Positions 1 to 64,000 of a DNA stretch of 64,000 bases are shown here, piece by piece; within the stretch, counting starts at the first letter, position 1; each line of letters opens with the position of its first letter. This DNA comes from Neelides folsomi (taxonomy: Eukaryota > Arthropoda > Collembola > Neelipleona > Neelidae): the NCBI GenBank assembly GCA_034687125.1, contig JAQGBZ010000029.1, positions 62,001 through 126,000 of the forward strand, in the 5' to 3' direction. The notes beneath the pieces are model-generated. The model made no database searches and was not told the origin of the DNA. It saw only the letters and a list, made by a program, of their open reading frames with translations. Both the position numbers and the translations under genes were made by a program.

Positions 1-563
1 TGTCTTCAAGGATTAATGCTAGTGAACATGATTATTTTTTATTATATGATTCATTCCATTCATAAGAAGAATGTAATATTAATCATTAACATGTAAACAT
101 TTAGTATATTTTGATAATCTTACTTGAATATCATTCACGAACCATACAATGTTTGGCTTTGGAAAACTTTTCTCAACTGAGCACATCTGAAATTATGTTC
201 AAATGCTTCATTAATTTGCTAAAATGCATTTTTATAAGTCAACTGTACACCAATAATGTTCAATTATAGTTACTGGAAATGTTATTAATATTTTAACCCA
301 AGTCTAGATAATTATAAATAGCATAGTATGGGTTAAATTAGAATATTGAGAAAGAGCTAAAGAGTTATACAAGTTATATTAATTACTACGTCTGTAATAT
401 GATTTTATCGAATAACTCAATTTAAAGTTAGCAACTTCCTCTTTCACAACCAATTTGCTTGTCTTAATTGAGCAAGTAATGTCAAAAACTTTTCCTAATT
501 TGATCAAATATTAACAAAGGAAAAGTTGTTCATTGGACAATTATTTTAACTTTTGTAACTTAC
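1..563. other. Likely intron of the Beat-like gene
   Basis: AT-rich sequence after the GTAAGT donor of the last visible Beat-like exon. No open frame with coding character was seen on either strand. The next Beat exon (the Cys of Ig domain 2) would be expected to the left, outside the window. Confidence 0.6.
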
Positions 564-1113
564 AGCAGAGAAATTATCTCCAATGTTGTACCAAGGGAGC
601 ATCCCATTGATAATTGGCCCTCTTGTCGGAAGAACTGTTGAATGAAAGAAGCGTGACAATTACGAGAGGTTTCCCAACATTTCCTTAATGTTCAATTTCC
701 TTACCCATCACATTAAGCGGTTTTTCTTCAAAGACTGTTTGGAAAGTCGGAGCGTCGGCAGAAACCTCACATCTGTAAACTCCTTTGCTTAAGAGGCTGA
801 GGGGACCAATGAGGATTTCGTTGAGGGAAGAATTCCTTTCCTGTTCAAATGACCCGATCAGTAAGCCAATTAACACCCACTTCTCTCCTTGTTAAGCTCA
901 CATTCACGAAGACGCCGGCTAAAGGGAATGTTGTGATTGGAGGGGAATCCTTTTTCCGGAATCGGAAAAACTCGTGCCCATCTTTGTACCATTTGAGGGT
1001 GTAGAGCGAGTCGTTGAGTCCCAATTGGAAACTACAGCGAAGTAAAATGGTTCTATTCAAAATTCCATATGATGGAATCACCGTTCCAGCAAGCTTTAAA
1101 CCGGCTGAAATTC
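564..1113 (-). CDS. Beaten-path (Beat)-like immunoglobulin protein, partial (3 internal exons)
   Basis: Three exons join in frame on the minus strand: 902-1113, 705-840 and 564-634, with introns of 61 and 70 bp and matching phases (0, then 1). The product is one V-type Ig domain with its Cys pair: 'LLRCSF' near the start, then 'KWYKDGHEFFRF', 'FPLAGVFVN' and 'GVYRCEVSADAPTFQTV'. This is the signature of Beat proteins, secreted or membrane guidance proteins that bind Side-type partners on motor axons and muscle. The third exon ('VLPTRGPIINGMLPWYNIGD') opens the linker to a second Ig domain, and a GTAAGT donor follows it at 563. The signal-peptide exon should lie above 1114 and the remaining exons below 564; neither was found, so introns are large or the exons are outside. 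The family call is firm; which Beat paralogue it is cannot be told. Confidence 0.88.
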
Positions 1114-4100
1114 CTATAATGAGAAAAAAATGCTCTTTTAATTGACATTGCATTTTATGTCAATAAAGTGGATAAATATAATGGTTTATTTATCCAATAA
1201 ATATTGACTCTTGGTATTATAGCCCATGAAGTTTTTAATATAAAAGGGCGGATTAAAACTAGAGGAGAAATCAAATATGACAAAGGCGATAGAAAATATA
1301 ATACAATCTCGTAAAATGCACATGGTGTTAAAAAAAGTGCACACAATGTGTACACATTTTATATAGTGTACATTTGGTATCTTTTTGAAGATTTTTATGC
1401 CCTTGTAAAAATAAAGAATTCTTTCAAATATCTGTCTCGAGCAGCTTAAAAGCTTTTTCATCGATATCATGGAGTGGTCGAGGGATATAGTTGACAAAGT
1501 GTCGAGGCGAGTGTTGAAGTATCTTGAGACTCATATTTGGAATAATATACGAGCATAGATGGATTGATGCCCGTCCTCATTGTCATGAAGGGGGGATTCG
1601 GGGTTTATGCGGCTATAAAAGTGAGCTGAGCCCTTGAGAGATCTCCTCCAAGATAAGGAAGAGGGCGAAATGAATTAGGCGGAGGGAATGAAATCTAAAC
1701 AGAGGATTGGGGATGGAAGATAAGGGCCATTCATTACATGACATATGACTCATCCCCTCCATCAAATAGATCGTGAGGGAAGTTTCCATTCTTGGGGAAA
1801 GAAGAAGGAAGCATCACAGTATGCACAGTGCACATTCTCAGTTAGGTTTAGTTGTGTAATCAGGATGTGAGCCTTGTGATTTTCTCCTTACTTCCGACCG
1901 AGACTCCACGATGGAACCGGAATTGGAATTGGAAAAGGATATTGACTATGGAAGTGGGATCTGCTCATCCCTCTTTAATAATGCCTTTGTTTACTACCCT
2001 ATTCCCATTTTACTATTTCCCAATGTTGTAAATGCATAGCAGTAAGTATGTTGAATGACTTGTCTTTAAAATACATACTTTGGTATTTTAAACATTCAAT
2101 TCATAGCTTAATTTGTTTTTTAATGGTGTTTTTTACAATAAAATTAAAAACTGAGCATTTAATACAAAACATACTCATACTAAGTTGTTATTTAGTTTTT
2201 TGAACGAGAATGAATGTATGGAATATAATCTGTAAGGTACTTGTATGAGTGTATGAGTAACAATATTTTTCTTTCATCATCCATTATATATTTTCCTTTT
2301 AGGAATTATTACAGGGAGCTTGGGGGTGTTGCAGAGAGCGAGATGGCAAATCCCCGTGCCAAGAGGCAGTTGGGCCCAACGAGTAGGAAAATATGATGGA
2401 CAACTCTCCCTTGGCTCATCCATCCCCGGAAAAGGAATCATATTTGTTCACTCGCCCGAAATCGTGTCTGTATATTAGATGTGGTGAGAGCGGAACTCGA
2501 TTTTCTCCCTATTGCCCTCAGAACAACACAGGAGGAGCTTCCCCACCCTCCTGTTCCATAACTCCTCCACGTCTCCACTCGATGGACATTTGTAATAGTT
2601 TGGCCCCGGATCGAGGAGATTTCTATCTCATCATCGGCTCGGAGTTTCATCGAGTTGTTTCGTCGAGTTTCTCTTCATATTTTCCCATCATTTTCATTTG
2701 GGAGAGAGGAAGTTTGTGGGAGAGAATCCTCCCCATCATTCCTTCATTCTCCGCAAGTTCATTCTTTCTACATTCACAGCTTTTCATGTTCAGACTCAAT
2801 TCGAAGGATCAAAAGGACGATTTTCATTTCTCCCCTCCTTTCCATGAATCTAATAAACGTGGCTGAGAATATATGAACAGCATGAGTTTATGAGTTTTAC
2901 TTCTGCACGAGATGATATATAGACTCTGATTCCCTTTCATGCTCAAAATTCAGATACAGAGGAATGGGGAAAAAATGCCATTTCCTCAAACTCATTATGA
3001 ATATTCACTCTCTGGAAATGATTTCGGAGACTTCTCCAAAATTATTTTCTCAATTTCCGCATTCTCACATTGTTCATTTTTATTCACAGTATAGCTATTT
3101 AGGAGTTATCATCATACTCATATTACATGCATTAATGACTGAACAATCGGATATGAATTTTAATATAGGCAATTTTCAATTATCACTCTCATGCTTATCT
3201 TTTGCAAAAATATCAAATTCCATCAGTTATTTTGTCTATGATTGAATAGATTATTAAACGACCATTTTTTACCTTCCTTGAATTTAGAGTTATCGGAAAG
3301 AGGATCGATAATGTAAATGAAATATTTACCTGCCATAAATGAAAACCTTTTTTAATATTTTGCTCCAAATTCCAAAAATATAAAACTCGCTTTTAGTATT
3401 TCTCATCTAAAGCTATTTGCGAATAAATTCCTTCAAATTCTTCTCAAAAGGGCATTCAAAATGGGGAAATTGAATTTAATGAATAATAAATATGTGAACT
3501 GGGCGGGAGGTGGGAGAGTAAATGGATTTGCATTAACGAAACACGCTGAAGATGAAAAATGACATTGGAGCGTAAATTGATAGTTTGTCGGTCTAACGGT
3601 CTTCATATGATATTCCGAAAATTGAATCATGTTCCGAGTTCCCACGGTAGGGCCGTTTACCCGGCATATGGCATTGAATGTAAAACAAAAGAGCAGGACT
3701 ATATTCGTCACATTGGTCTATCCTATATACCATTACATTACTTGGTCATGTATGGAAGTGGAGGTTTCCTCAAGGGACTCCTTCCATTCGGGAGTAAAGT
3801 GAAGGAGCGAGTGGAAGGGAGAGCAAGTGTTCAATTATCTCTTCGTCCCAACCATTACCCTTCCCAACAGCCGAAGTGGATCAAAGGACGGTTTGGTGAT
3901 CCTGGACGTATCCATTCCCTTCTGCTCTCTATACCTCATCCCCTCCTTCCTGATTGCTTCCATTGTCCCGAATCTGAAGGGAGAGGCTAATTCCCCAAAT
4001 CCACTGCATCAGCCCAAGTCCAAACCATTTCAACAATGCCTTTTCCCCATTCAAAATTGAGGAGAGCAAATGAGGGGAATAGAGAGTATATGACAGATTG

Positions 4101-7100
4101 AACAGTCTGACATAGGATCCTGCCCTTTGATTTCACTCTTATGCTCCAATGCTCCTGTGTCTATATATCCGAATATGTACCATGGTATGTATTGTATTTA
4201 TTGTGGACTTTTATTAATGTATCGTATAGCACATAGCTTAATATTATCATAAAGGACTTTACAAAGTCTGCTCTAGTTACTGTATAATGGAGTGAAAGAG
4301 GGAAATTGAGGCATTTGCCAAGCGTGTGTGTTGTGTGTGGACCATTTGCACACGCTTTCTCGCCCTTTTGAACCATTTGATGGAGAGTGAGAGGGTCGTG
4401 GTGGACGGTTGACCTCACCGATCCACCTCAATTGAATTAACAGATTCATCCTCATTGAGCTTAGTGGATTAAGATGATTTAGCTCGCTACTTTCGCTTCA
4501 CTTCATCCCTCTGCTTAACCAATTTCCACTTAATCTGCTCAATAACCATGTCCTGGGGAAATGATGCTTTTATGCAAACTTTGAAATAACCAATTCAAAA
4601 ATTTCTTATATGGAAGTTACATTTTATGAAAAACTAATGTATTCGAACTCTGAACTCATTAATAAAGATGAAACGTGGGGGCTTCACACTCTTGTAAAAT
4701 CAATGAAGGTTCATTATAAGCTGAAAGTTTTAATTGAAGGTCATAATCAAATTAGTACATTCAACACTTCCCAAAGCTAAAGAGTTAATTACTCAAATCT
4801 CTGCTCGCTCTTGTGGCTCTAGTGTATATTTACTATGTAGCTGGAATTATTTACGCTCATTCATTGAACAATTTATCCACTCAGGAGGAACATTAATTTC
4901 TATCATGAGTAAACAAATCATAAACTTATAAGGCTTAAATATAAAATTACGAACTTTGATTATAAAAGCTTTTATTAATTTACAGTACTTTAATGGCGAA
5001 AGATGCGATCGTTCTTATTTTATTAATTACTATAAAATCTGTTAATTAATGAATCATTTAAATTAATTCTTATAAAATGATAAAAAATAGTTAAAATTCC
5101 TTACTTGGACTGAGAAAGAGGAGTATTGTAAATAAAAGTCTGTTCTCCCAATTTGCCATCATTTTCAAGTATTGCATGGTGAAGGAGAAGCACGGAAGTT
5201 ATTTCGTTTGAGTGATGATTTGAGTTTAAGCTTCGCCAGGGGTTAATTCTCGTCCATTTTCACACATTTATGTTGGCTTGATTTGAGTTTATCCTTGTTT
5301 TAAACTTCTCTTTCGAATAACTTCATAGACAAGGCATGGTGCATTCGTCTCTGACAGATCCAAAGGAGCTATAAAGTTAAAATCCTAATTTTGATTCAAA
5401 CTATTCTGTGACTAAAAGTTCTTTTATGAAAATATTAATTGAACAGAAAAGTTGTTCTTCTGAAGATTGACACGCACGGATTAATAGGACTAGGAGCAAT
5501 AAAGAAATATACGAACAGTTTAAACGAATCTTCTCAAGGGAGAAAAAGAGTCGAACGCCGAGTGACGGTAAATAAACAAAGTTCTAGAAGCTTATAATAA
5601 ATATAGCCCGTAAGTAGTAGACCACTTCTTTTCTTCAGTGGAGGTGAAGAGGTGAAGAAGAAGAATCCCTATTAAATATATTTTATCTCACTGAACACGA
5701 AGAGGCGACGTAGCGCAAAATACTCCTTCCTCTATTGACACAAATGAGAAAAAGATAAGAGACTCGTCCAAATGAGTTTGGCAGGTGAAAGGGCGATGAA
5801 TAAGACCTTGCCTTTTCCTTCTTTTTTTCTGATTAAACTTTGGTCGAACACGATTTTTCTCTTTCACACCAATCTCCAATATTTTAAGGATAAATCAAAT
5901 TTTTATCGATCTTTTGAACTTAATCGGTAAATGGGTTCAAGAAATATTTGTATAAAACTTCTTTCTTTATTCAATTAAAGAAAGTTTGACGTTTGCCAAC
6001 CTATCAAATCCACACTTACACACACACAATTCAATAAAGCGAAAGTTAAATGGAATAACTTGACTTATTTTTTCCGATTGTCACTATTTTCACTAATCTT
6101 GGATGAAATTGACTTTATTTATCAAAATGGTTCTTATGTAATGACGAGTTATGATCACGTATTTAAATTAAAAATTATTTATGACTGGTGAGAATTAATC
6201 AATTATGGATGTGGAAGTGGGAATTGATTAATTACATATAGGTATAATAGTAGTAATTAGTAGTAGATTTAATATATTTTATGTATATTAGTATAGAAAG
6301 TTGCGGTGTGGATCGTCGGGCGGATGGTGAAGGAGTGAGGAACTCAACACAGGATCTCATCCTTCCCATGATTCATTTCCGCCTCTTCATCTCTCCCCAC
6401 TCGGCAGTCATCCCTTACGTTACGCAATATCCAAACACCCCCAAAGACTCAAAGAACAACCAGGGAAAGCCAACAACGTTCAATGCTTTTCTCACACCAG
6501 CACATCATTCTTCAACTCTTTTCAATGCTTTTTATTTGCACGTTTTTCCAATACTTCTTAATTGATTTCTTACAATGAATTTGTGAAAGCTCGAGACTTT
6601 TTGGCCTTTTTGGAAAAAACTCAACATCTATAGACCTATAATGATATAAAAGCAAATATGATATGACCTCAAAATAAAACGAAAAAAATTAGAACTAAAA
6701 TAAAAAAGCATTTTGTATGTAATTTATTGCCAAAAATAACAATGTTGCCCATATTTGCTTGTAGAATTATAAAAATTATTCTACTTTATATGCAAAAAGC
6801 ATCAAATGACAAATAGAGCATATGCCTCAGTGTTGTTCATGTTAAGAGATGACTTATGGCCCAAGGGGAAGCGAATATAAATACAAGGATTGGATTTGAA
6901 TACAAAACAGTAGAATTTGATTCACTCTCCATTTCATTTGACCGCCGTTGATGAATATCCGGACAAAGAAAGAGGCGAATCAATTTTCCATAAATAAGGA
7001 TACGGATGTAAGAATCAAAGTAAACATACGGTTTCTGGCTTTCTGGTGTGGGGATTTGGTCATTTAATACTGAAATGATATATTCGTATATTCTTATACG

Positions 7101-10100
7101 AATATTTGAATCTTTGAATGGTATTTGATTATTTGATGATGATATACACATTCATTTCATAAATATGTAATATGAATGTATCTGTATATTACTCATACTG
7201 TCGTACTCATTAGACTCATCTCGTCATCACTCATAAATTTCATTATATTGACAATCTGTAGAATTGAGAATATTTTCAATTTAGCTTCATTTCTAAATAA
7301 TGTGAATCTCTGACTCCACATTAAATAAATTGCATTCGGATCGGATGCATTTTATTTTTCATCATTCTCGTCTCATCAATCAAGTTGAATTAGATAGACC
7401 GTTACTGTGCATCTAAACATTGGCAATTGGCAACACACTGAACTAGTGTTCTCAATTTATACAAAAATTCAAATCAATCTGATGCCATATTTATATGAAA
7501 TGCGGGTTTGGGTTCTTATCCTTAAACCCCACAAAGAGACTACTATTCATGAACAATATTGAAGACTGTAAACAGATTATCCCAACCATATACGACCCCA
7601 TATGTATGATACCATATCGAAATCGTCGGATGAACGACGACGAAGCATCTCTTCGAAATGTGGATTGAATTGGATTTGGAAAATGTCCAATGATCGTATG
7701 GAAAAGTGCCCCTACGCGTGATATTGTGTGTATCGCGGAGTGATCCCTTGGCTGCTGGATGAGCAAATAATGAAACCGGGATGGATGGTGGATATTGGGT
7801 AGGAGGGCCGGGTGGAGTGGTACTCGAGATAATAATGGACCCCGGGACGTAGTGTGTGCTGACGAAGCAGACAGTACCGGCCCCCCTTGGGGATCCCATA
7901 ATATTTTACAGGAACCCCGGCAGCCTCTAATCACATGCATCCATTACGAAGACCCGCATCGGAGGAAATGCTTATTTATTCCCGCCTCTCATGCACAGCC
8001 CGATTCTTCGCTTAAAAGCAGGAGCCATTAAAATGACGTTCCATGCTGGTCCTCCCACCATCCCGCTCCTTTTCATCCCGCTTCTCACGTTCGCCCTCTG
8101 AGACTCCCAGAAAGAGTCCATTAAATACATGAACTAAATTTATAAGAGACATTTCTTACATTCGAAGACGCCGTGTCAAAAGGATTATGCACAAAGATAT
8201 GATGGCCATATGAAAAGAAAACGGTTGAGCAGATAGCAGTACAAGAAAGTGTAAGTGAAGAGAAGCCCGAGATCTGAGATCGTAAAGAATAAAATTGTCT
8301 ATATATTCATATGAAACTAACTAACTGCGCTATGTGTAGGGCATTACTTTCATACATTTATAAATATATTATACTAGTCTGACATATTCTAAAGAACTCT
8401 GTAACATTCAAAATTTTACACTTTTCTCACATGGGAAAAGCGAAGAGAATTTCACTTACTTACTCCACTTACTTTAGAAGATTTTAACTCAAGGACGGTT
8501 ATTGTATCGAGTGAATTTTTCATTTCACAATTTCACATTTTGATATAAAATATGAACATTCAAAATAGTCACTAAAACGTTCAAATCCACTACAATATTT
8601 TAAACGTTGGCATTCATTATTGGTAGCAATAAAATGAACGGAGTTTAAAAATGAGCGTCGTCTGTGGAGTTGAGTCGTAAAGTTGAGCTCACTTTGGATT
8701 TAATCTACCAAACTAATCTGTGAGGCTTAGGAAGTATGTATGGAGAAAGAAGGGGATTGAACGGATCCGATAACGAGCCAATTGAGTAAGTGGGAGTTGA
8801 GTGTCTTCTTCGGCACACTCCAGACTGCAGTATCGGAAAGCGGAAGACCATTAATTGAGCTCGACATTTAAGGCCGGCCGAAATAGAATAAGAGTATAAA
8901 ATATTGGGACTTGGGAAGTACATTTTGAGGCAAATGTTTATTTATCTAAAGTAGTAGGAGAGTGAAGTTGAGTCAATTGAGGCAGTGAGGGAGGAAATCG
9001 GATTTATTGGCTTCCTCGTCGTCTGATCGCTCGGGGCAGTCGAGATAACCAATGCCCGACAGTCCACAATCTCAAATTATACTGCAGCACAACGAGTGAT
9101 ATCATTTGAACAAAATGCAAGAAATAGGGAAGAATATACCATATTTACCATTATAATACTTACTGAAGATGAGTACCATACGATACAATGCATCAGATGC
9201 AGTGTACCTAAAATATAAGATCGAGCATTGACTACCTATGGACTATGTATTTTACAAAAGCTTTATCTATTACTTATACTCGTAATTCATAAAATCTGAT
9301 TCTTTTGTACTCGCACGTAGGTAGGTATGGATTATGGATCAATAGAATGCAATAAATTTGGTATGGTACGAATTTTAATTTACTTTGTATTATAGGTATT
9401 GTAATCTTTAATGTGTTATATGATTATATGCCTCTAAACTATAGTATGCTTAAATTACATGTCGTGTACGATGTACGATACATACATATTTGTATCTATG
9501 TATCATCATGTGTTCTAGATATATATACATATAAATAGATATAAAGTGAGTATTTTGGATAAATGTAGTATTTGAGCTACCCGCAGATCCACCCAGAGAA
9601 AATCTCGTTTGAAATCATTGAATCTCTGACTATGCTGAGCTATATGGCTTATCAAGAGCTATCTTAATCAATTCTCCCAGGCTCGAACGCCTCAAGTCAT
9701 CATTTCCATTTATATAAACTTCTCTGGAGGATTTTCAAATTCACTTGGTTCCTCATATAGCCATGTAGAGAAAAGTTAGACCACGACAGATTTCCTTAAT
9801 TTGAAACTCTTTTGGTATTCCGCAACCCTCCCTATGCTTTTATGGTAATTTGCATCAAATTTTATGCTGTGCACAAATGAACTAATGCATAATACTGCTT
9901 CATTTATTTTTGATACTTCAAATTGCCCAACGCTAAATGGGGCATTGGTTAAATTAAAAAGTTAGGTATAATTACAAAGTTAAAACTGATTACATTAAAA
10001 TCTAAAAGTAGTTATATAAAATATTTAGCGTTTCATAAACTTAGTTTCTTTCAATTGATCAAAGGAATTAGTCTTTCAATATTATAAATATTATTATCTC

Positions 10101-10251
10101 AAGGAAACATAAAAATTTTCAGTATTTTTATTTCTTCTGCCTTCCTCGCTTTGCTTTTGAATCATTCATCGTATCTGTAAAAACGACCTGTAATTTCCAA
10201 ATAAGGATTAATTTTTAAGTAACATATATAAAGTAAGGTTGTTTGTAATTT
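1114..10251. other. Gene-empty 9.1 kb with GC-richer islands
   Basis: This stretch lies between the Beat-like exons and OGG1 and probably includes the first intron and promoter of the Beat-like gene. The open frames in it (for example 2393-2866 +, 3559-3990 +, 6281-6565 +, 7491-7940 -) show no recognisable domain, amphipathic pattern or splice partners, and some rely on non-ATG starts. Base composition is not uniform: about 2300-2870, 3550-4060, 6290-6560 and 7620-8110 are clearly GC-richer than the flanks and carry CpG dinucleotides. These could be regulatory islands or untranslated exons. No tRNA, repeat array or transposon ends were recognised. Confidence 0.5.
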
Positions 10252-11604
10252 TTAGATATGATCATGTGATCCAATCAAAATTCTTTTCAAAGATAAATTA
10301 AAGCTAATTACAGCCTGTGCCCATCCAGCATATTTCCCGTAAACAGATCGAAAATGATTTGAGATTTCATAATATCCCTTTTCTGTCAGAGTTTTCTCTT
10401 TAGCAAGATGTGGTAGGGCTATTTTGCCTAAATTATGCATATGAACATCAATTGGAACTGCATCATTAAATCCTAATGACATTAGGCATACACAGTCCGC
10501 AACCTAAATAAACGAAAAAATTAAATTAAAAAACTTAAATAAAATCTGGGAGATTTACTCTATTTATTACAAAAATATTTAAATTAAATGTGGCGTTAAA
10601 ATTGAATAAGATAATAATAAGATTTAAGATATTTTTAATTGGACCTTTCTTCCAACTCCTTGGAATTTCATTAGTTCGGTTCTTGCTTCTTCGAATGTCA
10701 TTTTCTTAAGAGAATTTAAATGGTCTTCTCCACCCATTTCGAAAAGCAATTCAGCAGTTTTCGAAATGTATCCCGCTCTATACCCAAATTTTTCCTTCTT
10801 TAAAAATTCCTCAACTCCTTGAACCTTTTTATTCCCAATAAAATTCTCAATTTTAGGGAAATCGTAAAACTTTGTCCCTTCAATTTCCACAATTTCATCT
10901 CCGAAGGTACTTGCAAGCTTTTCGACCATAGAAGTAATTCTTGTAATGTTGTTATTAGCTGAGCAAATGAATGCAAAGAGAGCCTCGACTGGATTTTGAT
11001 TTAAAACACGAATCCCTTTAAGTTTCCCATCTTTAACTTTCTCAGCGAACTTTTTGTCTTTCTCGCTCCATTCAGCGTATAGTTGAGACAACGAAACGTC
11101 GAGTTGAAAATAATCTTTTAACAGTTTGTAGTTGACTTCATCTGATTCTTTAACAGCTTCTATAACTTTGTACAAAATTTGAGTAGGCTCTTGTCGAAGG
11201 AACCAAACTTTTCGAGAAAATACTCCAACCCAATCAGTTGATTTTAAATCATCGATAAAGTTCTCTTCGGCTCTTTTCCATCTGAAACATTAAATATTAA
11301 TATTTGTTACGTATTTAAAAATATGCACCTTATGAAGTGTACAAAATATAAATAATTGGATTATAATATTTTACCTAAAACTCTGTCCACCAATTAACAC
11401 CACATCAATATCAAGTTCTTTCTTTGTCACTTCAATTGCCTTCCAATCAACTTTAAACTTTTTACGTTCTATACCATGTTCATTGTTTTTATTTACAACT
11501 TGCACCGGGTCAAGAATCTCGATTCCTCTTTTCTTCCCTCTTCCAATTGGTTTAGCCGGCTTGACCATTTTTATTAATCTATACAAAAACATTAAACTCC
11601 CCAT
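10252..11604 (-). CDS. OGG1: 8-oxoguanine DNA glycosylase/AP lyase OGG1
   Basis: Three exons (11375-11604, 10645-11281, 10252-10503) give 372 residues. OGG1 excises 8-oxoguanine from C-paired DNA and nicks the abasic site; it works in nucleus and mitochondria. The N-terminal OGG domain shows 'GGQSFRW', followed by 'YFQLDVSLSQLY' and 'SANNNITRIT'. The helix-hairpin-helix-GPD core reads 'FQGVGRK' then 'VADCVCLM' and 'VPIDVHMH'. The catalytic Lys (residue 289) and Asp (308) are present with the same 19-residue spacing as human K249/D268. 'YGKYAGWAQAV' near the C-terminus is also typical. The first 20 residues, hydrophobic and basic without acidic residues before 'KPAKP', could be a mitochondrial signal; a second Met (residue 13) is possible. 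The donor of intron 2 is GTCCAA, weak for this window, but the junction K|VADC is exact. It is head-to-head with MED15. Confidence 0.95.
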
Positions 11605-11992
11605 TAAAATTTATTAATTTTAACTACCATTAAAAGCCAATTAAGGTATTTTGGAAAAGATTAATACCTTTGTTTTGCTAATAATTAAAGAGATTAAATT
11701 AAAGACGGTGAGGTGAGGAAGTGAGGATGTTCCCGGGATGGATCTTTGAACTTGAATGTCATAAGGGAGCAAGAGTTAGGTGAAGAGAAAGGGAAAAGTG
11801 TTTTCCAACCTTTTGGCTTCATCTGTCCCACAAATTGTCAATTTGATTTGGTGAGAGTTGCGAAGTTGCAAATCAGATGAGTCAGATCTGATGTTTTGAA
11901 AACAACAACCACCGACCATCATCGTTCCTCTTCAGCCCATCGGCCATCATTAATCGTGTATAAGATCAATTGGGATATTGTTTTTATCCCAA
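11605..11992. promoter_or_regulatory. Divergent OGG1/MED15 promoter region
   Basis: The two start codons are 388 bp apart and point away from each other, so both core promoters and 5' UTRs must fit here or be shared. A GC-richer block lies at about 11720-11960. One AP-1 type palindromic core, TGAGTCA, is at 11878-11884. No clear TATA box was identified. Housekeeping genes are often paired this way; shared regulation is inference. Confidence 0.5.
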
Positions 11993-14900
11993 ATGAATAA
12001 TATAATGAATATTGACGAGCTACCGTGGCCTTCGCCATCCTTCCGTCAAAACATGGTCGGAAAAATGTAAGTTTTATAGTTTTGTTAGATTAATACTTAT
12101 ATATTAATTAAATATAAATTAAAATTAATTGCTTAAAATGGACCATTTTCTAACACACTATTATTATTTTTTAGCGACGAAGCTATTCGGGCAAGTGGAG
12201 CTCCAACAACAAAGAGTGCTATCGAAATGGAAAATCAAGTTTTTACGAAGGCTCAAAGCAGGGTATAAATTTTTAAATATTTCTTAATGTTAGTTAAAGG
12301 TATATAATAAATAATAAAAGTTATATTATAAAACACGAACCTTGGTAGTATTTTGAATTGGATTTTTTGTATTATTTTTGAGAATTTGGGTAAAGTATAT
12401 TGTATAGTACTATGTAATTTTATATTATAAGGATTTGTTTTCCTTAAAATTTTTTTAAATTGAATTGAAGGGAATTAAATAAGAGGATCATATAATGTAA
12501 TCTAGCCTAACTAGCCACTAAACATTCACTCATCATCATCATCGCATCACCAATTCGAATGCATTGACTAATGCTGATAAGATGGAAATGTTCTTTAAAC
12601 TCTATTTCCCTGATAAGAATCGTTATGAAAGGATTCATCTTATGTTATTTTGTTATTGATATACAGACCTAAATAACTAGCTCCATCCATAATATTTATA
12701 TCTTACTCGATATTCATCCAGTTGAAGAAAGACATGTTGCAGAATCTAGATTTTGATTTAACTGACTTTAAATAGAAATTTGGAATCTCTGGTCTAGACT
12801 TCCTTAATCCTATTCCAGATGTAAAGTTTATTAAACTGTATAAGTTTATAATAATTATTTATGGTAATTTTTAGGAGGATTATATGAACTTTGTGGCAAA
12901 GCTGATTCTTCACATAAAAGATATGGGGCAGAAGAAAATGGGAGGAGGACAGGGTATGATGATGCAGCAGAACCAACAAAATCAGGGACAAGGTAATTTA
13001 ATTATAATTGATTATTTTAAAAATGGATGGTTTATTTTATTGACTTATGAAAATTGTAATTGATTTTTATTTTATTTTTCTTTATTTTTTTATTTTAACG
13101 TTGGTTGTTTTTTTTAGTTCAAATGAATATTTCAGGAGGGTCAGGTCAAATGGGAGGAATGATTCCAATTAATCCATCAATGGTTCAAATGCAAGGCATG
13201 AACCAAAGTCAAATGATCCCTGGAATGCCTCCTCCACAGCAAATGACCCAACAACTTCAACAACAAATGAGTCAACTCCAACAACAACAAATGAACCAAC
13301 AACAGATGAACCAACAACAAATTAATCAACAGCAGATCAACCAACAGCAATTGAATCAGCAACAATTGAACCAGCAACAGCAACAACAGCAAATGGGACA
13401 AATGAGCGGGCAGCAACAGTTGGGACCACAACAGCAGTTAAATCCTCAACTTAATCAGCAATTGGGTCAACCTCAAATGAATGCCAGTCCTCAAGGAGGA
13501 ATGATGGGACAGAATTTCATTCAACAGCAGCAGATGCAAAGTGCTCAGTTTCAACAGCAGCAGCAGCAGCAAAATCAAATGCAGTTGCAAATGCAACAAC
13601 AAAAGCTTCAGCAAGCTCAACTTCAACAACAAGCACAACTTCAACAACAGCAGCAAATGCATCAACAACAAATTCAAATGCAACAGCAGCAACTTCAACA
13701 ACAGCAGAATATGCTCCAGCAACAGCAGCAACAACAGCTTCAAAATGTGCAATTACAGCAAGGAATGCAGAATCAACAATTGCAAGGCCCACAACAAGGA
13801 GATATGCAAAATCTGCACGGAGCTCTTCAAGGTTCACAAATGATCCCAGGAGGTCAAATGAACCCACAGATCCAAGGTCAACAAATGATCAATACACAAA
13901 TTCAAGGCCCAAATTCGCAGATGATGGGACCTGGATTGATGGCAGGACCTAACCCCAATTCACCACAAAGTAAAACTAAAAATTCATTTAAATATTAAAA
14001 TGTTCAATTTTAAATATCATTTTTTAATTTGATTAGTGATAGCAAGAATGGGAACACCAACTATGAGTAGACTTTTGGCTCCTCAACAAACACCGATGGC
14101 CACTCAACTTACCAAAATGGCAAACCAACGAGCTCATCGCCCAATAGGACCAGTGGTAATTTAATTTCTAACCAACAAATCCTCAATGTTTATTATTTTT
14201 AACAATATGATTTATTTATTAATATAATCTCATTAACTTATTATTTAAAATTCAACAAAGTGAGATGTGGTTTTTAACTGAGATACGTTTAATAATTATT
14301 ATTTATTACAAATAGTTTGATAGATTTTATTAGTCAGCCAAATGTTGACAATTTTAATTGAACGTGAATTATACGGATAATTTATTGAACTAATTATACA
14401 CGATTTGAGCTGGCTTTTTAATTTGCTTTTTTATAATTTTTCCTTTTATAATTCACTTGACTTGAAGGGCATGGGAAGATCTCCGGAACCCGTTTATGTA
14501 ATGAATAGATATTATATTCAAAATGGCATGTCACAGGTATGATTCCCTAAACGCCATTCAACACTTGTATTTTATGTTGCTTTTTATGTTTGTTTTCGAA
14601 TCATTAAAATTGTTTTTGTACACTTTGTGTTTTTTACGTCTCTATCTATGTACATCAACTTTCAAGTAATTTACATGTGTTTTATCCTATCATAAAAATT
14701 AACTATCCCAAGTCTTATCAAATGGTTTGTTGGAACCCAAAGAGAGAGCTATTTGTCTTCGTAATATTAAATTTGTTTCTTTTTAACTTTATTAACTTTC
14801 CACTGCGCTTTTCTAATTTAATAGTTTAATACTTACCTTAACTGAAATACATAGGTTATTTACCTTTGCCAACATCTTTACTCTAAGAGGGAGCTTTAGA

Positions 14901-17328
14901 TCTCCAACACTTCTATTGTCACACGTGCATGTACGAGAATTAGATAAATGTATTTATAATGTTTTAACTTTTAAGCATTTGTGTTTTCGTGAGTCATGTA
15001 ACGTAACATTTGTCAATGTTTTTTAAAAGCCATATAATTTGTACTTAATGAAATCATGAATTTATAAATTATAGGCTGACAGTGGAGGAATGGTTCAATC
15101 CTTTCCAACTGGTGGGCCAATGCAAAGACCGATGGGGCCTGGGAATCAGTTTATTGTCCCAACATCCACTCAAAGCATTCCCATCGTTCCAAGTCCAGGT
15201 CCCGGACCGTCAATTCCTCAAGGAAAGTGAGTACAAACAATAATTTTTTCGTTGTACCTAATGCCAATTAAATAAATACATTACAAATCCGAATAAGGAG
15301 TATTTGTATTTAAAGGAGTATTTATATTCTAGATAATTATAGATGCTTGTGGTGTATTAAATATTATTACCAAGTAGTAAAAAGATTTACCACTTAAACT
15401 CGTTTTATGCACTTGAAATTATTTTGCTCTATTTATTCATGTAGGTATGGTGGGATGTCATTTGAAATAGGGTTATTTTTTAAGACTGTTGTTTATGTAC
15501 CTTGAAAGTTTTTTCTATGTATAAATATGGTTAGGTGTAATTTTAGTTTTTAAACTATCGTTGAGTATTTTTCCTTTGTGAGTTTAAAATGATGAGTGTT
15601 AGATGTTATTTAATGTATGTATTTGTTCTGATGTTTTTAGTCAAAGTCAGCAGTTTGTTCCGAGCCATGTCGGGAGTGGAATGATGCCGAGTCCTGCGAG
15701 TCAAATGAGAATGGGAAGTGAGTAATTTGTTATTTTTTCTTTAATACATACTAATAATAATAATTCATATATATTCAATAGGTAGACATTATTTTTTATT
15801 GAGCTATAGGAATCATATTCTTAATAGAATTTATTTTATTAAATAATTAAGGTTTGGGCGTCCCTTCACCTGGGACCTCAATCAACACTCCGCATATGTC
15901 TGTTGCCACACCAAGTCCAAGAAATGCTTCTGCAGAAGAACAAGCATGCCTAGAGAAAATTAAAGAATTGAGGAAATACACTGATCTTTTACAACGAATG
16001 ATAGCGAAACTTGGAAATGATGGTAAACAAAGCCTTTTTATATCTCATTATATCATGATAACAATTAACAAGAAATATTTAATTTGTTTGTTTCATCTTG
16101 TTAACTTAATAGCATTGTAGGATATTTTAATATTTGCATTCTTTTTATTTGCAATAGATGTGGAAAAATCAAGTAAAATGAAGAAATTACTCGAGATTTT
16201 AACCAACCCAAACCAAAGAGCGACAATGGAAATATTGCTTAAATGTGAAATCGCATTGAAGAGGATGGAAAAGGTTTGATTTAATATTTCTGTAAAATTC
16301 AAGCGATTATTAAATGAACTTACAATCAATGCTTGAAAATTCCAATTATTCCAAATATGTATTTTAATTTATAGCAGCAGAATGAAGGAGTTTTGGGTCC
16401 AATCACTGTTCCTGTTCCAGTCACAACTCAAGGAACTGATCCTTCATCATTGGAATCAAGAATGGAAGCTTTGATGGAATCAATAAATACCACACTGAAA
16501 AATTCATCAACAGCAAATAATACTTTCATGAGGACATTTCGACCAACAGTGGAAGCATTGGCTGGTCAACCTTACTTGTAAGCAAATAATAAAAATACAA
16601 AGTATCGCTTTAGGATCTTGCATATTTATCATTTTTAATTACTTGGTTGGAAATTACAAATATTTAATACATATTCTTAGAAATAGAAATGGAAGTTACT
16701 TGTACGAAGAAGACGACGAGTGTGAAGTTTCTAATAAAAAGAGCCGTGGAAATTTCCTTTCACAATCCGTGATTAAAAGGGAATTAAGATATTTAGACAA
16801 TAGATTTAAGGTTGGTTCTCAAGTTTAACCCTTTTTATTTAATCTTTTAATTTTATCTTGGAAATTTATTAAATCATGATTAATTGGTAAAACCAGATAA
16901 AAATGAAGAATCCTGATGGGAATGGAAATATACATTTGAACTGTACAATTGCGGATGATCGTCTTCCATCTGTTCCACCACTCGCCATTGAAGTTCCTCC
17001 AGAATATCCTAACGAAACTCCGACAATCCTTCACTTAACGAAAGAATATAGTAAGAAACATTAGAACCAGAGTATTACTATTATTTACTGCTAAACAATT
17101 ATTGAATTATTTTAGAAATTTAATTTAATTTTAAAAGGTTCCACTCCTTATTTGAGCATGGTTGCTCAAGGGCTCAAAGCTCGAATGTCAAATCTTCCAG
17201 AAAAGTTTACCGTAAACGAAATTTTAACCAACTGGGAAATGAGCCTACGGCAAGCGACTAATCCGAACCCAAAGGGACTTAACTTCGATGCTCAAATAAT
17301 TACAAGAGGATTTGAAAACCTGTGTTGA
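11993..17328 (+). CDS. MED15: Mediator tail subunit 15 (MED15)
   Basis: Fourteen exons: 11993-12066, 12175-12262, 12875-12992, 13118-13969, 14037-14155, 14468-14536, 15075-15226, 15641-15717, 15852-16022, 16158-16273, 16375-16577, 16681-16810, 16897-17050, 17138-17328; all phases agree, giving 837 residues. MED15 is the Mediator tail subunit contacted by activators such as SREBP. Residues about 10-75 form the KIX domain ('[10 protein letters not shown]', '[15 protein letters not shown]', '[15 protein letters not shown]'). Exon 4 (residues about 94-377) is a long Gln-rich tract. A Pro/Ser/Gly-rich linker follows, then the conserved MED15 C-terminal region ('[19 protein letters not shown]', '[11 protein letters not shown]', 'LPPLAIEVP'-like block, '[11 protein letters not shown]'). 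Two in-frame ATGs (11993, 12005) are possible starts. The last intron ends in TTTTAAAAG, with almost no pyrimidine tract. A poly(A) signal AATAAA is at 17460. Confidence 0.95.
13208..13800 (+). repeat. CAA/CAG (Gln) coding repeat in MED15 exon 4
   Basis: Interrupted CAA/CAG codon runs with AATCAA/AACCAA and ATG interruptions encode poly-Gln with Met, Leu and Asn. The mixing of CAA with CAG and the frequent interruptions make it less prone to slippage than a pure CAG tract. The long Leu, Val and Ser/Asn open frames on other frames here are by-products of this triplet bias. Confidence 0.85.
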
Positions 17329-18226
17329 AAACCTGACAATTTATTTTAAAGTATATTAATATACTGATAATCATTCTCAATGTATACATTAAATATTTCA
17401 TTTTTTATATTTAAGGACTTACATAACCTTTTTATATAATTTATCAGTTTTAAATCATCAATAAATTCTGCATTTCAAATCATTTTTAATGACATGAATG
17501 CTGAGTAATTAACTTTTGTATGTATATATTGATACTTTATTAGTTGTTACTTAATTAATAATTTATGTTAACTGGGTTGTGGAAAGTGTAGTTGTGCACA
17601 TTCAGAGCATTTCTAAATGTGTGCATGTAGTACGTTACGTAAATATTGTCCTATATTATATACTAATAACCTCTTGACCTCGCTGTAAAATAAGTAGATA
17701 ATATACTTTCCAATTTATTTCACAAATTTTGTGTCCTCGCATATAAGCATCTTTAAATACAATTATCTTGCATGGCTACAATTATGCCTAAAAGGCTATA
17801 GAGATATCAGTTTTCTAAGAACGTGTATTTATATTTCAGCGTGAGAAATAAATCTAACACGTTTTTATACCTCAATGTCCTTTAACTCCTTTAACATTTT
17901 ACCTCGCATATTAATTCTTAACCAGATTGTGTGAGTGGATCCGAATAAAATTTAATTAATTTAATTGTGTTAGATTGAAGAATTCCAGTAATTTAATCTC
18001 GGTTAGTACGCATAGGAGGATTTGCCCTGGGATGACGTGTCGAGTTGGACTTTTTGATCTACGTGGAAGCTATATGATGCAATTGAGGAGAAAGTTAGTC
18101 AAAAGTAGGATCATTCGCGCTCTTGTTACGTACATAACACGTCGATTGTCCGAGTCAAATCACTGGCCTTTCCATCTTTCCAAAAGACCCGTTCATTCCT
18201 CAACAGATTCCCGACCCGGGAGAAAA
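17329..18226. other. MED15 3' UTR and SEC22 promoter/5' UTR
   Basis: Holds MED15 poly(A) signals (AATAAA at 17460 and 17847) and then the SEC22 5' region, which becomes GC-richer from about 18000. The frame of SEC22 stays open upstream of its ATG to 17975, but the added residues are not conserved-looking and no upstream ATG of good context starts it; I treat it as 5' UTR. Confidence 0.5.
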
Positions 18227-19236
18227 ATGGTACTATTCACGATGATTACGAGGCTGAGGGATTACATGCCCTTGGCCGCCTCAATGCAAAACGATGAAGA
18301 GGTGAGGAAGTTCAAGTTTTATAATTATTTTACATTTTAAAATTTTGGGGTTGTCTAAAATTAAATTATAAGTTTTAGTGAAGATAAAATTTTAGGGGTT
18401 GTTAAATTTCATTTAAAATATGTTTTAAAGCATGATGTAACAATTTTGTTTAAAAATTTCAAGGCTGAAAGAAGTCTCATTGAATATCAGCAACAAGCAA
18501 AATTACTTTTGCGAAAATTGAATAGCCAAAGTCCGATGAGATGTACAATTGAGTCCGGAGCCTATGTTTTCCAGTAAGTTCCTTTATTTGATTTTACACT
18601 AATTTTTTATAAATTATGTAATAAAGCTTAATGAAATTAATGATATTAGTACAATGAAATTGGACATGTTACAATATTATTTATTGTTTTCAGTTATTTA
18701 ATTGAAAGTGACGTCGTGTACCTGACATTATGTGACAAAAATTTTTCAAAGAGACTAGCATACTCATATTTAGAAGACCTGGCTCAAGAGTTCCAATCGC
18801 TTTATGCTAAGAAAATTCAGACGGCAACTCGACCTTACTTTTTCATTGAATTTGGTAAGGTTTTGTCCTTATATTCATAATATTATTAAAAAAACAAAAT
18901 TATTGGATCAAAGTAACAAATCCTATCTGTATTACTGCAGACACGTATATTCAAAAAGCACGAAAAAGTATTTTGGACTCGAGGTCGAGACGAAACCTAA
19001 GTGCTCTCAATACCGAACTTCAAGATGTGCAGAGAATTATGGTACAGAACATCGATGATGTGATCAACCGAGGTGTCGTTCTTTCCGAGCTCGATCACAA
19101 GGCTCAAAATCTGACGATTTTATCTCAAAAGTATAAGAAAGATGCCACATATCTGAACCTGAGGTCAGGCTATGCTAAAGCCGCTGCCGGATTCATTGTT
19201 TTCTTCGTCGTTGTCCTTTACTTTTGGGTTTTGTAA
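18227..19236 (+). CDS. SEC22B: Vesicle-trafficking SNARE SEC22 (SEC22B type)
   Basis: Four exons (18227-18301, 18464-18573, 18694-18854, 18941-19236) give 213 residues, against about 215 in vertebrate SEC22B. It is the R-SNARE of ER-Golgi transport, pairing with syntaxin-5/Bet1/membrin or syntaxin-18 partners. Residues 1 to about 120 are a longin domain ('[10 protein letters not shown]', 'LPLAASM', 'YLEDLAQEF'); the start is fixed by this conserved first block. The SNARE motif follows ('[17 protein letters not shown]', with the zero-layer Arg), and a C-terminal anchor of about 19 hydrophobic residues ends the protein at once after '[16 protein letters not shown]'. AATAAA at 19498 is a likely poly(A) signal. 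A decayed partial copy of this gene sits at about 26455-27340. Confidence 0.96.
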
Positions 19237-20340
19237 AATTGTTATTCAGATACACGATTCTTTATTTTTTACATCATTTCATAGATTTAATATGTATAAT
19301 CACTATTCACTATTTAATTGTATTTACTAACTATATGTAAGTGTAAGCTTGTATGTAAATAAGTATATCAAGATATATATTCTCCAACATTTAAAATCAT
19401 GTAATTATTTAACTTTAATGTGTAAAGAGTGTAAACCTCATTATCCGTCATCTGTTTTAATCTAATTCCAAAGGAAGGGTCAAACTATTGTTAGACAAAT
19501 AAAACCGCATAAGCTTAACTATAATATAAGAGAAAATATACCTAAAATAAAAGTTCTTTAGTAAATTTTTCTAAAGCATGAAATATTTAATCATCATTGT
19601 ATTTTAATCGTTACAATTACATCTACATCGATCATCTTTAAAAATAAACCATGTGCAATTCAGTCAATTTTTAACTTCATGTAAGTTACAAAATTATGTA
19701 TATCAGAAATAATCTAATAATTTAGTATTTAGGAAAAAATCATAATTAACATTTAAAGAATTAAAGAAACGGACATTGAAAATTGTCCTAACCGTCTACA
19801 CTAATGGAGCACAAACTATTATTATAATAAATATAATATGTAGCTCGGTAATTTTTAAGTTGACCGAGGACAAATGAATCAAATTAGATATTAATATTTA
19901 ACTATAATCATATTTTCCTCATTCATGAGATTACGATAAATTGATAACGAAACACACACATGACAAAGGATTGAAGAAGAGCAAAGAACGTACTAAATGG
20001 ATGTTTTAAAAAACGTCCCATCCTTTCTTGCTAAATAGGAAATACATCGATTCTATGCTTTTTGCAATGCCTAGGTATTATTCTACCTTGGATTGCCGAT
20101 TGCAAAGGGTATGTTTGGGGAAATTGAGACAAGCTCCTGTCTCATCCTGTGTTTTCGATGGCAGTGGGAGTGAGTGTAGAAATCCAGGAATCATTGATTT
20201 TCTCCCCGAAGTCTCCCGGATCTAAAGTTGGTTCCTCCGCGAGTATCGACTTCTCCCGCACAGTTGCTCTTTCTCTACAGAGGAATGGCGAAGGGTCGCC
20301 TTCCTCCTCAACCTTGAATTCCTCAAATATCCAATTCAAG
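19237..20340. other. SEC22 3' UTR and GABBR1 5' region
   Basis: AT-rich to about 20040, then GC-richer. The GABBR1 frame stays open upstream of the chosen ATG, with another in-frame ATG at 20158, so a 61-residue longer N-terminus is formally possible. The extension lacks a signal peptide at its start, so the later ATG is preferred. Confidence 0.5.
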
Positions 20341-23300
20341 ATGATGAGGACCTTCGACATCATCGAATTGCTCCTTCTCATCTTGGCCTTCAAATGGGTT
20401 GGATGTAGTGGAAACAAAGAACTCAGACCTGGGCCAAAAGACAAGGTCCTTTACGTCGGCGGAATCTTTCCAATTAATGGAACTGGAGGATGGCAAGGTT
20501 AGTTGACAATAATATTTATTATCTCAATTTCATTTGCTCACTCACTTAATGCTACATCATTCCTTTTAAATCGTCCTTTTCAATACAAAAGTGACAATTC
20601 TTTATTGATGTTAATTTACCTAAAATTTTTAAGAAATTATGAGTTTTTGTCACGTTATGCAAGGGGCGAATTGCAGATAAAATTGTTGTTAAATCTTATA
20701 AACTTTATATCGATGATCTTAATTATATTATTTAAGCCACAAAATAAAATTACACGCATTTGATAAATCTATATTAATTCAAACTTTTATTGAATTTTAG
20801 GAGGACAGGTAATTGACGATTTGACATTGGTGACATCGAAGAGGAACAAATTGGATCAAACATTTGATTTGGTTTTTTCAACGTTATTTTTTAGGCTTGC
20901 AGACCTGCTGCTATGCTTGCTCTCAGAGATGTGAATGTGAGGAAGGACTTGCTCCCAGGATATTTTCTCAACCTTACCTGGGATGATAGTGAAGTGAGAT
21001 ATTTTAACAAAATAAACATTTTAAATGAGCTTAAGGACCTACAATTATTATTATTATTTCAGTGTGACCCGGGTCTTGGTGCAGCAGTGATGTACGAGCT
21101 TCTTTATAAAGATCCACAGAAGTTAATGTTACTTGCTGGTTGTTCAACCGTTTGTACAACTGTTGCTGAAGCTGCCAAAATGTGGAACCTTGTTGTGGTA
21201 AGGATTTATACTTACACCATTTAACACAGTGTATATTCATTCGTAGAATAGTAATATACAATTAAGAAATTAATTCGAAATTAAATAATTTTCATAGCTT
21301 TGTTACGGTGCGAGTAGTCCGGCTCTTTCAGACCGTAATCGCTTTCCTACTCTTTTTCGAACACATCCAAGTGCCACAGTTCATAATCCAACGAGAATTA
21401 TGCTAATGAAAAGGTTCAAATGGTCAAAGGTCGCTATTTTACAACAAGCAGAAGAAGTTTTCATTTCTGTAAGTTGTCCGTTTTTGTTTTATTGTTTAAT
21501 ATTTAGGCCTTTAAAATCTAAAACTACATTAATTATTGTCATTTAGACGGTCGAAGATTTGGAAGAAAGATGTAAAAATGCATCTATTGAAATTGTCACA
21601 AGACAAAGTTTCTTAACTGATCCGACAGAAGCCGTGAGAAATTTGGTGCGTCAAGATGCTCGAATTGTTGTTGGACTTTTTTACGTTGTTGCGGCAAGAA
21701 GGGTCTTATGCGAAGTTTATAAACAAAAGCTATTTGGAAAATCTCATGTTTGGTTCTTTATTGGTAAATTCCCGAAATTAATATTAAGTATTAATGTTTA
21801 AGCATTATAATTAATTTTCACAATATTGTATATTAGATGAGAGCTTATGAATCATATTATAAGTATAAATTTAAACCATTTATTAAAAAGGGTGGTACGA
21901 AGACAATTGGTTTGAATCCAATCTCGAAAATGAACAAATCAACTGTACAAAGGAAGAGATGAAAATGGCTGCCGAGGGACATTTAACCACCGAAGCTCTT
22001 ATGTGGAATCGAGATAATTCAACAACTATTTCCGGAATGGTACATCACAACATCACACAGCTTATGTATATCGTTTTGATACCACTTATTTATAAATTAA
22101 TTTATTATACCCTAAAAATTTAATTATTAGACTTCGGGCCAATTTCGAGAACGTCTCAATTCAGCTTTGAAGGTTGAAGGTTACAATGTGGATAAAGGGC
22201 TATTTCCTGAGGGCTATCAGGAGGCTCCTTTGGCTTACGACGCTGTTTGGGCCTTAGCACTCGGTCTCTTCAACTTTTTCATACCTAGTCAATATTGCAC
22301 TTATTTTAAATACCAGTTTGTTTCAAATTTCTTTCAGTTTACCTAATTTGCTTTCGCATGAGACCGCCTTGTTCTTTAGAAGTCTAGAGGTAGTTAAAAC
22401 ACATATCAGCGCAAAGTTAAACTCGTTATTTTTTTAAATATTTTAAAAATAACATATTATTTTCACTAAACAAATGAATATCTCGTGATAAATACTTTTA
22501 AAAATTAGCTTTCAACAAGACGATCAAAAATCTTAAAAAGAAAGGGAAAAAACTTGAAGATTTCAATTACACAAATAAAGAGATTGCAGATCACATTTAT
22601 GCAGCGATGGACGAAACTGAGTTCAAAGGCGTCTCGGTAAAACCCATCAACCATCAAGTCATCATTCATCAAAACATTAGAATAATTAAATTATTGAATA
22701 CTATTTCATTATGTAGGGTCGAGTGGCGTTCAGTTCTGGAGATCGAATTGCTTTAACTCAAATTGAACAAATGATTGATGGCAAATACAGCATTCTTGGA
22801 TATCACGATATTGAGTTCGACAATCAAACATGGGAGAAAAAAGATAAATGGATCAGTAAGTTGATTGAAAGAACTCTTTTTATTGAGCACGAATACGAAT
22901 TTACTTATTTATAAATAACTTTTTAATTAGACGATAAAGTTCCACAAGATCGTACGTTCATCATACGTTCGTTAAGAACGGTCTCACTGAGCATCTTCAT
23001 TTCAATGAGCACAATTGCGCTTGTCGGAATTCTTTGGGCAGCTCTTCTGATTCTTTTCAATTACATCTACAGGGATAGAAAGTAAGTTTAAAATTAATTG
23101 GGAAAGGAATTAATGAACAAGTTCAAATTAATGTATTATTTAACAATTAATTTTAAATTACCGTATTACTTTATTTTGTTTCAGAGTGATCCAATTGTCT
23201 CATCCAGTTACAAATACTTTGATGCTTTTTGGGAACATTCTCTGCTTATCATCAGTTTTTCTCATTGGGCTTGACGGACAATTCATCCCTGTTGACATGT

Positions 23301-24909
23301 TCCGTGTTATATGCACCTTTCGAAAGTGGATGCTCTCTATTGGATTTACACTCGCGTATGGAGCAATGTTTTCTAAAGTTTGGAGAGTTCATCGACTCAC
23401 AACAAAGCACAAATCGGAAACAAAGGTTAAATGCTTATCTAATTTTTTACTTTTCTGCTTTCTGATCCCATTTGAACTTTGAACAACCCTGTAATATGTA
23501 ACATGGCATGTCCTTGGAACTAATCATAATTATTTTACTGACCTTTCAGCATAAGATTCAACCTTGGAAATTATACTTGCTTGTTGCCACTCTTGTTTCG
23601 ATCGACGTTTGTTTTCTTGGGATATGGACTCTGGTTGACCCAATGGACAGAAAAATTGTTAATTTCCCACTTGAAGATCCAAAAGATACGGATGAAGATA
23701 TTAAATTGGCTCCAGAGCTTGAACATTGCGAATCTCATTATAACAACATTTGGCTTGGTATAAAATTTTGCAACTCTATTTTGGGTTTATTGTACCTGTG
23801 TATATTGTTAACACGTAAACTTTAGTATTTGGTGATAATGAAAAAAATCTATTTCAGGAATTACGTATTCATTCAAAGGACTTTTACTCATTTTTGGTCT
23901 ATTCTTGGCTTATGAAACTCGTAGCCTGAAAGTTCGTCACATTAATGACTCCCGTCTCGTGGCTATGTCAATTTACAATGTGGCTGTTCTCTGCCTCATT
24001 ACAACTCCGGTTACAATGGTTATCTCATCACAACAAGACGCGTCATTCGCCTTTATCTCTCTTGCTATCATCTTCAGTTCAATGATCACAATGGGCCTCG
24101 TCTTTATACCCAAGATTATCGAAGTGGTTCGGGAAGGAAATGAAAGATCAGACCGATCGTCTGCCCCCGATGGTGGAACAACAAAAGAAGAGGAAGAGAG
24201 ATACCAAAAACTCATTTCGGAAAACGAACAACTTCAAAAAATACTTGAACAGGTTTGGTTTTATTATCCATTTAAAAATGTATTTTTATCATCTTTATAA
24301 TAAGAAACGTGATGATTGTTTTTCTTTATTTTGTACAATAATATATTTATGATTTTCTATCAAAGTTTAGCTATTACATAAATATGAAAAAATTCCATTC
24401 CTAATTTTCAGCTACAAATACATATTACCTCATATTTTAAGTCACTAATATTATAATCAACAAATAAAATTAATTTTGATTGCACTTCTATTACATGACA
24501 AGAATTTGAGTCTTAAAAGTTAATTAAATATTTTAATTTATGTATACAATCTTTACAACGTTATTGACACTTATACGATTATACGATTATACGATTTTTA
24601 ATATGACTGTTTGAAAATGGCAATGAATTAATTCATTTGTTTGGTCACGAGCAGAAGGAGAGTCGTCTCAAACTTCTTCGTCAAAAGCTTGAGGAGAAGA
24701 ACGCAATCGTGAAGGGTGTGTCTGAAGTTGAAAAAGACAGCGGGAGGAGGAAGAGCAGCTCGGTCCAACGCTCAGCCCCGAAGAACAACAACGTGGAGCA
24801 GATTGAAGTTCTGGAGAGTTTCTACATGGAGCCATCAGCCGAATCCGGCATCGGCCAAGGTCTGTCGGTCATTACCACCGACTTTGAGCTCTCTGAGTCC
24901 TACCTTTAA
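20341..24909 (+). CDS. GABBR1: Metabotropic GABA-B receptor subunit 1
   Basis: Fifteen exons: 20341-20497, 20801-20808 (8 nt), 20895-20993, 21063-21197, 21298-21468, 21547-21763, 21891-22039, 22131-22263, 22509-22636, 22717-22855, 22931-23081, 23185-23425, 23550-23757, 23858-24252, 24655-24909; 861 residues. A signal peptide ('[16 protein letters not shown]') precedes the Venus-flytrap domain (to about residue 445). Residues known to bind GABA in subunit 1 are kept: 'YGASSPALS', 'GLFY' and 'YQEAPLAYD' (Glu). This marks subunit 1, not the non-binding subunit 2. A seven-helix class C domain follows (about 460-730), then a coiled coil ('[14 protein letters not shown]') that pairs with subunit 2. 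The ending '[12 protein letters not shown]' is acidic. Exon 8 uses a GTCTCT donor. It couples to Gi/o at synapses. AATAAA lies at 25234; the EB-module gene is convergent. Confidence 0.96.
20801..20808 (+). CDS. GABBR1: 8-nt microexon of GABBR1
   Basis: The octamer GAGGACAG lies between a TTTTAG acceptor and a GTAATT donor. Exon 1 ends in phase 1 (TGG CAA G) and exon 3 starts in phase 0 (GCT TGC). Only inclusion of the octamer restores the frame, and it restores exactly the conserved 'GGQAC' at the start of the flytrap domain. Skipping it shifts the frame. Flanking introns are 303 and 86 bp. Confidence 0.9.
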
Positions 24910-25369
24910 CCCGCTAAAAAAACTCTCCTCAATTATTACAATTGAAAGGTAAAAGAGCCTAAACGAATTCCCTTTCTCTCTAACACAATAATGCACTTCG
25001 TACAATTCACTCTGTCTCAGTCTGTCTCACCTCGTCTGCCTCACTCTTTAAGTCACTGTCTGTCATATAAAGCAAGATAAGAAATTTTAATTCTTTTGAC
25101 AAATGAGTTACTTTAAAATTGATTATTAATGCATGGAGCAAAAGACACAATTTAAACATTGATTTATCAATAAGGTGTTGAGCATGCTTTTTGGTCTCTA
25201 TGTGCTTCGTTTTTGTACGTTACACATTTGAAAAATAAATATATAACTATAATTGACTCAATATTCTCAAGTAATTTAGAAATATATTGTAAACAATTAA
25301 TCAAATAATTGTGGTCTACGTTGGTAAACGTAAAAATTGGAAAAAAGTTCCTAGACTATTCTATTAATG
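24910..25369. other. Convergent 3' UTRs of GABBR1 (+) and EB-module gene (-)
   Basis: The two stop codons are 460 bp apart, facing each other. A plus-strand AATAAA is at 25234. The 3' UTRs may overlap. Nothing else was seen. Confidence 0.55.
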
Positions 25370-27625
25370 CTATAAGGGTGTAATTAACAACTCGTTAATT
25401 ATGAGTTTATGTGATAAAATAATACAAGAAAGTGTAAAAATAAGAATAGTAAAATGAAAATAATTATATTTACTAACGGAGCTGGATGGGAATGATAATT
25501 TTAAGTTGGGGAGCGTGCAAACTGAATCTATCCAAACATACCCTTCTTTGCAGATACAAACTTTCAAACCCTTGGCCTTCCGGTTTAAAATACATTTAAG
25601 AATCAAATCACTTTTCCCTTTGTTATTATGAACTACACATGTTCTCGTATTCGTTTCACGGTAACCAGAATTACATTGGCATCTTCCCATTCCATTTTCT
25701 ACTCCCGTGCATGTCGACCCCGAGACACACTGAAGAGATTCAAGTCCTTGGTTCATTGATGAGATTGAAGTGTTTGAGAGATAACAAGGTTCCCCAGCCA
25801 AAAGGCGACATTCTCCTTTTTCTCCTTTCGGTTCTTGGTAAGTCATTTGATCAGGGAAAAGGCATTCGCATTTGCCGGTTATTTCATTGCAGTTCAAGTT
25901 GTCGTCGGAATTGCATTGGGCGAAAGTGTCTAGGTTCCCGGTCCCCAGGCAGTTTTCTTCGAACCGAAGTGAGCAACTGAAATCACGTGTAGGCGTATAT
26001 TGAGGGGAACATTTACAAACTCCTCGATTATTGGTAAGGGTACAAACGGCATTGTCTATGCATGTTCGAGAGGATGATGATGGGGAGCAGGAAGCACCGA
26101 TAAGCCCCAGACACTTCCGATCATTCCAAGAGAATGTGGTGAGCGGAGGGCAGGAACAGATCTCGTTGACGCAGGCAAGAGGTCCTTCCGGATTGCATGG
26201 AACCGAATTATCACATCGAACTCCAGGACCGAGAAGGCATGACCCGTTTGACATGCTCATGAACATGGGCTTGAAACACTCGCACGTTCCTTTGATACAT
26301 TGGGCATCTTGGACACAAAAGGGGTTGTCTTCACAGCTTTGGCCGGCCAAAACACGGCAATGTCCATTTTCAAGAATGGAATTCTTCTCATTCTCGCACC
26401 GGCACATTCCGTTATCACACTAGAATAAAAGTATTTTAATTTTTAAAATGAATGGCATAATGACAATTTTGTTTTAATTTTAAGGTTGAAAGAAGTCTCA
26501 GTGAATATCAACAACAAGCAAAAAAAATTAATAGTCAATGTTCCGATAAGATGCAACTAGAATTGAATCCCGGGCATATGTTTTCCAGTAAGTTTATTAC
26601 TCTATTTACTCTCAAAAATTCAAACTATGATACAGACATACATATAATTTATAATTAGTTAAATTATGTAACAAAATATAATTTCACAACATACAAATAC
26701 AATCGTTTTGTTTTGACCATGATGACTTACAATTAGCTAGGATGAATTAACTAAATGATAAAATAAAGGGTCTATATATCTATATTTTAGGCCCTAAACG
26801 TTATTGTGAACGCACGCATAAAGATAAAAAATGCCATAGGTCTATTCTAGAATATAAACACTGCTTTGTTGATTGTTGACATTGACCTGTTGATTCTGTT
26901 TATTGAGTATATTATGAAAATGACATCTTGTTTCACTATTATTATTTATTTTCCAGTTATTTAATTGAAACTGACGTCGTGCACCTGATATTATGTGACA
27001 AAAAATTTTCAAAGCGGCTTGCAAACTGGTATTTAGAGGCTCAAAAGCTCCAATCACTTTATACTAACCGGACAACCCTAAGAAAATTCAGACGGCAACT
27101 GGACTACATTTTTTATATAATTTGGTAAGTTTTTCGCTTTATTGGTATAAAAAAATATTCGCAAAATGACAGTACTCTCCAATAAAAGTAAAAATACACT
27201 GTATATAAAAATATTCAAAAAACACGAAACAGTGCTAAGAGAAAAAATCTATGATTGTTCTTTGACTTCTTTGCATTCAATCTCAAGGCCCAAAATATAA
27301 CGATTTTAATCAAAAAGTTTAAGACTGATATTCTCAAGTAGTTATTTGTATTAAATAAGTATCTAAGCTTGAGTTCGTGTTATACTAAAACCACTACAAG
27401 AATCGTTGCTCTTTGCTTACTTTCTGAAATGAGTTTAAAGAGCCAAGAATATGTTTCTACCTTTAAGAATAGGTCAGTGTCACAGTCTTGGGTTTTATGA
27501 CAGAGTTCTCCGTATCTCTTCTTCCTGTCCGAGAAGGCGGGGGCGGTGAGGACAAGGAGGGCGAAGAAGAGGTTGAAACATTGACGGAACCACCGCCACT
27601 TCCGCTTCCTCCAAACCTTGCCCAT
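25370..27625 (-). CDS. Cys-rich EB-module protein, secreted or membrane-anchored
   Basis: Two exons: 27461-27625 (start) and 25370-26419, phase 0, 404 residues. The first ATG in the frame is at 27625. It encodes a signal peptide after a very basic start ('FNLFFALLVLTAPAFS'). Then come repeated Cys patterns of the EB/EGF-like kind, such as 'YGELCHKTQDCDTDLFLK' joined to 'CDNGMCRCENE', 'CVQDAQCIKGTCECF', 'CNEITGKCECLF' and 'CICKEGYVWIDSVC'. The last 40 residues include a hydrophobic stretch ('YFHFTILIFTLSCIILSHK') suited to a membrane or GPI anchor. EB modules are common in nematode and arthropod extracellular proteins, often of unknown function. A GTTAGT inside the last exon, just before the hydrophobic end, could be an alternative donor giving a soluble form. 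The 1041-bp intron contains the SEC22 partial copy. Confidence 0.8.
26455..27340 (+). pseudogene. SEC22B: Decayed partial duplicate of SEC22 (exons 2-4) in intron 1 of the EB-module gene
   Basis: 26485-26587 matches SEC22 exon 2, 26957-27125 matches exon 3, and about 27209-27340 holds scattered matches to exon 4. The splice-site regions and flanking intron bases match too ('ACAATTTTGTTT' before exon 2, CAGTAAGT and ATTTGGTAAG donors), so it arose by DNA duplication and not through mRNA. Exon 1 has no copy. The exon 2 copy is 103 nt against 110, the exon 3 copy 169 against 161, both frame-breaking, and the exon 4 part is badly eroded, so no SNARE protein can be made. By eye the first 75 bases of exon 3 agree at roughly 85%. 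The copied intron between exons 2 and 3 has grown from 120 to 369 bp. It runs opposite to its host gene. Confidence 0.9.
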
Positions 27626-28778
27626 AAATTCTTTGAGCCCAGTCAGCCAATGGTGCCTGGTTGGGTCCACTGGAGGAACAGAATTAAAAGCAATGGGATG
27701 TTGACAAGAAACTTCCTCAAGAAACTTCCAACAGTCACAAGAGGGGAATTTGAGTTGCCTTTGGAAGTATTGGAAGTCTGGAAGATTAATCTCGGGGTGC
27801 CTCTTTTTAGATAGGTGGCTATCTTCCCCGCCTTCCTCCGCGTGCCCCAATTTATACTGCTGTAACCTTCAACCGACCCCTTGCCCTCCCTTGGTCATCC
27901 TTTAATGGGGATTAAGAAGGGACAAAAACCCCGACAACCTCTTCCGATTCATTGTGCCAATGCCCCGTACACACCTGACCCTCATTTCCGCCATTTTTAT
28001 GACCATTCATTCATTTTAAAGTTTAGATTCCTTGATCCTTCCCTTATTTTGATGTACACACGCGTTGGTTTGAGATAGCATTCTGGAAGCGCCTCCATTC
28101 AATCTCCTTTTCTTCACAATGCGATTCAAAAGGAATTAAAGTTATTAAACATGTAAAATTTATATTAAAAGAATCCTCTTTCATATCCTAGAACCCAGGA
28201 AGTCGATAAAGGACAGTAGAATGAGATTTCATTCAAATGGTCAAAGTCAGTGTTTTTATGCATTAACAATTGTTAGTAGAAGTATCGTACACTGTAAACT
28301 GTATTATCTTACCTACTTACAAACAAGTTAATAAATATTTATATGTATGTACTCAATGTTAGGGTTAGAAGTGAAGTTGTGTCTGATGAACAAGCAAATA
28401 GTTTTACTAACTGATAATCCTCGGTTAGTGAAAACCACTAACCGGACCATCACTAAAATATTAATCCTTAAAAAGGTGTTACACTACTGCATCAACTTAT
28501 TGTTTAGGGTTAACTTACTTTTAGTATTTGTTATAAAAATAAATGGTTAATGATTAATAAATGTTGTGCTATGTTTAAACAAATGTGTGTTCATTTGATT
28601 CTCATCCAATAATCATCCAAAATAATAATAATTGGTTAATTTTAAAGTGCTATAATTTTGATTTTAATAATGACCATAATTGGTTTTCTTCCAACGACAC
28701 AAAAAATTGTTTTTACATGCAAATGAATGGGAATATTGTTAGAATCTTTCGTGATAAGCTTCTGGTTTTGGTAGACGA
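27626..28778. other. EB-module gene promoter and 3' region of the CaaX gene
   Basis: GC-richer and CpG-bearing up to about 28080, fitting the 5' UTR/promoter of the minus-strand EB-module gene, then AT-rich. The plus-strand open frame 27488-27814 is antisense to EB exon 1 and was not accepted. TTAGGGTT-like pieces at 28359 and 28503 are single and not a telomeric array. Confidence 0.5.
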
Positions 28779-29455
28779 TTACATGATGCTGCATTTAGCA
28801 CAAGCCGCGGTTTTCTTCTTGGGCTTCTTTCCAGGAGCGTCTTGACCAGCGGCAGTTTTAGTTTGTACATCTTCAGTTGGGAGATCTCCAGGCGAAGCAG
28901 AATCGTTGTTAAAGTCGAAGTCGTAGTAGTAGGATTTCTTCTTCAATTTCCTCTGCTCTTTGATGGCTACCCCGTACTTGGCCAATTCAGCGCTGGGTGC
29001 TGTGAATAAAAATTATATTAAAACTCGGATATTTATTTATGAATGAATTATTCTTATATTGAATATTATTAAATACAATTAATATTAATATTGATATATA
29101 TTGACTCACAGCCGTCGAGATTCGTCTCCCTCTTTCCATCAATCATAACGATTGGGTCTTCTTCTGGAAGGTCTGGATTCTCTGAGTGAACATAAAATGG
29201 ATTTATTTTTTAAATTGCCGTTAAAATATTAAGAAATTAAAGCTTATCTTGGAACTGAACAATTCATTATGTATGCATATTGATGAGTATATTGTTAATA
29301 TTACGAATGAGGTAGTCAGTTGCAAGCTTTCGCATCTCATTGGAGAATTTCCTTGGGAAGTTTCCCTCAACTCTAGCCAAACGAGTCGCAAGGTTGTTGT
29401 TGTCAGCTTTCAAACTCTTGAGCTGCTTCTCCAATCCGGAAACTCGGCGGTCCAT
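28779..29455 (-). CDS. 147-aa coiled-coil protein with polybasic C-terminus and CaaX box, family unknown
   Basis: Three exons (29305-29455, 29110-29181, 28779-28999) join with matching phases (1, 1). Residues 1 to about 33 form a heptad-like coiled coil ('VSGLEKQLKSLKADNNNLA'). A short acidic piece ('NPDLPEEDPIVMID') follows, then a basic segment ('YGVAIKEQRKLKKKSYYYD'), an acidic/Ser-Gly linker, and 'KKPKKKTAACAKCSIM' at the end. CSIM fits a CaaX box; X=Met favours farnesylation, and the adjacent lysines would give a second membrane signal. So it is probably a small membrane-tethered scaffold or adaptor on the cytosolic side. I do not recognise the family. Exon phases, donor/acceptor quality and the clean C-terminal motif make it very likely a real gene. 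Confidence 0.75.
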
Positions 29456-30191
29456 CTTTGTTTATGTCTCAATACTTTTGCTAATTAATCAGCTTAATCT
29501 TCCAATAAAATCAGAATATGAGAGAGATCGGAATAATTGGTAGGGACAGGGACGATTGGATTTTTAAAAAATAAAATTGTCAAAAAATCAAGACAAGATT
29601 CATTGGGAGGAATTTGTTTGGCATCATTAAAATTTCTATGGTTGTTTAATTTGAATTTCATTGTCTTTGAAACTTTGATGATAATCTCGAACGAAAATCA
29701 ACGGATTTTTAATTACAAAATATTTCATGTTACATACTTATTAAATATATATTTAATTACATATTCATATTTTTAGCTATTTTTATATTAAATATATTAA
29801 ATATATTTAACATAAAATATGATTATTATTTGTTTGGATTGTCTTTGATTTTTATGCTAAATGCTAAATAAGAATTTTAATTAGCTTCATATAACCTATT
29901 TTGCTCTAAAATATAATAAGATATAAGCATTTGAATTTCAGGCTCTTACGGCTAGTAGGTATTTATTAGCGAACGTAAATATTATTTTTGAAATACATAT
30001 AAATGTGTTATAAAATAAATATTATTTATATTATACTTTATTACTCAGTACATAGGCACGTTACTAAATTTACACTTATAGGAGTTATATGACATTGACA
30101 CTTTGTGAGATTAATAATCGAAGAATATAAATAATTAATGGTTAATGGAATATAATAAATTATATATTGAATGATCTGGTTCTGTTGACAA
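29456..30191. other. Intergenic, AT-rich
   Basis: 5' region of the CaaX gene and 3' region of the small secreted basic protein gene. Strongly AT-rich, with no frame or RNA structure recognised. Confidence 0.5.
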
Positions 30192-30711
30192 TCATTTAAG
30201 CACTCTTTTGTCCCTTTTGTCCTTCAATCTCTTCTCTCTCATTTGCTTCCTGATATATTTATTCACAAGTTTTCTTATTTTCTCTCTTTTCTCCTTCCTT
30301 TCCTCTCGGGTCAAATGCCTCTTTTTCTTCATTTTAGCTTCATTCGGTTCCTTCGAATCATCGTCGAAGCCTTCCTTCGAATCATCGCCAGAGTTTTCAA
30401 TATTTTCATGAACTTTCTATTGACATAAATCAAAATTGTACTCGTTAAAACATAAATATTGTGCTTAAATCAATTTTATCATTACATTATACATATTCAA
30501 TATTTCACATTAATAATATATCTTTACATATATATTGTTTATAAATAGTATTATGTATATACATATTATGATCTTATCTTACATCTAATATATTATTCAC
30601 AATATCTTGCTGATGACGAGTCAATGATCTTACACTGACTACCTTGCAGAATACATTTGTAATGAATAAGGTAATTAGCAGTAAAACCGCAAAGGCTTTT
30701 TGTAACTGCAT
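30192..30711 (-). CDS. Small secreted, highly basic protein (117 aa), family unknown
   Basis: Exon 1 (30583-30711) starts with ATG and encodes a clear signal peptide, 'MQLQKAFAVLLLITLFITNV' plus FC, then 'KVVSVRSLTRHQQDIVNNIL'. It ends at a GTAAGA donor in phase 0. Exon 2 (30192-30416) opens after a CAATAG acceptor. It encodes an acidic stretch with a duplicated 'DDSKE' element, then a strongly basic helix-prone region ('KKKRHLTREERKEKREK', 'NKYIRKQMREKRLKDK') and a TGA stop. The mature chain would be about 95 residues, without Cys. Possible roles are a peptide precursor (many dibasic sites) or a basic matrix or immune peptide; none is proven. It is head-to-head with GCP4, 683 bp away. Confidence 0.7.
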
Positions 30712-31394
30712 ATCAACAATTACTACACTGTGTATAATGATTATTTTATATCACACAATCAAAAATTATAAAGACAGGCTTTATTGAAAAGAGTGGATAC
30801 TTAAGGGCTAATTTAAAAACTTGATAAACTTCAATATATTGTAATTATTTATTATATTCATCCTTATTTTTAGCTTTGTTGGCTAGAATTTACTATGGAA
30901 TAATCGGAATAAAAGATCCCAATGTGCACCATTCATCCGAATATGATTGCTTGCTTCCGTATATTGATTGCATAAATATTTTTACTATAAAGTAAGGTAG
31001 AAGACTACACGGTGTATATTATACATTGGTAATAATATACAATGGTATGTTTGTTGTAAACTCCAATTCTAATACATGTATGAATATATTATCAAAATAT
31101 CTAATATATTTAGTAGGTACAAGTGCTATAATACTGCTAATACTGCTATAATTATATATAATCAAGCACTCGAGTAAAGTAGAGTGAAAGTGCAAATATG
31201 ATATACCAATCCTATCAATAGCGAAGAAAAGGAAATTCGGAGGGAGAACATTCAACCTTTGTTTTTAGCGAGACATTTTTTTGACATTCATAATTCTCAT
31301 ACTCTCAATTTCAATTTAAAGGTTATGTGATGTTTTGGTTTGGTGTTAAATAGTTGTGTAATGATTATTTGCATTAAATAAAAAGTCATTTAAA
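30712..31394. promoter_or_regulatory. Divergent intergenic region, secreted basic protein (-) and GCP4 (+)
   Basis: 683 bp between two start codons pointing apart, AT-rich, with no TATA or initiator assigned with confidence. Open frames here lack coding character. Confidence 0.4.
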
Positions 31395-34300
31395 ATGTAT
31401 CACGAGTTATTATTAGCACTGGGAGGATTTTCTGGTGATTTATTTAAGCTTGAAAGTGACGTGATGAAGGTAAAATTAAGATAATTGATTTCATTAAAAT
31501 GTTGTGTAAATATAGCAAATATGAAATAATTATTTAGAATTTTACGGTTAATTTCTTTTTATTTCATTTAATACAGGTATCAAAAGAGTTTCAATTGTCT
31601 TTCATTCATAATTCTGAACGAATGTCACTCGACGAAACTCTTGAAGTTGCCGGTTTATACATCAAATTGAATACTTTTGTAGAAAACTATCAACGTTTCA
31701 GTAAGAATTATTAGCTAACATTGTATATTAAAATTTTTTTATTAATAAATGATCATAGAAAAATGTGAAATTTTTAGATGCTTAATACAATTTTGCTTCC
31801 CTAGGTGTTAACAAGGATGAGCTGAATCCAGGAAATGGATTTATGGTTGGCATTTACATTGGAGGTCTTTGCAATGGAGTTGATGAAATACTTAAAAAAT
31901 ATTTACAAGTGCTCACTGAACTTGAATTAGATATAATTGAAAATCCCTGTTTAACGGTCAATGATATTAGAGTTCGAACTTCGCCATTTGTGGACCAATT
32001 TAAAGCCTTACTCTCGATCCTCAACATTGTGAGAGAGTTTTACTATTTTAAAAACATTTTATATTCTCCCAATTTTGAATAGGAATTCTAAAGATTGTCC
32101 TTTTATCGGTTTATTAATTCAATTTTCAGGTTAAAAACATTGGGAAAAGTTCAGCTCTTATCATTGAGCATGTAAAATCTGTCTACGACTCAAATGTCCA
32201 TTTGCAAAAAGATTTACAAATGTAATTCAATTCAATAACATACTTTCTTACTATCTTAATTCTAAAAAACGTAACAAATTAACGATATTTAACATACAAA
32301 TATTTTTTATTGCAGCATATAATTTTCTTATTTGTAATGAAATAACCTCAAATAACTATTTGTAATGAACATTTCTTTAGTTTGGCCCCTGGAGTAAACC
32401 GACCTTTGTTAAATCAGATAATCAATTGGGTCGCATTTGGAAATTTAATTGACACCAAGAAAGAATTTTTTATTCAGAAGAATCAAGATGGCCATTTGTA
32501 TGTCGATTATTCAATTGTTCCGTCGCACTTCCCGATTCCGCTCACGGATCGTATTCTTTTCATCGGAAACTCTATTTCTGTTCTTGAGAAGACCGAAAGT
32601 AAGAATAAATATTTTTAAAATAAAAGGATAATAGGAATATGATAATTTACTGATAAATTACTTTTACTTCTAGAAACGAAATGCGAAGTTCGAGAAAAGC
32701 AGAAAGAGTTTTTTAATAAATTATCAAAAATTTCCATTAACACTTTTCGAATAGAAGAGCTTTCAGAAACAATTGAAGGAATATCAGACTCCATCGGAAA
32801 GGTTTTTTTATAATAAAAAATACTCTAACTAGCATTAAGTTTTACTCCTAATAAGAACAACTCTATGTATTTTAAATCGATTTAGATGACAAATTATAAT
32901 AATATTGTTTATCTATCAGTGTGCTAAAATACATAAGTACTATATTCTATTCTATACAATATTTAGGATTTGCATTATCTTGTGGTGGCTGAAACTGATT
33001 TAATGAAGCACATTCGTCTAGTCAAAGATTTTTTCTTAACTGGCCGAGGAGAATTATTTCAGGATTTTCTCTTTAATATGAAGAATCAAGTTTTCGTCAA
33101 GAATTCTGCAAACGCAGGTATGTATTTGACTTTTTAAATAAATGAAAATACTTTTAATATCTCAACGATTAATATCTTTCTAAATATTATAATAGAAATA
33201 GAAAAGAATTTTGCTCTCTCGGCTAATCGTGTTCAAGTTCAAGATGACATCTTACAAAAAATAAACATTTCCATCAAAAAACCCGAAGGTATTATATTTT
33301 AATAATTACAAATAACAATGCTTAACTTTTTGAATATAATTTAACAAAAGTTAATTTAAGTATTTAGAGTAGTATCGAAAGTTGTTATTTAAAAATTGTT
33401 TTTATCAAAACGCAAAAGTTAAAATTCTCTACTCGATTTCTTATTTCAATCCTGTTCAAATTCAGTATTCATATAAGCATCATAAGCTTTAAGGCCTTCT
33501 TCGATATTGAAAACGGTGTCTTTTTCACTTGGTGTCCCATAGCCGCTTCCATCCTTCCGCTTTCCTTTCATTTTATGAAGGACCAACATTGTTTGGAATC
33601 GACTGTTAAAGTTTATCACAACAATAACTTTCAATTTCAAGTTTAACAATAAGAATCTTTTAGATTTTCTAGTTAAAAATAAAAAATTCAATTATTAGAA
33701 GTTCAAATTACCTCGCCCAGCGCAAAGCCATTTTCCTTTGAAGAAAGGGTGAAATATTCATAGCGTCAATTTCTCTGTTAAGGACTCTTTTGCTCTTCAA
33801 CCGTCTTCTTCTCTCATTATGCGGTTTCTTGACCTTGTAATAATAAGCCATAACAATCACTACGCAAATTGTGTCAAAGAGGATGAGGAAAAGGAGAATG
33901 AGCATGTCTTTGAGGTCTGGATCATTCTCATGAAATCTGAATTTGTACACACATTGGAGCACAAACAACGCACAGTCAATTGTTTGACTCGCAATCCAAA
34001 CAATGCACATGGCTGACATTTCCTTTGTGAGGGAGAAAATGAGCAAGAGACTTGTGAGGACATGGATGATATTGAGGAATGCGATGGCTTGTTCTCCATC
34101 AAATATTGAGTCTTAAATAGAAAAATATTCCAAATTGTGCCATGTTTTATTGTTAAAATTGTAATTGATATTATTTTATTGTTTCAAGTTCCACCTGGGC
34201 AATTATAGACTCCTTCAACGACCAAATGTTCAGTTTGAACCAAATCAATCACAACGATGAAACTTTCATTCACTTTCTTTATCTTTATCATTTATTCATT

Positions 34301-36036
34301 TATTATCATTTATTCAAATAATTTATTTAATGGTATAATATTTCAATTTTAATATAGTGAAAAATTAGCAGGAACTCACAAAATTGATAATGCCAATTGC
34401 AAATACACAATATTTGAGAATATTTGCATTTTTTGACTTGATTTTCTCTGCAATTTCTCTCTCCAATTCTGGTTCTTTGTTTTTTGTTTCCTTCTTTGTT
34501 ATTCGAACTTCTGCTTCTTTTCGAATGTCCGACACTTTTAAAATCACTGGTTCGAAATTCTCTTTCTCTCGCGCATTTGAGATGTCGATGAATTTATGTT
34601 TGTGGTCAACATTATGATCCTCATTTTCAAGCCCAAGGGTGACGAGAGAGGCAATTTGTGAATTAGGAAGAAGGCTGTCTTTGCTTATGTCGGATGCAGA
34701 GGTCATTTCAGAAGGGTTTGGAGTTTCAGGATATTTTCTGTAAAATTGATCAAGTAGGTCACGATTCTTCAGTTTTAATTCATTTTTAATTGGCTCTTTC
34801 TTTTTACTGACTATGGGGTCTGAATTTGCCTTTCTGTTTTGAGGAGAATCATCTTCCTCGTTCTCATCTCGTTTGTTCATTTTATTATTGATTTTCTGAA
34901 ATCAAGTCATTTGAACATATTATTCATATTATGTTTAGAAATCTTGTAAGACTTTGTCCCTGCTGACATTCCTCTATTGAGTTTCTTTCTTAAATATTTA
35001 AATTAATGTTTATATTTATTATTCATTTAAAGGGGTTCCTTTGGATTAATATATTTTCAAAGTAAGTACAGCATAAGATTGAATAATCAAATTAAATAAA
35101 TGTTTTAGATCTGAATCGAGACAATTTAACGACAATTGTGAGCAGATTGAAAATTGGAATTTCATACGAATGGCCCCTCCACATTCTCTTTACCAAGGAG
35201 TCGGATGAGAAGTACAATGAGTTGTTCTGTTTCCTATTGAGTATTCGTCTCGTTCAGCTTCAATTGAATGACATTTGGGTGAACACGCGGAAGATATTTA
35301 GATTCCCTATACCCAAAGGACCCGCTGAACTCAAGAATATTATGAGCTTTTTCCTCGACCATTTGCAACATTATTTACAGGTTCGACTCAAAAGCATAAT
35401 TTACGATTTTGAATATTGCTTTTGGCAAAGGCAGAGAATGAATTCATATTTATATTTATAATGAATTTTTGTGTTTACATTTTTAGGAAGATGTTCTTGA
35501 GACTCAATATAACATTTTCACATCAAAAGTGGAAAAAAGTAAAAACTTTGAACAGATTCGCATGGCTCACGAATTTTTTCAATCCAACATTCTTTCTCAG
35601 TCTTTCAGAACAAATCCTCGGGTAAGAAAATTGATAAAATATTTATCATTCATAAAAGTCATTTTGAATTTATGATGTTTTTAAGTATCTACATAATTGA
35701 TTTTTATTTAATTTTAATTTTGTAAAATTGTTTTATTAGGTTCGTCATTTTATTGAGAAGTTGTTAATTGTTTGTGGCAATTTTGTGAAATATATGACTT
35801 CATGCCTTATCCTTTACGAGACCAAAGGTAGTCCTATTAACGAAGGGTCAAACGCAGATGAAATTAAAGAGATTTCTAAAGAATTCCGAAATTACATGCA
35901 ACTCCTTCTTGGACTCTTCAAAGGTCTCGCTATGAACCACAGCAGTGGGAAGTTTCTTGGACAATTTCTTCTTCGTTTGGACTTTAATTCTTATTTTTCT
36001 GCTATGATTGGAGATTCGAATCTCATCATGACCTAA
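31395..36036 (+). CDS. TUBGCP4: Gamma-tubulin complex component 4 (GCP4)
   Basis: Eleven exons: 31395-31469, 31577-31700, 31805-32028, 32130-32221, 32381-32598, 32674-32801, 32967-33117, 33196-33288, 35109-35380, 35487-35621, 35740-36036; 602 residues (human 667). GCP4 is a short Spc97/98-family member that sits in the gamma-tubulin ring complex and helps nucleate microtubules. The start 'MYHELLLALGGFSGDLF' matches the GCP4 N-terminus. GRIP1 covers exons 1-8 ('FGNLIDTKKEFFIQ', 'LVKDFFLTGRGELFQDF'). GRIP2, the gamma-tubulin binding part, covers exons 9-11 ('YEWPLHILFTKES', 'FLLRLDFNSYFSA'). The shorter length comes from reduced loops, such as the region before GRIP2. Intron 8 (1820 bp) contains a whole gene on the other strand. 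A poly(A) signal is at 36109. Confidence 0.95.
33446..34880 (-). CDS. Four-membrane-span protein nested in GCP4 intron 8, family unknown
   Basis: Four exons (34380-34880, 34195-34282, 33712-34111, 33446-33602) with matching phases (0, 1, 2) give 381 residues. Residues 1 to about 150 are hydrophilic and charged, hence cytosolic. Then come four hydrophobic segments: 'ILKYCVFAIGIINF', 'IAFLNIIHVLTSLLLIFSL', 'AMCIVWIASQTIDCALFVL' and 'MLILLFLILFDTICVVIVMA'. A loop of about 35 residues with 'EGVYNCPD' lies between the first two. A basic tail follows ('KKPHNERRRRLKSKR'), ending in an acidic 'AYMNTEFEQD'. Both termini on one side and four spans resemble MARVEL- or LAPTM-like tetraspans, but no diagnostic motif was recognised. 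Exon 2 begins after a poor acceptor (GATAAAG) and is the least certain part, though it is needed to keep frame. Confidence 0.72.
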
Positions 36037-37124
36037 TTATTGTCATTCACAAGTATTATGTAAATTCAAGACTTTTTAATGTTTACTCTATGCATGTATT
36101 TGCTCAATAATAAAAATTAATGATTTAATAGAAGAGAAGTCGTACATGCCTAAATCATCTATATTTTATATGCAAATCACAAAATATATTAATGGGATCA
36201 CAACAATAATAAAATTTTGTCATACACATGATTTCAGCCACTCTTGTATGATAAGAAAAGAAAAATGCGCAAATCGTTTTTATCAAAGTGTGAATAAGTT
36301 AAATGAGATAACTGACGGAACCAAGTGTGCTGAGAAATGAAATGAGTGTGAGAATCCGAATTTTCCAATTCGAGTTGCTCGAGTAAAAAAGAGCGGAATG
36401 GGAGTGGCGGAGGAAGAAAGCATAATAATAATGTGTGAGAGCGAGGGAGTTCAGGAGAGTAACCGGGATTTCACCTAATCGGCCCGTTGAGGTCGTTTAA
36501 TCGGGGAGGCCGGGCGGAGAATCGGGCCAGAAGGGGAGGACGGGGAGGAAGAAGTTCTTCGGCTGTGCCTCCGATTCATTTGAGCTCCTCCTTAAAAATA
36601 GAATCCTCTGCTCCTTATAAGGGCACCCGGCCCCGGTTATTTTCACATACTCCGCATTTCCGTCCCGGCTGCCCTCACGCCCAGTTCCTTCTGCCGACGA
36701 CGTTTGGTAGGTCACAACTTCTCTCTCATTTTGCCTACCCCTTACATATTATATTGATAAAAATATTATCAAATTCTCAAGTCCTCCTCTTAATTGGAAT
36801 TATTGTTAAATAATTAGCTCACATCTATAGAGCAAAATATAAGGAATTCTTTTGGAGTAAGCCGATATAACGTTACACGTTTTGTTTAACTACGAATGTA
36901 GCAAGCATTATAAATAGTATTAAGCAGTATGTTGGGGAAGCCATTTTGAAAATTAACTACTTTTTAAAAATTCCAATATCCAGTTTAGCAAAAGAGTTTG
37001 GGGAAATTCCAATGAGTTCTCTATCGATTGGAATGGGGAGTAATTGTAGGATTTGAAGTGACGGAATTCGGATTATTCCCCATTAGGGCTCATTAAGGAA
37101 TTTACGTTTGTATTCTTTTGGCAG
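36037..37124. other. GCP4 3' UTR and troponin I 5' flank
   Basis: GCP4's AATAAA is at 36109. From about 36340 the sequence becomes GC-richer with CpGs, peaking at 36480-36700, where the troponin I promoter elements lie. Open frames over this GC peak (36487-36813 +, 36497-36715 -) have no domain and are not accepted as genes. Confidence 0.55.
36592..36622 (+). promoter_or_regulatory. MEF2 site next to CArG/TATA element, likely troponin I core promoter
   Basis: TTAAAAATAG at 36592-36601 fits the MEF2 consensus YTAWWWWTAR. CCTTATAAGG at 36613-36622 fits the CArG/SRF box CC(A/T)6GG and also contains TTATAA, which could act as a TATA box. About 85 bases further on, GTAGGT at 36707 is a usable donor, and TATTCTTTTGGCAG ending at 37124 is a strong acceptor 56 bp before the troponin I ATG. 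This fits a short non-coding first exon (about 36645-36706), as in insect troponin I genes. Element matches are seen; function is inferred. Confidence 0.6.
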
Positions 37125-37180
37125 TTCAGCTTGGTTCCGGGAGTGACTGATTTAGGCGGTAGGACCACATATCCTTAACA

Positions 37181-40100
37181 ATGGCGGACGACGAGGTAAG
37201 GTGAGTAATCAATTAAATTAAATGATTTCTTTTATTCATTATGCAAGTATTCAAAACCGATATTGAACTTATCGATGATTCTCCATTATGATTCTCCACT
37301 ATTGTGAAACTGTTTATAAAAGTTATTTATTTTGATCTCATTTTAACATTTTTGTATAGAATGGATCATTTCAATTTTGCTTTAAATGTTTTTTCAACCT
37401 GTGATTCATTGTTAAATGTTTTATTATTGTAATGTTATACAATGTAATTTTACAACTTTTTTCAACTTTTTATGTTTTTTGTATTTTGAATATAAATATT
37501 TTTATTCCACATTAGTTTGTAAGAATTGATTTTACGTATTTTTTGTATTTTTTGTAATTTTTACAATATTTTGATTTAGATTTTTCAGACTCTCCAACAT
37601 GTCCATGTGTTGTAGCCCAGAATTCCCATTTGTCTTACACTGTTCCATTATGTTATTTGGGCCACTTTCCCAACTCCTTTTACATTTCTCTCTCGACACT
37701 TTCTCTCCGTTGTTTTGTAAATTCCAATTATTTTGCTAACTCATCTACATGTATCCATTGTCTTTGCTTTATATTTATAATCAAAATATTTCTCACACTC
37801 TCTTCACTTTGTCAAATTTTGATATTTTTCTAAACAAAATTTGATCTGCGGATTTTTTTCAATTTTTCCCCAATTTTTCGATATTTTGGACATTTTAAAC
37901 TTCTCGAACACCGACATAACTTTTTCACATGAAGATAAGTATTTTTCAATATAGCATACTACTTTTACTTTTTGAAATTTTTGAACTCTTTTTGATAAAA
38001 TGCTCGCCAATATTTAATAATTTAATTTTCTCACAAAGAACTATATATTTCTATTGTTAGTAAAATCTAGTTCATAACACTTTCACCAATAGGCAATTGT
38101 TAACTGTGCGATAAAACATCTTTGCTTTTAATTACATAACTCATTACATCAACATTCCTTTCGGCCAACAAAGGATTCGAACTAGATAATTCAAAGCCAA
38201 TGGCCAATATTAAGTAACATAAATTCCTAGATAAATTAACAATTTGCTTTATCAATTATCAATTAAATTTCCCGTGCTACTCTATTTCTTTGTCGTAAAT
38301 AATCAGCCCAAACAATAACACAACTTAATTTTTTTAAATGTATTGTATCTTCCAACGTTTCATTATAATCTTTATTTTTTAATTATTTTTGTTTAGAACA
38401 TCTTAATATTCACGGACTCGTGTTATGTAAAGTGAATGGTCAATACTCTTATAAGTGTAGTGTTTAATCACTAATTTTTTGTAGATTGAATTTACTTTAT
38501 ACATTACTTACATAAAAATAAGGCTAACGTCAAAATATGCTTATAATGATTATAACTTGCTTTAAAATAAGTGAAGCTCAAAGATAATTAAATCTGAATC
38601 CCTGATTAAATTAATGTAATAAGTATCCTGGCCGGTTTGAATGTAATGTTTGGAATTTCTTTTTCTCTTTCAGCTCGCAGCACGTAAACGGGCAGAAGAA
38701 GTACATTTCGAATTCCCAAAGATTGAAGCGACTAACATTGAGATTAACGAGGAGTATATTCACCTCTCTGGCACTCCAACTAATGAATTTCATTTGAGGA
38801 CCCGAGATTTCAATGGGGATTTATAGAGAGTAGGAAATGAGGGCCACGGAACCCAGCAGAAGAGTCAATGCGGGATAAAATTAGCCACACACTCAAACTC
38901 AGCTTCCACACTTTACACTTTTACACACGCACACACAGTCAAGGAATACACACGCTCTTCTTCTGCATTCTTCTTTCCCCAAACATTTATTTCTTATATT
39001 ACATCCCCCACCTTCGCCCACACTCACAATTTATAACGCTTACCTAATATCTCTAACCAGCCACAGTGCCAATCTACGCCTTTAAACATATTTATAAAGG
39101 GAAATGACAAATTAGTCCTAATTTACCACTTGCTCCAATATCTTATTCATTCAACCAGAGTTAGTTTTACTCAAATGACAACATTTAGACAAACTCAAAA
39201 CATCTGTAACATATTTAAATTATTTAACAACTCATGAATTTGTACATTAAATCAACGATGGAGATATTACCTTCAGAGCTTACTATGTATACATATAGCT
39301 ATCCTCAGGAGAAAGTCACAGAAAAATAATGACGTTAGCCAATGCCAAATTAACAATTCTTTGATTAAACCCTTGACCAATAACAAATGTCAATGATTGA
39401 GGAAATGAATAAACTAAATTGGGAATTGTGGGTGGGCAGGAGAAGAAAAAAAAACAAATCGCGATGGACGCGAAGAAAGCGGAGGTCCGAGCTCGGCTAG
39501 AGGCAGCAGCCGAGGCGAAGAAGGGGAAAAAGGGCTTCATGACCCCAGAGAGGAAAAAGAAGCTCCGACTCCTCCTCCGTAAGAAAGCCGCCGAGGAGTT
39601 GAAGAAAGAACAGGAACGAAAGGCCGCCGAGAGGAGACGAATCATCGAGGAGCGTTGTGGGAAAGCCAAGAGTGTCGAAGATGCCAACGAAGGTAAACCT
39701 CTTTTACCCATTTTTTCTATCCAATATTCTTGTAAAGTATAACTAAACTTTTCTTAATCTTTTAGTAATATTAGTTAGTGTTAATTGAGGATATTATGAT
39801 GAATCTTATTGTTAATGAGAAAGACTGTTTAAGATTTTAGTTAATTTAAAGATTAAGTATATATATTAGAGGGAGTTAATTCTTGAGATAATCTTATTTA
39901 TCATAGGTATCATAATGTAAAACCCTTTCATATTTCCTACTCTAATTTAATTAATTATTTAGTAAAGATGAGTATCCCTTTACAATTAAGGTATTCGTTT
40001 CTTACTCTTTTCTTTTAATTTATCTTTTTGTAGTAATACATATCAAACACACTTTAGTAAACACACAGACTTTATATAAATACTTTTACACACATAGCGG

Positions 40101-43100
40101 TCTTAAAAGATTATTAGATAAATTGTCAAATTAAATATTTTATGAATTGCGACATGTTTATTATTAGATATATTTGAATTGACTTTTTTAAATTTTTTAA
40201 TTATTTCGAATATTTTTACAAACTTATTCAATTTCATTTGAGTTATTACATGTCAATTTAAATTATTGGCATAAAATATCGTTTTTGAGTTGAAAAAACT
40301 TTTTTAACACAAGAGCTAATTTTAAAATACCGTATATTTAACGTTGGCTTCTGAGAAAAAGAGTATATCTAATTTATATTTAAATCTTATATGTCTATTA
40401 CTAAACAGATTTTTCTATTGGTAAGTTTGAAAATCTTTAGCACATCTTTTGTTAAATTGTTGGCAAGTATGTAAAGTATAGAGAAAGGAATTTAAATGTG
40501 AACCAAATGGAGTTTAAAAGGATGTGACCTTTGTAGTCGAGTTGAAATCCCTATGTGACCAGTATCATAAGCGTATAAATGGCCTCGAGGATCAAAAGTA
40601 TGACTTGGAATTCATTGTTCAACGGAAAGACTACGAGGTCAGCCTTCCCGCATGACCAACATAATTATTGTAGATCTTCTATGCGCTGCTCAACTCTGAT
40701 TACATAACGACTTAACTATTTACTCAAAGGCTCTCATTTTATCATTTGCTCTCTCTTATAATTTTACTTGTCCAGACTCAAACAACGAAATAAGATTACC
40801 GTTAGCATTACACACTTCTCTACATTTTAAATATTCTAATATACTGAAACATTAGACCTTTGGACAGGATATGGCTCATTGATATGAAATCCAGTCAGAA
40901 AATAGAATATCGGAGGGAATGCACAGAGATCGAAGGAAAGGGTTATATATTAATATACGAGAACAACTTGTGCTTATTATGTAGAAGCTAGTTTAAAGAA
41001 AACCCAAGTGCGGAAGAGGATGACTCTGACTCACTTCTTTATTTCTTTTGGCATTTGGCCATCAAGTTTCAGCCCCGCCACCTTCTTCACCAGGGGAGTT
41101 GTCTCATGCCCTAGAAATTCAGAGGAATGATTCTTCATTTATCATATAACTACACAGAAGCTCCTTCAATAGAAGCTCCTCCGAACATCACACTTTTAAG
41201 ACCCCTTGCCAATTCCCTCTCAGGTTACAATCACGAGAAAACTTTTGACTTCCTAAACATTACACCACTTTTGATACACATTTAAACCCTCTTTCATACA
41301 TTGAGTAGTGTCACGAATAAATATTTATATACCTATACAATATGCTAAGTATGTATATAGTAATACTTTAAACCATACAGAAGCATTAGTTAATGCAATT
41401 ATGCAGGTCAAAATGTCTTAAGACAAGAACAAGAAGTTCTTATATGAAATTTTTTTAGCAAATCGTTGTTTGGGGATGGGACTTTCTAAGAATTTATCAT
41501 TTTTATAACCCAAACTGTTTTTCTATCACACTCGATATAATTTTTAGCGATCTGTAATTAACGATTATTATTATTATTCGTAATTTACCGATTTAAACAG
41601 AATTTTATTTTCACTTTATTTTCTCCAAAGAATTTTTTTCTCTTCATTTGTGGAAAGTATGCATGATGCACCAATTATATTTTATTCTCAATTCTTGCAT
41701 AACTTGGTTTTATTCAGTTGTTAATTCATTTATTTATTCAATGATAAAATATCTAAATGCAATTTCCTTTCTTTTTACTCACAGCCAATTTCATAAAATG
41801 AGCTTTATGGTTCGAGACTTATTTTTTATACTTATTTTTTATTTAATTATTATTTAATTTTGCTTATTATTTATTTATTATTTTGAGATGGGTATGGAAC
41901 GTCGTAACGCTTTTTGGTGGAATGAGGCTGGATTTGAAGGTGCGATTAGAAAAAGCGTAAAATAATGGCTGACGATTTTTGAATGGCTATATTATAATAC
42001 ACGTTTTTTTAGATATAAATTATCATCTAAATAGTTTAGCGCGTATAATGTAATATATTCACGACCATGATTAATTGGTAAATACTACAAGTTACATTAT
42101 TGATCTATTAAGTAGGTATTTAATAGAGAGAATTTTACCTGAATTCGTCATGTTTCAAAGATAATGAGAGTTAAGATAGAGAAAAGGGTAATTTATTATC
42201 GTTAATTTGGGATTCTGCAGACGAACTTCGTGAATTGTTAACGGAATACAATGGCCGTCTCAATGGCCTCATCGAATTTAAATATGACAACGAGAGGACC
42301 ACGCTCCTCCTTGAATATGAGGTTACCTTTTTTGAGAAACTACAGAGAGATCCGTCGTTTTCGTACCCCAGTGTCAAAACCTCAATTTCGTCTATATTTC
42401 CACACCTCTGTATTTTCATCTGTCTAAGCATGGCCAATCCCATTATAAATATTTAAGAATTTACTTAATTTAAGTTTTCAGATCCACAATTTACAAATGT
42501 ATTAAATATTAACTGATAATCGAATATAGTTATTTATTCTCAATCAGTATCTAGAAATTAATAGTTGTTTCGAGTTCAGCCAATAAAATATTTGGTTATT
42601 CAGTTTCTTCATTCAATAATTTTTTCTGTTATTTTAGTTATAATCAAATATTTTTTATATCAAATACATACAATTATAGATTTACTTTAAGTTTATTTTT
42701 ACATAGATAATTACCAATAATATATCTCATTTTGTAAATTCTATTTGTATTAAACTATTATATTTTTTAGTTAATTTTATCACATTCACAAAACCATTTA
42801 TTTTTAAATTAGAATACTTTATTTTTTTAACTTTATTTAATTAAGTACCTCTAATTACTTAAATACGATAAACAAGGATTTAGCACCAAATGGAAAAATG
42901 GTAATTTAGGAAATTATTATTTGTGTATTTTTTCCGTATTGATTTAAGAATAAATTGGTGAATAACCATTGAGTTGAGGGTTTTTGCGTGTAGCCGAGTT
43001 GCAGACCATCTGCAAGGAGTACCATCAGAGGATGGTGAGAATAGAGAGTGAGAAGTACGATGTCGAATGGATGAACAGAGTCAAAGACATGGAGGTATTT

Positions 43101-43423
43101 CACACCCTCCCTTCCAACACGTATAGAACGCTTCTTCCACACACTCGCTTGATACATCCAATCATCAATACAAATATACATTTTCAAAACACTCTTCACA
43201 CCTTTCAAATATAAAAAACATCACTCCAATTTTTCCTAAGATTTAAACTACCAAAAATTTCTGTCTTTTTTACCAATTTTTTGTTATCTTTTTTTCATCC
43301 CTTCGGCTCTTGCAAATTTTGCAGGGAGATTCTACATGATTAGTTTTAACTTCAATTCATCTAGCTTCTCCCAACATTCATATTAAATGAAGTTTCGGCT
43401 GTCCAAATGACGGGGAGAAAATG

Positions 43424-43458
<35 letters not shown>

Positions 43459-46400
43459 TATGTAAATATTTATATAAGTATAGTAAATTTAGGTCGATAT
43501 TAGGTATTTATAAGTGAATAATTACTATAATTAATTATGATTATGTATAACAAAGTTAGAGTTTAATCTATAATTATTAAATGTAGCCAATGAAGGATAA
43601 AAGCAATGAGTATAAAATATATTACTAATGGTAAATTGTAACGTACTTTGCTATATAACCTCGTTTTACTTATAATTACTTTATGATTATTATTTATAAT
43701 AAAATTTCTTTATAATTTATAGTGCATTTAAATAGAATTCTATATTCATTATTATTTAAATTGTTTGATATATAATTTAAAACTCATAAAGGCTATATGT
43801 AATTTTAGATAATTAATAAATTAGCCAATTATATATTAATCAAATAGTTTGAGAGCAAATACTCAAGAATGTTGGGAGAAATGTTATATGGAGTTTCTGG
43901 GTGTATAGAACAACTAGAGGAGATTTGCAAGCAGTATTTTGACCGACTTTATCTATGCGAATCACAGAAATGGGATTTGGAATTTGAAGTTCGAAGGAGG
44001 GATTATGAGGTATCTTTGCTACCTATCTACTTTCATCAATTATGGTTTCCCACTTTCTTCCCTTTTCTCCCCAAATCCTCTCCTTTTCTTATTTATTTTC
44101 CCCGGATTCTCTCCCCATCCTTTTTTACAGTAGAGTGACGTGAGAAGGCTTTTTAGAAACAAGAGTTCATTAATTTCGCCGAAATAATCTTAATAATAAT
44201 GTAGGCCTTTTTGCCTTCAAAAATGGAATTTTAGGCGTCCAAAAGTTTATTCATTACGCTTTTGTCCATTTTTATTCTATGTTCGTTTTCATCCTTGTTC
44301 TTCGTTTTATCAAGCAGTCGAAGCAACATGACTTTTCTTTTTCAAATTAGGCATTTTACTGTACAATAGCGCATTTTTTACAATCAATATATTTTTTATA
44401 TACAATTTATTTTTTTAAGTAGAAAAAGATCACATTTAATTTACTAAAGATCTCTATGTATTAACGATGAACCCCAAATTACATTTTATATATAGGAGGT
44501 GATATACAAAAGACAATTTTTGTTTATTATATATTGTTTTACTACATTTGGAAAATTTAGATTTTATTATTTTATTATTATACCTTTCCTCATTATTCTG
44601 ATTTTCCGATCTTATCAACCAACTTGCATAAATCTACTACTACTTTGATATTTTGGTGGATTCTATTGAAAACGAGCTTTCTTCTCTCTAATTTGAAAGT
44701 ATCACAAAAAATACTCTCAGCGGCTTGTGAATCCCTGAGGAAGGTCCGAGACTATTTGATTTACCAATTCCCTGAATTACACCTGCCTGCGAGAACTCCC
44801 TTGATTCAATTACTTCAAGCAAACTCGAGTCTCTCAAATACTGATGTGAGAAGGATCAAACTTACTTAATTTGGCTAATGAGCGAACGGACACGAATTAT
44901 GAAAAAGAGTTTCAAAAGTCTAATAATGAAATAAGAGGGGTTCTCTCGTTCAAACAGTCAATGTTTTCAGTCAAGTTCCTCAAAATACGTTTTCTAATGG
45001 GCTAGCCTTTCTTCATTCACAAAATACACTTTCACTTAAACTTTCACGTATCTTTAAATTTAAATATTTCCGGTTAAATATTTAAATTCTTTACGTATTT
45101 TAAAATACATTGTATTGTACATTACATTGTATCACTGTACCATTTAATGTGTATACAATCTGTAAAATTATTAAATTATTATCACTAGCAATTTATATTT
45201 ATTGATATTTATTTTAAATGGCAAAATTGTGTATTATTCAATTACTTTGCTAAAAACTGAAAAGCTTGTCAGTGTTAAATGCCTATGATGTCAATATACT
45301 TAAAAGGGGAAATTCTATTGAGAAATGAGAAAGAGACTTTTATGATGCTTTCATGATATTGCTTATTGGACCCCTTAATTATGCTTTGAAGGTTTTAAAA
45401 AGGCCTATATTATATATAATATTTATTCTGTCAAATTGACAATGAAAATAATTTAAGAAGTTCTTTTCAATTTGAAAGTTCCACACTTTGGACTGTACAA
45501 AATATATTAGGTTTATTGTTCTTAACTCTCTAAATAATAAGCTACGTTAAAGGTTATTAAATAACAACTTGAGTTATCTAAAAAAGACTCAAAAGTTTTC
45601 AATTGTGGAGGCCGAAGGATCATCAAGTAAATTTCATACATATAAATATTTCGGTATTTGTAGCTCACTCTTGTTATTCACAAAATTACGATAAAATTAA
45701 TATTTTACAACAATTTAATTTGATTGTAATTACATCTGAATTAAAATTATTTTGATCAATTCCATCCAAACCCACAAACCATGAGAATCTCCCTGCAAAG
45801 CTAGCCTATTAGAAACATTGTCAATTACTCTTCACTCTTTTATCTATTTGGAGGAACCCCTTTGATTTCTTTTTCGGCAGTCAAAACTCTCAAAATGCAA
45901 ACACACATTTATGAATATTTTTAAAGTAGCAATTTTTTAAATTGTCCTGTTCAAAGCTTATTCGAAACGCTGACGAGTTTCCCTTTTAGAGCCAACTCCT
46001 TTTCTGCTCTACCGGTATTAATTTTATAGGCAGTTAGTCCAATCTTTAGAAATGTCTCTTTGCACCAAGCAGCACAAGTGTTGATTCTGTCTTAAAGTAA
46101 GTAGTTTTTTGTAAGTCGTAAAATTTTAGTTCACACGTCTTAAAACTTGGTCCTTTAGAGGTGAAATGATTTAATTTGTCCATTCGTTCATGTCAATTAT
46201 TTGTTATTCAGTTTTTCAAATTCAAACAAAAATTATAAGTCGCACAATTAATTACCCATGGCCTTATGAGGATTAAAATTGACTTAATTCAACTTTCTAC
46301 CAGATATAAAGTATATACGAATTTTTTGTATTCGATTATGAACGTCAATTTTATGTCAATTTTAATTTGAAATATAAAAAATGACTATTTTGATACATTG

Positions 46401-48284
46401 AAGTGTAGGTTGAAATCAACGAATAATTTTATGCAGCTTTGGATTTGCTCTGGACATGGGAGTCAAAAATCTTATGGTTTTTCGACCCTGAGCATGACAT
46501 CCAAGAAGGAGTTGAAATATCTAGGGAAAATAAAATATTGAATTTTAGCAAAGGAATTTTATTACCGAAGCTTCTTCGTCGTTCAATCGAGCTTTTCATT
46601 CCCAATAGTCGCTTTCTGCTTCCTGTGAATTGGAAAATTGGGAGCTAGCGAGTCTAAAAATACTGAAAGCGGCGAGTCTCGCCAACTAATTTACCATTTA
46701 CATCTAATACAGAGTGAAATCTCATGTGTATACAAAATATATTTATATACTTCTTCACACTCGAACATTTCTCCGTTTCACTTCTTCTCTCAGCTACTTT
46801 TGAAAATAAGTATGACGCTTTGATTTCAAGTTTTCACATAGCTTCGTTAAGAAAATCTTTTATACGTAGTGAGAAATCTCATGTAGAGTTTTTGTAGCTT
46901 TTTAGTTAACTTTAAATAACTAAAAATGTATTCAATTATTATATCAGTAGTTCATTATTTTTTAAAACATAAAGTTAACTAATACTTTATTATTTTATTC
47001 ATTATATTTTATTTTGTAGAATAATTATTATCTTAGAGCCATTATTGTTTTTGGCTAATGTTGTGAACTTAAATTATTTAGTGAACATAGTTTTAAGTTC
47101 TGAACTAAACGCCAATAGTTTATAGAACGTAAATGTAATAAGTACTTAAAGTTAGAAGTTAACACGTGTGTTAATTGAATGTTATCTAAACTTTAACTTG
47201 TAAGATAGTTTGATTTATAATAATTAGAATAATTACTTGTGATTGTACAATACATTACATTAGAGCAAAATACAGATATTTGATGTAATGCAATGTTTTT
47301 GAAGTAGGCAGAATCTTAACTTAATACTTATTGGTAGTCATATTGTAAACTTATTAATGAAGAAGAATTGTGAAAAGTGTGATTTGGTTGTTTGGTTATA
47401 TCACATGAACATCACCAATGATTAATTATACAAGATATAAGAAAAAGATTGATCAGCTATCAAATTACAAATTAGAGGTAACAAATCTAAATTAGGGGGG
47501 CTGAAACATTGAAAATAATTTATATACCTAATACCTATAATTAATTGAGGCTTTCTTTATAATGAAAGTAAATCATTTTTGTTTGTTTACTTGTACAATA
47601 TTTCTATATTGAAAGTCTTGTGCCGTTAGTACATTTGTTTTAACTAAATGTTTGTCAATTTAATTGTTACCCGTTTTCACACTTGCTTTGATCATTTGTC
47701 TTATTCAGTGTCTTATTACGTGTTTTCTTTATGGAATCATTGTTTGCTTCTTTGTATTTCATCAAGGAGCTTTTGCAAGGCTTCACCGTTTTCATTATTG
47801 TTGTTTGAGCTTTTTAACTCGAGTGACGCATTTTATTGCCTTACTCAAGAAGGTCATTTAATCAAATTCAAATGTCATTCCAGATCAACGAACTTAATAT
47901 CCAGGTCAATGATTTGCGCGGCAAATTGTAAGTTCATTAATTAAGGCCACCATTTTATTTAATAATCATTATATGAATTAAGTATACAATAATAACTAAA
48001 TGTGAATAATAAAGTTTTCTCCGATGGTTGTAAATGAGGATAAATTGTTAATGAATTGACTTTACAGCGTGAAGCCGACACTGAAGAAAGTGTCCAAATA
48101 CGAGAACAAGTTTGCAAAGCTTCAGAAGAAAGCTGCCGAGTTCAACTTCCGGAACCAGCTGAAGCAAGTGAAGAAGAAGGAGTTCATGATTGAGGAGGAA
48201 GAGAAGGAGAAGGAAAAGAAGGACAAGCCCGATTGGTCGAAGGCGAAGGACAAGGGAGCGTCGGAGGTCGAAGCGGCCGCCTAA
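37181..48284 (+). CDS. wupA: Troponin I (wings up A type) with four alternative exons
   Basis: Coding exons: 37181-37195 ('MADDE'), optional 38674-38700, 39440-39692, one of four 101-nt exons (40537-40637, 42221-42321, 42994-43094, 43909-44009), 47884-47927 and 48068-48284. The protein is 209 residues, or 218 with the optional piece. Troponin I is the inhibitory subunit of the thin-filament troponin complex in striated muscle. The constitutive part shows 'GFMTPERKKKLRLLLRKKAA' and 'RRRIIEERCG', the troponin C/T-binding helices. The end has 'INELNIQVNDLRGKF' (inhibitory/actin region), 'KPTLKKVSKYENKFAKLQKK' and 'EFNFRNQLKQVKKKEF', then a charged tail rich in Glu/Lys. Every choice of the four exons keeps the frame (phase 1 in, phase 0 out). 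AATAAA at 48439 is a likely poly(A) signal. Confidence 0.95.
38674..38826 (+). CDS. wupA: Optional troponin I exon: 27-nt mini-exon or short terminal exon
   Basis: After a good acceptor (TTTCTCTTTCAG) the frame from 'MADDE' continues as 'LAARKRAEE'. A GTACAT at 38701 could end it as a 27-nt, frame-keeping exon, which would extend the acidic/basic N-terminus much as arthropod N-terminal variants do. If read through, the frame stays open for 'VHFEFPKIEATNIEINEEYI' and more, to a TAG at 38824-38826, giving a 55-residue product. The GC content is raised above the flanks throughout, so the longer version may also be under selection. Confidence 0.55.
   Translation, partial: LAARKRAEEVHFEFPKIEATNIEINEEYIHLSGTPTNEFHLRTRDFNGDL
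40537..40637 (+). CDS. wupA: Troponin I alternative exon A
   Basis: 101 nt, phase 1 to 0, acceptor TTTGTAG, donor GTCAGC. Encodes 'VELKSLCDQYHKRINGLED' then 'QKYDLEFIVQRKDYE'. It covers the helix that contacts troponin T and C. Intermediate in likeness to the canonical insect exon. Confidence 0.9.
42221..42321 (+). CDS. wupA: Troponin I alternative exon B (most divergent)
   Basis: 101 nt, phase 1 to 0, acceptor GATTCTGCAG, donor GTTACC. Encodes 'DELRELLTEYNGRLNGLIEF' then 'KYDNERTTLLLEYE'. It keeps the E-L, Y and K-Y-D positions but lacks the Cys shared by the other three and the basic-acidic 'RKD/RRD' end. The weaker conservation could mean a specialised muscle isoform or relaxed use. Confidence 0.8.
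42994..43094 (+). CDS. wupA: Troponin I alternative exon C
   Basis: 101 nt, phase 1 to 0, acceptor GCGTGTAG, donor GTATTT. Encodes 'AELQTICKEYHQRMVRIES' then 'EKYDVEWMNRVKDME'. Close to canonical in the first half. Confidence 0.9.
43431..43459. repeat. (AT)n microsatellite in troponin I intron
   Basis: About 14 TA units in the intron between alternative exons C and D. Likely variable in length. A simple repeat, without other meaning seen. Confidence 0.9.
43909..44009 (+). CDS. wupA: Troponin I alternative exon D (most canonical)
   Basis: 101 nt, phase 1 to 0, acceptor GTGTATAG, donor GTATCT. Encodes 'EQLEEICKQYFDRLYLCES' then 'QKWDLEFEVRRRDYE', nearest of the four to the insect canonical exon, which has the same QKWDLE block and two Cys. 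Confidence 0.92.
44010..47883 (+). other. Long troponin I intron after the alternative-exon array
   Basis: 3.9 kb without a confirmed exon. Two exon-like pieces stand out. One is about 44719-44849 (CTCTCAG acceptor, GATGTGAGA donor, open frame between, GC-richer). The other starts after GCAG at 46436 and is open for about 70 codons. Neither shows troponin I homology. The rest is AT-rich. Confidence 0.5.
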
Positions 48285-49161
48285 ATTCCCCAAAATTTAC
48301 TAACTCTCATCAATATATAAATATAATGTATGAATACACACACCATACACACCACACAATTCTTGGTACTCTTCTAATGTTTCATCACCAGTGGAGGGGC
48401 CGTTGGGTAGCAAAGGCCCCTCCGATTATCTTATAAGAAATAAATAAATATTACTTTAGGCACACCAAAATTGCTTCGGCTCCGTCTTCTTCTCTCATTC
48501 ACTCTCTTCGTCAGTTCTCTCGTCCTGGGAGTGCGGCGGCACTCAATGAGCAATGAGCACTCTGAATTAACTCTCAACATATGATTTAACACTTTAAATG
48601 TACTCAATATGAATTGTAAGTTCTCCATAATTTACTCTCATAGAGGATACATAATCTTAATTCTCTTTTCTTTCGCAATTGTAACTCATTCAGATATAAT
48701 AAAATGAAACACGTTTACAAACCACGAGTCGGGATTGTATTGGATGGATAAAATAAATTGCTGATCGAATTCGACGACACTCATATTTTCAATAACAAAA
48801 TCGCCCTACTTTTGATTTATTTTCATATCCAACCTACATTCAACAAATGAATGAAAGTAAAATCAAGAATCAATCAAGAAAGAGAAAATGTCCTTTCTTT
48901 TATTTCAAATTAATTAATTTATAAAACTACAAAAGGTGATTAAATCATCAAATTAATTAACACGTATATTCATATGTCATATCTATATCATATTATTAGT
49001 CATATTTTTTAGAAATAATTCATATAAATAATCATACTATCATACATAATATATACGGTCTAAATAAATTAGTTATAAAAATATAAATAATTTATTAAAA
49101 ACAGAATCTGCATACTCACAATTATCATAATTTTCATAGTCAAAATCAATGTAAATAAATA
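48285..49161. other. Convergent 3' UTRs of troponin I (+) and Q/N-rich secreted gene (-)
   Basis: Troponin I AATAAA at 48439-48444. GC-richer patch at 48470-48550, then strongly AT-rich to the stop codon of the minus-strand gene. No further gene seen. Confidence 0.5.
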
Positions 49162-51852
49162 TTAAATTGCATAATCATCAAAGGGGTCTTTGTTAACAAA
49201 TTCAGGCCTTACAATTTGCCCATCATCGCTCTTTACAAGTTGTTGTTGTTGTTGTCTCCTTAATTCATTTAATCGGGCTTTTAACCTTTCCAACCCGCTG
49301 ATTCGAGCTTCCTCAATTTTGGCATCTTTTTCGTTGATTGGCTCGGGAGTTGGTGAATTTTTTTCTTTTATTTCGCCTTGCTTTGGGCTTTCTACCCTGC
49401 TTTGGGCCTTTGAGCAATAATTTTTGAACATTGTCATCATTGCATTGTTGTTCTGAGAGTCGTTGCAAGCTGCAATCTTCGCTGCTGTCGAGCCCGAACA
49501 CTGCGTGCGGAGTAATTGACACAATTGGTGACTTTCTGATAGCATTGAATTCTCCGTCCTGAATTATTAAAAACCATTATAAAAATTATCATTATTTCTT
49601 ATTTACTTGTATTATTTACAGATTATATCAACTATTTTTTTTACGATTTAGGAACCTCATTTCTCTCTGGTTCGGCTGTAACGATTGCTGTTGGGGTTGT
49701 AGGTTGTTTGTCCTTTGTTGAGACTTACGATTCATTTGTTGAAATTGATTCATTTGATGATTTTGATTCATGTTTGATTTCACATTCGGAGTTTGTTTCA
49801 TGAGATTCTGAATTGTTTCTGATCTCGATTGAGCTCTCATGTTTTGTACCTTCAATGTCGATTCTTCTGACTTCTTCAATTCCAATAACTGGTTTTCCAA
49901 CTCCATTCGTCGTTTCAATGCAGCCATCTCTCTCTGGAATTCTGCTTCTGTATTCGTCCTTTTTACTTGCTGTTGCCGTCGGCTCGGTTGATTCGGATTT
50001 GTTCTCCACAGTCTCTGCTGATGATTCATGTGATTTTGCTTGTATTTGGGATAAAGATCCAGCGGAGGAGTAAACGATCTCTGAGTTGTTGTTCCCTTCT
50101 TCGCGCTCTCCATTTTCCGCATTATTTCCAACAGTGGGAGATTGAGAGTTCGCCTCTTCGTCCTCGACTTTCCCGGCTTCCTTCTCGATTTCTGATCTTC
50201 CTGAAACGCATTGTTGGACAAGGTCAAGTTCAATTCTTGGTCGTTTGAACTCTTGAGGTTGACAGGTGGCAATTTTACCTTGGGGACCTTTATATAAGTA
50301 ATTTAATTTTGGCTCAAGCCAACCCAATTTCCCAAGTTGTTTAACTTTCTCCAAACTCACCCTTTCCGCCCTCGTGTTGTCGACTCGTTTAAGAACGCCA
50401 TTGATGGTTGGAGGAACTTCAATAACATTGGTTAAATGCAAATCCAAATAAGTCAAGAAATCATAGTCAAGATACTCAATTGGCTCTTCAATTATTGTCA
50501 TTCTATTTTGTTCACTTGAATCATCTCTTGGAGGAGTTAAATACCCATAGCCATTTGATTGAAAAACTAAAGGTTGGAAACTTTGGAAAAAATTTGTCTT
50601 TTTTGAAATTTCAATTGTCATTGCAGGATTATCATAAGAATTTCTTTGGTTTTGTTCGCTCTCAGGATTGAACATTGCTGGTCCGGGTATCAAATGTATG
50701 GGGTTTGGAGTTATTGGCAAAAAATTAGATTTTTCAATTAAATTTTCTCTGTGATTTTTGAGAATTTGGTTAAAATTATTGTGGAATTTTTCATTTTGAA
50801 TTTGGGACTTTCTTCTTTCAGCAAAAGTTTTTGCATACCGTGCAATATTCTTTAATTGAAACCTTTTATATAAAAGCTTCTTGTACATATTGCTCCTCCT
50901 GATACTTTCATCTTCATCAATATAAGGATTCTGAATATTGGAGGAATATGAAGGAATTGATCCCTGGGCATTTCCGTTATCAATAAACGATTGTGCTCTT
51001 TGGATTTGGTATGGATAGTATTCGTTCGAATAAGGGACTTCAGATGTTTGTTCGACTAAATGCTCCGGAATTAATTTAGGATTTGAATTGACTGAATTTG
51101 CTGTGGAAAGAGTTTGTAATTGGTGATTAAGTTGTTCATTTCTTATCTTTAATATTTCATTTAGTATGATTTGAGGATTAATTGTGGCATGATCATTATT
51201 CATATCGATGTTTTGATCAAATGGCTTATTGTGTGAACTTACAAGTCCAATTTCAGCAGATCGCTCATTTTCATAATTCATGCTATTGACTAGCAACTCT
51301 TCAAAAAAAATTGTTATTATAAAAACAAGAATATTATGCTAGTATGTGTATAGTAGTGTAAACTTGTAGTAAGTATTAACACTCCCTTTAATTTATAATA
51401 CTCGTATAATCGATAATCTTTATTCTCAACTTACTTACCTGTGAATGGATTTTGTTCAGAATTTTCCATTTGTATAATTGGAACTTGAAGTTGTTGATTA
51501 AGTTCACTCCCATTTAAGAACATTTGAAATGTTGGATCTTCTTCTACAACTTGGAACAAATCGTTCCACTCAATCTTATTCTTCCTCGCTTCACCCATCA
51601 TAAAGAATTCTTTCAACACTACTGTTGGAACATTGTCTGGAAAGACAAATAGTCATGATATATGAAATGCATAAAATTTTAAACCATTAAAAAAGTAATA
51701 TAGCACGCTAAAAAATATATTATAACTTCATTAAAAATATTCTGTAAAAGTAGTTAAATGACTTTGTCAGCAAGTTTAGCACCTTCAGAACAAATAGCGA
51801 TTTCCAAGAAATAAATAATGACAAGTATTAAGAATCCGTTCTCTTTTATCAT
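49162..51852 (-). CDS. Secreted Gln/Asn-rich protein with Cys-bearing C-terminus, family unknown
   Basis: Five exons: 51783-51852, 51439-51636, 50361-51298, 49656-50287, 49162-49558; all phases agree, 744 residues. Exon 1 encodes a signal peptide ('GFLILVIIYFLEIAICS'). The middle is hydrophilic, rich in Asn, Gln, Ser and Tyr, with a basic stretch ('KKLLYKRFQLKNIARYAK'). Exon 4 holds 'RTLNLPLLEIMRKMESAKKG' and a Glu/Lys coiled coil ('EFQREMAALKRRMELENQLL'). Exon 5 has four Cys within about 40 residues ('SHQLCQLLRTQCSG', 'IAACNDSQ', 'FKNYCSKAQ'). Intron 3 is 73 bp (GTGAGT donor) and its removal switches the frame. The exon 4/5 junction (donor GTTCCT) is the least sure. I do not recognise the family; an extracellular matrix or eggshell-like role is only a guess from composition. 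Confidence 0.72.
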
Positions 51853-53645
51853 GCTTTACAAAAATTATTATTTAACCACTTCACAAGCAACTTAACAAAA
51901 CTCAAATGAAGATTAGGCTACTACATAATTATGTATGTATCTACTTCCTTTATTAATTTATTAGTTTGTATAAAATTATACGCATAAGGTACGAGGTATT
52001 CTCAAAATATAATAAAAGCAACTTTCAATTGATTTATTGACTTTCAAAGAAGAAAGCTAAAGATGAGTTATAGGCAAAAGTGCAAATCTAATTTATATCA
52101 TTTTAAATTTTAAAATCTAGTACTGACATTATAAAGAATATGCAATTAATAATAAGTCATGAGAGTAAGTTTCATATTTATGTCACCAATATAAAAGTAT
52201 GATTCATTATTTTCATTTCTCTTTAATTGGGTCGCTGACGCCATTAATAAAACCCGATTAAATTCATTGATCAGATTTAATTAAAATACCTATAAGAAAA
52301 ATATGCCTAATTTTGTTAAAATATCTAAATGCAAGTATGTAGGCTATAATACAGTAGGTATGTATGCATAAATGATTAATGATGATTTCAAAATATTTAA
52401 ACATTTTTATCTTTAATAACAAATGTTTATTTCATTCCGTTAAAATTGGCTCGCATGACGAATGAGAGTCTACTTGAGGATTACACACAAAGGAAACTAC
52501 AATAATTTAAAACATTCTCATCACAAACTGGAAAATTGACAATAAATTAATAGATTAATTATAGTTCTATTAAACATTTTATTATAATAACATTATGATT
52601 TAAAATAGAATTATTTGTATTTATTATTTATGTATTGATACAATTTTAATGTTACGAAAAATATCAGGAATGACTCCAGAATTACATAACATTAAAATGA
52701 CATAATTTTTAACATTATCTATAATTATCATATTAGATTAGGTATATCGTTTCTGATTTACCTATAATATAACCTAATGACAAAAATATGTTGATAATTC
52801 AAATAATGATCAAAAATCAAAATTAATACCAAGTTTGAATTATAAATTTTGCCATTAAAATTTTGAGATAAGTCGGTATGAAATATCACAAACTACCCCA
52901 TGCCATTTGCAGGCAGTTTGGCTTGCTCATATTTAATCCCCTACGCATGTAAAAATTTCAATTGATTTCAATTGCTATTTAGGCGTGACAAGCACACAAA
53001 GGTACGCCGATTAAAATTTACTCTATAATCATTATATACCAAAGTGCGGAACGCAAATAACCTTTGATGCTTTAAAAATTTAGTTCTAAGTTTTTATCTA
53101 AATATTTTTTAATTTGGTAAATATTGTGAGCTCGTAGTTTAAATATGAAATTCGATTCTAAATGTTCCAAAAAATAATAACTTAAAAATTCTGACAAATT
53201 GTCAGAGAATTTGAGTGTTTAGATGTAATCTATTAAACCTTTTAATACAATAAACCATTTTAAATATTGCATAGCATATAAAGATATTTATATTTTATCA
53301 TTATTTATCAAAAATTTGCCATCAAATTTATGATCATTTTGATCAAATGAATTAAATTAGTGATGTACCATATATGTTAATTAGTAAAAGAAGAAATACT
53401 TTGGTTGCCTTTTCAAAGGAATTTGAGGTAAACACTGAAGTTAATTTGATGTTGGTGTACTAAATATATTAAAGAATGGACAATTCGGAAATGGCTTGGT
53501 ATTAAAATTAAAGTATCCTCAATGATCATAATTAACATTATTTCTTATTTTTCTTATGATTAGATAAATAAAAACATGATTTGATAGCTTTCAACCAAGA
53601 AATTATAATATAAACGTTGAGTTTCATAATTTTAGATTGTAAATT
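51853..53645. other. Intergenic 1.8 kb, AT-rich
   Basis: 5' flank of the Q/N-rich secreted gene and 3' flank of the DNAJB12/14-like gene. Very AT-rich; no coding frame, RNA gene or repeat family recognised. Confidence 0.5.
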
Positions 53646-55690
53646 TTATCCGTGGCGTCGATTTCTGAGCCCATGAAGGGAGTCACATGATGGTAGTGCC
53701 ATATCTCGAGCCTGTTTCAGCATATCTTCGTCTCCAAAGTTCCTTGCACGCCAAATCATATGTTCCTATTATGACAAAATGTTGTATATAATGTTTAGAC
53801 TTTCAAAGCTTAATGACTGCAATATATTACTAAATGCAAAGTATAACTTTAATATATAATTATATAATAATAATTTTTATTGGCAAATCAGGTGATTCAA
53901 TCTCTACTTAAAGAATGAAATTAAATAATTGATTAACCATTTTACTATAAGTCTCTTTTGACACTCCCAGAATCACAAAAAAATTCGAAAGTAACACAGA
54001 GACTGATATTCTATTTGAACATTTGTTAAGATCACGAGTTAAAATTTACCTTATAGTTCCGCTGCTTAAAGCATTCGTTCCTTAGGTTTGATATATATTC
54101 TTCTTCAATGCCTGACTCAAGACGTTTGAGATTTCCTTGAAAGTCCGCTGCAAAAGACTCTTTCACATAATAAGGAACTTCCATTTCTCCTGTCATTCGT
54201 TTTACATTGTACCTAAACACAAAATTGAATTGAATTATAATTAACATTCAATAATTCAATAACAAGGTAATGACTATAAATTAAAATAAATTACTTCTGG
54301 GTCCTCATGAGAGAGTAGACAGGATCACTGACGAATAAGGACGAGAGAAGAGTGACAAGAATGAAAAATAGTATCGGGAGAACTTGAAGGAGCATCGTGA
54401 CATTATTCGCTTCAACGTGTTGCGCTCCTTCCGTGTGGTCTCCATTTCCTCCACTTGTATTCGTGTAGAAATATCGAGTTCGACGTCCTCGTCCTGTGGT
54501 GTAAACCGTAGAGGAAGGAAATGCTCCACCAAAGAACATGTTGAATAGTTCCTCAGCAGTCATATCACCTAAATAATGCAAATAATTAAAGTAATTGCTT
54601 CTCCAATAGTAGATAAATAGTTTTGTTATAAAAGTAAACGCACTCTCAAATCCTCTCGTGTAATTATTATATTCGTAATGTGTCGAAGATTGTCTGTGAT
54701 GGGATGTACTGGCTGCTTCGGATCCATAAAGATCGTATTGTTTCCTTTTCTCTGCATCAGATAGAATTGCAAAAGCATTTCCGATAGCTACAAAACAAAA
54801 AATTCTTAATCAAATGGATAATTAAATATCGTTAAGTTAATGGCAAAAAAACACGTTTGTAAACAAACCTTTAAAAGCTTCAGCGGCCCCGGGAGTTTTG
54901 TTTTTATCTGGATGGAATTGAAGAGCTAACTTTCTATATGCCTTTTTCAAATCTGTATCAGTCGCACTTTTAGTCAATCCAAGAATTTCGTAGTAATCCT
55001 TAGAAGATTTTATCCTGTAAAAGAAATAATTATCATATCGATAACTAATAATTGTTGATGTTGAAATTGTTAATTTAAATGAATTAGAATGAACATAAAT
55101 TACCTTTTAACAGCATCTGATTGTTCTTGTGTATATTCTGGTCCACTCGATTTACTCTCTCCTTGTGATGCTTGCCTTTCAGCGCTTACTGTTAAAATTT
55201 AATTTATAAAAATCATTCAATATTATATCTATGAATTATTTATCAATAACATAAAAATAGCTATTAATGAATAAAAAAAAGTAACAAAAATATAGTTTTA
55301 CGTTTTCTTGCTCGATTTCTAACATTTGTCGCTTCATCGTTTGCTTTTGATTCTCCGAGCTTATTGAGTAGCTCCAGAAGTTCTTAAAAATAACATTTTA
55401 ATAAGCTTTAATAAATCAAAATTTCATGTATTCAAAATTCCGAATAATGCCTCGATTATTGTTAAGCTGATATTTTAATTATTCCAATGTACATAAATAT
55501 GCTTAAGGAGTTAATGCTATAAACAAATAAAATAAAATTGGTATATTTATTAAAAACCTTGAGCTCTTTGAGTCGGAAAAAGTTTTTCGGCCTTCTTTAA
55601 AAATCGCTCTGCTTTGGCTCTATCACCTTCAGCAAAGCTCTTTTGAGCCAATTCAATGCACCTCTCTGCTTCGTCTTTATTTGACTCCAT
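53646..55690 (-). CDS. DNAJB12: ER-membrane DnaJ co-chaperone (DNAJB12/DNAJB14 type)
   Basis: Eight exons: 55558-55690, 55302-55382, 55104-55188, 54869-55014, 54644-54787, 54295-54568, 54050-54212, 53646-53765; 381 residues with all phases matching. These proteins sit in the ER membrane with the J domain in the cytosol, recruit Hsc70, and support folding or degradation of membrane proteins. The start '[19 protein letters not shown]' matches the family. The J domain spans about residues 103-165 with the HPD triad at 134-136 ('LQFHPDKN'). A Gly/Phe-rich part follows ('[15 protein letters not shown]'), one membrane span at about 254-276 ('[20 protein letters not shown]'), then the family's luminal DUF1977 region ('[16 protein letters not shown]'). 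One gene here represents both vertebrate paralogues; the symbol is by family. Confidence 0.95.
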
Positions 55691-57447
55691 TTTATTCTTA
55701 ATATCTAAAAATAATTAAATAATTATGATATAAGATGTTGTATTTTTTTATTAATTAACATAATAATATTTAAAATAAAGATTTGATTGTTTATAAATTG
55801 ATTACCTTATTATTTGATAAATTCTTGAAACAGTATTGACTTGTTATTTATATTTCGGCGAGGTTCTTTATTCAGCATTAGTTGGATAATGTCCTATGAT
55901 CTAAATTAATAAACTTATGATAACTAAAATACATAAAAATAAAGAAATTATTAATGCACGTCATAACTTAAATAGTTCAGCGAGTTAAATGCAATAAGTG
56001 CATATTTTCGAAGAACTCACCAGAATAGATCTCACCATTAGCCAAGTAAGTTAATTAGAAACTTTCAAGGAGAAAACGAGGAGGTCGTCTGTCTACCAAT
56101 AATTGATGATTACTCTATGCCCTATATCTACACACTTCACGTTTCATCTTTCATCAGCAAATATTACACTTTTACAGAACGCAAATGATCACAACCACCA
56201 AACAAAAAACCTTAATGTCGATTACTATAACTTGAATCTAATTCAAGAACTTCACTCAACCAAGATTAATTATTTAAAGAGGAACGAAGAGGTTTTTAAA
56301 TGTTAAAAAGTTAAAATCTTCCATTTCCTTTAAAATTATCATGAATTGGATTTGATATTGACCTAATCTTTACTGATTCGCCTGCCATCTACGTTCATAT
56401 CAACTTTTCCCCTCTTTCTCAATGCAATATGCAACATGCAATCCAATGCAATACCAAACCCGAAAACCATTGAGAATCATTTAATATTTAATTCCCATTA
56501 TATATGTAAACATCCAATTAATTTCTAAATGAGCTATTTGTTAAATTTTCAACAATATGAATGTTAAAATTTAAAAATTGTTTAAAGTAAGTTTAAATTG
56601 AGTTTCTCCCATTACGCCGATAGTCATTTGAGTTTTAAGCCAACGCAACGTGTGTTTACTCATTCAATGCATGTATGCCAATTTATCCTTTGGTTGCTAA
56701 ACCGTGTTTCACATGGCTCGCAAAAAAAGGGTTTGAATGTTCCAGTTGCTTCGACACCTCCTCCACTTGTAAAAGAAACCAATTGTATCTTTCCACTTTC
56801 CAGTGTAAATTCTCATCAAGAACTCATCATCAATGAGTCATTAACTAATTTACGTCGACCTGATATTATTTTTATATTTATATAATTGGAATTTAAATTG
56901 TTCAAATTATATGTGAAAGATCCGGTAAGTTTGTAAACGGTACACAAAACTTTTATTATTTAACTTGAAGATCTCTATCTAATTAACTGTTAAAAAATTA
57001 AAAACTAACGAACTAAATAATAAGTCGCATTTATTTTGTTGAAATTCAGACAAACAAGAATGATAGATGTTTCTGGCATAATGCAAAATTAACAAATAAT
57101 AATATAAACAATGTGTAATAATTGTTTTTAAAACTTTCAGATATAATGGTCCTTTTGACAAAATAAGAATTGGCTATCCGTCAATTTAGAATTTTGGCTG
57201 AAAGAACTTTCAAGTGCCTCATAAAATAATAAAGACTTAAACAAGTTTCAAATCCAGCATTGGAATGCTTATTAGGTAAAATAAAATGAAATTTATACTT
57301 TGAGTATTTAACAATTTGTAAATCATAATCATCTAATAATTAGTAATTGTATTTTATAATTATTATAAAATACAATTACTGACTACTTTTATTTTTAATT
57401 TCTACAATCAAGAAGAAGATATCAAGTGATCAAACCTTAAAAGAAAA
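55691..57447. other. Divergent intergenic region between DNAJB12-like (-) and HERC4 (+)
   Basis: 1757 bp, AT-rich. Open frames 56103-56306 and 56598-56885 have no recognisable features. A nearly perfect 39-bp palindrome (57342-57380) lies just upstream of HERC4. Confidence 0.5.
57342..57380. repeat. 39-bp near-perfect palindrome upstream of HERC4
   Basis: The 19 bases at 57342-57360 (AGTAATTGTATTTTATAAT) are the exact reverse complement of 57362-57380, with one base between. It ends 67 bp before the HERC4 ATG, so it lies in the promoter or 5' UTR. It can form a cruciform in DNA or a long hairpin in RNA. Confidence 0.9.
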
Positions 57448-60400
57448 ATGGAAACTGATCAGGGTGATATGGGGTCAAAGGAAGTTTACGCCTGGGGAAA
57501 TACCCTCAACGGCGAACTCGGCTTTGATTCCCTCGAAGAACAATTCGATGTTCCAAAGAAACTCGATCTCCTCAAGAATGTTAAGCTAAGTTAGTACTCT
57601 AGATATTCATTAATTGAGATATAATTCACAATCAATTTTTTGCTAATTTGATTTGTTTTAATAAATATATCTATGCATTTTATATAGTTTCGTCAGGAGA
57701 GTCTCACACAATGTTTTTACTGGAAGATGGGAGTTTGTGGAGTTCCGGAGCCAATGATCATGGACAGCTTGGTCATGAGAAACGTAGTCGTGTGCCTGAG
57801 AGAGTAGAAGGACTCAATGACCGATTCATTGTTTCTGTAAGCGCTGGGTTTGCTCACACGCTAGCGATTGACAAATGGGGAACGGTGTTAGCATGGGGCA
57901 GTGACTCCCATGGACAACTTGGACATCAAATGGACGATAAAGAAGATAAGCTTGTGAGGAGACCTAAAGTGATTAAATCTCTAGCTTCAAAGGTTAAATC
58001 ATTTCTATTATATACAAAATTATGATGTTATAATTAATCACACTGTATAAATATATTTTAATCTTATTTACCGAGACCTCTTAATTCAACAATTAAATCT
58101 TCATTTTCAGATTGTCGTTCAAGTCACGGCAGGGTATTTCCATTCTCTAATTTTGACCAATGCTGGTGAAGTTTACTCATGCGGTAGTAATAGTCATGGA
58201 CAGCTTGGTCTCGGTTATGCGAATAGCGCAAATCAAAATAAACCGTGTCTTGTTGAGCTTCTTGTTGGATTTCCAATTGCACTCATTGCGGCTGGTAAAT
58301 TTTTACAACAAACAACAAGTTTTGAATTTAATAAAAATGTTAAATTCATTACTTTACTCCACATAATGTGTTAAAATATGTACCTTATGTATGTACATAT
58401 ATTAATATTTATAAATAATATTATTTTCAGGGGCATTTCATTCCTTCGTCCTAAGCCTATCGGGGTCAGTTTATGGTTGGGGAAAAAATCAAAGTGGACA
58501 ACTCGGTGTTAGTGAAACGGAGGACAAATATCAACCAACTCAATTAACGACTCTACGCTCATTAAATGTTAGATTTATCACAGCGGGAATTGAACATACA
58601 GCTTTTCTCACACATGTAATTCAATTCAAATTCATTCAAATTCAAACTTCTTTCAATTAATCATCCCAGTAATGGTTTATTATGAAATTAACATATATTT
58701 ACTGATATTTTTTAAACTACTCATAAATATATTTTTTTATAGGATGGTGGAGTTTTTACTTGCGGTAGTAATTCATATGGTCAATTAGGCCATGGAGCTT
58801 TGACAAATGAAATTCTTCCTAGAAAAATTCTTGAATTTGGCTCACCTGTGAGGCAAGTGGCCTGCGGGCGATGCCACACATTGTGCCTTACATATGACTC
58901 GAATAAATTATATTCTTTTGGGTTGGGACAAAGTGGACAACTAGCGAATGATGGGTCGAACAAAAATTCTCCATTCCATGTAAGAATATTTTTATTTATA
59001 AACCCACGTCGTTTTTTCACCAAATATGAAAATATAAACAATTTATATGAATAATACATAGATTGGGAGCATTATATATGGAGTGGAGAGTATTTATGCT
59101 GGAGGAGATCAATCATTTTTAATTACTGGTCAACCTGACCGAGCTCACCTTCTTCATCCTTCTTGTGATTTTAAACAATTTCAGAAATATAAACAAATTC
59201 TAACAATTACTGAAGACTTTACAAATCAATTAACATCGGCAGTTGAGCCTGTAGACCTTGAACTCATGTCCCACACTGAGTAAGTGAAAAGTCTGATAAT
59301 ATTTAAAACTCGTTTAGTTAAAACTTTATTTTATTAAGATTTTTAATAATAAAAGTTAATTAAAGCTAGAATACGAATTTAAATTGCCATTAAAATTTTT
59401 CCAGGACTTTATTTGCGTCTCCTTCGTGTTGGAACGCTTCTTTTCTTCAGTCAAGTGATGAGAGTGGACCTTGTACCTGGAAAAATATTGGAGTTGATTT
59501 AGAAAAAGTAAAAAAGAAAAACTATAACGCAACAACATATTGATTTTACAACACATTTACATTTTAAATCTAATATGTGCATAACGTTAATCCAATCGTT
59601 ATTCCTTAGGCCGAAGAAATTTTAAGCAAATTAAATTCAATAAAAGCGAATAGTTTAAGGAATCTCGTAGATCATCTTGTTTTCGCTGAGCTTTTACCAA
59701 AGATGCCTCATCTTCTCAAAAATGTAGAATTCCTGAAAGTTTACGTTCTTTTACCTCTTATTCCCACTTTTTACTCGGGTAAATCTATTATTCTTAAACC
59801 TTAAATTGTCATTACTACTTTTAAACTCCCACTCTGAAATACTTATAATAATAAAGAGTTCTTGGTTTAAACACTGAATAAATAAGTAATTAACAATTTA
59901 GGTTCGAATCCAATGTTACCTCTTTATTACGCTGAACGCTTCCAATCCCTTCCTGAACAATTGAACAATGTCGTACTGCGTTGGCTCTATTCGGCCCCAA
60001 CTGACCAAGTCATTCGTCTCATCTCAGTCTACAAAAAAATGGTTGTCAATGTCATTGACTCAAATGTTCCAATATCTCAACCTCAGGTAGAAGAAATATT
60101 TTTGTTAAACATTTAAAAAAATATTTGTTTTTATTTGATTCATTGTGATTTCGTGTTATGATAAAAAATAACATTTTAATACAGATGGATAACCAGCTTA
60201 GAGTTTGTCTTATGTTCTTGGGAAAGCTGAGCCATTTTAATAGAGGTGTAAAAAGATTTTCCTACCACGCATTCACAATACCTCAACTTTCTTCAAAGGT
60301 AAAGGGACATAATTTACAGTTGTCATTATTACATTATATACACTAAAATTATTAATTATGAATTAGATTCAGTAATACATTATCATATTAAAGTTTTGGA

Positions 60401-62108
60401 CAGGATTGAATGGTACAAATATTAAATACGATTACAATTTCAGATTGACATTCGAAATGATTATTGTCATTGGCTTCAACAAAAGAGGCAAACTAGGAAA
60501 TTTTTCTTTTGTGACTTTCCATTTGTATTTGATGCTCAAGCAAAAACTCTCCTTTTACAGGTTTAAAATAAATTCATTTTTCAAATTAGAAATATTTAAT
60601 CTGTTATTCTTTTTAGTTGTATAATTATTTACTAATGTTTTAGACGGATCAACTCATTCAAATGCAAGCTGCAATGAATAAGGCTCAAAGCCAAATGCAT
60701 CTTCAATTTCTTTTATCTCATGATCCAACTGACATGCAGTTTTTGGTTCTGAACGTCAACCGAGACACAATCGTGCCAGACACGGTGAACCAACTCTTTT
60801 CTCTCAATACGTTAGACCTCAAAAAGCCCCTGAAAGTGAAATTCGAAGGAGAAGAAGCTGAAGATGCAGGCGGAGTAAAAAAGGAGTTTTTTCTTCTTCT
60901 CATCAAAGATATTTTGGATCCGAAGTATGGGATGTTTAAACATGACGAGGAATCGAGACTCATTTGGTTTGGAGGATCCTTTGATGAAGATCGTTCTTCT
61001 CTCGATGATTATTATTTAATTGGACTCATTTGTGGGCTTGCTATTTACAATGCCTTGATCATTTTTCTTCCCTTTCCTCTTGCTTTGTACAAAAAGATAC
61101 TCGAAGAAAAAGTTGACATTTCGGACCTTAAAGAACTTCATCCTTCCATTGCTCGTTCACTTGAACGAGTTCTTGAGTACAAGTGAGTTTTATAATTTAT
61201 CTAACAGTGATTAGTAAATTAGCATTATATTAGTATATAATATTAGTATAATTTATATATATATATATCATATTTAGTCTATTAAATAGATTTTAATTTG
61301 GAATTTAATTAACAGTGGGTCGGATTTCACGGAAACATTCTGCCTTAACTTTGAAGTAACGAGGGAGGATTATGGTGAAGTGAAGATCGTGCCGCTTAAA
61401 CCTAATGGTTCTTCTATTCCTGTTACATTAGAAAACAAAGCCGAGTTTGTGGATTTATTTGTGGCTTATTACCTCAATCACTCCGTTTACAAACAATTTG
61501 ATGCCTTTAAAAAAGGGTTTATTAATGTTTGCGGTTCAACAGTCCTCAAACTTTTTCATCCTCAAGAATTACAGGCTATGGTGAGTATTTATAACTTTTA
61601 AATGTCACATTAATTAATTTATATTCTTATGCTTGTTTTATTGCTTAAAGAAAATTAATATTTTTTTCTATTTTAGGTCACTGGGAATGAAGATTATGAT
61701 TGGGGAGAATTAGAACGAAATTGTTCATATAAAGGCGGTTATTCACCGGATGAAAAAACCATCAAAATATTTTGGGATGTTTTTCATTCACTCACTTTAG
61801 AAGAGAAAAAGCAATTTCTACTTTTTTTAACCGGAAATGATCGAATCCCAATTTTAGGAATGAAAGCTCTTAAGGTAAAATTCTTCTTATTTTCGTAATT
61901 TTAGAGATTTATTAAAGTTGGGTCATATTCTTATATATTGAATAATATTTATTAGATGTGGATTCAGCCTACGGGAGATGAACGTTACCTCCCAGTCGCC
62001 CACACCTGCTTCAATCTTTTGGATCTTCCAAAGTATCAGACAAAAGAGAGATTACGGTACAAGCTACTTCAAGCCATCCAACAGAACCAAGGGTTTTCCC
62101 TAGTCTAA
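57448..62108 (+). CDS. HERC4: HECT E3 ubiquitin ligase HERC4 with RCC1-like domain
   Basis: Fifteen exons: 57448-57589, 57688-57992, 58111-58294, 58431-58615, 58743-58979, 59062-59279, 59405-59507, 59610-59778, 59902-60086, 60185-60298, 60444-60560, 60644-61182, 61316-61580, 61677-61874, 61956-62108; 1037 residues (human about 1057). The first third is a seven-bladed RCC1-like propeller with repeated 'G-x-N-x-x-GQLG' turns ('[12 protein letters not shown]', '[13 protein letters not shown]', '[12 protein letters not shown]', '[13 protein letters not shown]'). After a helical linker comes the HECT domain, with 'AGGVKKEFF' and '[12 protein letters not shown]'. The catalytic Cys is at residue 1005 ('[14 protein letters not shown]'), and the chain ends 'QNQGFSLV', as the family does. 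All phases agree and all introns are GT..AG. It transfers ubiquitin from an E2 to substrates in the cytosol. AATAAA at 62134. Confidence 0.97.
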
Positions 62109-63852
62109 TAACACAAACTTGTATATCCACTCTAATAAAACAATTATTTAATAATAAAAATATATTATATTATTTGATAAAATAACAATCGATTCGTCCG
62201 TTATTACTCTTATCCTTATGAAATACATTAATTAATATTTAATGTATGCCTATTTTAGGTATTTACATAATTAAATATAAATGTCTTCGTATAAAATTCT
62301 TCTAAATTCCCTTCCTCATCCTTTTTAAAGTTTTAAAATATTCCTTTTCTTACATGGATTGTTTAAGTACATAATTGTATTAAGCAATAAGAATAAATGA
62401 AAATGATATATTATTACATATAACTTCTTCCAAATAAAGAGCAAATTGCACTTTATTACTTTCTTAAATTTTTGGGTATTGTTAATCTGAGTTTTTTAAT
62501 CCTAAATGATAATTTGTAATTCGTTAGTTTAGTTAGTTAGATTTTGAGAATACTACAGGCATTTAAAGAATTAAAAAAATTTGCCAGCTCAATAAGTAAA
62601 ACCCGTGTCTATCTTTTATTCTTATAAAAAGTCGGATTTGGTGAGCAGTAATAATACGCAAAATACATTTTTATAACATGACAAAAAATGAACAATGCTG
62701 TCCTGATAATGCACATATTACTTATATGCGGCATATACATACCTTTAATCACTAAACAAGCTGTGCCCTGAAAAATTGGCAGATATGAGATGGGAGCAGA
62801 CAAGCTTTAATTTTTATTTTAAATCTTTAACCTCTAAATAGTATTGCTTACAAAACATTACGTAAAACATGTAAATATTAATTAGGAATCAATATTGGAG
62901 CCATTGAGTAGTCTCACGTATCATCTTTACGTCCATTGGGAAACTTATTTTTCTACGTAAAAGTAGATTAAAATGATTAGCTGTTTTGTCTTTTGATTCT
63001 ATATGGCCAGAAAAACACATTTTGACATATTAATCGCTTAATGACATGAAAATGACATTGGATTGATAATATACTTGAAAGATGTCATTTCAATGGGAAT
63101 TGTGTTGAGCAATTATCATATGACCTATCCAGTTATTTAATCACTGAATTTGACTTAATGTTCCAATTATTAATTTTAATATACTCTTTATTGTCTTTAT
63201 ATCAATTTTCTCTATTTATATCCATTCACAAGTTGGGATCAAACAAATCTTAATGTTAGAGTAGGTAGTTAAATGCATAATGTTGATCTTAATTCTCATC
63301 AACGGTCAACCTCAACTATTCTAAACATGAGTTGCTAATTGCTAATTGTAAGAACAAAATAACAAAGATCATCGCCTTTATCTCTCGCTTTACTATATTA
63401 ATAACATTAAACTATGTATGGTATATGCTACTAAAATAGAGGTTCAACTTAAGTATAGGATAAGTGGAGGCTCCAGAAAAGAGAATAATCCAACAGAGCT
63501 AATAGGTGGATATTCAATTATGTAAATTAGTATGATTAAAGCTAATTGCCCATAAAACATATATCTGTAGTGCATTTAAAACCGCGTATAAAAAGGAATG
63601 ATGACAGATGACCAAGACCCAAAAAACATTATCAAATTAGAAGGATATTTACATATACCTAGGTTGAAAGCTCAAGTATGAAAACGCTCAATATATGTAT
63701 GATTATGATTTACAATCAATATCGAACCGTTTGATTGATATTGAACAGACGTCAATGATGAATTCAATGAGCAATGAAAATGTAGAAATGATAAAATGTT
63801 TATTGTCCTTATTATTAGAGTTGCGAGAATTAATACTTAAAAGTGTCAATTG
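62109..63852. other. HERC4 3' UTR and intergenic DNA
   Basis: Poly(A) signal at 62134-62139, then AT-rich sequence with no supported gene to the terminal exon of the next minus-strand gene. Confidence 0.5.
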
Positions 63853-63979
63853 TTATTGATAATCACCCGTTCCGTCCCAATTATGGAGCCATGGGTATTT
63901 TGGTGGACAAGGAGCAGGGCAGCTCATCATATATCTCTCTGATGGAATTGTTGGTGGGGTTTCCTCTGGAGCACCAAAT
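63853..63979 (-). CDS. Terminal exon of a Pro/Cys-rich protein, partial
   Basis: On the minus strand a TGTTTATGTAG acceptor at 63980 is followed by 42 codons ending in TAA at 63853. The frame enters with one base in the exon (phase 2). The peptide has 'FGAPEETPPTIPSERYMMSC' followed by 'PAPCPPKYPWLHNWDGTGDY' and a final Q. The raised GC of this stretch against its flanks, the splice site and the Pro/aromatic/Cys composition suggest a real last exon of a secreted or structural protein. The family is unknown, and the rest lies outside the window. Confidence 0.55.
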
Positions 63980-64000
63980 CTACATAAACATCAAATCACA

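Follow-up and report, generated by a model that had tools for sequence, protein, structure and literature searches.

The 4-bp microexon of MPC1 is reported to be constitutive and to depend on exon definition through proximal introns (PMC9929638), and the 1-nt exon of Arabidopsis APC11, also tiny and constitutive, is proposed to be spliced by intron definition and recursive-type, one-after-another intron removal (PMC4674806). Drosophila neural microexons dependent on eMIC (Srrm234) have a median length of 31 nt and are described as having 3' splice sites that are extremely weak and have UGC close by, a strong branch point, a short downstream intron, and a strong upstream donor (PMC8797185). For the same gene family as the one analyzed here, skipping of a PTBP1-regulated exon of mouse Gabbr1 is reported to lead to mRNA decay (PMC11188260, PMC13078869).

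In the locus described here, the gene for GABA-B receptor subunit 1 most probably has a coding microexon of 8 nt that is spliced in constitutively (probability about 0.78, judged from the genomic sequence); as microexons of this type are already known, it is likely a further instance of them. Like the MPC1 microexon, it is very short and not a multiple of 3, whereas the MPC1 exon has long flanking introns and the downstream intron of GABBR1 is only 86 nt, which makes intron definition likelier (PMC9929638). The APC11 exon is from a plant and was demonstrated experimentally, while the GABBR1 exon is deduced from the genome (PMC4674806). A short downstream intron, a strong upstream donor, and location in a neuronal-type receptor gene are shared with the eMIC-dependent microexons of Drosophila (PMC8797185). 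An 8-nt GABBR1 exon is described neither among the titles and abstract openings listed in our searches, nor in the passages retrieved from three of the four papers that contain both "gabbr1" and "microexon", nor in those of PMC12314290; we do not claim that it is unreported.

The window, i.e., the whole 64-kb stretch of DNA analyzed, corresponds to positions 62001-126000 of contig C29. The assembly has at least one COX1 match; the one listed keeps its frame throughout under invertebrate mitochondrial code 5 and is accompanied by frames resembling ND2, COX2, and ATP6, a gene order that suggests an arthropod. The gene model within it, in window coordinates, is as follows.

20341-20497, + strand: GABBR1 exon 1, 157 nt coding, ending with CAAG before gttagt; protein ...GTGGWQ+G
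20498-20800, + strand: intron 1, 303 nt, gttagt...ttttag, phase 1, second longest of 14
20801-20808, + strand: 8-nt microexon GAGGACAG, AG before and GT after
20809-20894, + strand: intron 2, 86 nt, gtaatt...ttttag, phase 0, fifth shortest of 14
20895-20993, + strand: GABBR1 exon 3, 99 nt, beginning with GCTTGC after ttttttag; protein ends ...DDSE
21063-24909, + strand: GABBR1 exons 4-15, overall span
21063-21197, 21298-21468, 21547-21763, 21891-22039, + strand: exons 4-7
22131-22263, 22509-22636, 22717-22855, 22931-23081, + strand: exons 8-11
23185-23425, 23550-23757, 23858-24252, 24655-24909, + strand: exons 12-15

The 15-exon model, with exon boundaries set by hand using frame and homology, yields an 861-aa protein without an internal stop, and all 14 introns are of the GT..AG type, ranging from 69 to 402 nt; the second-smallest exon of the gene is of 99 nt. 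Exon 1 encodes the protein start, signal-peptide-like by eye, followed by the beginning of the flytrap domain. The protein aligns with 9jr0_A ("Metabotropic GABA-B receptor subtype 1", which we take to be the Drosophila protein) at 1196.7 bits and with 6w2x_A (GABA-B subunit 1, presumably human) at 873.5 bits, while the top GABA-B2 chain scores 497.3 bits. Both expected Pfam domains are above their cut-offs: the ligand-binding region PF01094 (ANF_receptor) at 201.1 bits and the class C seven-transmembrane domain PF00003 (7tm_3) at 197.6 bits. The assignment to GABBR1 made in the sequence-only reading thus agrees with a full-length match to GABA-B1 that is better than that to GABA-B2, and with the presence of the flytrap and class C 7TM domains; by these matches, the gene is that of GABA-B receptor subunit 1.

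The span named in that reading, 20498-20894, consists of intron 1 (303 nt), the 8 nt, and intron 2 (86 nt). The flanks of GAGGACAG, read together with the frame, are gaattttag upstream and gtaatt downstream, so that the claimed 8-base exon with its own acceptor and donor is found at 20801-20808, between AG and GT. Its nucleotides, GA-GGA-CAG, complete one Gly and add Gly-Gln; the junction CAA-G/GA-GGA-CAG/-GCT-TGC (slashes mark exon boundaries) encodes Q-G-G-Q-A-C, and exon 1, the 8 nt, and exon 3 read in frame as ...GGWQ-GGQ-ACRPA..., rebuilding the GGQAC motif as claimed. The exon is internal, not longer than 30 nt, bounded by its own AG and GT, and restores both the frame and conserved residues, as is characteristic of coding microexons. 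Within the gene model, 20801-20808 is a genuine 8-nt exon, required for the reading frame.

The stretch GGWQGGQAC or GGWPGGQAC is gap-free in all three GABA-B1 alignments printed, the third aligned chain, 9jqx_A, being a shorter form of 9jr0_A; in the 6w2x_A alignment, a 2-residue gap lies directly ahead of GGW. With GGW[QP]GGQAC uninterrupted in these solved GABA-B1 proteins, the microexon provides precisely the amino acids that the alignments lead one to expect. Its residues sit where the Venus-flytrap domain starts, directly behind the conserved GGW[QP]. The Trp just ahead of the microexon corresponds, we assume, to a GABA-contacting Trp of the human receptor, a conserved residue of the ligand pocket.

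Scoring of the splice sites with a model built from just the 12 other introns of the same gene gives 6.98 for the microexon acceptor, above 10 of the 12 other acceptors in leave-one-out comparison and second among the 15 AGs scanned, and a middling 4.03 for its donor, above 5 of the 12 donors. When the 397-nt region was shuffled 20,000 times with dinucleotides preserved, the pattern AG/GN GGN CAR/GT, which covers every 8-mer that could encode the required GGQ, arose in one shuffle; the 64-kb window has it a single time on the + strand, at the microexon site, and not at all on the - strand. These observations also bear on a possible artefact, an assembly indel or collapse, or a pseudogene, that makes an ordinary exon appear split. 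Canonical sites bordering the 8 nt and the rarity of the pattern among shuffles argue against it, as do the open frames of all 15 exons and conservation of the protein along its whole length. Searched against the 75-Mb, 840-contig assembly, the 857-bp stretch 20341-21197 has at least one match, and the single match among those listed is the stretch itself, at 100%. An error of the assembly at this place is unlikely in view of the open frame in every one of the 15 exons, and the artefact as a whole appears extremely improbable.

The microexon break was also compared with related genes of the same genome. A search with 747 aa of the GABBR1 protein gives at least 22 matches, in the GABBR1 exons on C29 and in genes on contigs C325 and C124. 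The C325 gene is taken by us to be GABA-B2-like, as its sequence also suggests; its stretch equivalent to the microexon region (SEGSVGRGVLPAVHLAVHDINENKAILPNYKLNVSWLDTK) lies in one continuous exon, and its phase-0 intron LDTK/CDAAD is at the same place as DDSE/CDPG in GABBR1. Hence, the next intron position is common to the two genes, whereas the break at the microexon position is absent from the C325 gene, and the microexon introns belong to the subunit 1 gene and not to this paralogue. The C124 gene is a third, more distant GABA-B-like gene, possibly, in our assumption, of arthropod subtype 3; its N-terminal exon was not recognized in 8.6 kb (forward frames, motif filter, open stretches of at least 35 codons). 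A 224-aa piece compared with prokaryotic contigs gives 29 pattern matches and zero relatives, as expected.

The claim that only inclusion of the 8 bases keeps the frame goes slightly too far: other in-frame routes exist on paper, but none of them restores GGQAC. With the exon 1 donor and the exon 3 acceptor fixed, 12 AG..GT exons of at most 120 nt, the microexon included, are in frame and stop-free, and pairing of donors 20440-20559 with acceptors 20560-20934 gives four direct joins that have no stop; of these 16 in-frame routes, GGWQGGQACRPA comes only from the 8-nt exon. The direct join of 20497 to the acceptor at 20929 loses 14 residues, and its acceptor score is -1.58; joins from donors 20445, 20454, and 20458, within exon 1, remove the GGW stretch as well; skipping of whole exons preserves the frame only if exon 1 is joined to exon 7, 9, 11, or 14, at a cost of at least 630 nt; and retention of either intron 1 or intron 2 leads to an early stop. 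All these routes were rejected, whole-exon skipping as a normal product. Two further sites lie next to the microexon.

20829-20830 boundary, + strand: predicted alternative donor TTG/GTGACA, last exonic base 20829
20798-20803, + strand: predicted tandem acceptor TAGGAG, sites 3 nt apart

Use of the distal site of TAGGAG would shorten the exon to 5 nt and remove one Gly; this site is weak, scoring 1.97 versus 6.98. The donor at 20829, 21 nt beyond the microexon, is predicted to yield a 29-nt exon that adds VIDDLTL in frame and without a stop, the seven-residue insert directly following GGQ. Alternative 5' splice sites at 20808 (8 nt) and 20829 (29 nt) could thereby produce two in-frame receptor forms. 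The score of the 20829 donor (TTGGTGACA), 5.75 versus 4.03 for 20808, and the leftover intron of 65 nt, near the shortest of the model (69), are consistent with such a pair; however, the seven residues would interrupt GGQAC, a motif without any break in the three GABA-B1 alignments printed, and in-frame AG..GT solutions are common in this region (the 12 exons counted above). We consider two such forms very unlikely.

Skipping of the microexon, i.e., joining of exon 1 to exon 3, gives 29 foreign residues followed by TGA at 20984-20986, codon 83, 2,074 nt ahead of the last junction and with 12 junctions downstream. The early frameshift expected on skipping by the sequence-only reading is, therefore, found, and given the stop at codon 83 with 12 junctions behind it, decay of the skipped mRNA would be expected. 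That reading further suggested that inclusion could act as an on/off switch for receptor production. In such a switch, the exon would be skipped outside neurons or at some stages, leading to the premature stop and mRNA decay, and included where the receptor is wanted. The consequence of skipping is compatible with a switch, as are the strong upstream donor and perhaps the AG-free stretch. With 7.21, the donor of exon 1 outscores 8 of the 12 donors that do not border the microexon, and the AG-free stretch ahead of the microexon acceptor, 64 nt, is the fourth longest of 14 introns. Mouse Gabbr1, with its PTBP1-controlled decay exon, offers a precedent for such control (PMC11188260, PMC13078869). 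Among Drosophila exon-microexon-exon cases, 283 of 411 are reported as alternatively spliced and 128 as constitutive, so that the fly prior leans to regulation (PMC8042270).

The cis signals, in turn, are more like those of a constitutive exon, though some features point the opposite way. In human, the introns beside constitutive micro-exons tend to be shorter, and the splice sites stronger (PMC4317164); here, the acceptor is strong and intron 2 is of normal size for the gene, while intron 1 is long for the gene with a strong donor, and the donor of the microexon itself is only middling. The strong acceptor and the lack of TGC and CTNAY differ from the signals described for eMIC-dependent fly microexons (PMC8797185). 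No TGC occurs in the 60 nt ahead of the microexon acceptor, and the CTNAY branch motif was found neither there nor in intron 2, the two places scanned. The absence of TGC discriminates weakly, since TGC is missing from the last 32 nt in all 14 introns of the gene. Most of the tested fly eMIC hallmarks are thus absent from the 8-nt exon: it lacks UGC near the 3' site, a very weak 3' site, and a strong CUAAY, and has the strong upstream 5' splice site. A long AG exclusion zone is a hallmark as well, and by its length the 64-nt stretch ranks, as given above, fourth of 14. A search for the eMIC domain itself (SRRM_C, PF15230) gave no match in this genome or in any of the 14 control genomes, so that its outcome does not discriminate.

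Other comparisons with published microexon sets also bear on the switch. PRP-40-regulated worm microexons strongly prefer multiples of 3 (PMC8378409), and 8 nt is not one. This argument against regulation is weak, separating regulated from constitutive exons poorly, because the same preference is reported for fly microexons generally (PMC8042270). Alternative human micro-exons tend towards disordered regions, whereas the microexon lies within a folded domain; about 81% of human micro-exons of up to 51 nt are constitutive, with numbers dropping sharply with size (PMC4317164). Taken with these points, a regulated switch is unlikely. Taken together, regulated inclusion and regulated selection of either the 8-nt or the 29-nt form have only a small chance of being correct; if either operates, a single splice would set where functional GABA-B1 is made, or would insert seven residues beside the conserved Trp. 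Such regulation would be an arthropod parallel to the splicing-decay switch of mammalian Gabbr1, though located at another exon, and a regulated microexon would make control of the GABA-B receptor in these animals easy to read out. The mouse exon is presumably normal-sized and located elsewhere in the gene, not at the GGQAC junction.

Constitutive inclusion, the reading that we prefer, is the part that we infer, next to the sequence, frame, homology, site scores, and stop on skipping, which are observed. Its most likely mechanism would be removal of the flanking introns one after the other, by intron definition, which is proposed as a solution for microexons and described as a default for short introns (PMC8378409). 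Removal of intron 2 would probably come first and unite the 8 nt with exon 3 in an ordinary-sized exon of 107 nt; intron 1 would follow, spliced to the strong acceptor of this 107-nt exon. For steric reasons, the two ends of an exon of 8 nt are unlikely to be recognized at the same time. In human cells, upstream-first and downstream-first removal are about equally frequent for control microexons, while SRRM4-dependent microexons are strongly downstream-first in 58% and upstream-first in 26% of cases (PMC10250204); for GABBR1, with intron 2 of just 86 nt, downstream-first removal is the simpler guess. The skipped transcript would then be an error product, presumably removed by nonsense-mediated decay; both this decay and the order of intron removal are inferred. 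The view that exons of this size need special recognition is thereby softened, as two-step ordinary splicing may suffice, judging from the constitutive 4-bp case (PMC9929638) and intron definition (PMC8378409).

If the exon is constitutive, as is likely, it would add a further example of exons far below the usual size that are spliced by intron definition. The remark that gene finders often miss such small exons has support, for plants, in PMC8831610. Correct annotation of this conserved receptor depends on permitting an exon of 8 nt, and a predictor dropping it would split or truncate the gene, or call a false frameshift. Most likely, the 8-nt exon is a gene-prediction trap rather than a proven on/off switch.

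Three features of the + and - strands adjoin the gene.

18455-19236, + strand: Sec22-like (longin SNARE) gene, directly upstream of GABBR1
25370-26419, - strand: 349-codon open frame just after GABBR1, Cys-rich, with repeated C-x-C
26476-27329, + strand: degenerate partial Sec22-like copy, about 8 kb on, in three pieces of 77, 88, and 92% identity

The gene at 18455-19236 is Sec22-like by our assumption. The copy at 26476-27329 looks like a duplicated pseudogene, with the two Sec22-like copies flanking GABBR1. The C-x-C motifs of the 25370-26419 frame resemble, by eye, EB/EGF-type modules.
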